This document shows positions 1-38,630 of a stretch of DNA of 38,630 nucleotides, in pieces. Within the stretch, counting starts at the first letter, position 1, and each line of letters opens with the position of its first letter. The notes beneath the pieces are model-generated. The model saw only the letters and a program-made list of their open reading frames with translations. It was not told the DNA's origin and made no database searches. The position numbers were made by a program, and so were the translations under genes. The DNA comes from an uncultured Oscillospiraceae bacterium. Its GTDB lineage: Bacteria; Bacillota; Clostridia; Oscillospirales; Oscillospiraceae. The DNA lies in NCBI GenBank assembly GCA_947628805.1, contig CANRBG010000014.1:1-38630 (forward strand), in the 5' to 3' direction.

Positions 1-23
1 GGTTTCCCTTTTGGCATAAGCAA

Positions 24-69
24 CACCCCATTCGTTATCAGTATACCATACTGTCTAACAAATGGGGTG
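24..69. repeat. 46-base interrupted palindrome downstream of hypB
   Basis: Outer arms CACCCCATT (24-32) and AATGGGGTG (61-69) pair. So do GTTA (34-37) with TAAC (56-59), and CAGTAT (39-44) with ATACTG (48-53) around a three-base loop. Only one mismatched pair and a small internal loop interrupt the fold. It lies 27 bases past the hypB stop, so it could end that operon, but no T-run follows on the minus strand. It may instead be part of a repeat cut by the window edge. Confidence 0.6.
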
Positions 70-96
70 CTGTTCACTTTTGCTATGGGGTGATAT

Positions 97-765
97 TCAT
101 TTATTCCAGGCGGCAGTCTGCCGGCGGAGCCAGTCCTCCCAGGCAGGGAAGCCCTCGCCAGTCCTGGCGCAGACCGGGAAGATCTCGATGGCGGGATTGC
201 GCATTTTGGCGTACTCCGTCACCTTGTCCATGTCAAAGTCGAAGTAGGGCAGCACGTCGATCTTGTTGATGAGCAGCGCGTGGCACACCTCGAACATCAG
301 CGGGTATTTCAGAGGCTTGTCGTGGCCCTCCGGCACCGACAGGATGGCCACGTTTTTGCCGGCCCCCGTGTCGAACTCCGCCGGGCACACCAGGTTGCCC
401 ACGTTTTCAAGCACCACCAGGTCGAAGCCCTCCGCGCCCAGCTCCTTCAGGCCTTGCTCGGTCATGCCCGCGTCCAGGTGACACATGCCCCCGGTGTGGA
501 TCTGGATGGCGGCGGCCCCGGCGGCGGCGATGGCCTCCGCGTCCACGGTGGCGTCGATATCCGCCTCCATGACGCCGATGCGCAGCTCGTCTTTCAGGTC
601 CGCGATGGTCCTTTTCAGCGTGGTGGTCTTGCCCGCCCCGGGGGAGGACATGAGATTGACGAGAAAGGTCTTCTGCTCTTTCAGTTCCCGCCGTATCCTA
701 TCCGCCTCGGCGTTGTTGTCGGCAAAGACGCTCTGCTTCACCTCAATGACGCGTACCTTATCCAT
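97..765 (-). CDS. hypB: Hydrogenase/urease nickel incorporation GTPase HypB
   Basis: 222-residue SIMIBI-class GTPase that uses GTP hydrolysis to help HypA load nickel into [NiFe]-hydrogenase large subunits in the cytoplasm. The P-loop SSPGAGKTT is at residues 40-48. The family's metal-site Cys-His pair is in GGMCHLDAGM, followed by ENVGNLVCPAEFD, SVPEGHDKPLKYP and the guanine motif NKID. The histidine-rich N-terminal nickel store of some HypB proteins is absent. The gene overlaps hypA by 8 bases and ends an operon starting at 5052. No hydrogenase structural gene is in the window, so the client enzyme is not visible. Family assignment is very secure. Confidence 0.96.
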   Translation of the reverse strand: MDKVRVIEVKQSVFADNNAEADRIRRELKEQKTFLVNLMSSPGAGKTTTLKRTIADLKDELRIGVMEADIDATVDAEAIAAAGAAAIQIHTGGMCHLDAGMTEQGLKELGAEGFDLVVLENVGNLVCPAEFDTGAGKNVAILSVPEGHDKPLKYPLMFEVCHALLINKIDVLPYFDFDMDKVTEYAKMRNPAIEIFPVCARTGEGFPAWEDWLRRQTAAWNK

Positions 766-1123
766 CGCTGGGTCCCTCCTCCGGTACCTCGATCTCTTTG
801 ATCATGAACTCATTTCCCTGCAAAAGGTATGTGTTGCCGCCGCCGCAGTAGGGGCAGGTCCGGCCGTGCTCCACGGTGCCATACTGTTTTTGGCAGTCCT
901 CACACCAGGTGACGGCCTTGATAGGCTCTACCCTAAGCTCCGCCCCGGCCACCAGCGGTTCCCGGGCCGACGCCCACTTCCAGCAGTCGGTCAGATAGCT
1001 GGGGATCACAGAGGACACCTCCCCCAGCTGGAGGGTGACGGCGGAGATCCGCGTCACGGCGTTTTCCGCCGCCACCTTCTTCAGACTGTCGATCACGTGG
1101 AACACCACGCCCAGCTCATGCAT
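758..1123 (-). CDS. hypA: Hydrogenase maturation nickel metallochaperone HypA
   Basis: 121-residue HypA, the zinc-containing nickel chaperone that works with HypB on [NiFe]-hydrogenase. It begins with the conserved MHE, whose His2 and N-terminus bind nickel. The zinc site is two CxxC pairs: C74/C77 in WCEDC and C90/C93 in CPYC. Length is normal for the family. It overlaps the upstream oxidoreductase by 8 bases and the downstream hypB by 8 bases, so the three are probably translationally coupled. Some HypA paralogues serve urease, but no urease gene is present here. Confidence 0.95.
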   Translation of the reverse strand: MHELGVVFHVIDSLKKVAAENAVTRISAVTLQLGEVSSVIPSYLTDCWKWASAREPLVAGAELRVEPIKAVTWCEDCQKQYGTVEHGRTCPYCGGGNTYLLQGNEFMIKEIEVPEEGPSDG

Positions 1124-3902
1124 TTTGACTCTTCTTGCCGAATTTGATGTGGATGGCCTGCTTGGCGGCGTAGGGGAGGATCTCCTTGAGTTTGTCCTCG
1201 GCGGGGATCATGTGGGTGCACTCGGGCCGGTCCCGATGCAGGGTGATGGCCCCAAAGGCGCACTTGGTGGTGCACACGCCGCAGCCGATGCAGCGGTTGG
1301 GGTCCACGATGGACGCGCCGCAGCCCAAGCACCGGGCCGTCTCCTTCTTGACCTGTTCCTCGGTGAAGGGCACCCGCTCGTCCTTAAAGGTCTTACGCAG
1401 GGCCTCGTTGTAGCCGATGCGCTGGCGGGGGGTGTTGTCAAAGGAGGCCTCGTCGATCTTGATGTCGGTCTTGTCCAGCTCCACGAAGTGGTTGGGGTTA
1501 CGGCCGATGGTCAGGCTGGAGTGGGGCTGCACGAACCGGTGCAGACTCACGGCCCCTTGGTGGCCGGCGGCGATGGCGTCGATGGCGAATTTCTGGCCGG
1601 TATAGGCGTCGCCGCCCACGAAGATATCCGGCTCGGCGGTCTGGTAGGTGACCGGGTCCGCCTTGGCGGTGCCGTTGGGGTTGAACTCCACCTTTGTGCC
1701 CTTGAGAAGCTCCTTCCAGTCCACCTTCTGGCCGATGCAGTACAGGACCGTTGTGCACTCGGCGGTCTCGGTCTCATTGTCGTCAAAGGTGGGGGCGAAG
1801 CGACCCTCGGCGTTTTTCACGGACAGGCACTTGCGGAATTTGACGCCGGCGCACTTGCCGTCCGCCGCCAGGACCTCGGTCTGGCCCCAGCCGGCGTGGA
1901 TCTGAACGCCGTCCCGCTCGCACTCGGACCGGTCTTCCTCGCCCATGGGCATATCGTCGTAGCCCTCCAGGCAGTACATGCTCACGCTCTCGGCCCCGCA
2001 GCGGACCGCCGTCCGGGCCACGTCCGCGGCGATGTTGCCGCCGCCGATGACCACCACCTTGCCGGTGAGCTTCACATCGCCGGTCAGGTTCACGGCCCGC
2101 ATGAAGTCGATGCCGGCCTGGACGCCTTTCGCGTCGTCGCCGGGCACGCCCAGCCTGCCGCCGGACTGCAGGCCCACGGCCACGTAAAAGCCCTTGAATC
2201 CCTGCTCCCGGAGCTGGGCGATGGTCACGTCCTTGCCGACCTCCACGCCGGTCCTGAACTGGACGCCCAGGGCCCGCAGCACGTCGATCTCCGCTTCCAC
2301 CACGTCCTTTTCCAGCCGGAAGCCGGGGATGCCGTTCATCAGCATGCCGCCCACCCGCTGCTCCTTCTCGAACACGGTGGGGACGTAGCCCTTCTCCGCC
2401 AGGTAATAGGCGCAGCTCAGGCCGGCGGGGCCGCCGCCGATGATGGCGATCTTTTCCTCAAACTCGCCCTGTACCTTGGGCACCACCTTCTCCGGGATGA
2501 ACCGGGTAGCCGCGTCCAGGTCCTGCTGGGCGATGAACCGCTTCACCTCGTCGATGGCCACGGCCTGGTCCACGGTGCCCCGGGTGCAGGCGTCCTCGCA
2601 GCGGCGGTTGCAGATGCGGCCGCAGACGGCGGGGAAGGGGTTTTCCCGCTTGATGAGCTGCAACGCCTCGGTATACTTGCCCTGGGCCGCCAGCTTCAGG
2701 TAGCCCTGGACGGCGATGTGGGCCGGGCAGGCGGTCTTGCAGGGGGAGGTGCCGGACTCGTGGGAGTTGACGCGGTTTTTGTCCCGGTAGTCCACGGTCC
2801 ACATGTGCTCGCCCCAGCTCTGCTCGCTGGGCAGAGGCTGGCGGGGATAGGTGACCTGGCTGCCGTCGGCCTTGCACAGCTTCTGGCCCAGCTTCACCGC
2901 CCCGGCGGGGCAGTATTCCACGCACCGGCCGCAGGCCACGCACTCGTCCTTGTCCACGTGGGCCACATAGGCGGAGCGGGACATGTTGGGGGTGTTGAAA
3001 AGCTGGCTGGTCCGCAGGGCGTAGCACACGTTCACGTTGCAGTTGCAGATGGCGAAAATTTTATTCTCGCCGTCGATGTTGGTGATCTGATGGACGAAGC
3101 CGTTGTCCTCGGCCTTTTTGAAGATGGCAAGGGCCTCCTCCTTGGTGATGTACCGGCCGCCCTTGCCGGTCTCCACCACGTAGTCGGCCATATCGCCCAC
3201 GGCCACGCACCAGTCCATGAAGTCGTCGGCGCAGCCCTCTTCATAGGTCTGGCGGGACCGGCGGCAGGAGCAGGGGCTGGCGGCGTACTTGCCCTCGTAC
3301 TTGTCCAGCCAGTGGGAGATGTGCTCCAGGGAGACGGACTTGTCCTCCATCTCGATGGCCTTTTCCACGGGGATCACGTGCATGCCGATGCCCGCGCCGC
3401 CGGGAGGCACCATGGGGGTCACCTTGGTCAGGGGCAGGAAGCTCATCCGCTCGAAGAAGCGGCCCATCTCCGGGTGCTGGCCGATCACGTCCATGTTCAT
3501 GTTGGTGAACTCGGCGCTGCCGGGCACGTACATGGGCAGGACCCAGCGTTTTTCATGCTGGGGATTCTTGCCGTCCAGGTTTTCCCAGTTGTACTCCAGG
3601 ATGCCCAGCCAGCTCAGATGCTCCAGCATCTTCTCCAGCTTTTCGGTCTCCATGCCGGACAGCTCCTGGAGCTGCTTGAAGGTCTTGGGCTTGCGGACCC
3701 CCAGCTTGGCGGCGAATTCCGCTTCCTCGTCCGTCAGGATGGCAGACAGGGCCCAGTACTCCGGGTCGTCCTTGGTGATCTTCTTCAGCCCCAGCTTCTG
3801 GGGGATGCGGTCGGTGATCAGCTTGCCCAGCTTGGCGATGGGCTCCCGCATGGGCTCCTCCCGTACGATCTTGTCGGGATTGGGATCATGGATCGATGCC
3901 AT
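1116..3902 (-). CDS. Large FAD/NAD(P) oxidoreductase with ferredoxin domains at both ends (GltD-like core)
   Basis: 928 residues from the ATG at 3902, chosen because GGAAGGAGAG sits just upstream; an ATG at 3929 has no such site. An unfamiliar N-terminal domain (about 1-310) carries CSCRR near 211 and CNCNVNVC near 286. A 4Fe-4S motif CVACGRCVEYC follows at about 321-331. Next comes a GltD/DPYD-type cysteine-rich helical domain (CKTACPAHI to CEDAC, about 388-441), an FAD site GGGPAG near 489, an NAD(P) site GGGNIA near 620, and a C-terminal cluster (CLGCG, CIGCGVCTTKC, about 858-881). It resembles the glutamate synthase small-subunit superfamily, in which NAD(P)H electrons pass through FAD to Fe-S centres. 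The true acceptor is unknown. It lies between a membrane protein gene and hypAB in one operon. Confidence 0.85.
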   Translation of the reverse strand: MASIHDPNPDKIVREEPMREPIAKLGKLITDRIPQKLGLKKITKDDPEYWALSAILTDEEAEFAAKLGVRKPKTFKQLQELSGMETEKLEKMLEHLSWLGILEYNWENLDGKNPQHEKRWVLPMYVPGSAEFTNMNMDVIGQHPEMGRFFERMSFLPLTKVTPMVPPGGAGIGMHVIPVEKAIEMEDKSVSLEHISHWLDKYEGKYAASPCSCRRSRQTYEEGCADDFMDWCVAVGDMADYVVETGKGGRYITKEEALAIFKKAEDNGFVHQITNIDGENKIFAICNCNVNVCYALRTSQLFNTPNMSRSAYVAHVDKDECVACGRCVEYCPAGAVKLGQKLCKADGSQVTYPRQPLPSEQSWGEHMWTVDYRDKNRVNSHESGTSPCKTACPAHIAVQGYLKLAAQGKYTEALQLIKRENPFPAVCGRICNRRCEDACTRGTVDQAVAIDEVKRFIAQQDLDAATRFIPEKVVPKVQGEFEEKIAIIGGGPAGLSCAYYLAEKGYVPTVFEKEQRVGGMLMNGIPGFRLEKDVVEAEIDVLRALGVQFRTGVEVGKDVTIAQLREQGFKGFYVAVGLQSGGRLGVPGDDAKGVQAGIDFMRAVNLTGDVKLTGKVVVIGGGNIAADVARTAVRCGAESVSMYCLEGYDDMPMGEEDRSECERDGVQIHAGWGQTEVLAADGKCAGVKFRKCLSVKNAEGRFAPTFDDNETETAECTTVLYCIGQKVDWKELLKGTKVEFNPNGTAKADPVTYQTAEPDIFVGGDAYTGQKFAIDAIAAGHQGAVSLHRFVQPHSSLTIGRNPNHFVELDKTDIKIDEASFDNTPRQRIGYNEALRKTFKDERVPFTEEQVKKETARCLGCGASIVDPNRCIGCGVCTTKCAFGAITLHRDRPECTHMIPAEDKLKEILPYAAKQAIHIKFGKKSQNA

Positions 3903-3926
3903 TGTCTCTCTCCTTCCATTGATGGC

Positions 3927-3960
3927 CATATGCCCCCCGCCGAAAAGCGTGGAGCATATG
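3927..3960 (-). other. Intercistronic hairpin
   Basis: CATATGC (3927-3933) pairs with GCATATG (3954-3960), with two further pairs beyond a mismatch. It lies between the membrane protein gene and the oxidoreductase and has no T-run. It is more likely an mRNA processing or stability structure than a terminator. Confidence 0.4.
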
Positions 3961-4005
3961 GTATGTGTTTGCTTTCTCTCCGCCGGCCTTACGCCTCCGT
4001 CGGAC

Positions 4006-5052
4006 TCACTCGGCCCGGGCCATGGCCTCCTCGAAGTCCTTGGTGCCCTTGAAGACCTCGTGCTTGTAGGGGTTGATATGCTGGGCCTTGGCCCGCTTGA
4101 CGATCAGGGCCAGCGCCGCGCAGTTGATCAGGATGCTGAGCACCGCTACCACGCCCTGGGCGCGGGGATCGGCCGCCGTGGGGTGGATGGCCGCGTCCAT
4201 GAACCCATCCGCGTACAGGCTGGGGATCACGGAGAAACGGCTGTAATCCTGGAACATGGGGAACACCTGGGCAAACATGCACCAGGTAGCCAGGGTGTTG
4301 GCCCGGTTCTGGATCCAGCCGCCCTTGTTCCAGAAGATGGCCGCCACGGTGGGGGCCAGCAGCAGCGCGAAGCCGCAGTACCAGGCGTGGGTGGGCAGAT
4401 TCAGATAGGTGTACTCAAAGTTCCACACGTCGTAGGCCAGGATGTAGACCCAGGTCATGTCGGGCCAGAGCATGTCGTCCTTCTTCTTGGAGGAATAGAT
4501 GCCCCACCAGCCGGTCATGCACAGGATGTTGATGATGCCGGCCAGGCCGTTGGCCCAGTTCCACCAGCCGCCGTAGACCCACACGCCCTCGCTGGACAGC
4601 CACCAGCGGTCGCCGTTCTGGGCCAGAGCCAGGGAGCCCTTGACCGCGCTCTCGAAGTCGCTGGCAACGGCGATCAGGATGTTGATCGCCACGATGATGA
4701 ACGGGAAGGGCTTGAACCAGTCTTTCTTGCCCAGCCCGGTCTTGTATTTGAGCATCATGAAGCCGATGCAGCCGATGCTGGCCGCGTAGAGCTTGGCATA
4801 GTGGAACCAGCTGTTCATGTACACATAGGTGGGGTTTTTCAGGGCCCACTCCGCGCCCCGGGCCGCGCCCACGTAAATGGCGATGAAATACACCGTCAGG
4901 CCGCCCAGCACGCCTACGAAGAAGCCGTAACCGCCCAGCTTGGTCCGCCGCTGGATCTCGTTGGTGATGATGAGTCCCAGGAACACCAGGATCCACCCCA
5001 CCACCTGATAGATGGAATTCTCGCCGTACACTTGGAAAAGCATCTTTTTCAC
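4006..5052 (-). CDS. Tryptophan-rich polytopic membrane protein (DUF5692-like)
   Basis: 348 residues with about eight to nine hydrophobic stretches and many Trp residues, for example DRWWLSSEGVWVYGGWWNWANG and DMTWVYILAYDVWNFEY. It has no cofactor motif I recognise. From memory it matches what is annotated as DUF5692 in Clostridia; that name needs a profile search. The start has a good site (GGGAGGG) and the gene is first in the operon leading to the oxidoreductase and hypAB. One possibility is a membrane partner or channel for that redox enzyme, inferred from context only. It diverges from the LysR-type gene. Confidence 0.7.
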   Translation of the reverse strand: MKKMLFQVYGENSIYQVVGWILVFLGLIITNEIQRRTKLGGYGFFVGVLGGLTVYFIAIYVGAARGAEWALKNPTYVYMNSWFHYAKLYAASIGCIGFMMLKYKTGLGKKDWFKPFPFIIVAINILIAVASDFESAVKGSLALAQNGDRWWLSSEGVWVYGGWWNWANGLAGIINILCMTGWWGIYSSKKKDDMLWPDMTWVYILAYDVWNFEYTYLNLPTHAWYCGFALLLAPTVAAIFWNKGGWIQNRANTLATWCMFAQVFPMFQDYSRFSVIPSLYADGFMDAAIHPTAADPRAQGVVAVLSILINCAALALIVKRAKAQHINPYKHEVFKGTKDFEEAMARAE

Positions 5053-5125
5053 CCTCCCATAAAAAGTATGAGCGACCCACGGCCGTTCATGATTTATTCA
5101 CAATTTAAATATATCGTCCCCTGCG

Positions 5126-5154
5126 TTGCAAAACAATTCGATTTGCGGTATAAT
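5126..5154 (+). promoter_or_regulatory. Promoter of the LysR-type gene
   Basis: TTGCAA (5126-5131), 17 bases, TATAAT (5149-5154), 46 bases before the GTG start. The -35 box is its own reverse complement, so it could also serve a divergent promoter for the membrane protein gene, but no good -10 is visible on that side. Confidence 0.7.
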
Positions 5155-5175
5155 TTATTCCAACGTGGAATAAAT
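5153..5175. promoter_or_regulatory. Perfect palindrome, probable LysR-type operator
   Basis: Arms ATTTATTCCA (5153-5162) and TGGAATAAAT (5166-5175) around the spacer ACG are perfect over 10 bases. The core TTCCAACGTGGAA fits the T-N11-A LysR box. It overlaps the -10 box of the LysR-type gene and lies about 100 bases upstream of the divergent operon, the usual place for autoregulation and divergent activation. Confidence 0.65.
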
Positions 5176-5199
5176 CGTCGAATCGGGGGGGCGGAAACG

Positions 5200-5997
5200 G
5201 TGGACACGGAATACATTCGGGAATTCGTGATGCTGGCGGACTGCCTGAATTTCAGCGAGGCGGCGGAGACGGCCATGGACGATTACAAGCGCCGGGCCAG
5301 CACCTCCCTCACCATCGCCATCATGCAAAATCCCCAGTATTACGACATGGCCCGGTACATCATAAGCTTCCGGCGGGCCCACCCGGACCTGGCTTTCACC
5401 ATGGTGGAGGGGGATGAATTCCAGCTTTACGATCTGTTTCGAAAGAAGATGGTGAATATTTTTCCCACCTTTTCCACCTTTCGGGGCATGGAGAATTTCC
5501 AATTCATGCCCTTGGCGGAGAGCGCCGTGGTGGCGATGGTGAGCCGGGACCACCCCCTGGCCGGGGCGGAGAGCGTCCGTCTTCGGGACCTGGCCGGAGA
5601 GCGGCTGCTGCTGCCGGCCCGGAACGGGGCCCTGTCCCGGCTGATCCGGGGCGCGTTCCGCCGGGAGGGGCTGGAGCCGGAGGTCATATACGAGGGCAGC
5701 TCCACCGGCAGCATCGACCTGGTCCGGGGCGGCATGGGCGTGGGTCTGCACGCCCGGGAGCTCGCCGCCGCCCTGGGCGGGGACCGGAGCGTGGCGGCCA
5801 TCCCGGTGGAGCCGGCGCTCACTTTTGCCTACGGTCTGGGCTACCGGGAGATGGACGCCCTGTCCCCCGCCGAGCAGCTGTATCTGACCCACATGCGTCA
5901 GTTCAGCCTCCCGGAAACGGCAAAGCGCGAAAACCCGGTTGACGAACGGCCCGACCGCGGCTACAATGGTGAAAAAACTAAATATATAGAGAGGTAG
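5200..5997 (+). CDS. LysR-type regulator lacking most of its helix-turn-helix
   Basis: 265 residues from a GTG at 5200 after a G-rich stretch. The first 20 residues (DTEYIREFVMLADCLNFSEA) are the usual LysR start. The sequence then passes straight to ETAMDDYKRRAS, which resembles the end of the dimerising linker helix, and continues into a complete effector domain (SLTIAIMQN to HMRQF). About 60 residues, covering the recognition helix and wing, are missing in frame. No stop codon or frameshift is seen. The last 30 or so residues look unlike the family and are encoded over the mscL promoter. The protein could still dimerise and bind a ligand but should not bind DNA normally. Pseudogene, assembly error or dominant-negative regulator are all possible. 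Confidence 0.75.
   Translation: MDTEYIREFVMLADCLNFSEAAETAMDDYKRRASTSLTIAIMQNPQYYDMARYIISFRRAHPDLAFTMVEGDEFQLYDLFRKKMVNIFPTFSTFRGMENFQFMPLAESAVVAMVSRDHPLAGAESVRLRDLAGERLLLPARNGALSRLIRGAFRREGLEPEVIYEGSSTGSIDLVRGGMGVGLHARELAAALGGDRSVAAIPVEPALTFAYGLGYREMDALSPAEQLYLTHMRQFSLPETAKRENPVDERPDRGYNGEKTKYIER
5939..5967 (+). promoter_or_regulatory. Promoter of mscL
   Basis: TTGACG (5939-5944), 17 bases, TACAAT (5962-5967). It lies inside the 3' end of the LysR-type reading frame, so mscL can be transcribed on its own. Confidence 0.8.
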
Positions 5998-6001
5998 AAA
6001 A

Positions 6002-6496
6002 ATGAAAAAGTTCTTCCAGGAATTCAAGGCGTTCGCCACCCGGGGCAACGTGATCGATCTGGCCGTCGGCGTGATCATCGGCGCGGCCTTCCAGAAGATC
6101 GTGACCTCCGCGGTCAACGATCTGGTGATGCCCCTGATCGGCCTGATCACCGGCAACTCCAACTTCAACGACGCGTTTTTCATCCTGCGTCTGCCGGAGG
6201 GCGTGGAGGCCTCCCAGGTCACCAGCCTTGCCACCGCCACAGAGCTGGGGGTGACCACGTTCAATTACGGCGCGTTCATCTCCGCGGTCATCGACTTTCT
6301 GATCATGGCCTTTGTGATCTTCCTGATGGTGAAGGCTCTGAACAAGGCCAGCGAACTCACCCACAAGAAGGCGGAGCCGGTGGAGGAAGCCCCCGCCACC
6401 AAGATCTGCCCCTACTGCCTGAGTGAGATCCCCGCCGGCGCCACCAAGTGCGCCCACTGCACTGCGGACCTGACCGCCGCCGTGGACGGGCAATAA
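6002..6496 (+). CDS. mscL: Large-conductance mechanosensitive channel MscL with C-terminal zinc ribbon
   Basis: 164 residues. The N-terminal helix FFQEFKAFATRGN and first membrane helix (NVIDLAVGVIIGAAFQKIV, about 16-35) are typical of MscL. A second membrane helix is at about 88-112 (YGAFISAVIDFLIMAFVIF). The channel opens in response to membrane tension and releases solutes during osmotic downshock. After the usual C-terminal helix there is an added zinc ribbon with cysteines 136, 139, 150 and 153 (CPYC and CAHC). This tail occurs in some Clostridia but not in the E. coli or Mycobacterium proteins. The start follows AGAGAGG and a strong promoter. Confidence 0.96.
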   Translation: MKKFFQEFKAFATRGNVIDLAVGVIIGAAFQKIVTSAVNDLVMPLIGLITGNSNFNDAFFILRLPEGVEASQVTSLATATELGVTTFNYGAFISAVIDFLIMAFVIFLMVKALNKASELTHKKAEPVEEAPATKICPYCLSEIPAGATKCAHCTADLTAAVDGQ

Positions 6497-6502
6497 TTAA
6501 CC

Positions 6503-6530
6503 ACCGGGCGCGGCAAAGGCCGCGCCCGGT
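6503..6530. terminator. Bidirectional terminator between mscL and prfC
   Basis: Perfect 12-base arms ACCGGGCGCGGC (6503-6514) and GCCGCGCCCGGT (6519-6530) with an AAAG loop, between two convergent genes. The T-runs on either side are weak. Confidence 0.75.
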
Positions 6531-6534
6531 TGAT

Positions 6535-8139
6535 TCAATTCTGCTTGAATTCTCTTAATATCAATCCCGGGTTCTTTTCTTCCGCCCAGCGGATGGACCA
6601 CTGGCCCCCGAAGACCAGCAGGTCGTTGCCCCGAAAGTCCTGGACCCAGCGGCTGTCGGTGCCAAGGTTGAGCCGGCTCAGGTCCATATCGGTGTTCTCC
6701 ACCCAGCGCACATACTGATAGGGCAGGCCCCGCCGGCGCACGTCCACGCCGTATTCGGTCTTCAGCCGGTATTCCAGCACCTCCAGCTGCAGCACGCCCA
6801 CCACCCCCACGATGACTTCCTCCAGGCCGGAGCCGGGGGCGTGGAAGATCTGGATGGCGCCCTCCTGAGCGATCTCCATCATGCCCTTTTCAAACTGCTT
6901 GCGCTTCATGGTGTCGATGCGCTCCACGGCGGCGAATATCTCCGGGGCAAAGGTGGGGATGCCCTCAAAGGTTACCTTTTTCGCCTTGTCGCAGACCGTG
7001 TCGCCGATGGCGAATAGGCCCGGGTCGAAGATGCCGATGATGTCCCCGGCGTAGGCCTCGTCGATGATCTGGCGGTTTTCCGCCATCATCTGCTGGGGCT
7101 GGGCCAGACGGAGGGTCTTGCCCCCCTGGACATGCAGGTATTCCTTATCCCGCTCGAATTTTCCGGAAACCACCCGCATGAAAGCGATCCGGTCCCGGTG
7201 GGCCTTGTTCATATTGGCCTGGATCTTGAACACGAAGGCGGAAAAATGCTCGTCAAAGGGGTCAATCTCGCCCTCCGCCGCCTGCCGGGGCAAGGGCGGG
7301 GGCGTCAGGGCCAGAAAGCTCTTCAAAAAGGGCTCCACCCCGAAGTTGGTCAGGGCCGAGCCGAAAAACACCGGGCTCAGCTGGCCCCTGTGGACCTGCT
7401 CCAGATCGAACTCATACCCAGCTCCGTCCAGCAGCTCCACGTCCGCCTCCAGGGTCTGGCGGAGGCTCTGGCCCAAGAGCGCGTCCAGGGCGGCGGTGTC
7501 GTCCAGACCGTGTTCCTCCGCCTGGATGCGGGCCGAGCCCCGATGGGCGTCGCCAAAGGACAGGATCTTCCCGCTCTGGCGGTCATAGACCCCCTTGAAA
7601 TCCCGGCCGCAGCCGATGGGCCAGTTCATGGGATAGGTGCCGATGCCGAACTCGTTTTCCAGCTGCTCGATCAGGTCGTAGGGACTGCGGGCCTCCCGGT
7701 CCAGCTTGTTGATGAAGGTGAAGATGGGGATATGGCGCATGGCGCAGACCTTGAAGAGCTTCCTCGTCTGGGGCTCAATGCCCTTGGCCGCGTCGATGAC
7801 CATCACCGCGCTGTCCGCGGCCATGAGAGTGCGGTAGGTGTCCTCGGAGAAGTCCTGGTGGCCGGGGGTGTCCAGGATGTTGACGCACATGCCCTCATAC
7901 TCGAACTGCATGACCGAGGAGGTGATGGAGATGCCCCGCTGTTTTTCCAGCTCCATCCAGTCGCTGACCGCGTGGCGGGCGGAGGCTTTGCCCTTCACCG
8001 CCCCGGCCAGCTGGATCGCGCCTCCGTACAGCAGCAGCTTTTCCGTCAAAGTGGTCTTGCCGGCGTCCGGGTGAGAGATGATGGCAAAGGTCCTGCGGCG
8101 GTCGATCTCGCTTTTCATATCGGACATAAAATCGGACAT
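6535..8139 (-). CDS. prfC: Peptide chain release factor 3 (RF3)
   Basis: 534-residue translational GTPase that removes RF1 and RF2 from the ribosome after peptide release. G1 is HPDAGKTT (about 19-26), G3 is DTPGHQDF and G4 is NKLD. RF3-specific stretches include SDWMELEKQRGISITSSVMQFEY and the C-terminal QLEVLEYRLKTEYGV. Length is normal and no disruption is seen. A GAGGT site precedes the start. It appears to be a single-gene transcript; TATAAT at 8187-8192 (minus) may be its -10 box. Confidence 0.97.
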   Translation of the reverse strand: MSDFMSDMKSEIDRRRTFAIISHPDAGKTTLTEKLLLYGGAIQLAGAVKGKASARHAVSDWMELEKQRGISITSSVMQFEYEGMCVNILDTPGHQDFSEDTYRTLMAADSAVMVIDAAKGIEPQTRKLFKVCAMRHIPIFTFINKLDREARSPYDLIEQLENEFGIGTYPMNWPIGCGRDFKGVYDRQSGKILSFGDAHRGSARIQAEEHGLDDTAALDALLGQSLRQTLEADVELLDGAGYEFDLEQVHRGQLSPVFFGSALTNFGVEPFLKSFLALTPPPLPRQAAEGEIDPFDEHFSAFVFKIQANMNKAHRDRIAFMRVVSGKFERDKEYLHVQGGKTLRLAQPQQMMAENRQIIDEAYAGDIIGIFDPGLFAIGDTVCDKAKKVTFEGIPTFAPEIFAAVERIDTMKRKQFEKGMMEIAQEGAIQIFHAPGSGLEEVIVGVVGVLQLEVLEYRLKTEYGVDVRRRGLPYQYVRWVENTDMDLSRLNLGTDSRWVQDFRGNDLLVFGGQWSIRWAEEKNPGLILREFKQN

Positions 8140-8210
8140 AAAACTGACCTCGTTACCAATGGTTTCACACGTTTTGTAATATTACCATTATAAGGTTAAA
8201 AAATCAACGG

Positions 8211-8243
8211 CAAAAACCGGCCTGCCCCAATGGGACAGGCCGG
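8211..8243 (-). terminator. Terminator of the SH3/NlpC-P60 operon
   Basis: Arms of 12 bases (8217-8228 and 8232-8243) with one mismatch and a three-base loop. On the minus strand TTTTTG follows immediately. Confidence 0.8.
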
Positions 8244-8258
8244 CTCGCGGTCAAATGG

Positions 8259-9647
8259 TCACTGCACGACCCTGCGGGCGCTGTAGAAGCGGGTGTTGTA
8301 ATAGGTCTCCGACAGGTTGGAGATCATCACCTTCCCGCCGCCGGAGGAGGCGTGGATGAACTGGTTGTTGCCGATGTAAAGACCGGCGTGGCCGATGGCG
8401 CTCTTGTAGCCGTTGTAGAAGATGATGATGTCGCCGGGCTGCATGTCGCCTCGGGAGACCTGGGTGCCGTTGCTGTTCTGGGCGGTGGCGGTGCGGGAGA
8501 TGGAATAGCCGCACTGCTTGTACACGTAGTAGACAAAGCCCGAGCAGTCAAAGCCGGAGGGGCTCGTCCCGCCGTAGACATAGGGCACGCCCAGGTACTT
8601 CTTGGCCTCCACAACGATCTTCTCTCCCGCGTCGGTGGACTGGGCGGAGGGCGTGCCAGCGCTGTTGTTGCCGGAGGCGGTGTTGGTGGAGATATAGGTC
8701 CCCAGGATGAAGCCGCTGTCGTTGCCGTAGGTGACCCGGTACCACTGGCCGGACTTGCCGGTCAGGGTGACGGCGGCGCCCGCAGCCAGGACCTGCTTGC
8801 TGGTGTAGGCGGTGGAGGGGCCCTCCCGCATGTTCACCGCGGTGGTGGTGACGGCGGGGGTGTTGGTCATGCTCTCCACGCTGACAGATGTGCCAGATGT
8901 GGACAGGTACTGCTTGTACACATAGCCCTTGACGCCGTTGTAGGTCACCGCGTACCAGTCGCCGGACTGACCGGTGATGGTCATTTTGGTGCCATTATTA
9001 TATGTACCAAGACTGGCATAGCTGGTGGAGGGGCCGGAGCGCAGATTCACATAGCTGCCGGTGATGACGCCGGTGGTCTGGGTCCCGCTCTGAGTCTCCG
9101 GCGCGGAGGTAGACCCGCCGGAGGAGCTGCTGCCGCTCCCCAGGGACAGATAGCTGCTGTTGATATAGGCGGTGACGCCCTTATAGGTGATCTTGTACCA
9201 GTCACCGGATTTGGCGGAGACGGTATAGCTTTCGCCGGTGTTGGTGCTTCCGACGACGCTGTAGTTAAGGCCCGGACCGGAACGCACGTTCACATAGGTG
9301 CCTTTTACATAGCCCGTACCGGAAGCGCTGCTGCCGGAGGAAGAACTGCCGCCGGCCACGGACAAGTATTCCTTGTTCATGTAGCCGGTCCGGCCCTGAT
9401 AGGTGACCTTATACCAGCCGTCCAAAGTCTCCACGATCTGCACGGTGGCGCCCCGGGGCGCCACGGCCAGGACGGAGCTGGAGGTGTTGGGCTCGCTGCG
9501 CAGATTCAAGCCCGACGATGCCGAGACCGTGCCGGTCTCGCCCGCCGCGTCAGCCACGCCTGCGCCCACCGCCGCCGTCAGGCAGACGAGGATGCCGATA
9601 ATGACCGCTGTCCGAAGCAGCGTCGTGATCGTTCTCTCTCTAGCCAT
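8259..9647 (-). CDS. Secreted NlpC/P60 peptidoglycan endopeptidase with four SH3b domains
   Basis: 462 residues with a signal peptide or membrane anchor at about 12-35. Four bacterial SH3 repeats follow at about 37-97, 112-169, 193-249 and 264-321, each with an N[LVM]R-type start and a GWY/GDWY/GQWY turn, separated by Ser/Gly linkers. The C-terminal NlpC/P60 domain (about 343-462) has the catalytic Cys368 in DCSGF, His420 in GHAGLYIG and third residue His432 in IHASS. Such enzymes cut the gamma-D-Glu to diamino-acid bond in wall peptides during growth, separation or germination. The SH3 array should anchor the protein to the wall. It is second in a two-gene operon, 6 bases after a small unknown gene. 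Confidence 0.93.
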   Translation of the reverse strand: MARERTITTLLRTAVIIGILVCLTAAVGAGVADAAGETGTVSASSGLNLRSEPNTSSSVLAVAPRGATVQIVETLDGWYKVTYQGRTGYMNKEYLSVAGGSSSSGSSASGTGYVKGTYVNVRSGPGLNYSVVGSTNTGESYTVSAKSGDWYKITYKGVTAYINSSYLSLGSGSSSSGGSTSAPETQSGTQTTGVITGSYVNLRSGPSTSYASLGTYNNGTKMTITGQSGDWYAVTYNGVKGYVYKQYLSTSGTSVSVESMTNTPAVTTTAVNMREGPSTAYTSKQVLAAGAAVTLTGKSGQWYRVTYGNDSGFILGTYISTNTASGNNSAGTPSAQSTDAGEKIVVEAKKYLGVPYVYGGTSPSGFDCSGFVYYVYKQCGYSISRTATAQNSNGTQVSRGDMQPGDIIIFYNGYKSAIGHAGLYIGNNQFIHASSGGGKVMISNLSETYYNTRFYSARRVVQ

Positions 9648-9653
9648 GGCCGT

Positions 9654-9947
9654 TCACCGCGTCGCCAGAGCACGGTCCAGCCACACGGAGGCCACGTCCA
9701 TGGCCGCGTACAGGCTGTCCTTCTCGCTTTTTTTCACCACCCGGTCCCGGCTCTTCAGATCCGGGTCCGTCAGCTGCAGCTGCACGGATACCTTGGTGGC
9801 CACGTCCAGATCCTTGATCTTCTTCGTATCCAGGATCTGGAGCATGATGATATACTTCTCCGCCATGCTGCCGAAGTAGATCAGATTATCCTTCCGGCGC
9901 AGGGGATGCCCCTTATACTGTAGTGTCGCAGTCTTCTTCTCGGCCAT
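9654..9947 (-). CDS. Small conserved-looking protein of unknown function
   Basis: 97 residues, start supported by GGGAGG upstream. I do not recognise a family. It has no signal peptide or membrane segment, is rich in Lys and Asp, and reads like a compact beta-rich domain (ATLQYKGHPLRRKDNLIYFG and VSVQLQLTDPDLK). It is driven by a near-consensus promoter and lies 6 bases upstream of the SH3/NlpC-P60 gene, so the two are co-transcribed. The peptide hydrolase link is positional only. Confidence 0.75.
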   Translation of the reverse strand: MAEKKTATLQYKGHPLRRKDNLIYFGSMAEKYIIMLQILDTKKIKDLDVATKVSVQLQLTDPDLKSRDRVVKKSEKDSLYAAMDVASVWLDRALATR

Positions 9948-9978
9948 TTCCTATGCCTCCCTCAGGGTGTGTAACTGA

Positions 9979-10007
9979 ATTGTAACACATTGTTTCAATG
10001 ATGTCAA
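9979..10007 (-). promoter_or_regulatory. Strong promoter of the SH3/NlpC-P60 operon
   Basis: On the minus strand TTGACA (10007-10002), 17 bases, TACAAT (9984-9979). The start codon is at 9947. Confidence 0.88.
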
Positions 10008-10066
10008 CATAATTACACAATTTTTTCAAATTTTTCCTCTGCCGTTTTCGTGACGGTCCGTGCCGC

Positions 10067-10116
10067 AAAAAACGATCCGCCTGTCCTCCCCAAAAAGCCG
10101 GGAGGACAAGCGGATC
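10067..10116 (-). terminator. Terminator of the PBP gene
   Basis: Long hairpin with arms at 10074-10089 and 10101-10116 and a single G-U type mismatch. On the minus strand it is followed by TTTTTT (10072-10067). Confidence 0.85.
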
Positions 10117-10182
10117 CACGCGTTCTGTCTTATCTATTATATTTACCTATTATATTCTATAACAGTCTCGTCTCAGGACTCG

Positions 10183-12258
10183 TCAGAAGCCCCACCAGCC
10201 AAGGCCGGAGTGGACGGTGCTCATGACGCTGCGCCAGATCTGGGCGGCCGGGTTGGAGTAGAAGTACATCTGCGCCGGGTATTTGTAACCGGTCCAGACG
10301 GCCGCCACATAGTATTTGGTGTATCCGGTGAAGTAACGGTCCTGGTTGTTGCTGGTGGTGCCGGTCTTGCCGGCCACGGCGGTGCTGCCGAAGTAGGCCA
10401 TGGTACCGGTACCGCTGGTGACGGCGGCCTGGAGCATATCGGTGATGTTCCAGGCGGTATCGGGCTTGATGGCCACCCGCTGGTCGGCGGGGTTATTGAG
10501 CACCACCTTGTCCTCGTCGTCGGTGACCATGGTATAGGTCCGGCCCTTGCTCATGACGCCGTCGTTGACGAAGGCGGTATACGCCTGGGCCATCTCCTTA
10601 CAGGTGACGCCGTAGGAGAGCTGTCCCAGACCCAGAGCGGCGTAAGCGTAGTCGGTAACGGTGTTGCCGGTGCTCTCGTCCAGGTGGTCATAGACCAGGG
10701 AGGTGAAACCAAAGCGCTGGGTCAGATAGTTCCAGCTGGCCTGCAGGCCGATCCAGTCCAGCACCTGGGCTGCCACGGTGTTCCGGGACAGGATCAGTCC
10801 GGTGCGGATGTTGATGCCGCCGCTGTAGCCGCCGCCGTCGTTGCGGGGGAACCAGCTGGTGCCCTGCAGAGTAATGTTGGGAGAGTCGTTTACGAAAGTG
10901 TTCTGGTTGATCACACCCAGGTCAAGGGCAGGGGCATACACCGCCACGGGTTTGAAAGAGGACCCGGGTCGGCGGACCAGCTCTGTGGCATAGTTATCGG
11001 TGAAGCTGCCCGGCTTGATGCCGGTGTCGCCCGCCAGAGCCACGATGGCGCCGTCATAGGGGTTGATGATCACGATGGCGGAACTCAGCTTCTGGCCGGT
11101 GGGGTTATAGTAGGCCGACGGCAGATTTTCCGGGTGCTGGTAATAGCTGTCCACGACCTCCTGGATGCTGGGGATCATGCAGGAATAGATGTTATAACCG
11201 CCGTTATACAGCAGATTCTCCGCCTGGCGGTAGGTGATGCCCTTTTCCTCCGCCAGGTCGTCTACCACTTCCCAGACCAGGGAGTCCACATAATAGGAGT
11301 TGATGGGGATCTGCCGCTGCTCGCCCTCGGCCCGCTTGAATTGCAGCTGCTCGCTCTTGGCCGCCAGGTATTCGTCATAGGTGATGTACTGCTGATCGTA
11401 CATCTCCTTGAGGATGAGCTCCTGACGGGTCTTGTTGCGCGCGGTGCTCTTGGGGCCGATATAGGGGTCGTACAGAGAGGGGTTGTTGGTGATGCCGATC
11501 AGGGCGGCGCATTCGGCCAGGTCCAGGTTCCAGACCTCCTTGCCGAAATACTCCCGGGCCGCCGCGCCAACGCCGTAGCAGCCCTCTCCCAGGTACATCT
11601 CGTTCAGATACCAGGTGACGATCTCCTCTTTGGTGTATTTCTTCTCAAATTCCAGGGCCCGGAACATCTCCAGCAGCTTACGCTGGACCGTGACCTCGTT
11701 TTTGCCGGTCAGGTTTTTGATGAGCTGCTGGGTCAGGGTAGAGCCGCCAAAGGTGTCGTCCATGCTCAGGAACATGCTGCCGAAGGCGCCGATGGTACGC
11801 CACCAGTCCACACCCTTGTGGGTGTAGAACCGCTGGTCCTCGATGGCCACGGCGGCGTGGACCATGTTGATGGGGATCTGGTCATAGTCCACCCAAATAC
11901 GGTTCTCGGTGGCGTAAAGGGTGGCGATCTCCTGCCAGTCGCCGCTGCCCAGGCTGCTCTCGGCCCAGATGTGGCTGGACAGGGCGCTGTCCAGCTCCTC
12001 CGGCGTCAGGTCCAGTTCCTCGTTCAGGCAGGTCTTCACATATACGGCGAAGATGCAGGCCAGGATCATGCCGGTGGTGACGAACACCAGCAGCACGGTG
12101 ACCACCGCCTTCAGGGCCGTGCGCAGGACAAGCCCCGCCCCCGCCGCGGCGGTGTCCACCACCGCGCCGGTCACCCGCCGGGCCCGGCGGACCTTTCGGC
12201 TGGTGTACCAGGCCTTCACACGCCGGAATCTATCTGCTATCTTGGAAAATACTCCCAC
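10183..12258 (-). CDS. Class A penicillin-binding protein (glycosyltransferase/transpeptidase, PBP1a family)
   Basis: 691 residues from a GTG at 12258, which has GGAGGG five bases upstream. ATGs at 12324 and 12309 are rejected because 12324 is only 8 bases from the -10 box. A basic cytoplasmic tail leads to a membrane helix at about 48-75. The glycosyltransferase (GT51) has EDQRFYTHKG with the catalytic Glu at about 140, then GGSTLTQQL and GVGAAAREYFGK. The transpeptidase has SSFK (Ser433, Lys436), SRN (491-493) and KTGT (631-634). All catalytic motifs are intact. It polymerises and crosslinks peptidoglycan at the outer face of the membrane. It diverges from the BofC-like gene. Confidence 0.93.
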   Translation of the reverse strand: MGVFSKIADRFRRVKAWYTSRKVRRARRVTGAVVDTAAAGAGLVLRTALKAVVTVLLVFVTTGMILACIFAVYVKTCLNEELDLTPEELDSALSSHIWAESSLGSGDWQEIATLYATENRIWVDYDQIPINMVHAAVAIEDQRFYTHKGVDWWRTIGAFGSMFLSMDDTFGGSTLTQQLIKNLTGKNEVTVQRKLLEMFRALEFEKKYTKEEIVTWYLNEMYLGEGCYGVGAAAREYFGKEVWNLDLAECAALIGITNNPSLYDPYIGPKSTARNKTRQELILKEMYDQQYITYDEYLAAKSEQLQFKRAEGEQRQIPINSYYVDSLVWEVVDDLAEEKGITYRQAENLLYNGGYNIYSCMIPSIQEVVDSYYQHPENLPSAYYNPTGQKLSSAIVIINPYDGAIVALAGDTGIKPGSFTDNYATELVRRPGSSFKPVAVYAPALDLGVINQNTFVNDSPNITLQGTSWFPRNDGGGYSGGINIRTGLILSRNTVAAQVLDWIGLQASWNYLTQRFGFTSLVYDHLDESTGNTVTDYAYAALGLGQLSYGVTCKEMAQAYTAFVNDGVMSKGRTYTMVTDDEDKVVLNNPADQRVAIKPDTAWNITDMLQAAVTSGTGTMAYFGSTAVAGKTGTTSNNQDRYFTGYTKYYVAAVWTGYKYPAQMYFYSNPAAQIWRSVMSTVHSGLGWWGF

Positions 12259-12332
12259 AATGTCCCTCCGTATTTTCTGCGAACACTGTAACGATTCTGA
12301 GATGTTCATGTACAAACATAGCAAACATAGTT

Positions 12333-12361
12333 ATTATAACACACTTTTCCCGGAATGTATA
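12333..12361 (-). promoter_or_regulatory. Probable promoter of the PBP gene
   Basis: Perfect TATAAT (12338-12333) with only a weak -35 TATACA (12361-12356) at 17 bases. This places the transcript start near 12326 and supports the GTG at 12258 as the start codon. Confidence 0.5.
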
Positions 12362-12402
12362 TCCAATTTATTAAGATTTGCGGTTTTATCCCAGGATCCG
12401 CC

Positions 12403-12432
12403 GCATGAGGAACGGTCCAGACGGGCATACTG
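12403..12432 (+). promoter_or_regulatory. Possible forespore (sigma-G type) promoter of the BofC-like gene
   Basis: GCATG (12403-12407), 18 bases, CATACTG (12426-12432). This fits the published sigma-G pattern gnATR-N18-cAtnnTA except for the last base. No good sigma-A promoter is visible in this gap on the plus strand. The match is short and may be chance. Confidence 0.35.
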
Positions 12433-12453
12433 TTCTGGAAGGAGCGTGGAAAG

Positions 12454-12762
12454 ATGCGGACGAACATAAAGATCATACTGTGCGTGATCCTAATAGCGCT
12501 GGCGGCCGCCAGCCTGATCACGGTGCTGGCGGACCTGGGGGTGCTGCCCGCGGTCCAGGCGGCCGCGGCGCCGGAATATGAGCTGCGCTCCTGGGGCGGC
12601 TGCGTGGCGGTGTTCAGCCCGCCGGGGGCCGACACGCCGGGCACCGTGACGGACATTCACGTCCGGGATCTGCCCATGGCGGACCGGCTGGCGCTGGCCG
12701 GCGGGGTGCGCGCGGCCGATTACGACCAGGTCATACGGCTGCTGGAGGATTATGGGGCCTGA
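12454..12762 (+). CDS. Small exported protein with BofC C-terminal-like domain
   Basis: 102 residues. One membrane or signal segment (about 5-36, IKIILCVILIALAAASLITVL) is followed by a short domain (about 41-102): EYELRSWGGCVAVF, then DLPMADRLALAGGVRA and ending RLLEDYGA. That order of an aromatic beta hairpin, a [LP]PxADRxxLxxG helix and a terminal LLEDY is what I know of the BofC C-terminal domain. In Bacillus subtilis BofC is a forespore-secreted restrainer of SpoIVB signalling in pro-sigma-K activation. The N-terminal half of classical BofC is missing, so a shared function is not assured. GGAAGGAG precedes the start. It is divergent from the PBP gene. Confidence 0.65.
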   Translation: MRTNIKIILCVILIALAAASLITVLADLGVLPAVQAAAAPEYELRSWGGCVAVFSPPGADTPGTVTDIHVRDLPMADRLALAGGVRAADYDQVIRLLEDYGA

Positions 12763-12779
12763 AATCCCATTTTTCCCTC

Positions 12780-12808
12780 TTGCAATATGACCCGGCAGGC
12801 TTTACAAT
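12780..12808 (+). promoter_or_regulatory. Promoter of the DUF1292 gene
   Basis: TTGCAA (12780-12785), 17 bases, TACAAT (12803-12808), 43 bases before the chosen ATG. Confidence 0.78.
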
Positions 12809-12851
12809 ATAGACAGACAAGGGTGGCCTGAGCATGAAAGGGGGCCTGAGC

Positions 12852-13151
12852 ATGGATAGCGAGTTTGGCGCCAACTACATCACCATCGAGGACGACGACG
12901 GCAACGAGTTTGAGCTGGAGCACCTGAGCACCCTGGAATTCGAGGGCGAGGAATACATGGTCTTCCTCCCCGCCGACATGGATGAGAACGATCCCGATTA
13001 CGGCTTCATCATCCTCCGGGTGGAAGAGGTGGACGGCGAGGAACAGTTCGTCTCCGAAGACGATGAGGATAAGCTGCAGCGGGTGTACGAGCGCTATATG
13101 GAAATGGTCTTTGCCGAGGACGAGGAGGGCGGCCCCTCTTCAGAGGATTGA
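12852..13151 (+). CDS. DUF1292 (YrzB-like) acidic protein
   Basis: 99 residues from the ATG at 12852, preceded by AAAGGGGG. An in-frame ATG at 12834 has a weaker site; the two lie in a short direct repeat of GCCTGAGCATG. The protein is strongly acidic and matches DUF1292: ITIEDDDGNEFELE, EGEEYMVFLPAD and FIILRVEEVDGEEQFVSEDDEDKLQRVYERY. The family is widespread in Firmicutes, often near ruvX and alaS, with no settled biochemical role. Here it has its own promoter and is followed directly by the 6S RNA gene. Confidence 0.9.
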   Translation: MDSEFGANYITIEDDDGNEFELEHLSTLEFEGEEYMVFLPADMDENDPDYGFIILRVEEVDGEEQFVSEDDEDKLQRVYERYMEMVFAEDEEGGPSSED

Positions 13152-13164
13152 CCGAAACGAGAAC

Positions 13165-13356
13165 CAAACCTGCCCTGTGCGTGGTTTCAAGGGCCCGGTT
13201 GGACCCACATCTATTATAAGGGACGCCATATACGGCGGCGGAGCGCAGGCCTCCCGGCCTTTCGGCCGGATGTTGGAAGCACGGAAACCGCCATGAGGCG
13301 ACCCACCTGCCGAGCTGTGCAGGTTACAAATCTGGCCCCCACGGCAGGGCGGGCTT
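13165..13356 (+). ncRNA. ssrS: 6S RNA
   Basis: About 190 bases with no convincing protein frame. A closing stem forms between the 5' end (CTGCCCTGTGCGTGG, about 13170-13184) and the 3' end (CCACGGCAGGGCGG, about 13339-13352). The 3' half (GCGACCCACCTG, then AGGTTACA and CTGGC) lines up with the 3' half of E. coli 6S (GCGACGACACATTCACCT, then GGGTTACAGCCTG). A GC-rich hairpin (CGGCC-TTTC-GGCCG, near 13254-13266) lies in the middle. 6S RNA mimics an open promoter and binds RNA polymerase-sigma70/A, mainly in stationary phase. Ends are approximate; no clear promoter is seen, so it may be processed from the DUF1292 transcript. Confidence 0.8.
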
Positions 13357-13394
13357 CGTCGGAGCAAGGGAAACTTTGCTCCGACGACTTTTTT
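13357..13394 (+). terminator. Terminator of the 6S RNA
   Basis: Arms CGTCGGAGCAA (13357-13367) and TTGCTCCGACG (13376-13386), then ACTTTTTT. Confidence 0.9.
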
Positions 13395-13411
13395 GTGGGC
13401 CGTGACTTGTT

Positions 13412-13440
13412 TTGACAGGCCGCCCCCAACGTGGTATACT
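13412..13440 (+). promoter_or_regulatory. Promoter of the lipoprotein gene
   Basis: TTGACA (13412-13417), 17 bases, TATACT (13435-13440). Confidence 0.88.
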
Positions 13441-13486
13441 GTTTCAAATGTTTTTACCGTTCCGCCGGGAAGGGAGACGCAGCCAT

Positions 13487-14785
13487 ATGAAAAAACTGTT
13501 GACGGTGCTGGCCGTGCTGGCGCTGTGCCTGGGCCTGAGCGCGTGTGGGCATTTTGTCAGCATCATGCCCGGCTCCGCCGCCGTGGATGAGAACAATCCG
13601 GACCTGCCCCAGACCCTGGACAACTTTGAGGAAAAAGGGCTCCTGGAATTCATGGGCTGGCAGGAGTTCGCCGCCCGGTACTATTCCGACACGCCCATCG
13701 CCCTGAGCATCCGTACCGCCCAGGGCGGATACGCCTCCCCCGTCTTTGACCGGACCAGCATCATCGCCGCCTGCGACGCCCTGCGGGCCATGACGGTGAC
13801 GGGCCGGTCCGACGCCGTGCCGGCGGAGGACCAGCAGACGGTCTACACCTTCACCATGAAAAACGGCGAGGAATACGCCGTGGCTTTCTCCGGGGGCGAG
13901 CTGTGCCTGTACGCCGGCCAGTACACCGTTACCGGACTGAGCAAGCTGTCCGCCCTGGAATTCCCCGGCTATTCCAATGCCTTTGACGTGTTCGACCTGT
14001 ATTACGACGAGGACATCCGCGCTTTCGCGGACAATTTCAACGTCAACACCCCCGTATCCGTCGGCCGCCGGTATAACGGCGGCGCCACCATGACCAGCCA
14101 GGACCCGGCGGTGGTCAGCCACGCGTTCCAGCTTTTGCAGGGGGCGCTCATCGACCGGGTGGAGGAGAGCCCCGACCAGAACATCGACCTGACCCAGCTG
14201 ACGGATTACGTGTTCACAATGACCGACGGGAGCTACTACACCTTTACCTTTGCCGGACCCTGCCTGCAGGTGACGGCCTCCGACGACTACGGCCCGGTCT
14301 ATTACTGGCTGAGCGGCGCCGACGAGCTGGCCGCCATGGAGATATTGCCGGAGAGCACGGTGCCCACCTTTGCCGGCGGGCCTCTGTACGGCATGCGGGA
14401 GGAGATCGCCCGGGGCCTGTCCGCCGCCAACGGCGAGCTGCCGGACGTGTCGATCGTGGGCGTGTACGTGGACTACACCATCGACGGCCAGCACGGCTAT
14501 CTGACCCTGGACGCCGCCGACGGGGCCGCTTTCGTCCAGCGGGTGGCCTATATCAACGCCGCCGCTGAGATCACGGAGCCGGTGGGCGAGAAGATCACCG
14601 TGTACGTGACGCTGTCCGACCAGTCCGGCCCCATCATCGTCTTCACCGGCGACACGGTCCAGCAGATGGTGGGCTACGACCACCAGTGCGACGCCGCCGC
14701 CATGAGCGACCTGCGCGCCACTATCCTGGCCCTGGCTCAGGACCCGGATAACGTCGGACCCTCTTTCGGAAGTACATCGGGCTAA
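13487..14785 (+). CDS. Lipoprotein of unknown function with three internal repeats
   Basis: 432 residues, start after GGGAAGGGAG. A lipoprotein signal peptide ends in the lipobox LSAC, with the modified Cys near residue 20, so the protein should be anchored to the outer face of the membrane. I recognise no family. The mature part contains three related units, each a helix followed by a beta hairpin. The hairpins are TVYTFTMKNGEEYAVAFSG, DYVFTMTDGSYYTFTFAG and ITVYVTLSDQSGPIIVFTG. It stands alone between its own promoter and the structured repeat at 14792. Binding or sensing is possible, but no catalytic motif is visible. Confidence 0.8.
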   Translation: MKKLLTVLAVLALCLGLSACGHFVSIMPGSAAVDENNPDLPQTLDNFEEKGLLEFMGWQEFAARYYSDTPIALSIRTAQGGYASPVFDRTSIIAACDALRAMTVTGRSDAVPAEDQQTVYTFTMKNGEEYAVAFSGGELCLYAGQYTVTGLSKLSALEFPGYSNAFDVFDLYYDEDIRAFADNFNVNTPVSVGRRYNGGATMTSQDPAVVSHAFQLLQGALIDRVEESPDQNIDLTQLTDYVFTMTDGSYYTFTFAGPCLQVTASDDYGPVYYWLSGADELAAMEILPESTVPTFAGGPLYGMREEIARGLSAANGELPDVSIVGVYVDYTIDGQHGYLTLDAADGAAFVQRVAYINAAAEITEPVGEKITVYVTLSDQSGPIIVFTGDTVQQMVGYDHQCDAAAMSDLRATILALAQDPDNVGPSFGSTSG

Positions 14786-14791
14786 GTTATT

Positions 14792-15012
14792 TCGCGAAAA
14801 TGCAAGCATTTCCGCGAGGGGATCGCGGCTCACATACGCGCATAAACGCTCCTGCCATTGGCAGGAGCGTTTCCACACTTCGTGAGCCGATAAGTGTTTT
14901 TTCCGACGCGCATGTCGCCGGAAAAAACGATCTGAATTTATTCGCGCTTCCGAGCGCGAACTCTGCGAGGCTTGGTCAGGTTATCGGCAGCGAGCGCGAA
15001 CTCTGCGAGGCT
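14792..15012. repeat. Four-stem structured repeat, copy A
   Basis: Fills the convergent gap between the lipoprotein gene and alaX. Stem 1 (14792-14817) pairs TCGCG with CGCGA and AAATG with CATTT. Stem 2 (14826-14889) closes with CGGCTCAC/GTGAGCCG and holds an inner hairpin with 13-base arms (14844-14872). Stem 3 (14896-14928) has 10-base arms GTTTTTTCCG/CGGAAAAAAC and a 13-base loop with CATGTC. Stem 4 (14941-14960) is TTCGCGCT/AGCGCGAA with a TCCG loop. The tail CTCTGCGAGGCT (14961-14972) follows. A 22-base piece covering half of stem 4 and the tail is repeated at 14991-15012. The inner hairpin may also terminate both genes. A second copy is at 20752. Confidence 0.85.
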
Positions 15013-15020
15013 GGGCGAGA

Positions 15021-16169
15021 CTATTTCCCGAAAAAGGCTTCCAGGTCCGATCGGGCGGCTGTGCAGCGGCCGGAGATCATCCGCTCCTTGCCGCCGCCTT
15101 TGGCTTGCAGGGCCGGGCCGTTGGCCTTGATGAAAGCCCGCATGTCCGCCGTCCGGCTTGCCATGACGAACCGCCAGTCCCCGTCGGCGCCGGAAAATAC
15201 GCCGCACACGCCCCCGCACTTCTCCATGCCGGCGTTGGCCAGCAGCCGCAAAGACTCCTCCTCACCCTGGAAGAAAATCAAAATGTTCCCCGCCGTCTCC
15301 GTCAGGGAGGCGGCCCGGTCCTCCGCCAGGGTCCGGCGCAGGCCGGCCAGCTCCCGCTTCAGCTCGTCCCGCTGGCCCAGCAGCTTTTCCACCCCGGCGG
15401 CCACGTCGGTCTGAGGCGCGTTCAAAAGCGCCGAGATCGCCGCCGTGGCCCCGTACCGGGCCCGGTAGTCCTCCAGAGCCGCCCCGCCGGACTTCATCCA
15501 CAGCCGGACCCCGCCCCGGTGGCGCATGAAGTCCAGGATCTTGATAAGGCCGATCTGCCCCGTGGAGGATACATGGGGCGCGCAGCAGGCGCACCGGTCT
15601 ATGCCCTCCACGGTGACGATGCGCACATCGTGGGTAAGAGCCAGCTTGCTGCGGTATTCCATCCCCGCCAGCTCCGCCGGGGCCGGGAACCGGGCCGTCA
15701 CCGGCCGGTCGTCCCACACCGCCCGGTTGGCCGCCCGCTCCAGTTGGTCCAGCTGTTCCCGGGTCAGCTCCCCGCTGAAATCCACCGTACACCCCTCGTC
15801 GGTCAGGTGAAAGCCCACGTTCTCATAGCCGTATTCGGCCCGGACCAGGCCGGAGACGATGTGCTCGCCGGTGTGGTTCTGCATCCGGCCGAACCGGACC
15901 GGCCAGTCGATCTGGCCCCGGACCGTCTCCCCCACCGGCAGGGGCCCGTCCGTATAGTGGACGACGGCGCCGTCCTTTTCATGGGCGTCCAGCACCCGCG
16001 CGTCCCCCAGGGTCCCCGTATCCGCGGCCTGGCCGCCGCCCTCCGGGAAAAAGGCGGTGGCGTCCAGGATAACGGCCCACCCCTTTTTCCCCGCCTGCTG
16101 ACAGTCCAGGACCCGGGCCTCGAAGGACCGGATATAGGCGTCCTCGTAATAGAGCTTTCTGGTGTCCAT
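15021..16169 (-). CDS. alaX: Alanyl-tRNA editing protein AlaX (long form with DHHA1 domain)
   Basis: 382 residues. This free-standing editing enzyme hydrolyses mischarged Ser-tRNA(Ala) or Gly-tRNA(Ala). An AlaRS-like beta domain (FFPEGGGQAADTG) leads to the zinc/catalytic site HTGEH (His99, His103) and C195xxxH199 in CCAPH. A coiled-coil linker (about 255-290) follows, then a C-terminal DHHA1 domain ending in a glycine-rich motif (ALQAKGGGKERMISG). Length and order match the long AlaX class. GGGGAGG precedes the ATG. Its upstream region is shared with the divergent DUF1294 gene. Confidence 0.93.
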   Translation of the reverse strand: MDTRKLYYEDAYIRSFEARVLDCQQAGKKGWAVILDATAFFPEGGGQAADTGTLGDARVLDAHEKDGAVVHYTDGPLPVGETVRGQIDWPVRFGRMQNHTGEHIVSGLVRAEYGYENVGFHLTDEGCTVDFSGELTREQLDQLERAANRAVWDDRPVTARFPAPAELAGMEYRSKLALTHDVRIVTVEGIDRCACCAPHVSSTGQIGLIKILDFMRHRGGVRLWMKSGGAALEDYRARYGATAAISALLNAPQTDVAAGVEKLLGQRDELKRELAGLRRTLAEDRAASLTETAGNILIFFQGEEESLRLLANAGMEKCGGVCGVFSGADGDWRFVMASRTADMRAFIKANGPALQAKGGGKERMISGRCTAARSDLEAFFGK

Positions 16170-16172
16170 CGG

Positions 16173-16201
16173 TTGACCTCCCCGGAAAAAAAGTGTATAC
16201 T
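16173..16201 (+). promoter_or_regulatory. Promoter of the DUF1294 gene, very close to the start codon
   Basis: TTGACC (16173-16178), 17 bases, TATACT (16196-16201). Only six bases (GCGTTT) separate the -10 box from the ATG at 16208, so transcription should start at or next to the start codon. Confidence 0.75.
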
Positions 16202-16207
16202 GCGTTT

Positions 16208-16489
16208 ATGGATATCTATACCGTTTTGTTCATCTATCTGGAGACGGTGAACCTGCTGACGCTGGGGGCTTTCGGCCTGGACAAACGCCGTGCTCGGGTC
16301 CACCGGGAGCGGATCCCGGAGGCCGTGCTGATGGCCATGGTGGCCGTGGGAGGCGGCGTCGGGGCCCTGGCGGGGATGCTTCTTTTCCATCACAAGACCC
16401 GCAAGAAGCTGTTTTCCGTGGGCGTGCCGGTGATCCTGGTCTGCCAGATAGGTTTTTTTCTCTGTCTTTTTTGGGCCGTATCCCACTGA
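16208..16489 (+). CDS. DUF1294 small membrane protein
   Basis: 93 residues from the ATG at 16208. An in-frame GTG at 16193 would start inside the promoter. No ribosome binding site precedes either, which suggests a leaderless message. The protein has about three hydrophobic segments and the DUF1294 pattern: a short N-terminal helix, then LGAFGLDKRRAR, RIPEAVLMAMVAVGGGVGALAGMLLFHHKTRKKLF and a closing membrane helix. The family is common in bacteria and has no established function. It is divergent from alaX and 43 bases upstream of psuG, with which it may be co-transcribed. Confidence 0.87.
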   Translation: MDIYTVLFIYLETVNLLTLGAFGLDKRRARVHRERIPEAVLMAMVAVGGGVGALAGMLLFHHKTRKKLFSVGVPVILVCQIGFFLCLFWAVSH

Positions 16490-16532
16490 ACGGCCCTGTT
16501 TATTGTAAAGTTTTTACGGAGGTGCGTCAAGC

Positions 16533-17447
16533 ATGGATCAGTATCTGGACATAAAACCCGAGGTGGCCGAAGCCCTGGCGGCCGGCAAGCCCGTGGTGGC
16601 GCTGGAGAGCACCATCATCTCCCATGGCATGCCCTGGCCCCAGAACGCCGAGACCGCTTTCGCGGTGGAGGATACCATCCGCGCCCACGGGGCCGTGCCC
16701 GCCACGGTGGCCGTCATCGGCGGCCGGCTGAAGGCGGGTCTGGAGAAAGACGAGATCGAATACCTGGCCAAAAAGGGCCAGGCCGTCACCAAGGCCAGCC
16801 GCCGGGATCTGCCGGTGCTGTGCGCCCGGCATGAGGACGGTGCCACCACCGTGGCCGCCACCATGATCGTGGCCGCCCTGGCGGGGATACAGGTGTTCGC
16901 CACCGGCGGCATCGGCGGCGTCCACCGGGGCGCGGAGGTCACCATGGACATCTCCGCCGACCTGGAAGAGCTGGCCCGCACGCCGGTGCTGGTGGTCTGC
17001 GCCGGGGCCAAGTCCATTTTGGACCTGGGCCTGACGCTGGAATATCTGGAGACAAAGGGCGTGGCCGTGTGCGGCTATCAGACCGACGAGCTGCCCGCCT
17101 TCTATACCCGCACCAGCGGCTTCGGGGTGGATTTCCGGGCCGACAGCCCCGCCGAGCTGGCGGCGGCCTTCCATGCCCAGCGGGCCCTGGGCTATCCCGG
17201 GGGCATGCTGTGCACCAACCCCATCCCGGAAGCGTATTCCATGGACCCGGCGGTCATCAACGCCGCCATCGACCAGGCCGTGGCCGAGAGCGTGGCCCAG
17301 GGGATCAAGGGCAAGAAGGTGACTCCCTTCCTGCTGGCCCGGGTCAAGGACCTCACCGGCGGGGACAGCCTGGAATCCAACATCCAGCTGGTCCTCAATA
17401 ACGCCGCCCTGGCCGCCGACACCGCGGCGGAGCTGTGCAGGCTGTGA
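16533..17447 (+). CDS. psuG: Pseudouridine-5'-phosphate glycosidase
   Basis: 304 residues. It reversibly splits pseudouridine 5'-phosphate into uracil and ribose 5-phosphate in the cytoplasm. Conserved stretches are ALESTIISHGMPWPQN (Glu25), VTKASRRDLP (Lys87, the probable Schiff-base lysine) and FATGGIGGVHRG. The C-terminal part also matches the family (GFGVDFRADSPAELA and NPIPEAYSMD). Length is typical. The kinase partner psuK is not adjacent, so the substrate would come from a kinase elsewhere or from RNA turnover. GGAGGTG precedes the ATG. Confidence 0.95.
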   Translation: MDQYLDIKPEVAEALAAGKPVVALESTIISHGMPWPQNAETAFAVEDTIRAHGAVPATVAVIGGRLKAGLEKDEIEYLAKKGQAVTKASRRDLPVLCARHEDGATTVAATMIVAALAGIQVFATGGIGGVHRGAEVTMDISADLEELARTPVLVVCAGAKSILDLGLTLEYLETKGVAVCGYQTDELPAFYTRTSGFGVDFRADSPAELAAAFHAQRALGYPGGMLCTNPIPEAYSMDPAVINAAIDQAVAESVAQGIKGKKVTPFLLARVKDLTGGDSLESNIQLVLNNAALAADTAAELCRL

Positions 17448-17475
17448 CTTACAAAAACTGACAGCAAAAAAAGGG

Positions 17476-17504
17476 TTGACAAACCGAAAAGCCCGGTTTA
17501 TAAT
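17476..17504 (+). promoter_or_regulatory. Consensus promoter of the tryptophan transport operon
   Basis: TTGACA (17476-17481), 17 bases, TATAAT (17499-17504): a full consensus match upstream of the T-box. Confidence 0.93.
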
Positions 17505-17510
17505 GCAGAC

Positions 17511-17806
17511 AATTTAATACGATAAACCGTTGATGAAGAGTAAGTAACCTTTCCAGGTGTGTCACAGAGAGCCGCGGGGGCTGGGAGCGCGGTACAGGCC
17601 GGAATGTGCGAATGGACTTCGGAGGGCGATCGGAAGGCAGGCTCGCCTGCCCTATGTGAGACGGAGAAGGCGCTCCGTGAAAAACGCCGCCGCGTGATGG
17701 CGCGGAGCAAAGCGGACGCTTTTCAAAGCGTCAAGCCGGGTGGCACCGCAGGAAGTTTACAACATCCTGTCCCAGCAGAAATGCAGGGACAGGATGCTTT
17801 TATTTT
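17511..17806 (+). promoter_or_regulatory. T-box riboswitch, tryptophan-specific
   Basis: The T-box proper TGGCACCGC is at 17741-17749. Stem I is recognisable (GATGAAGAGTAAG, CAGAGAGCCG and GAATGGACTTCGGAGGG). The specifier triplet in that context is TGG (17613-17615), so the leader should bind tRNA(Trp). The bulge TGGC also fits the G discriminator of bacterial tRNA(Trp). The terminator (arms CATCCTGTCCC 17763-17773 and GGGACAGGATG 17786-17796, then CTTTTATTTT) would be replaced by the antiterminator when uncharged tRNA(Trp) is bound. It therefore turns on transport when tryptophan is short. Confidence 0.93.
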
Positions 17807-17817
17807 GCAGGAGGTAC

Positions 17818-17856
17818 ATGAAAATGTTTATACTGTCCAAACGATGGCGGGCGTGA
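17818..17856 (+). CDS. Possible 12-residue leader peptide containing Trp
   Basis: Immediately after the T-box terminator, GCAGGAGG is followed at a proper distance by ATG and the frame MKMFILSKRWRA, then TGA. It ends 74 bases before the substrate-binding protein gene. The strong site suggests translation. The single Trp near the end could add a second layer of tryptophan sensing, or this may be a chance frame or a remnant. Confidence 0.35.
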   Translation: MKMFILSKRWRA

Positions 17857-17930
17857 AGGACACCCAGAAAACAGGAACATCTACCGACCCAAAAAACTAA
17901 AATGAGAAAGCATATAAGGAGGCTCTCAAA

Positions 17931-18959
17931 ATGAAAAAGATCGTTTGCACCGTACTGGCCCTTGTCATGGTCCTGAGTCTGTCCGCGGCGGCCTTCGCCG
18001 ACGGCGAGACCTACAAGGTGGGCATCTGCAACTACGTGGACGACGCGTCCCTGAACCAGATCGTGGAGAACATCCAGTCCCAGCTGGAAGCCATCGGCGA
18101 GGAAAAGGGCGTCACCTTCGACGTCAGCTATGACAACCCCAACGGCGACCCCGCCGTCATGGAGCAGATCATCCAGAACTTCATCGCCGACGAGGTGGAT
18201 CTGATGGTGGGCGTGGCCACCCCTGTGGCCATGGCTATGCAGGCCGACACCGAGGATAACCAGATCCCCGTGGTGTTCTCCGCCGTCTCCGACCCGGAGG
18301 CCGCCGGCCTGGTGGAGAGCAACGACGCCCCCGGCGCCAACATCACCGGCACCAGCGACTTTTTGGACACCGCCGCCATCTTCGACCTGGTCTTCGCCCA
18401 GGATCCCGAGGCTGACCTGATCGGCCTGCTGTACGACCCGGGCCAGGAGTCCTCCGCCACCTTCATCGCCGCCGCCAAGGCGCTGCTGGACGAGAAGGAG
18501 GTCGCCTATGAGGAATACACCGGCACCACCGCCGCCGAGATCCAGATGGCAGTCCAGTCTCTGATCGCCGACGATGTGGACGCGGTGTTCACCCCCTCCG
18601 ACAACTCCATCATGACCGCTGAGCTCAGCATCTACGAGGACCTGGCCGAGGCCGGCATCCCCCACTACGCCGGGGCCGACTCCTTCGCCCTGAACGGCGC
18701 TTTCCTGGGCTACGGCGTGGACTACGCCAACCTGGGCGTGGAGACCGCCAACATGATCGCTCAGATCCTGCTGGACGGCGCCGACCCTGCGGAGCTGCCT
18801 GTCATGACCTTCGATAACGGCACCGCCACCATCAACACCGACGTGTGCGAGCAGATCACCGGCAAGACCTTCGAGGAACTGGAAGAGCTGTTCGCCCCCA
18901 TGTGCACCGCCGTGAAGCCCATCGAGACGGCCGAAAGCTTTGGCGAAGCCGCTGAGTAA
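17931..18959 (+). CDS. trpX: Tryptophan-type ABC transporter substrate-binding protein (TrpX family)
   Basis: 342 residues of the COG2984 ABC substrate-binding family. After the signal peptide the domain runs YKVGICNYVDDASLNQIVENIQ, VGVATPVAMAMQ, IPVVFSAVSDPEAAGLV, TGTSDFLD and YAGADSFALNGAFLGYGVDYANLG. It should deliver tryptophan or a related amino acid to the membrane permease; the Trp T-box supports tryptophan. The signal peptide (MKKIVCTVLALVMVLSLSAAAFA) ends in an AxA-type site with no lipobox cysteine, unusual for a binding protein in a Gram-positive-type cell. AAGGAGG precedes the ATG. It is first of three transporter genes. Confidence 0.92.
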   Translation: MKKIVCTVLALVMVLSLSAAAFADGETYKVGICNYVDDASLNQIVENIQSQLEAIGEEKGVTFDVSYDNPNGDPAVMEQIIQNFIADEVDLMVGVATPVAMAMQADTEDNQIPVVFSAVSDPEAAGLVESNDAPGANITGTSDFLDTAAIFDLVFAQDPEADLIGLLYDPGQESSATFIAAAKALLDEKEVAYEEYTGTTAAEIQMAVQSLIADDVDAVFTPSDNSIMTAELSIYEDLAEAGIPHYAGADSFALNGAFLGYGVDYANLGVETANMIAQILLDGADPAELPVMTFDNGTATINTDVCEQITGKTFEELEELFAPMCTAVKPIETAESFGEAAE

Positions 18960-18980
18960 GACCTGAAAAACCTATTGGGA

Positions 18981-19000
18981 CAGGGGCCGCGAGGCCCCTG
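18981..19000 (+). other. Hairpin between trpX and trpY
   Basis: CAGGGGCC (18981-18988) and GGCCCCTG (18993-19000) with a GCGA tetraloop and no T-run. It probably stabilises the upstream mRNA or lowers downstream transcription, fitting the need for excess binding protein. Confidence 0.55.
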
Positions 19001-19033
19001 CCCCTATGACCTTGTTCTGGAGGAGAACTATCC

Positions 19034-19963
19034 ATGTCACTATCCGCCATATGGGGGCTGGCGCAGACGGCGCTGGAGCTGGGTCTGACCTGCTCGCTGA
19101 CCGTGCTTGCCCTGTTTTTGAGCTATTCCATGCTGAACGTGTGCGACCTGTCCACCGACGGCTGCTTCACCCTGGGGGCCACGGTGGGGGCGGTGGTGGC
19201 CGTCGCCGGCCACCCCTACCTGTCCATCCCCGCCGCCATGGGCGCGGGCATGCTCAGCGGCCTCGTCACCGCCGTGCTGCAGACCCGCATGGGCATCGAC
19301 AGCCTGCTGGCGGGCATCATCGTCAACACGGGCCTTTACTCCGTGAACATCGCCGTTATGGGCGGATCGTCGCTTTTGAACATGAACAAGACCGACACCG
19401 TGTTCACGGGCTTGAAATCCCTGCTGGCGGATACGCCCCTGGCGGGGTTCCAGGACCTGATCATCCCCCTGCTGGCGGTGGTATTGGTCATCGTGTTTCT
19501 GGCGCTGTTTCTGCGGACCCGGCTGGGCCTGGCTATCCGGGCCACCGGCAACAACCCGGACATGGTCCGTTCCTCCTCCATCAACCCCATTTTCACCACC
19601 ACCGTGGGCCTGTGCGTGGCAAACGCCTTCACGGGCCTTTCCGGGTGCCTGCTGGCCCAGGGGCAGAAGTCCGTGGACATCAACATCGGCTCCGGCATGG
19701 TGACCATCGCCCTGGCGAGCCTTCTCATCGGCCAGACCTTTATGGGCCGGGGCTCCATCGCCAAGCGGGCCTCCGGCGTGGTGATCGGCTCCATCGTCTT
19801 CCGGCTGGTGTATACCATCGCTCTGCGGCTGAAAATGCCCGCGTTCATGCTGAAGCTGGTCAGCTCCGTGATCGTGATCATCGCCATCGCGGGACCCTAC
19901 TTCAAGACCCAGCTGCCTCTGCTCAAGCGCCGGCTGGCCGGGTCCGGGAAGGAGGACAGCTGA
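19034..19963 (+). CDS. trpY: ABC transporter permease (TrpY family)
   Basis: 309 residues with about eight to nine membrane segments. It belongs to the branched-chain-amino-acid type permease superfamily: CDLSTDGCFTLGA near the start, RTRLGLAIRATGNNPDMVRSSSIN as the cytoplasmic loop that contacts the ATPase, and SGCLLAQGQKSVDINIGSGMVTIALASLLIG. It forms the transmembrane path for the substrate carried by the upstream binding protein. GGAGGAG precedes the ATG. It ends one base before the ATPase gene. Confidence 0.92.
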   Translation: MSLSAIWGLAQTALELGLTCSLTVLALFLSYSMLNVCDLSTDGCFTLGATVGAVVAVAGHPYLSIPAAMGAGMLSGLVTAVLQTRMGIDSLLAGIIVNTGLYSVNIAVMGGSSLLNMNKTDTVFTGLKSLLADTPLAGFQDLIIPLLAVVLVIVFLALFLRTRLGLAIRATGNNPDMVRSSSINPIFTTTVGLCVANAFTGLSGCLLAQGQKSVDINIGSGMVTIALASLLIGQTFMGRGSIAKRASGVVIGSIVFRLVYTIALRLKMPAFMLKLVSSVIVIIAIAGPYFKTQLPLLKRRLAGSGKEDS

Positions 19964-19964
19964 C

Positions 19965-20750
19965 ATGCTCACCCTGAAAAACATCTCCAAGACCTTCAAC
20001 CCCGGCACGGTGAACGAAAAGACCGCCCTGTCCGGCTTAAATCTGCACCTGGACAAGGGGGACTTCGTCACCATCATCGGCGCCAACGGGGCGGGCAAGA
20101 GCACCCTCTTCAACGCCATCGCCGGCAGCTTTCTGCCCGACACCGGCTCCATCACCCTGGACGGCAAGGACGTGACGTTCCAGCCGGAATTCAAGCGGGC
20201 CAAGACCATAGGGCGGCTGTTCCAGGACCCCATGCGGGGCAGCGCTCCCGGCATGACCATCGAGGAAAACCTGGCTTTGGCGGCGGGAGGCGGCGGCTGG
20301 CTCAGCCACACCTCCAAGGCGGAGAAGGCCGCTTTCCGGGACCGGCTGGCCCTGCTGGACATGGGTCTGGAGGACCGGATGCGCCAGCCGGTGGGGCTGC
20401 TGTCCGGCGGCCAGCGGCAGGCTCTGACGCTGCTGATGGCTACCATGGTCCCCCCCAAGCTGCTGCTGCTGGACGAACACACCGCCGCCCTGGACCCGGG
20501 CACGGCGGAAAAGGTCCTGGCCCTCACCCAGTCCATCGTCCGGGAGGGGGGTCTCACCTGCCTGATGATCACCCACAACATGTCCTCGGCTCTGGAGCTG
20601 GGCAACCGGACGCTGATGATGGACGCGGGGCATATCCTGCTGGACCTGAAAGGGGATCAGCGGGAGGGCCTGACCGTGGAGGACCTGCTCAGGATGTTCA
20701 AAGAAAACGTGGGCAAGGCATTGGATAATGACCGCATGCTCTTATCATGA
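19965..20750 (+). CDS. trpZ: ABC transporter ATP-binding protein (TrpZ family)
   Basis: 261 residues. Walker A is GANGAGKST (about 39-47), the signature LSGGQRQAL, Walker B LLLLDEHTAALD and the switch His in ITHNMSS. It powers import through the permease encoded just upstream. The start is one base after the trpY stop, so translation is probably coupled. Its stop is two bases before copy B of the structured repeat, which is the only terminator-like sequence at the end of this operon. Confidence 0.93.
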   Translation: MLTLKNISKTFNPGTVNEKTALSGLNLHLDKGDFVTIIGANGAGKSTLFNAIAGSFLPDTGSITLDGKDVTFQPEFKRAKTIGRLFQDPMRGSAPGMTIEENLALAAGGGGWLSHTSKAEKAAFRDRLALLDMGLEDRMRQPVGLLSGGQRQALTLLMATMVPPKLLLLDEHTAALDPGTAEKVLALTQSIVREGGLTCLMITHNMSSALELGNRTLMMDAGHILLDLKGDQREGLTVEDLLRMFKENVGKALDNDRMLLS

Positions 20751-20751
20751 T

Positions 20752-20930
20752 CGTTTGCATGCAACGCATGCAAACGAGAGGGCTTCGGCCCGCTGCAGCG
20801 CAAAGCGCCCCCATCCATCGGATGGGGGCGTTCACGTTTGCGGGCCGCAAAGAATGATCTCCGAGGCACATGTCCCCGGAGATCATGATCTCACTTTATT
20901 CGGCTCTGCGGAGCCGAACTCTGCGAGGCT
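20752..20930. repeat. Four-stem structured repeat, copy B
   Basis: Fills the convergent gap between trpZ and rpmE. Stem 1 (20752-20776) is CGTTTGCATG/CATGCAAACG. Stem 2 (20786-20847) closes with CGGCCCGC/GCGGGCCG and holds an inner hairpin with 11-base arms (20806-20830). Stem 3 (20854-20886) has ATGATCTCCG/CGGAGATCAT with a 13-base loop containing CATGTC. Stem 4 (20899-20918) is TTCGGCTC/GAGCCGAA with a TGCG loop. The tail CTCTGCGAGGCT is at 20919-20930. The linkers between stems 2-3 (6 bases) and 3-4 (12 bases) are exactly as long as in copy A, although most arms differ in sequence. Confidence 0.85.
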
Positions 20931-20938
20931 GACATCTT

Positions 20939-21142
20939 TTACTTCGCCAGGCCGTACTTCTTGTTGAACTTATCCACGCGGCCGCTGGTGTCCACCAGCT
21001 TCTGCTTGCCGGTGAAGAACGGGTGGCACTTGGAGCAGATCTCCACGGTGATGTTCTCCCGGGTGGAGCCGGTCTCGATCACGTTGCCGCAGGCGCACCG
21101 GATGGTGGTCTTGTAGTACTTGGGATGGATGCCCTCTTTCAT
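20939..21142 (-). CDS. rpmE: Ribosomal protein bL31, zinc-binding type
   Basis: 67 residues of the large-subunit protein bL31. The start [10 protein letters not shown] and the four zinc ligands (two in CACGNV, two in [13 protein letters not shown]) define the C+ form; the zinc-independent paralogue lacks them. Length is normal. The gene has its own promoter (21222-21250) and ends 8 bases from copy B of the structured repeat. Confidence 0.97.
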
Positions 21143-21221
21143 TGTCGTTCACCTCATATCAGGCTGTCTTGAGTGCGGGCCGGGATGGGAAAACAGCTCG
21201 CCGTTACAAGACGCAACAGTT

Positions 21222-21250
21222 ATATTACCATAGCTTTTGGGAAAGTGCAA
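21222..21250 (-). promoter_or_regulatory. Promoter of rpmE
   Basis: On the minus strand TTGCAC (21250-21245), 17 bases, TAATAT (21227-21222). Confidence 0.7.
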
Positions 21251-21272
21251 CGGTTTTTTCCGGAAAAACCGG
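21251..21272. terminator. Weak hairpin just after addA
   Basis: An imperfect palindrome of GGTTTTT and AAAAACC around CCGG lies directly beyond the addA stop. It lacks a clear T-run on the minus strand and touches the -35 box of rpmE, so read-through into rpmE is possible. Confidence 0.35.
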
Positions 21273-24200
21273 CTATTTTTTTGCCGGCAGGGGTACCGGC
21301 ACCGCCTGCCGCAGCCGCAGATACCACAGCGTCGCTCCCTTTACGGGCAGTTTATAAATACGTTCCAGAGCGGCGGCGTAGGCCAGAAGCTGCCCGTCAT
21401 ACCGGCCCGGCTCCACCCGTCCGTCGGTCTTGAAATCGATGACCGTGAGCGCGCCCGCCTCCTGGATGCAGCAGTCCACCACCCCCTGCAGCAGGACCTG
21501 TTCCCCCGCCGGGGCCTGGGGGTACCACTGTTCCGCCGGGCACAGCAGCGAAAACCGAAATTCCCGGATCACCTTTTCCGCCCTCAGCAGCCGGACCCCC
21601 AGCTCCGAGCGGAAAAAGGCCAAAATATCCGCCGGGTCCACCGCCGCGGCCTGCCGGGGCTCCAGAAAGCCCATGCGCTCCATCCGGGCGATCTCGTCTT
21701 GGATATCCGCCCTCGAGCCGGTCCGTTTCAGGTCGATGTGCTGCATGACCAGATGGGCCGCCACGCCCTGCTCCGGCCCGGTGAGAGGCCGTCCGTCCCG
21801 GCCGAAGTCCGGCCGCCGCAGCCGGTCCGTGACCGGTGCGGGCCGGGGCAGCTCCGCCGCCTCCCCGTCGGCCGCCCCCGGGGCCATCTCGTTGGCTCCC
21901 GTGGCCGTCAGCTTGGAGGGTAGCGCCACCGCCGCCTCGTAGGGATACCGCCAGGCAAGCCGCCGGCCGATCTCGTCCGTCAAAGCCTCGTCCGGGGCGG
22001 GCCGCTCCCGCTCCGGGAGCTGCTCCGCCGCCCGGGCCTGATCCGGCGCGACGACGCGGGTCTGGATGCTCTCGCCCCCGTCGGCGGCAGCCGCCGCCAG
22101 CAGCCAGGCCGCCGGACTGCGTGCCGACAACAGGGACCGGGGGTCGATGGGCCCCTGGGCGGGCCCGCCGTACGCCGCCAGCTTTTCCGCCGCCTTTGGC
22201 TGCACGCAGGTGATGATGAGCCGCTCCTTGGCCCGGGTCATAGCCACGTACAGCACTCGCTCCTGTTCAGACAGTTCCTCCCGGCGGCCGCGCCGGTCGA
22301 TGGCCCGCCAAGGCAGGGTGGGCCATCGGACGCCCCGGACCGTGTCCGTCATGCGCATGCCCAGGCCCAGCCGGCTGTGGCACAGCACATGGCCGCCGCC
22401 CCGGGCGTTCCACCCGTGGCTCTGGTCCGCCAGGAACACCACGGGAAATTCCAGGCCCTTGGACTTGTGTACGCTCATGAGCTGCACCGCGTCGCCTCCC
22501 GCCGGGGCCGGGGGCTCCAGACCCCGCTGTTCCAGCTCCCGCAGCCAGCCTACGAACCGGAAAAGGCCCCGGCCTCCGCCCTGCTCGAACCGCCGGGCGT
22601 ACTCGTAAAGCTGCATCAGATCGGCCACGCGCCGGCCCGCGTCGGGCATCACGCCGCAGACGGTCATCAGCTCCGTCCGGTCATAGAGCCGCCGGAGAAG
22701 ACTGTCCGTGGCTTCCTCCCGGGCGAAGCTGCGAAGCTCGTTCACAAGCTCTACGAACCGGCCGCACCGCTCGTCTATTTCCGCCCGGGCGCACAGCGCG
22801 TCCCAAAGGTCACCCTTGGCCGCCGCCCGGACCCCGGTCAGCTCGTCCGGGGTGAAGCCGAAAGGCAGGCCCCGCAGGGCCGCGACCAGCGGCACATCCT
22901 GCCGGGGGTTGTCCACCACCGACAGCATCGACAAGGTAAAACTCACCTCCGGCTGGGCGAAAAACGCCCCGCCCTGCCGGGCGTTGACGGGCACCCCCGC
23001 CTCGGTCAGGGCCCGGCGGAAAGCTGCGCCGGTGGTCCCCGGCGTGCGCAGCAGCAGCGCGATATCCCCGTACCGGACGGGCCGCGTGCCCCCCGCGCCA
23101 TCGGATATGCGCTCCCGGCCCTCCACCATGGCCCGGATGCGCCCGGCCACATACCGGGCCTCCAGCCGGACCTTGTCCGGCGCCTCGCCGCCTTCGTCGC
23201 CGGCGGCGGCGTCGCTGTCCAGGATGCACAGCTCCGGCTTTACCTCCCCCTCCGGGGGATAGGCCGCGCCGGGGATCAGCATGGCTTCTTCGTTGTATTC
23301 CACGTCCCCCAGGTCCCGGGACATGATCCGGGCGAACACACTGTTACAGGCGTTCAAAACGCTCGCCCGGCTGCGAAAATTCTCCCGCAGCAACACCCGT
23401 TCCCCCTGACCCGGGACGCCGAAGGCCTCGTACTTGGCGTTGAATATGGCGGGCTCCGCCAGCCGGAACCGATAGATGGACTGCTTCACGTCCCCCACCA
23501 TAAACAGGTTTTGCCCCTCGCCGGAGACCCGCTGGAAAATGAGCTCCTGGACGGCGTTCACGTCCTGGTACTCGTCCACCATCACCTCCGCGAACCGGCC
23601 GGAGACGGTTTTGGCCAGGTCCGTGGGACCGCCGTTTTCATCGCACAGGAGCTTTACGCAAAAGTGCTCCACATCGGCGAAGTCGCAGGCGTCCGCCCGG
23701 CGTTTCCGGGTGGCGTACTCCCGTTGCAGGGCCCACACCAAGTCCATCAGCGCCGTGAGGGGCGCCCGGGACGCAGCCGTGCCCGCCAGCAGGCTCGCGC
23801 TGTCCCCCGCCAGGTCTTTCCCCAGCTTTTCCAGGCTCTTTTTGGCCTCGTCCCAGACCTTTTTGACCTTTTCCTTGGCGGCCTCGTCGGGGAAATTCCG
23901 CACCGCGTTCAGCCGTGGCACAGGCCGGGATATCACCGTCCGGGTCTTGTCCCAGCCGTCCGCCGCAGAGCGGGCGATGTCCCGAAACTGCAAGGCCAGC
24001 TCGGAAAAGGCCGGGCCGTAGCTCTTGGCAAGGGGCTCGTTGCCGGGGCCGTTCATAAAGGCGATGGCGTTTTCCAGCGCCGCCGCCCGGTAGGCGGCCT
24101 CCGCCGCCGCGTCCTTCAGCAGATACCGGCCCCAGGGGGTCTGGGCCGCGTCGGTGAGCCCGGCGGTATCCAGCCCGGAGAGCTTCTCCGCCGCCCACTT

Positions 24201-24767
24201 CTCCGGAAAGGCGTGGCTCTGCATCTGGCTGTCCAGGGCCAGCACCAGCTCCGCCAGGCGGCCGTCGTCCCGGCCAGCGCCCACGCTGTCCACCAAAATC
24301 CGCAGGCCCTCGTTTTCCTCTATGGTTTCATAGGCCCGGTCCAGCACGTCCTCCAGGGCTCTGGCCCGCATGGTCTGGGCCCGGTCCTCGTCCAGCACGG
24401 CGAAGCCGGGGGCCACCCCCAGCAGATGGGCGTTTTCCCGGACCAGGGCGGCGCAGAAGCTGTCGATGGTGCCGATCTGGGCCCGGTACAGAAGCGCGCT
24501 CTGGCGCCGCAGCCGCTTGTCCGCCGTGTCCGCCGCCGCCCGGGCGTTCAGCTCCGTCAAAATGCGGCCCCGCAGCTCCGCCGCCGCCGCCCGGGTGAAG
24601 GTGATCACCAGAAAGCGGGTGATATCCTCCCCCTCCAGCACCCGGGCGATGAGCCGCTCGGTCAGCACCCGGGTCTTGCCGCTGCCGGCCCCCGCGCTGA
24701 CCAGCACGGGACCGCCCCGGGCCTGGATCGCCCGGGCCTGAGAGGGCGTCAGTTTCAGATCACCCAT
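21273..24767 (-). CDS. addA: ATP-dependent helicase/nuclease subunit AddA
   Basis: 1164 residues from the ATG at 24767, which overlaps the end of addB by 8 bases; longer versions would run through addB in another frame. This UvrD-type 3'-5' helicase has Walker A SAGAGSGKT (24-32), a Walker B region with VDEYQDVNAVQ, and motifs such as LLRTPGTTGAAFRRAL and QLMSVHKSKGLEFPVVFLAD. The C-terminal RecB-type nuclease has VIDFKTDGRVEPG and the final GQLLAYAAALE. With AddB it resects double-strand breaks for RecA-dependent repair, as RecBCD does in E. coli. No frame break is seen. Confidence 0.96.
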   Translation of the reverse strand: MGDLKLTPSQARAIQARGGPVLVSAGAGSGKTRVLTERLIARVLEGEDITRFLVITFTRAAAAELRGRILTELNARAAADTADKRLRRQSALLYRAQIGTIDSFCAALVRENAHLLGVAPGFAVLDEDRAQTMRARALEDVLDRAYETIEENEGLRILVDSVGAGRDDGRLAELVLALDSQMQSHAFPEKWAAEKLSGLDTAGLTDAAQTPWGRYLLKDAAAEAAYRAAALENAIAFMNGPGNEPLAKSYGPAFSELALQFRDIARSAADGWDKTRTVISRPVPRLNAVRNFPDEAAKEKVKKVWDEAKKSLEKLGKDLAGDSASLLAGTAASRAPLTALMDLVWALQREYATRKRRADACDFADVEHFCVKLLCDENGGPTDLAKTVSGRFAEVMVDEYQDVNAVQELIFQRVSGEGQNLFMVGDVKQSIYRFRLAEPAIFNAKYEAFGVPGQGERVLLRENFRSRASVLNACNSVFARIMSRDLGDVEYNEEAMLIPGAAYPPEGEVKPELCILDSDAAAGDEGGEAPDKVRLEARYVAGRIRAMVEGRERISDGAGGTRPVRYGDIALLLRTPGTTGAAFRRALTEAGVPVNARQGGAFFAQPEVSFTLSMLSVVDNPRQDVPLVAALRGLPFGFTPDELTGVRAAAKGDLWDALCARAEIDERCGRFVELVNELRSFAREEATDSLLRRLYDRTELMTVCGVMPDAGRRVADLMQLYEYARRFEQGGGRGLFRFVGWLRELEQRGLEPPAPAGGDAVQLMSVHKSKGLEFPVVFLADQSHGWNARGGGHVLCHSRLGLGMRMTDTVRGVRWPTLPWRAIDRRGRREELSEQERVLYVAMTRAKERLIITCVQPKAAEKLAAYGGPAQGPIDPRSLLSARSPAAWLLAAAAADGGESIQTRVVAPDQARAAEQLPERERPAPDEALTDEIGRRLAWRYPYEAAVALPSKLTATGANEMAPGAADGEAAELPRPAPVTDRLRRPDFGRDGRPLTGPEQGVAAHLVMQHIDLKRTGSRADIQDEIARMERMGFLEPRQAAAVDPADILAFFRSELGVRLLRAEKVIREFRFSLLCPAEQWYPQAPAGEQVLLQGVVDCCIQEAGALTVIDFKTDGRVEPGRYDGQLLAYAAALERIYKLPVKGATLWYLRLRQAVPVPLPAKK

Positions 24768-27700
24768 GGCCCTCGATCCTCCTCCAGGCTTCCTCCGGAG
24801 ACAGCTTCGTCCGCATCCGCCAGCCGTCACCGGCGTCGTCGAACAGGCACGCCTGCCGGTAATCGCAGAAAGCGCAGGCGTTGTCCCGGTCCGACTTATA
24901 CCAGGGGTCCGTCCGGACGCTGCCGGACCGGAGCTGCTCCGCCAGCTCCGCCAGGGTCTCGTCAATGTACCGGCTCAGGGCCCCGAACTGCTCCAATGTT
25001 GCAAGGCTGGCCGCGCTGGATTTGGTCCAGCCGCCCTTTTTGGAGACCTTCACCGGCAGAAACCGCTTGTCCTCTCCCGGCTCCATGGCCTCGATGACCG
25101 CCGCGTCGTCCAGCACGAGCCCGCTGCGCCTGGCGGTATTTTTTCGCAGGGCCGCCAGCTCCTCCTCGGTCACGTCGCTGTCCGCGCTGACCACGTCGAA
25201 CCGGGCAGGGGAGTACAGCACCCCCGCCGGGCGGATCCGCTCCGCTTTCAGGTAGGCCCCGCCCCGCTTTTCCAGCGCGAACAGGTACAGCAGCATCTGC
25301 ATGTTGAGTCCCTGGCACACGTCCGACAGGTCGAATTTCTTCACCCCGGTCTTATAGTCCGTGACCCGCAGGTAGAGCGTGCCGTCGTGGACCCAGCCGT
25401 CCACCCGGTCCGCCCGGCCCGCCAGAGGCGTATCCCCGGGCCCGCCCGGGGCCAGCACCCCCTGGGCCCCCAGGTCCAGCTCCAGGTCGATAGGCTGGAA
25501 TTTGGAGTCTTTCAGCTCCTGCCACATGTCCACGGTCACCTGCCGGACCGTGGAGCGCAGCCGCCGGAAGAGATAGGCGAACCGGGCGGTCTTGTCCGCG
25601 AAGCCGTGCATTTCCTCGTCGATGTACTTGTCCACGTACTTGTCCGCCAGGGCGGCCACCTGTTTTTCGTCCACCGCGGCGAAGCCGCCCAGGTCCAGGA
25701 TCTCCCGGGCCACATTCTCCAGGATGTAGTGCACAAAGGTGCCGTAGTCCCGAGGATCGAACACCGCCCGCTGCCGGGGCCGAGCCTTCAGGCCGTATTG
25801 GAGAAAGTACCCGAACCGGCAGTCGGCGAATTTTTCCGCCCGGGTGGCGGTCAGGGTCGGCGTGGGGCCGTACAGGGCTCGGACCGAGCCGGGAGACAGG
25901 CTCCCCCGGGCGGTCTGGACCACTCCCGCCAGGCGGATCAGCTCCGGTTCCCGGCCGGCCCGGACAAAGTGCTCCCGGGCCGCCAGGCAGACGGGCTCGT
26001 CGTCCCCCGTCTGGCCCTGCAGGGCCAGGGCAAAGGCCGGGGCCGGGGCAAAGGTCCGGGCCCGGAGGATGTCCCCCCGGACCGGCTCCACCCCCAGCAG
26101 GACCCGGGCCCGGTCCACGATCAGGGAGGGGCGGCCCTCGCCGCCCTCGCTGTCCGTGACGGGCCAGCTCATATACAGCGTCTCCGACGGCAGGCTCAGG
26201 CAGTTGTAGATGCGGCCCAGCTCCCGGCCCACATCTTCCTCCGCGCCCCCCAGGGCCAGCCCCAGGGCGGAGAGGGTCTCCCGTTCATCGGCGGTGAACA
26301 CGCCGCCGGCTTCCTCCGGGGCCGGCAGGCGGCCGTCCGCCGCCCCCAGCAGCAGCAGATGCCGGATATGCCGCCGGCGCATGCCGTCGATATCACCCGC
26401 GCCGACCCGGTCCAGGGACACGGGGATCACGCTCACGTCGTACTTGGACAGCATCAGCGTGAACAGATCCTGAAATTCCCCGCCGTCCATGGTCATGTCC
26501 CCCAGAGCGGCCGCGAACTGTTCCAGGGCCTGGCACACCGTCTCCCACAGCCGGGCGCACTCCGCCGCCGTCTCATGGCGGCCCTGGTCGGTCAGCTCCG
26601 CCGCCCGGTCCCGGAGCCGCTCCGCCAGGCGGATGTCGCCCAGAAAATCCGCCAGAGCCGACGCCTGCTCCGCCGCCGTAGAGGCGGCCCCGCCGCGCCG
26701 CTCCAGGGCTTTCAGGGGCCCGATCACGGCCCGGCGCATGGCGTTCAGCTCCGCCAGGCGCTCTTTTGCCCGCTCGTCAACGGTCCGGTTGTACCCCTCC
26801 GGGTGCATGGTCCACTCCCGGTCCCAGCCGCTGCCCCGTATGCCCCACAGCAGCACATAGTTTTCCAGCCGGTCCACCTGCTCCAGCGTCAGGGGCGACA
26901 GGCCCGTTTTTAGATAGCCAAACACGGCTTCGTACTCATATCCCCGGCCCGCCGCCTCCAGGGCGGAAGCGATGGCCAAAGGCACGCTCTTTTGCAACAT
27001 GTCCCCCCGGCCGGACAGGAAAAGCGGCACCCCGTACCGGGCGCATGCGCTCTCCAGCGCGGTCCGGTAGTCCCCAAAGCCCCGGGCCGCCACGGCCATG
27101 TCCCGCCACCGGCAGCCCGACCGGGCCAGCTCCGCCATCCGGGCCGCCGCCAGCTCGCACTCCTGGGCGATGTCCGCGGCGTATACCGCCGTCACCGCGC
27201 CGCCGTTTTCCGGGGCAGCACCGTCTCCGGCGAAGTCAAAAAGATGCTCGCACAGATAGGCCACCGGGCTGTCCTGAGACGGGGGCCGCTCCAGCCACTG
27301 TTCCTGATACGCCGCGCCGTACTCCCCGGCCGTGGCCCGCAGCCACCGGGCCGTGGCCATGGGCAGGGCGAAGGCCCCGTCGCCGGTCCTGTCGCAGGTC
27401 AGGCACACGGTCATATCCGCGCCGGCCCGGATCATCTGGCGCAGGACCTCTTTCTCCAGGGCGGTGAAGTCGGAAAAGCCGTCCACATAAAATGTCCCGT
27501 TCACGGCGGGGCTGTCCCCGATCAGATCCGCCAACGCCGCCAGCCGATCCGCGCTGTCCGCGCCGCTGCGCTGCTGCACGGCGGTGTAGGCCTCCATCAG
27601 CAGCGCCAGGTCCCGGAGCTTGTCCGCCAGAAGACCGTCGGCCTGTCCGGCGGCGGCCAAAAGCTCCGCCGCGCCCGCGCCGGCGTTTTTCAGCTCCTCC

Positions 27701-28068
27701 ACCGCCCGGGTCAGGCTGTCCAGCAGCCCCGCCTCTTTCCGGCCCTGCCGATAGACACGCAGCCGGTCCCCCACGGTCCGGACCGCCACCGCCATGCACA
27801 GCACCCGGCCGCCTCCGTCCAGGGCGGGACGGGCGCCGCCCACCTGGGAGAAGACCTTCCGGGCCAGACCCGTGAAGGACAGCACCTCCCCGTACCGGCT
27901 CAGCGTATCTCCCGCCGCGGCGCAGAGCTCCCGCTCCGCCTCGTGGCTGTACTGCTCCGGCACCAGCAGGACCAGGTTTCCCCGGCCCTCGGCCACATAT
28001 TCCGCTATCTCCCGGAACACCAGCGCGGTCTTGCCCGCGCCGGCCCGGCCCAATATCGTTCGTACCAT
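24760..28068 (-). CDS. addB: ATP-dependent helicase/nuclease subunit AddB
   Basis: 1102 residues from the ATG at 28068. N-terminal Walker A is GRAGAGKT (about 7-14). The RecB-type nuclease near the C-terminus has VTDYKTGVKKFD. The four iron-sulfur cysteines are one in FADCRFGYFLQYG before the nuclease and three in CAFCDYRQAC after it, as in Bacillus AddB, where the cluster holds the nuclease domain together. AddB recognises Chi-type sites and cuts the 5' strand. It is first in the addBA operon. No ribosome binding site is visible and the -10 box is six bases upstream, so the message may be leaderless. Confidence 0.95.
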   Translation of the reverse strand: MVRTILGRAGAGKTALVFREIAEYVAEGRGNLVLLVPEQYSHEAERELCAAAGDTLSRYGEVLSFTGLARKVFSQVGGARPALDGGGRVLCMAVAVRTVGDRLRVYRQGRKEAGLLDSLTRAVEELKNAGAGAAELLAAAGQADGLLADKLRDLALLMEAYTAVQQRSGADSADRLAALADLIGDSPAVNGTFYVDGFSDFTALEKEVLRQMIRAGADMTVCLTCDRTGDGAFALPMATARWLRATAGEYGAAYQEQWLERPPSQDSPVAYLCEHLFDFAGDGAAPENGGAVTAVYAADIAQECELAAARMAELARSGCRWRDMAVAARGFGDYRTALESACARYGVPLFLSGRGDMLQKSVPLAIASALEAAGRGYEYEAVFGYLKTGLSPLTLEQVDRLENYVLLWGIRGSGWDREWTMHPEGYNRTVDERAKERLAELNAMRRAVIGPLKALERRGGAASTAAEQASALADFLGDIRLAERLRDRAAELTDQGRHETAAECARLWETVCQALEQFAAALGDMTMDGGEFQDLFTLMLSKYDVSVIPVSLDRVGAGDIDGMRRRHIRHLLLLGAADGRLPAPEEAGGVFTADERETLSALGLALGGAEEDVGRELGRIYNCLSLPSETLYMSWPVTDSEGGEGRPSLIVDRARVLLGVEPVRGDILRARTFAPAPAFALALQGQTGDDEPVCLAAREHFVRAGREPELIRLAGVVQTARGSLSPGSVRALYGPTPTLTATRAEKFADCRFGYFLQYGLKARPRQRAVFDPRDYGTFVHYILENVAREILDLGGFAAVDEKQVAALADKYVDKYIDEEMHGFADKTARFAYLFRRLRSTVRQVTVDMWQELKDSKFQPIDLELDLGAQGVLAPGGPGDTPLAGRADRVDGWVHDGTLYLRVTDYKTGVKKFDLSDVCQGLNMQMLLYLFALEKRGGAYLKAERIRPAGVLYSPARFDVVSADSDVTEEELAALRKNTARRSGLVLDDAAVIEAMEPGEDKRFLPVKVSKKGGWTKSSAASLATLEQFGALSRYIDETLAELAEQLRSGSVRTDPWYKSDRDNACAFCDYRQACLFDDAGDGWRMRTKLSPEEAWRRIEGHG

Positions 28069-28074
28069 GCCCGT

Positions 28075-28103
28075 ATCATACCATATTTTCCGCCCTCTGT
28101 CAT
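28075..28103 (-). promoter_or_regulatory. Promoter of addB, directly before the start codon
   Basis: On the minus strand ATGACA (28103-28098), 17 bases, TATGAT (28080-28075), then six bases (ACGGGC) and the addB ATG. The arrangement matches that at 16173-16210. Confidence 0.62.
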
Positions 28104-28229
28104 TGGCTTTTTGCACCGGGACAGGGCGGGCCGGCCCCGGATCGCCAGAGGGCAGGGCGTGTAAGTCAGAAAAATAACGGGGCGGCCTTTTGCCTAATTT
28201 TTGGCCAGTCCATTTGGGCGTTCTGCATA

Positions 28230-28259
28230 TTGACAGGGCCGCAAGATCTAAGGCATTAT
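28230..28259 (+). promoter_or_regulatory. Promoter of the glycolipid operon
   Basis: Perfect TTGACA (28230-28235) with CATTAT (28254-28259) at 18 bases. The -10 is a four-of-six match. The rest of the 28104-28316 gap shows only GC-rich sequence and an AT-rich leader. Confidence 0.5.
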
Positions 28260-28316
28260 AGGCGAGGAAGCTCATTTTTCACTCATTTTTCAGCTATTTC
28301 AGAGGTCATGTCCAAT

Positions 28317-29441
28317 ATGAAAGTGTTGATCCTGACCTGCAACACCGGCGAGGGCCACAACTCGGTGGCCGAGGCGGTACGGCAGGTCTTTTCTGCGGCC
28401 GGAACGGCCTGCGATGTGACGGACGCGCTCTCGTTCATGTCGGAGCGGGCGTCGGAGGCCATCGCGGGCGTCCATACCAGCATATACCGCTATATGCCCG
28501 GGGCCTTCCGGTGGAGCTATCAGTTCATGGAGCAGCACCCCTCCGTGTTGGAGGAGGACGGGTTCGTCGCGAAGATGCTCACCACCGGCGCGGAGCGGAT
28601 GCGGGAATACATCCTGGCGGAGGGCTACGACTGCCTGATCTGTCCCCACGCCTTTGCCGCGCTGATCGTGACCCAGATGCGCCGGATGTATCCGGACGTG
28701 TGCTCTGTCCCGGTCAGTTTCATCGCCACAGATCACACCTGCAGCCCCACGGTGATGGACTGCGACATGGACTGGTTTTTCGCGCCCTCGGCGGGGGCGG
28801 CGGAGGAATTTTTGGCGGCGGGCATCCCGGCGGAGCGGGTGGTGACCACGGCGGGCATCCCGGTACGGCGGGAGTTTTTCCGGCATGTGGACCGCTCGGA
28901 GGCCCGGCGCCGGCTGGGCCTGCCCCAGACGGGGCAGATGCTGCTGGCCATGTGCGGCAGCATGGGCTGCGGCCATCTGGACGCCCTGGCGGAGCTGGTG
29001 GCGGACAGACTCTCCCCCGGCCAGCTGATGACCGTGGTCTGCGGCACCAACGTCCGGCTGCGCCGGAAGCTGGAGCGCATCTTTGCCGACCGAAAAGACG
29101 TACATATCCTGGGCTACTGCGACGACGTGGCCCTTTTGATGGACTGCGCGGACCTGTATTTGACCAAGCCAGGCGGCATCAGCACCGCCGAGGCGGCGGT
29201 GAAGGGCCTGCCCATGGTGCTGGTGGACGCGGTGGCCGGGTGCGAGGAATACAACCTGCGCTACTTCTGCCAGCGGGGCGGCGCGGTGACGGCGGACCGG
29301 CAGGAGGACCTGGCCCGGCTGTGTCTGTCGCTGCTGGACGACCCGGCCGCGCTGCGCCGGATGGGGGCGGCAATCCGCCAGCGGGGCGACGCGGCGGCGG
29401 AGATATGCTCCTGTCTGAGCCGGAAGGAGACCGTGGCATGA
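28317..29441 (+). CDS. MGDG synthase/UgtP-like glycosyltransferase (GT28)
   Basis: 374 residues from the ATG at 28317, because the site AGAGGT is ten bases upstream; the ATG at 28308 is too close to it. The N-terminal domain begins KVLILTCNTGEGHNSVAEAV, the pattern of MGDG synthases and UgtP, which add sugar from a UDP-sugar to diacylglycerol at the inner face of the membrane. The C-terminal GT-B half has CGSMGCGHLDALAELV, VVCGTNVRLRRKL, HILGYCDDVALLMDCADLYLTKPGGISTAEA (the nucleotide-sugar site) and PMVLVDAVAGCEEYN. Substrates are not certain. It overlaps the next gene by four bases (ATGA). Confidence 0.87.
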   Translation: MKVLILTCNTGEGHNSVAEAVRQVFSAAGTACDVTDALSFMSERASEAIAGVHTSIYRYMPGAFRWSYQFMEQHPSVLEEDGFVAKMLTTGAERMREYILAEGYDCLICPHAFAALIVTQMRRMYPDVCSVPVSFIATDHTCSPTVMDCDMDWFFAPSAGAAEEFLAAGIPAERVVTTAGIPVRREFFRHVDRSEARRRLGLPQTGQMLLAMCGSMGCGHLDALAELVADRLSPGQLMTVVCGTNVRLRRKLERIFADRKDVHILGYCDDVALLMDCADLYLTKPGGISTAEAAVKGLPMVLVDAVAGCEEYNLRYFCQRGGAVTADRQEDLARLCLSLLDDPAALRRMGAAIRQRGDAAAEICSCLSRKETVA

Positions 29442-29917
29442 AGCGGTTTTGGTACGCCATCGCGTATCTGGCGGTGGTGAGCGCGCTGTCCAACTTGGCG
29501 GCGGTCTTTTCCCGCCGCCGTTTCCGCCCGGACGCTTTCCCTTTCCGGCCCTATGCCTTTGAGCGGCAGGGCCGGTTTTATGAAAAGCTTGGCATCCGCA
29601 GGTGGAAAGACCGCCTGCCGGACATGAGCAAGCTGCTGCGGTTCCTGCCCCGGAAGGCCGTGGGCTCCCGGTCTGCGGAGCAGGCCCGCCGGCTGGTGCA
29701 GGAGACCTGCCTGGCGGAGACGGTGCATCTTTGCCTGATGGCCCTGTCGGCGCCGGTGCTGTTTATATGGCCCGGCTGGAAGGGCGCGATCCTGTGGGCG
29801 GTCTACGCGCTGGGGAACGTGCCCTTCATCATGATCCAGCGGTACAACCGGCCCCGGCTCCAGCACCTGGCCCAGACCCTGCAGCGGGCGGAGGAGAGGA
29901 CCCTTGAGCATGCCTGA
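29438..29917 (+). CDS. CrtO-like acyltransferase-family membrane protein
   Basis: 159 residues. The ATG overlaps the glycosyltransferase stop. It has membrane segments at about 5-25 and 90-135. Between them lies FRPYAFERQGRFYEKLGIRRWKDRLPD, the signature I associate with glycosyl-4,4'-diaponeurosporenoate acyltransferase (CrtO family), and it ends with MIQRYNRPRL. In staphylococci CrtO acylates a glycosylated carotenoid. No carotenoid genes are here, so the enzyme more likely acts on another glycolipid, perhaps the product of the upstream glycosyltransferase. It overlaps the downstream gene by 8 bases. Confidence 0.75.
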   Translation: MKRFWYAIAYLAVVSALSNLAAVFSRRRFRPDAFPFRPYAFERQGRFYEKLGIRRWKDRLPDMSKLLRFLPRKAVGSRSAEQARRLVQETCLAETVHLCLMALSAPVLFIWPGWKGAILWAVYALGNVPFIMIQRYNRPRLQHLAQTLQRAEERTLEHA

Positions 29918-30584
29918 ACTGTACGATTACCGGGCCCTGCGCCCCGCCAATGTGACCAGCCCCGCCTACCGGCATGTGCTGCTGCTGCTGTACTGGCCGG
30001 CGTACGGGCTGCTGTTTCTGGCGGTGGAGCGGCTGCTGGCTATGGACAGCTACACGCCGGTGCACTGCGCGCTGGACGATATGATCCCCTTTAACGAGTG
30101 GTTTTTGCTGCCGTACCTGTTCTGGTTCGTGTACATGGCGGGGGCGTTGGTCTACACGTTTTTCTTCGACGTGCCCTCTTTCCGGCGGATGATGGTGTTC
30201 ATCATGGTCACCTATTCCGTCACCATCGCCGTCTACCTGCTCTGGCCCACCTGCCAGCAGCTCCGGCCGGATACCTTTCCCCGGGACAACCTGCTGACCC
30301 GGTTTCTGGGGTGGTTCTATACCTTCGACACCAACACCAACGTCTGCCCCTCCATCCACGTGCTGGGGGCTGTGGCGGTATCGGCGGCGGCCTGGGACAG
30401 TCCCCGCTTCCGGACCGGGCCCTGGCGGACGGCTTTTTCCGCCATGACCGCGCTCATTTGCATCTCCACCGTGTTCATTAAGCAGCACTCCGTTCTGGAC
30501 GTGCTGGCGGCGCTGCCCCTATCTGTTGTAGGCTGGGCCGCTGCCTGGCGGGCAAGCCCTGTCCGGGAGAAGCAGAACACATGA
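29910..30584 (+). CDS. PAP2-family membrane phosphatase
   Basis: 224 residues from the ATG at 29910, with GGAGGAGAGG upstream (an in-frame TTG at 29904 is the alternative). About six membrane segments. The PAP2 motifs are CPSIHV (PSxH) and the final motif FIKQHSVLDVLAALP, with the nucleophile-type His and the partner Asp. The first PAP2 motif (KxxxxxxRP) is not obvious, as in the inositol phosphorylceramide synthase-like branch. It probably removes or transfers phosphate on a lipid such as phosphatidic acid, which would supply diacylglycerol to the upstream glycosyltransferase. Third gene of the operon. Confidence 0.85.
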   Translation: MPELYDYRALRPANVTSPAYRHVLLLLYWPAYGLLFLAVERLLAMDSYTPVHCALDDMIPFNEWFLLPYLFWFVYMAGALVYTFFFDVPSFRRMMVFIMVTYSVTIAVYLLWPTCQQLRPDTFPRDNLLTRFLGWFYTFDTNTNVCPSIHVLGAVAVSAAAWDSPRFRTGPWRTAFSAMTALICISTVFIKQHSVLDVLAALPLSVVGWAAAWRASPVREKQNT

Positions 30585-30591
30585 AAACTGA

Positions 30592-30620
30592 AGCACCGCG
30601 CCATAAGCGCGGTGCTTTTT
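30592..30620 (+). terminator. Terminator of the glycolipid operon
   Basis: AGCACCGCGC (30592-30601) and GCGCGGTGCT (30607-30616) followed by TTTTT. Confidence 0.92.
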
Positions 30621-30650
30621 ATGTTGATAAGACGGATATTCTTCCCGGTC

Positions 30651-30675
30651 GGCACAGTCCAAACGGACGGGTGCC
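30651..30675. terminator. Weak hairpin downstream of the CmpB-like gene
   Basis: GGCAC/GTGCC and GTCC/GGAC stack around AAAC in the convergent gap. There is no T-run on the minus strand. Confidence 0.35.
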
Positions 30676-30686
30676 TTTGCGCTATA

Positions 30687-31442
30687 TCACTTCTTGTGTG
30701 TGGGCGCAAAGACCAGATCCTCGCCCCGGTCCCGGACCTGATCCAGCCGCTCCCGCAGGTGCTCCGCCAGAGCCCGGGAGGTGTGGAACGGCCGGAAGAA
30801 ATGATACTTTTCGCCGTGCTCCTGGACGCTGCGCAGATGGGCCTTCAAGTTCTCATACCGGATGACCACGTCATTCTCCGTCGCGAACTTCCGCAGCTTG
30901 GCGGCCAGATTCACCGCATGGGCCAGATCCACGAAAAATACCCCGTAGAACATGCCGATCACGAAAGAGAAGGCCAGGTTCTGGGCCAGCCAGTGGAGAG
31001 CGCCCAGGATGTGGGGATGGATCAGGAAGTAATAGGCCGCGCCAAGGACAGCCCAAAAAAACGAGAATTTTGGGCATATGATGCCCTGGATGTTTCCCCA
31101 CTCGTTGGAGTAGTCCCACAGCCGCACCTTGGCGATCTTGATGCTCATGATGCCCGCGATGTACTCAATGACTGTCATGCACACCGCCATCCACACGAAC
31201 AGCACAGCCTTTTCCAAAAAGGGGTTCTGAATGGCGGTGGTGTCCTCCAGGCTGGCGATCAGGAACAGGATGCACAGTCCGAAGCCGTACAGGGGCAGAT
31301 AGGGCCCCGTGCAGAAGCCCGGATTGATCCATTTCCGCTCCGGGTTGGCGGCAGAGATGAACCGCCGGAAGAAGAGCTCCAGCACCCAGCCAAACACGGA
31401 GCCGATAAAAAACAAAAACGCCAATGTCAAAAAAAGATTCAT
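30687..31442 (-). CDS. CmpB-type (putative ABC transporter permease) membrane protein
   Basis: 251 residues from the ATG at 31442, after GGAGGAG. It has four or five membrane segments and the family pattern FFIGSVFGWVLELFFRR, WINPGFCTGPYLPLYGFG, IEYIAGI and LWDYSNEWGNIQGIICPKFSFFWA. A cytoplasmic, charged C-terminal tail of about 70 residues follows. Databases name the family 'putative ABC transporter permease' (ABC_trans_CmpB), but there is no good evidence for transport and no ATPase is nearby. A TATAAT lies at 31469-31464 on the minus strand with a weak -35 box. It faces the glycolipid operon. Confidence 0.85.
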   Translation of the reverse strand: MNLFLTLAFLFFIGSVFGWVLELFFRRFISAANPERKWINPGFCTGPYLPLYGFGLCILFLIASLEDTTAIQNPFLEKAVLFVWMAVCMTVIEYIAGIMSIKIAKVRLWDYSNEWGNIQGIICPKFSFFWAVLGAAYYFLIHPHILGALHWLAQNLAFSFVIGMFYGVFFVDLAHAVNLAAKLRKFATENDVVIRYENLKAHLRSVQEHGEKYHFFRPFHTSRALAEHLRERLDQVRDRGEDLVFAPTHKK

Positions 31443-31464
31443 ATCATTTCTCCTCCGGGAGCTA

Positions 31465-31794
31465 TTATAGTACACACGAGCGCGTTTTTGAAGCGTCTGG
31501 CGAAAATTTTGTCACGACCCCGACTCTTTGAGAACTTTTTGGCTGGGCTGGTGAACGCAGCGGCAGAAAAGCGAAAAACGGCTCTTTTTCGCCCCGCTCT
31601 TTACCCGGCGAGAGACAGTCAGGACCACCCGCATAGTGCAGTAGTACCCAGCGGCAAATCATGCTCCGGTCTGCATGATACTCCTTCTCCAGTGTTCGTA
31701 CAGAGACGTGTTCAGCTAGATGCTTGTTTACGATCTCGGCCTTTTCTTTCGGTGTCCACGTCCGTCTTTTTTGGCCTTTCTTCATAATTTCCAC
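31465..31794 (-). pseudogene. Remnant of an IS3-type transposase (N-terminal HTH part)
   Basis: The first 50 or so residues (RRTWTPKEKAEIVNKHL, VRTLEKEYHADRSMICRWV) are a transposase helix-turn-helix of the IS3/IS150 OrfA kind. After LLHYAGGPDCL the frame continues into sequence rich in Pro, Lys and Ser that does not look like transposase. The rest of the element, including any DDE integrase part, is absent from the window. The change of character coincides with one arm of a 30-base inverted repeat. Confidence 0.7.
31617..31646. repeat. Left arm of 30-base inverted repeat
   Basis: Begins AGTCAGGACCACCC and ends GCAGTAGTA. It is the reverse complement of 31866-31895 at 29 of 30 positions. It lies inside the broken transposase frame and encodes part of LLHYAGGPD. 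Confidence 0.9.
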
Positions 31795-31818
31795 TCCCTA
31801 TCCTTCATTTTAACATAA

Positions 31819-31861
31819 TGAAAAAGGTAGGCACATGGTTGTTTTCCATGTGTCTACCTTT
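31819..31861 (-). terminator. Terminator of the XRE regulator gene
   Basis: Sixteen-base arms (31823-31838 and 31846-31861) with one G-U pair and a seven-base loop. On the minus strand TTTTT and CATT follow. Confidence 0.8.
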
Positions 31862-31865
31862 ATCT

Positions 31866-31895
31866 TACTACTGCGCTATGCGGGTGGTCCTGACT
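31866..31895. repeat. Right arm of 30-base inverted repeat
   Basis: Begins TACTACTGC and ends GGTGGTCCTGACT. It contains the stop codon and last codons of the XRE regulator. In the plus-strand frame it encodes LLRYAGGPD, nearly the same peptide as the left arm on the minus strand. Confidence 0.9.
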
Positions 31896-32178
31896 CTCTG
31901 TTTTTCTCTCGTAAGTGGCTGATCAAACTATGGACCACTTGAATATCCGCCTCTGTAAGCCCCGCTGTACTGATAGTCGAGGTGCCGTTCACACCCAGAA
32001 GGTAATCGGTCGACACCTTAAAGATGGCCGCAAGTTCCACAACATATTGCGTGGACGGTACGGATATTCCCATTTCCCAGGCATTCACGCTGGAGCGAGT
32101 AATACCAAGCTGCCGGGCAAGAGACGCCTGCGTGATATTTGCCTGCTCTCTTAACGCTTTTATCCGGTCTGCTACCAT
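31876..32178 (-). CDS. XRE-family helix-turn-helix repressor
   Basis: 100 residues, start after AGGAGTGGTGAG. The N-terminal 65 residues are a Cro/CI-type HTH (RIKALREQANITQASLARQLGITRSSVNAWEMGISVPSTQYVVELAAIFKVSTDYLLG). A short C-terminal helix for dimerisation follows (LTEADIQVVHSLISHLREKN). The last six residues (ESGPPA) are encoded by the right arm of the inverted repeat, so the original C-terminus may have been altered. It is divergent from the ATP-grasp/HAD gene, which it probably controls. Base composition here is visibly richer in A and T than in the flanking chromosome. Confidence 0.88.
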   Translation of the reverse strand: MVADRIKALREQANITQASLARQLGITRSSVNAWEMGISVPSTQYVVELAAIFKVSTDYLLGVNGTSTISTAGLTEADIQVVHSLISHLREKNRESGPPA

Positions 32179-32217
32179 CTCACCACTCCTTCATTAGCAT
32201 GGTAAAACAGTCCGGTA

Positions 32218-32231
32218 GATATTACATTATC
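32218..32231. promoter_or_regulatory. Possible repressor operator
   Basis: GATATTACATTATC is an imperfect palindrome (10 of 14 positions) between the XRE gene and the divergent ATP-grasp/HAD promoter. Confidence 0.35.
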
Positions 32232-32247
32232 TTTTTGATGTTTATAA

Positions 32248-32276
32248 TTGACATTTCTTTCTTGGTGCGCTATACT
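32248..32276 (+). promoter_or_regulatory. Promoter of the ATP-grasp/HAD gene
   Basis: TTGACA (32248-32253), 17 bases, TATACT (32271-32276). Confidence 0.88.
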
Positions 32277-32327
32277 GAACAGCGGGTCGGTCTCTGTGAG
32301 GTCAGATTGGTTGTTGAGGTGGCGCAA

Positions 32328-33914
32328 ATGAACATACTCTTTACAGGCGTGGGCAGAAGGATCGAGCTTTTACAGGCATTCCGAAGTGCCGCGCTGGCCC
32401 TTGATAAAGACTTAAAGCTATACGGTGCCGACTTGTCCGGAACGGCGCCGGCATTGGCCTATTGCGATCATACGCGGCAGGTCGCCGGCATGCGGGAACC
32501 ATCGTATATCCCTGATCTGCTGGAGATCTGCAAGGCGGACCATATTGATCTTCTGATCCCAACGATCGACACAGACCTGCTCATATTGAGCCAAAACAGG
32601 GATGCCTTTGAAAAGCTTGGCACGCGGGTCCTGATCAGCTCCCCGGAGATGATACGACTGTGCAGAGACAAGAGCCTTACTTCGGCGTTTTTTGTGAAAT
32701 GTGGGCTTCACGCTCCCATGCCGGCAACTGACTGGAGAGAGTATTCCGGGGGTTTCCCCGCCTTTATCAAACCAAGAGACGGCAGCAGCTCCATCAACGC
32801 TTTCCGGATCGACAGTCCTGAAGAATTGAGATTATATGCCCAGAGGATAAAAGACTATGTGATCCAACCATTTGTAGACGGAACAGAATATACGATCGAT
32901 ATCTTTTGTGACTGGGATGGCGAGCCGATCTCGATCGTGCCCCGTGAACGAGTGCAGGTGCGGGCAGGAGAGGTCCTTAAAACGAGGATTTTTTTGGATC
33001 AGACCATGATCCAGGAGAGCCGGTGTCTTTGTAAGGCATTTAAGCCCTGCGGGCCATTGACGGTCCAGTTGATAAGAGACGCGCAGGGAACAGACTGGTA
33101 CATAGAGATAAACCCCCGTTTTGGGGGCGGTGCTCCCTTGTCCATGAAGGCCGGTGCAAGAAGTGCTGAAGCTATATTAAAGCTTCTATCCGGTGAAAAT
33201 GTCTCATACTACACAGATATTGCCGACGGTGCTGTGTATAGCCGTTTTGATCAGTCCGTCTGTATCGAGGAGGGCCAGAACAAGATCCGCGGTGTAATTT
33301 TTGACCTGGACGATACCCTTTACAGCGAAAAGGAATACGTTCGGTCCGGGTACAAGGCGGTTTCAGAGTATCTTTGCGGCGAATACGAAGACCGGCTATG
33401 GCAATACTTTATGGCCGGAAAACCGGCTATAAGCGAGTTGCTGAAGGACCTTGGCAGAGAGACAGAGAAAGCGGCCGTATTGGATGTCTATCGAAATCAC
33501 CGCCCGAAGATCCACCTCTATGACGGTGCCGCCGAACTCCTGCGAACGCTGCGGCAGCGGGGAATAAAGATCGGGCTCCTCACCGATGGAAGACCCCAAG
33601 GGCAGCGGAACAAAATCGACGCGCTTGGTCTGCAACCACTAGTGGATGACATTATTATCACAGACGAGTTGGGCGGGAGCCAGTTCAGAAAGCCTGTCGA
33701 TATCGCGTTTCGGATCCTGCAGTACCGTTGGCGGCTTCCCGCAGGCGATATCGTCTATGTCGCGGACAATCCCACAAAGGATTTTCAAGCACCCCAACAG
33801 ATCGGCATAAAAAGCGTATTCTTTGCTAATACGGACGGGATATACTCTCTCCAGGAAAACAGCAACTATCAATACACTTTGTCCTCCTTGCGCGAATTGC
33901 CGGACCTGCTTTGA
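32328..33914 (+). CDS. ATP-grasp ligase fused to a HAD-family phosphatase
   Basis: 528 residues from the ATG at 32328 (GAGGT nine bases upstream). Residues 1-315 are a CarB/PylC-type ATP-grasp enzyme: pre-ATP-grasp fold starting ILFTGVGRRIELL, nucleotide residues FIKPRDGSSS (about 147-155), QPFVDGTEYTIDIF, and metal-binding EINPRFGGG (260-268). Residues 322-528 are a complete HAD domain: DLDDT (nucleophile Asp326), LLTDG (Thr419), Lys455 and ADNPTKD (480-485). ATP-grasp enzymes join a carboxylate to an amine through an acyl phosphate, while HAD domains remove phosphate. The substrate is unknown. The gene is visibly lower in GC than its surroundings and sits with an XRE regulator and transposase debris, so recent acquisition is likely. 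Confidence 0.87.
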   Translation: MNILFTGVGRRIELLQAFRSAALALDKDLKLYGADLSGTAPALAYCDHTRQVAGMREPSYIPDLLEICKADHIDLLIPTIDTDLLILSQNRDAFEKLGTRVLISSPEMIRLCRDKSLTSAFFVKCGLHAPMPATDWREYSGGFPAFIKPRDGSSSINAFRIDSPEELRLYAQRIKDYVIQPFVDGTEYTIDIFCDWDGEPISIVPRERVQVRAGEVLKTRIFLDQTMIQESRCLCKAFKPCGPLTVQLIRDAQGTDWYIEINPRFGGGAPLSMKAGARSAEAILKLLSGENVSYYTDIADGAVYSRFDQSVCIEEGQNKIRGVIFDLDDTLYSEKEYVRSGYKAVSEYLCGEYEDRLWQYFMAGKPAISELLKDLGRETEKAAVLDVYRNHRPKIHLYDGAAELLRTLRQRGIKIGLLTDGRPQGQRNKIDALGLQPLVDDIIITDELGGSQFRKPVDIAFRILQYRWRLPAGDIVYVADNPTKDFQAPQQIGIKSVFFANTDGIYSLQENSNYQYTLSSLRELPDLL

Positions 33915-33938
33915 AGCGCCAGTATTTGATAAAAGGAC

Positions 33939-33963
33939 TGCCCCCATCCATCGGATGGGGGCA
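33939..33963. terminator. Hairpin shared with structured repeat copy B
   Basis: Perfect arms TGCCCCCATCC and GGATGGGGGCA around ATC, 25 bases after the stop of the ATP-grasp/HAD gene and facing a minus-strand gene. The inner 23 bases equal 20807-20829 of copy B. The adjoining CTTTGCGC (33964-33971) equals the reverse complement of the bases beside that hairpin in copy B. The other three stems are absent. No further feature is seen at 33972-34112. Confidence 0.7.
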
Positions 33964-34112
33964 CTTTGCGCTTGTGTAGTCTCCCGAAAACCTATCTTGT
34001 GGCAAATAGAGAGACCATAAACCATTTGAACTTGGGTAATGCGGTAAGTGGCGACCCGTCTTGTGTGTGACGGCAAGGGCTGCGGCTTACTCGATCAAAC
34101 GCCCGCTTTTCG

Positions 34113-34358
34113 TCAGCGGATCAGCGTCGCCTTCGCGCCGGAGATCTTCATGCGCAGGCCTTTGGAGGCCAGGGCGCTTTCAAACCGCCTCTCCATCTGG
34201 GCGGCATTGGCGTTGATATATCTGACCACCAGCTCCTCCTTGGCCTCGTCCGGCATGGCCCGGGCCGCCAGGATCACCGGGGGCGCCAGCTGCCCGGCCA
34301 GGGCCTGGATCACTGCGTCAAAGTCCACGTCGCTGACGGAAAATTTCAATTCTACCAT
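34113..34358 (-). CDS. Small protein of unknown function
   Basis: 81 residues from the ATG at 34358, after AAGGAG. I do not recognise the family. It starts MVELKFSVSDVDFDAVIQALAG and continues with helices (EAKEELVVRYINANAAQMERRFESALASKG) to a basic end. It has no membrane segment or signal peptide. Its own promoter diverges from that of the MarR-type regulator, which may control it. Confidence 0.7.
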   Translation of the reverse strand: MVELKFSVSDVDFDAVIQALAGQLAPPVILAARAMPDEAKEELVVRYINANAAQMERRFESALASKGLRMKISGAKATLIR

Positions 34359-34400
34359 TTTGCTTTTCTCCTTGTCTTTGGGCCAGTCTATTCTATGCCT

Positions 34401-34429
34401 ATTGTACCATGCCGTGCGGCCCTGCGCAA
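34401..34429 (-). promoter_or_regulatory. Promoter of the 81-residue protein gene
   Basis: On the minus strand TTGCGC (34429-34424), 17 bases, TACAAT (34406-34401). Confidence 0.6.
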
Positions 34430-34442
34430 GCCGCCGGCGGGA

Positions 34443-34471
34443 TTGACAACGGCGAACGGGTGCGCTAAACT
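34443..34471 (+). promoter_or_regulatory. Promoter of the MarR-type gene
   Basis: TTGACA (34443-34448), 17 bases, TAAACT (34466-34471). Confidence 0.82.
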
Positions 34472-34503
34472 GAGTGAAATGCGACCACCAGGAGGCGTGA
34501 GCC

Positions 34504-34926
34504 ATGTTGTACCAAAAGATAAAATCCCTCTACGAAAAGCTCCGGCTGAAGCACTACCGGGACCTGTTCAGCCGCGTCAAGGAACGGGATGGCTCCCTCA
34601 GCGCCACGGAGGCCTACGCCGCCGACGTGATCTATCTGCTGGGCGACCCCACCGTCAGCACCTTTGCCGACACCCTGGGCATCTCCCAGCCTAACGCCAC
34701 CTATAAGATCAACAACCTGGTCTCCAAGGGCTACGCCGTCCGGTCCGTCTCCAGCGAGGACCGGCGGGAGTGCCGGGTGTCCGTGGGGGATCGGTTCTTC
34801 TCCTATTATAACACCGATTACCCGTTCCTGAGCGAGAGCGTGGAGCGGCTGAAAGAAAACTACACGCCCCAGGAGCTGGCCCTGCTGGAGCGGATGCTGG
34901 ACGATCTGGACCGGTTCATGGCCTGA
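34504..34926 (+). CDS. MarR-family winged-helix regulator
   Basis: 140 residues, start after CCAGGAGG. The winged-helix core is LSATEAYAADVIYLLGDPTVSTFADTLGISQPNATYKINNLVSKGYAVRS, with a wing VSSEDRRECRVSVGD. Flanking helices for dimerisation are at both ends (KIKSLYEKLRLKHYRDLF and LALLERMLDDLDRF). MarR proteins usually bind between divergent genes and let go when they bind a small ligand or are oxidised. The likely targets are its own promoter and that of the divergent 81-residue protein gene. There is no cysteine in the sequence, so thiol oxidation is unlikely. Confidence 0.9.
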   Translation: MLYQKIKSLYEKLRLKHYRDLFSRVKERDGSLSATEAYAADVIYLLGDPTVSTFADTLGISQPNATYKINNLVSKGYAVRSVSSEDRRECRVSVGDRFFSYYNTDYPFLSESVERLKENYTPQELALLERMLDDLDRFMA

Positions 34927-35019
34927 CCGGGCTCGATATCCCGCCGGCGGGAGCGGCTGTTTGTCCGCCTGTGGGGAACATGTGTGCATATCGCACATGA
35001 CTGCCGACGGCGGGGTCTG

Positions 35020-35060
35020 AGGCGGCGGAGAGATGGTTTCATCTCTCCGCCGCCTTATTT
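35020..35060 (+). terminator. Terminator of the MarR-type gene
   Basis: Fifteen-base arms AGGCGGCGGAGAGAT (35020-35034) and ATCTCTCCGCCGCCT (35041-35055), then TATTTT. Confidence 0.88.
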
Positions 35061-35191
35061 TATGCCTGCTCACAGGCCCGGTCGGGGCCGCCGCGCGCTA
35101 AAAGGAGGCCCGGTAAAGACGCCTATATGGGCCGCCGGCGGGTCCGGGTCGGTGCTGTTTTGCCATAGGAACGGCGGTCTACGCCGTCGGA
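35061..35191. other. Gene-free stretch before an orphan terminator
   Basis: No frame with coding character is seen. It holds AAAGGAGG at 35100-35107 without a usable start nearby, and a small hairpin ACGGCG/CGCCGT (35171-35187). The terminator at 35192 implies that something is transcribed through here. Confidence 0.4.
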
Positions 35192-35236
35192 CGAAAACGC
35201 CGGGTAGGTTTCACGCTCGGCGTTTTCGCCTTTTTG
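35192..35236 (+). terminator. Orphan terminator
   Basis: CGAAAACGCCG (35192-35202) and CGGCGTTTTCG (35218-35228), then CCTTTTT. No gene ends just upstream on the plus strand. Confidence 0.75.
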
Positions 35237-35317
35237 CCGCAAACACATGTCCATATTAAATGGACAGTTTGTGAAAGATGCTGGGAAAAGTGTGGATTTC
35301 TTGGTAATAATGCGCGC

Positions 35318-35346
35318 TTGCATTAAAATAACTTATGCCCTATAAT
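35318..35346 (+). promoter_or_regulatory. Promoter of the threonine catabolism operon
   Basis: TTGCAT (35318-35323), 17 bases, TATAAT (35341-35346). It gives a leader of about 220 bases that is AT-rich and contains small palindromes such as TACAA-A-TTGTA just before 35493. No known riboswitch fold is recognised. Confidence 0.75.
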
Positions 35347-35575
35347 GTACATATACGGTAGACAAATAATCGAAAAAAGAACGCACAATAAAGACAAGTA
35401 TACAGAAAGACGGAATTTTTGCGATTTATCACGTTAAATATAAGCATAAAGCATAAATTGTCTGCATACAATCGGTATATACAAATTGTAATCGTTGGGA
35501 GGTGAAAGATTGGGAAAACAGACAAAATTGTCTTCGGCAGACAGACAGAAAACATCCGAAAAAGGAGGAGATGCT

Positions 35576-36763
35576 ATGGTAACCATTGATATGGTCTGGG
35601 ACGCCCAGGCAGCTTTAAAGGGCGTTGCCAGAAAGACCCCCCTGGAGAACGCGCCCAAGCTGGGCGAGAATCTCTACATCAAGGCGGAGAACCTGCAGCT
35701 GACAGGGTCGTTCAAGCTCCGCGGCGCGTACAACAAGATCAAGTCCCTCACCCCGGACGAAGCCTCTAAGGGCGTCATCGCCTGCTCCGCCGGCAACCAC
35801 GCCCAGGGCATCGCCCTTTCCGCCACGAAGCAGGGCATCCACTCCGTGATCTGCATGCCCGCCGGCGCCCCCATCAGCAAGGTGGAGGCCACCAAGGGCT
35901 ACGGCGCGGAAGTGGTCCTGGTGCCCGGCGTGTATGACGACGCGGCGGCGGAGGCGGCCCGGCTGGCCAAGGAGAAGGGCTACACCTTCGCCCATCCGTT
36001 CAACGACCCGTACGTGATCGCCGGCCAGGGCACCATCGGCCTGGAGATCCTGGAGCAGCTGCCCGACGTGGAGCAGGTGGTCTGCCCCATCGGCGGCGGC
36101 GGTCTGATCAGCGGCGTCGCCTTCGCGATCAAGTCTCTGCGGCCCAACTGCCGGGTGATCGGCGTACAGGCGGCGGCGGTGGGCTCCATGTATGAGTCCG
36201 TCAAGGCCGGCAAGATCACGACCGTGCCCGACCACGACACCATTGCCGACGGCATCCACGTGCTCACCCCCGGCGACCTGACCTTTGCCATGTGCCAGAA
36301 GTATGTGGACGAAGTGGTCACCGTGACCGAGGACGAGATCGCTGCGGCCATCCTGGCCCTGATGGAGACCCAGAAGACCGTGGCCGAGGGCGCCGGCGCC
36401 ACCAGCGTAGCCGCCTGCATGTTCGGCAAGGTGGACATCTCCAAGAAGAAGACCGTCTGCGTGGTCTCCGGCGGCAACATGGACGTGAGCATGATCTCCC
36501 GCATCATCACCAAGGGCCTGGTGAAGTCCGGCCGCATCGCCGAGATCGCCACCAACGTGGTGGATAAGCCGGGCAGCCTCATCAACCTTTTGCAGATCGT
36601 CTCCAAGACCGGCGCCAACATCGTCAACATCAACCACTCCCGGGAGGACGAGCGCGCCGAGGTGGGCACCTGCACCGTCTCCATGGTGCTGGAGACCCGG
36701 GACAAGGAGCACGTCAAGCAGATCAAGAACGCCCTCCGCGGCAAGGGCTATACCCTGGTGTGA
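35576..36763 (+). CDS. ilvA: Threonine ammonia-lyase with ACT domain
   Basis: 395 residues from the ATG at 35576, after AAAGGAGGAG. This PLP enzyme converts threonine to 2-oxobutyrate and ammonia, and often serine to pyruvate. The PLP lysine is Lys47 in GSFKLRGA, the phosphate loop is CPIGGGGLISG, and SAGNHAQG contacts the substrate. The C-terminal ACT domain (about 325-395, VDKPGSLINLLQIVSKTGANIVNINHSR) marks the medium-length, single-ACT class, which may respond to an amino acid or nucleotide. It leads an operon with a transporter, ridA and an oxoacid:ferredoxin oxidoreductase gene, pointing to catabolism rather than isoleucine synthesis. An in-frame TTG at 35510 with its own strong site is an alternative start. 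Confidence 0.94.
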   Translation: MVTIDMVWDAQAALKGVARKTPLENAPKLGENLYIKAENLQLTGSFKLRGAYNKIKSLTPDEASKGVIACSAGNHAQGIALSATKQGIHSVICMPAGAPISKVEATKGYGAEVVLVPGVYDDAAAEAARLAKEKGYTFAHPFNDPYVIAGQGTIGLEILEQLPDVEQVVCPIGGGGLISGVAFAIKSLRPNCRVIGVQAAAVGSMYESVKAGKITTVPDHDTIADGIHVLTPGDLTFAMCQKYVDEVVTVTEDEIAAAILALMETQKTVAEGAGATSVAACMFGKVDISKKKTVCVVSGGNMDVSMISRIITKGLVKSGRIAEIATNVVDKPGSLINLLQIVSKTGANIVNINHSREDERAEVGTCTVSMVLETRDKEHVKQIKNALRGKGYTLV

Positions 36764-36857
36764 AAGAAAACAACGCGAAACAATGACCCCCGCGAGATCT
36801 TTCCAAAATAAAATGTAAGGAGGACATCTCCGGAAAAACGGTCCGGAGAAAGGAAAC

Positions 36858-38066
36858 ATGAAAAAAGAAAAGAAAAAGATCGGTCTTCTGCCCCGGCTGA
36901 TCATCGCTATTGCCCTCGGTATCATCGTCGGCATGATCGCCAAGAAGACGAATCTGCCCATCATCGTGCAGATCGGCGCCACCTTCAACGGCATCTTCGG
37001 CAACTTCCTGAACTTCTGCATCCCGCTGATCATCATCGGCTTCGTGGCCCCCGGCATCGCCGACCTGGGCCAGGGCGCGGGCAAGACGCTGGCTCTGACC
37101 GCCGGCATCGCCTACCTGTCCACCCTGATCGCCGGTACGTTTGCCTTCTGTGTTGACAAGGCGATCTTCCCCTCCTTCCTGAAGGTGGGCTCCATCGTCC
37201 TGGAGAACGCCCAGAACGCCGAGGACACCATGCTCTCCGGCCTGTTCACCGTGGAAATGCCCCCCATCATGGGCGTCATGTCCGCGCTGCTCATCGCTTT
37301 CATCCTGGGCCTGGGCATCGCCGTGACCCGCAACCAGCCCCTGAAGGACTTCTTCTTCGGCTTCCAGGGCATCGTTGAGAAGCTGGTCGCCAGCGTCCTG
37401 ATCCCCCTGCTGCCCATCCACGTTTACGGTATCTTCTGCAACATGACCTATGCCGGCACCGTCATGGAGATCATGAGCGTGTTTGCCAAGGTGTTCGTGA
37501 TCATCATCATCATGCACGTGCTCATCATCCTGTTCCAGTACACCATCGCCGGCGTCAGCGCCAAGAAGAACCCCTTCGGCATGATCAAGAACATGGTGCC
37601 CGCCTACATGACCGCCATCGGCACCCAGTCCTCCGCCGCCACCATCCCCGTGACGGTGGACTGCACCAAGAAGAACGGCGTCAGCGCCAAGATCGCGGAG
37701 TTCGTCTGCCCCCTGTGCGCTACCATCCACCTGTCCGGCTCCACCATCACCCTGACCAGCTGCTCCATCGCCATCATGATGCTCAACGGCTGGGATGTGA
37801 CCCTGAGCCAGATGTTCCCGTTCATCCTGATGCTGGGTGTGACCATGGTGGCCGCCCCCGGCGTCCCCGGCGGCGCTGTCATGGCTGCTCTGGGCATCCT
37901 GGAGAGCATGCTCGGCTTCAACGACGCCATGCTGACCCTCATGATCGCCCTGTACATCGCCCAGGACTCCTTCGGCACCGCCTGCAACGTGACTGGCGAC
38001 GGCGCCATCGCCGTGCTGATGGATTCCATCACCAAGCGGCAGGAAAAGAAGACCGTCACCCAGTAA
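36858..38066 (+). CDS. Dicarboxylate/amino acid:cation symporter (DAACS), probably for neutral amino acids
   Basis: 402 residues of the glutamate transporter fold with eight membrane helices and two re-entrant hairpins. HP1 has TQSSAATIPV (about 256-265), HP2 has APGVPGGAVMAALGIL (about 333-348), and TM8 has DSFGTACNVTGD (370-381). Aligned with GltPh, Asp394, Thr398 and Asn401 are kept, but Arg397, which binds the side-chain carboxylate, is Gly373. Loss of that Arg is typical of neutral amino acid carriers such as serine/threonine transporters. With threonine ammonia-lyase upstream, sodium-driven threonine or serine uptake is the best guess. Confidence 0.87.
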   Translation: MKKEKKKIGLLPRLIIAIALGIIVGMIAKKTNLPIIVQIGATFNGIFGNFLNFCIPLIIIGFVAPGIADLGQGAGKTLALTAGIAYLSTLIAGTFAFCVDKAIFPSFLKVGSIVLENAQNAEDTMLSGLFTVEMPPIMGVMSALLIAFILGLGIAVTRNQPLKDFFFGFQGIVEKLVASVLIPLLPIHVYGIFCNMTYAGTVMEIMSVFAKVFVIIIIMHVLIILFQYTIAGVSAKKNPFGMIKNMVPAYMTAIGTQSSAATIPVTVDCTKKNGVSAKIAEFVCPLCATIHLSGSTITLTSCSIAIMMLNGWDVTLSQMFPFILMLGVTMVAAPGVPGGAVMAALGILESMLGFNDAMLTLMIALYIAQDSFGTACNVTGDGAIAVLMDSITKRQEKKTVTQ

Positions 38067-38077
38067 AGGCCTGGACC

Positions 38078-38115
38078 TGTCTGTCCTGCTCCCCCTGCGG
38101 GGAGTGGGACAGACA
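38078..38115 (+). other. Hairpin between transporter and ridA
   Basis: TGTCTGTCC (38078-38086) with GGACAGACA (38107-38115), and CTCCCC (38089-38094) with GGGGAG (38099-38104). No T-run follows. It is likely a partial terminator or mRNA-stabilising element inside the operon. Confidence 0.6.
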
Positions 38116-38162
38116 ATATAAGCTCTCCAGAATTTAACGATTTACGGAAAGGAACATGCGCG

Positions 38163-38540
38163 ATGTTAGAAAAGACCTATACCCCTGACGCGCCGGAGGC
38201 CATCGGCCCCTATTCCCAGGCGATCAGCGCGAACGGGTTCTTGTTCGCCTCCGGCCAGGTGCCCCTGATGCCCGGTACCGGCGAGGTGGTGGGGACCACC
38301 ATCGAGGAGCAGGCGGAGCGTGCCTGCCAGAACATCAAGGCCATCCTGGCGGCCAACGGCCTCACCTTTGAGGACGTGGTGAAGACCACCTGCTTTTTGG
38401 CTGATATGGGCGATTTCGCGGCGTTCAACGGCGTCTACGGGACCTACTTTACCGGCAAGCCCGCCCGCTCCTGCGTGGCGGTGAAGGAGCTGCCCAAAAA
38501 GGTCCTGTGCGAGATCGAGATCATCGCGGCCTGCAAATAA
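38163..38540 (+). CDS. ridA: RidA-family enamine/imine deaminase
   Basis: 125 residues, normal for the family. It hydrolyses reactive enamine/imine intermediates (2-aminoacrylate, 2-aminocrotonate) released by PLP dehydratases before they damage other PLP enzymes. Family features are AIGPYSQAI, GFLFASGQVPLMP, FEDVVKTTCFLADMGDFAAFN and the carboxylate-binding Arg in PARSCVAVKELPK, with the terminal EIEIIA. A site AAGGAAC is in front of the ATG. Its place in the same operon as threonine ammonia-lyase matches its known substrate source. Confidence 0.95.
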   Translation: MLEKTYTPDAPEAIGPYSQAISANGFLFASGQVPLMPGTGEVVGTTIEEQAERACQNIKAILAANGLTFEDVVKTTCFLADMGDFAAFNGVYGTYFTGKPARSCVAVKELPKKVLCEIEIIAACK

Positions 38541-38567
38541 ACTACCTTTGAGGAAGGAGTACATACC

Positions 38568-38630
38568 ATGAAAGACATCGTAGAGATCCGCTGGCACGGG
38601 CGCGGGGGCCAGGGCGCGAAGACGGCCTCG
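38568..38630 (+). CDS. 2-oxoacid:ferredoxin oxidoreductase gamma subunit (partial, cut by window edge)
   Basis: Only 21 codons are present. MKDIVEIRWHGRGGQGAKTA is the standard start of the gamma subunit of pyruvate/2-ketoisovalerate:ferredoxin oxidoreductases. GAGGAAGGAG precedes the ATG. These enzymes oxidise 2-oxoacids to acyl-CoA and CO2 and reduce ferredoxin. Placed after threonine ammonia-lyase, the likely substrate is 2-oxobutyrate, giving propionyl-CoA. The other subunits should follow beyond the edge. Confidence 0.88.
   Translation, partial: MKDIVEIRWHGRGGQGAKTAS

What the first reader, a model, noticed from the sequence alone, without database searches (positions are those of the whole stretch)
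14792..20930. A two-copy, four-stem structured element with covarying arms, locked between convergent genes
Copies at 14792-15012 and 20752-20930 share one plan: stem 1 with loop core ATGCAA-GCAT; a closed stem 2 holding an inner hairpin; stem 3 with 10-base arms and a 13-base loop; stem 4 with 8-base arms and a 4-base loop; then the tail CTCTGCGAGGCT. Linkers are the same length (6 bases between stems 2 and 3, 12 between 3 and 4, the latter GATCT...TTTA). Arms differ but stay paired: GTTTTTTCCG/CGGAAAAAAC against ATGATCTCCG/CGGAGATCAT, and TTCGCGCT/AGCGCGAA against TTCGGCTC/GAGCCGAA. Inside the stem 3 loop (A-C-GC-G-CATGTC-G-C against A-G-GC-A-CATGTC-C-C) the second and twelfth bases swap C-G for G-C. 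Both copies start within 7 bases of a plus-strand stop and end 8 bases before a minus-strand stop. This is compensatory evolution of a fold. I infer a dispersed structured element (terminator-like RNA, REP-like mobile palindrome, or sRNA), not a known family.
Basis: seen in the sequence. Interest (0 to 1): 0.88.

Follow-up and report, generated by a model that had tools for sequence, protein, structure and literature searches.

The report
Modular hairpin cassettes between gut-bacterial genes
Related gut bacteria carry up to dozens of copies of a roughly 180-base cassette made of DNA hairpins in the gaps after their genes, and in the group studied its central tip looks like a two-way transcription stop where two genes face each other but is mostly a short hairpin where genes are read in series.

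Summary
Two copies (14790-14972, plus a stray half-copy to 15012; 20751-20930) share the described four-stem plan. They belong to a dispersed family: 22 distinct places in the incomplete host genome, 23 of 24 other genomes of the genus, and 74-93 matches per genome in 4 of 5 genomes of a genus from another family of the order. No Rfam family matches. The inference of RNA compensatory evolution is not supported. Stem pairs are almost purely Watson-Crick and strand-symmetric (0.4-1.4% G-U at variable pairs, against 21% in 6S RNA of the same genus), and hairpin variants reassort between sites, as DNA palindromes exchanged as blocks would. The copies are not locked between convergent genes: most sit sense-oriented right after a stop codon, often between codirectional genes, where the tail GAGG can serve the next gene as Shine-Dalgarno site. 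New finding: in the focal genus the tip of stem 2 matches gene layout. A strong hairpin with T on both sides occurs in 33 of 41 convergent but 4 of 66 codirectional copies. Best reading: a modular palindromic repeat domesticated as bidirectional terminator between convergent genes and read-through spacer in operons. Termination and transposition are inferred; the tip rule was not seen in other clades.

The parts
14790..14817 (+). Copy A stem 1, 5 bases after the stop codon of the + gene ending at 14785
14826..14889 (+). Copy A stem 2 (outer arms CGGCTCAC/GTGAGCCG)
14844..14872 (+). Copy A tip module: 13-bp hairpin AAACGCTCCTGCC-ATT-GGCAGGAGCGTTT, terminator-like in both directions; same tip at the orthologous convergent site in G002 (L255)
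14896..14928 (+). Copy A stem 3 (10-bp arms, 13-base loop)
14941..14960 (+). Copy A stem 4 (8-bp arms, 4-base loop)
14961..14972 (+). Copy A tail CTCTGCGAGGCT (contains GAGG)
14992..15012 (+). Extra half-copy: 3' arm of stem 4 plus tail, 8 bases before the opposing stop codon
20751..20777 (+). Copy B stem 1, directly after the stop codon at 20748-20750
20786..20847 (+). Copy B stem 2
20804..20832 (+). Copy B tip module: GC-rich hairpin with weak T-tracts; relatives with the same gene pair but no full element have a canonical-looking terminator in this gap
20854..20886 (+). Copy B stem 3
20899..20918 (+). Copy B stem 4
20919..20930 (+). Copy B tail, 8 bases before the stop codon of the - gene 20939-21142 (ribosomal protein L31; name recalled from its sequence)

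Best explanation
The two copies belong to a dispersed, modular palindromic repeat of Oscillospirales. It lies sense-oriented directly behind a stop codon and carries exchangeable hairpin modules. I infer that it spreads and exchanges modules at DNA level and has been domesticated as a 3'-end/intercistronic cassette. Between convergent genes the stem 2 tip holds a bidirectional terminator-like hairpin that ends both transcripts. Inside operons the tip is a short hairpin that lets polymerase through, and the fixed tail can supply a Shine-Dalgarno GAGG for the next gene. Shown: family, placement, orientation, tip/layout association in the focal genus, strand-symmetric Watson-Crick arms, reassortment of stem 4, conservation and decay at orthologous sites. 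Inferred: transposition or recombination as the carrier, termination, read-through and use of the tail by ribosomes.
For: Family and spread. Orientation: genus codirectional copies 69 sense, 1 antisense; other clades 39 to 14. Start of the element: of 111 copies with a sense gene within 330 nt upstream, 102 have a stem 1 hairpin of at least 7 bp in the first 45 nt, and 95 of these start within -3 to 7 nt of the stop codon's end. Tip against layout: host genome long/convergent 7, long/codirectional 1, short/convergent 0, short/codirectional 9 (p 4e-4); other genomes 22, 3, 7, 49 (p 7e-11); one copy per site, all genomes, 19, 3, 7, 29 (p 6e-7). Second measure, sites not thinned: strong tip hairpin 33 of 41 convergent, 8 of 66 codirectional; with T on both sides 33 and 4. 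L31 site: the host genome has the full element and no terminator-like site in the gap; G014 (truncated element, no tip) and G002, G010 and G011 (no full element) have a canonical-looking bidirectional terminator there (by eye). hprK-murB site: full, partly deleted and stem4-plus-tail-only forms in different species; in the 7 of 17 gaps that end in an element tail, the tail GAGG stands at ribosome-binding distance before murB. Reassortment: stem 4 variants identical in 16 of 69 same-site pairs (23%) and 1513 of 6601 different-site pairs (23%). G-U at variable pairs 0.41% (81 rows) and 1.4% (17 rows) in the element, 20.7% in 6S RNA.
Against: No expression data. The terminator scan (at least 5 T in 8) flags neither window tip, and the commonest T counts at strong convergent tips are 4 and 3 in the two 12-nt windows (16 of 33), so termination would not be canonical. 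A cruder hairpin measure shows no layout association in G030's genus (p 0.13) or the rest of the order (p 0.76). Exceptions: long tips between codirectional genes (L064, L253, L257, L287) and 7 short calls between convergent genes, of which L074 and L083 have neither a long tip with a mismatch nor a GC-rich stem 1. GAGG before murB is also present in species without the element and absent in the 4 gaps where the start was visible, two of which hold element remnants, so it is not proof that the tail is used. The tip score cut-off was set after the printouts were seen. Gene calls are from my own codon-usage caller. The extra genomes were sampled from the best-scoring, capped listing. No mobilising enzyme was identified and target-site duplications were not established.
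Confidence: 0.58

Rival explanations
1. A purely selfish miniature palindromic element. It inserts or survives downstream of genes because that is harmless; copies with a strong hairpin are lost from operons, so the tip/layout match is only a filter and the element does nothing for the cell.
For: Copies are gained or lost and truncated at single sites; pneumococcal BOX, RUP, SPRITE and IS are likewise over-represented between convergent genes, which their authors say may be seen as evidence of mobile, parasitic entities (PMC3049150, passages).
Against: A filter alone does not explain why 29 of the 36 classed convergent copies carry the long tip (6 more convergent copies with composite tips were not classed), nor the missing native terminator at the L31 site of the host genome (one site).
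Confidence: 0.22
2. A true structured RNA (sRNA, riboswitch or processing element) under classical RNA compensatory evolution.
For: Strong sense orientation behind genes and a strong fold.
Against: G-U is nearly absent and strand-symmetric (19 G-T, 23 A-C, 3861 Watson-Crick, 44 other, which picks the best-pairing frame) while 6S RNA of the same genus has 20.7% G-U at variable pairs; stem 4 variants are no more alike at the same site than elsewhere; no Rfam match.
Confidence: 0.08
3. A protein-binding or supercoiling site (like gyrase- or IHF-binding BIMEs; recalled) that relieves torsion between genes, with termination as a by-product.
For: Conserved stem 3 loop core and nearly invariant tail; strand-symmetric DNA palindromes.
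Against: Does not by itself predict the swap of tips with gene layout or the closeness of the tail to start and stop codons.
Confidence: 0.12

Closest known systems
BOX elements of Streptococcus pneumoniae (with RUP and SPRITE)
   Same: Composite, modular, intergenic stem-loop repeat with an optional inner module; BOX, RUP and SPRITE are enriched between convergent genes and SPRITE may have been co-opted as terminators (PMC3049150, passages).
   Different: Here a near sense-only orientation behind stop codons in the focal genus, a swappable tip that matches gene layout, and a tail that can serve as ribosome-binding site. Sequences were not compared.
REP / BIME repeats (GTAG and CGTC super-families)
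   Same: Dispersed intergenic DNA palindromes.
   Different: REPs are 20-40 bp with a GTAG or CGTC tag at one end (PMC3733652, passages); this is about 180 bp, four-stemmed, most often starts at (A)GTCG, and high-copy genomes G002, G011 and G030 have no Y1 transposase match.
Paired DNA uptake sequences used as terminators (Neisseria, Pasteurellaceae)
   Same: A genome-wide repeat co-opted as terminator hairpin; in N. meningitidis the paired form is commonest between convergent genes (PMC1852404, passages).
   Different: Uptake signals are about 9-11 nt with generally 1000 or more copies; here 22 places in the host genome and a four-part element.
Bidirectional intrinsic terminators
   Same: The tips of most convergent copies are GC-rich hairpins with A on one side and T on the other.
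   Different: Nested in the tip of a larger palindrome and replaced by short tips between codirectional genes; T-tracts mostly weak.

Membership tests
REP / BIME (RAYT-mobilised) | 20-40 bp palindrome with an unpaired GTAG or CGTC tag at one end | tested here: not met
   Element is about 180 bp with four stems; of 102 stem 1 starts the commonest are AAGTCG (20) and TAGTCG (16), and ACGTCG occurs once among the 15 commonest listed. Definition from PMC3733652 passages.
REP / BIME (RAYT-mobilised) | Linked REP-associated Y1 transposase | tested here: not met
   PF01797 has no match in G000, G002, G011 and G030, which have 23, 22, 22 and 89 model matches; 16 of 40 genomes have one. Assemblies are incomplete. 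For CGTC REPs a dedicated transposase also seems lacking, so this speaks only against the RAYT type.
BOX (pneumococcal) | Modular stem-loop repeat with variable inner module | tested here: met
   Short, long and composite tips in one frame, also at the same site in different species.
BOX (pneumococcal) | boxA, boxB and boxC sequences | not tested
   No BOX sequence was compared; no membership is claimed.
Rfam RNA families | Score at or above a family's gathering cut-off | tested here: not met
   Only 6S RNA (13164-13359) reaches it in the window; the best scores on the two copies are 18.7 bits (cut-off 70) and 17.9 bits (cut-off 90).
Rho-independent terminator | Stable GC-rich hairpin followed by a T-tract | tested here: inconclusive
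   Strong hairpin with T on both sides in 33 of 41 convergent copies by a loose count, but no hit at 5 T in 8 in the two window copies.
Rho-independent terminator | Transcripts end there | not testable with these tools
   No transcript data available.
Structured RNA with compensatory evolution | G-U tolerance on the transcribed strand exceeds A-C | tested here: not met
   Variable pairs: element 0.41% G-U, 0.25% A-C (81 rows, model-fitted alignment) and 1.4%, 0% (17 rows, MAFFT); 6S RNA 20.7% and 0.6% (29 rows, MAFFT).

The most novel reading that the evidence does not exclude
A bacterial genus keeps a recombining pool of palindromic hairpin modules that assemble, at gene boundaries, into a 3'-end cassette fitted to the local gene order: terminator tip for convergent genes, read-through tip plus ribosome-binding tail in operons. 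Module exchange between sites, not point mutation, would then be the way these genomes rewire transcript ends.
Probability: 0.35. Interest if true: 0.82.

Novelty: new variant of a known kind. Interest (0 to 1): 0.66.

Why it matters
Dispersed palindromes in bacteria are usually debated as either selfish or useful. Here the same repeat occurs with and without a terminator-like tip, matched to gene layout and comparable at orthologous sites, so selfish spread and domestication can be told apart by direct tests. It also warns that paired changes in both arms of a stem do not prove an RNA function when whole hairpins can move between copies, and it offers a marker family in poorly studied gut bacteria.

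Tried and rejected
Of the 80 loci listed there, 79 had a model match at E 0.001; the Planctomycetota record L195 had none, so it is probably a chance hit. REP/RAYT mobilisation not supported. RNA-type compensatory evolution rejected after the 6S control. A layout association in other clades was sought and not found with a cruder measure. Opposite-strand model matches of about 21-27 bits over full copies look like echoes of the stem 3 palindrome and were not counted as copies. Solo tails and truncated copies exist, so the tail is not exclusive to full elements (L014, L019, L021). Rows dropped: of 124 genus rows 6 lacked a recognisable tail: L047 and L052 echoes, and copies L065, L077, L090, L252; L077 is codirectional with a short tip, L065 and L090 convergent with long tips, L252 convergent with its tip not resolved. 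Paper searches for the element, its tail letters, or repeats in Flavonifractor, Faecalibacterium or Oscillospiraceae found no description (the one paper with the tail letters, listing only, concerns a diatom); RepRanger (PMC12306157, passages only) holds no word starting with Oscillospir. PMC8040213 (candidate RNAs in human microbiomes) was seen in a listing only; its supplements were not read and may hold this element.
Full report
WHAT IS THERE. Both copies have the described plan: stem 1, stem 2 with an inner hairpin, stem 3, stem 4, tail. Copy A's own tail ends at 14972; a further half of stem 4 plus tail reaches 15012. Each copy starts within 5 bases of a + strand stop codon, and copy B's tail and copy A's extra tail end 8 bases before an opposing stop codon.

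A FAMILY, NOT A PAIR. The tail AACTCTGCGAGGCT has 15 exact and 5 one-mismatch places in the host genome (1.72 Mb, 82% complete); most end a full element. I aligned 17 full copies, the two of the window included, leaving out the half-copy at 15012 and the truncated or solo tails L014, L019 and L021, and built a covariance model. It finds 23 matches in the host genome, one of them an opposite-strand echo, so 22 distinct places, 17 of which built the model. Of 24 other genomes of the genus 23 have 1-30 matches; of 15 genomes from other families of the order only G030 has any, with 89. In G030's genus 4 of 5 genomes have 74-93. Among public named records 79 of 80 listed loci match; their titles are nearly all Oscillospiraceae, Ruminococcaceae, Clostridia, Clostridiales or Eubacteriales, including Flavonifractor sp. 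An82 and Pseudoflavonifractor sp. An85. Rfam has nothing at its cut-offs.

HOW THE ARMS CHANGE. In 17 host copies 99.4% of stem 3 and 4 cells pair, and 12 of 20 pairs have changes on both sides; four of five measures exceed all 500 shuffles, the fifth does not (130 of 500), and all slides lie lower. RNA helices normally drift through G-U. Over 219 distinct copies stems 3 and 4 hold 3861 Watson-Crick cells, 19 G-T, 23 A-C and 44 others (the script takes the best-pairing frame, which favours Watson-Crick). Counted on RNAalifold pairs, variable pairs of 6S RNA in the same genus show 20.7% G-U and 0.6% A-C (29 sequences, MAFFT); those of the element show 1.4% and 0% (17 host copies, MAFFT) and 0.41% and 0.25% (81 copies, alignment fitted to my model). 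So pairing is kept at the level of the DNA palindrome, with no sign of a preferred transcribed strand. One copy per site, stem 4 variants are uncoupled from stem 3 (p 0.50) and from the stem 3 loop (p 0.22); weak or borderline coupling is seen for stem 3 with its own loop (p 0.03), stem 3 with stem 1 (p 0.04) and stem 4 with stem 1 (p 0.05). At orthologous sites in different species stem 4 is identical in 16 of 69 pairs (23%), the same as between different sites (1513 of 6601, 23%); stem 3 is 42% against 24%, its loop 35% against 18%, stem 1 25% against 2%. Hairpins, stem 4 above all, seem to be exchanged between copies. That can make double changes in one step, and I find it a better account than stepwise compensation. 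How each variant first arose is not shown.

WHERE IT SITS. I wrote a small codon-usage gene caller. In a first set of 152 copies from all clades 137 had both flanks called; the upstream gene was sense in 120. For the focal genus I added 80 stretches from seven genomes, taken from the best-scoring, capped listing. Of 124 rows 6 were dropped for lack of a recognisable tail, two of them echoes. The remaining 118 copies, from 22 genomes, gave 69 sense-codirectional, 42 convergent, 1 antisense, 1 divergent and 5 with a flank missing. In other clades sense to antisense was 39 to 14. Stem 1 starts within -3 to 7 nt of the stop codon in 95 of the 102 copies where it was found (111 examined). In 30 of 41 convergent copies the tail ends -2 to 18 nt from the opposing stop, and in 36 of 66 codirectional copies 1 to 20 nt before the next start. 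In several of these, for example GCGAGGCTTTTATG, the tail GAGG is the only Shine-Dalgarno-like motif visible at that distance; others have their own motif after the tail. Host examples sit between a response regulator and a histidine kinase, between two ABC permease genes, and between an HPr kinase and murB (names recalled from the translations).

THE TIP MATCHES THE GENE LAYOUT. I noticed this in the host genome and noted it before fetching further genomes; the numeric cut-off was set later, with the sequences in view. Class long means a perfect hairpin score of 24 or more in the 40 nt at the tip. Composite tips, an unrelated repeat of about 110 nt nested there, were left out: 6 convergent, 7 codirectional, 1 antisense. 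Host: long 7 convergent, 1 codirectional; short 0 and 9. Other genomes: long 22 and 3; short 7 and 49 (p 7e-11). One copy per orthologous site, all genomes: 19, 3, 7, 29 (p 6e-7); without the host 13, 2, 7, 21 (p 2.5e-4). By eye, three of the seven convergent short calls (L069, L292, L316) are long tips with a mismatch, L300 and L068 have a strong GC-containing stem 1 instead, and L074 (composite-like tip) and L083 remain exceptions. A second measure, composite copies included and sites not thinned, gives 33 of 41 convergent against 8 of 66 codirectional, and 33 against 4 with T on both sides. A cruder measure found no such link in G030's genus (23 copies) or the rest of the order (54 copies), so the rule is shown for one genus only.

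TWO SITES FOLLOWED ACROSS SPECIES. L31 site (copy B): 30 of 31 genomes have the gene; 27 gaps were read, the rest lie at contig ends. Only the host has the full element, and the scan finds no terminator-like site in its gap. G014 has a truncated element without a tip in front of a canonical-looking bidirectional terminator; G002, G010 and G011 have no full element, only short possible scars or another repeat, and have such a terminator; G012 shows a stem 1-like remnant. This fits replacement of the native terminator by the tip, but it is one site. hprK-murB site: of 30 loci, 17 gaps were read and 5 more usable ones. G000 and G014 are full, and so is G009 (L079); G047 keeps most of an element but no tail; G021 lacks stem 2; G001 and G020 keep parts of stem 1, stem 4 and tail; G013 and G045 keep only stem 4 and tail; G004 and G046 keep other remnants; G002 reads into a stem 1 remnant; the rest show no clear element. 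GAGG stands before murB in 14 of the 17 gaps, 7 of them with an element tail, but also in species without the element; in the 4 gaps with the start in view murB has AAGGA instead. So the tail can be the ribosome-binding site where it abuts the start, but GAGG alone is no proof. 28 of 72 sites in the 118 copies are shared by two or more genomes, so copies are often inherited.

MECHANISM. Most likely the element is an old mobile palindrome, or a self-exchanging one, now used as a boundary cassette: terminator-like tip where two transcripts meet, short tip where an operon must be read through, tail as ribosome-binding site. The carrier is unknown: no REP-type Y1 transposase was found in the host or in three high-copy genomes. 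Termination is inferred from structure and layout; both window tips fail a strict T-tract scan.

KNOWN RELATIVES AND NOVELTY. It works most like BOX and SPRITE of pneumococcus and like uptake-sequence terminators (passages only), and resembles REPs in being a dispersed palindrome (passages only), but it fails the REP tag, size and RAYT tests. I found no description in nine paper searches, within the limits of an open-access library. I file it as a new variant of a known kind.

Noticed in passing
window 13164-13359 (+): A 6S RNA gene (RF00013, 67.3 bits) with a strong terminator-like hairpin at 13356-13387; 28 of 31 genomes searched in the genus have one.
   Followed up: partly
L015, L017, L073, L251, L268, L272, L297 (stem 2 tips): A second dispersed repeat of about 110 nt (CGTCGTCGGAACTCG...CTCCTCTCCCC...GGGGACCCC) nested in the tip of stem 2; at some orthologous sites one species has it and another a short tip.
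   Followed up: partly
L336, L340, L368 (L31 gaps of G011 and G009, hprK gap of G020): Other structured repeats with CCCCCTTGTCAAAGGGGG-like hairpins occupy the same gaps in other species, so these gene boundaries seem to take up several repeat families.
   Followed up: no
L134 5600-6740: One full element followed by two tandem copies with an unrelated insert in stem 3, and then a solo tail (by eye).
   Followed up: no
L028, L031, L035, L036, L042 (viral contigs): Contigs filed as viral carry element matches (up to 87 bits); whether these are prophages or mis-sorted host DNA is open.
   Followed up: no
stem 3 loop, positions 4 and 10: The common loop cores mostly have C..T (GCACATGTC) or T..C (GTACACGCC) at two positions that cannot pair, a linked change without Watson-Crick pairing; a protein-binding site is one thought.
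   Followed up: no
window 31443-33233: Nearly 1.8 kb without a confident gene call by my caller.
   Followed up: no
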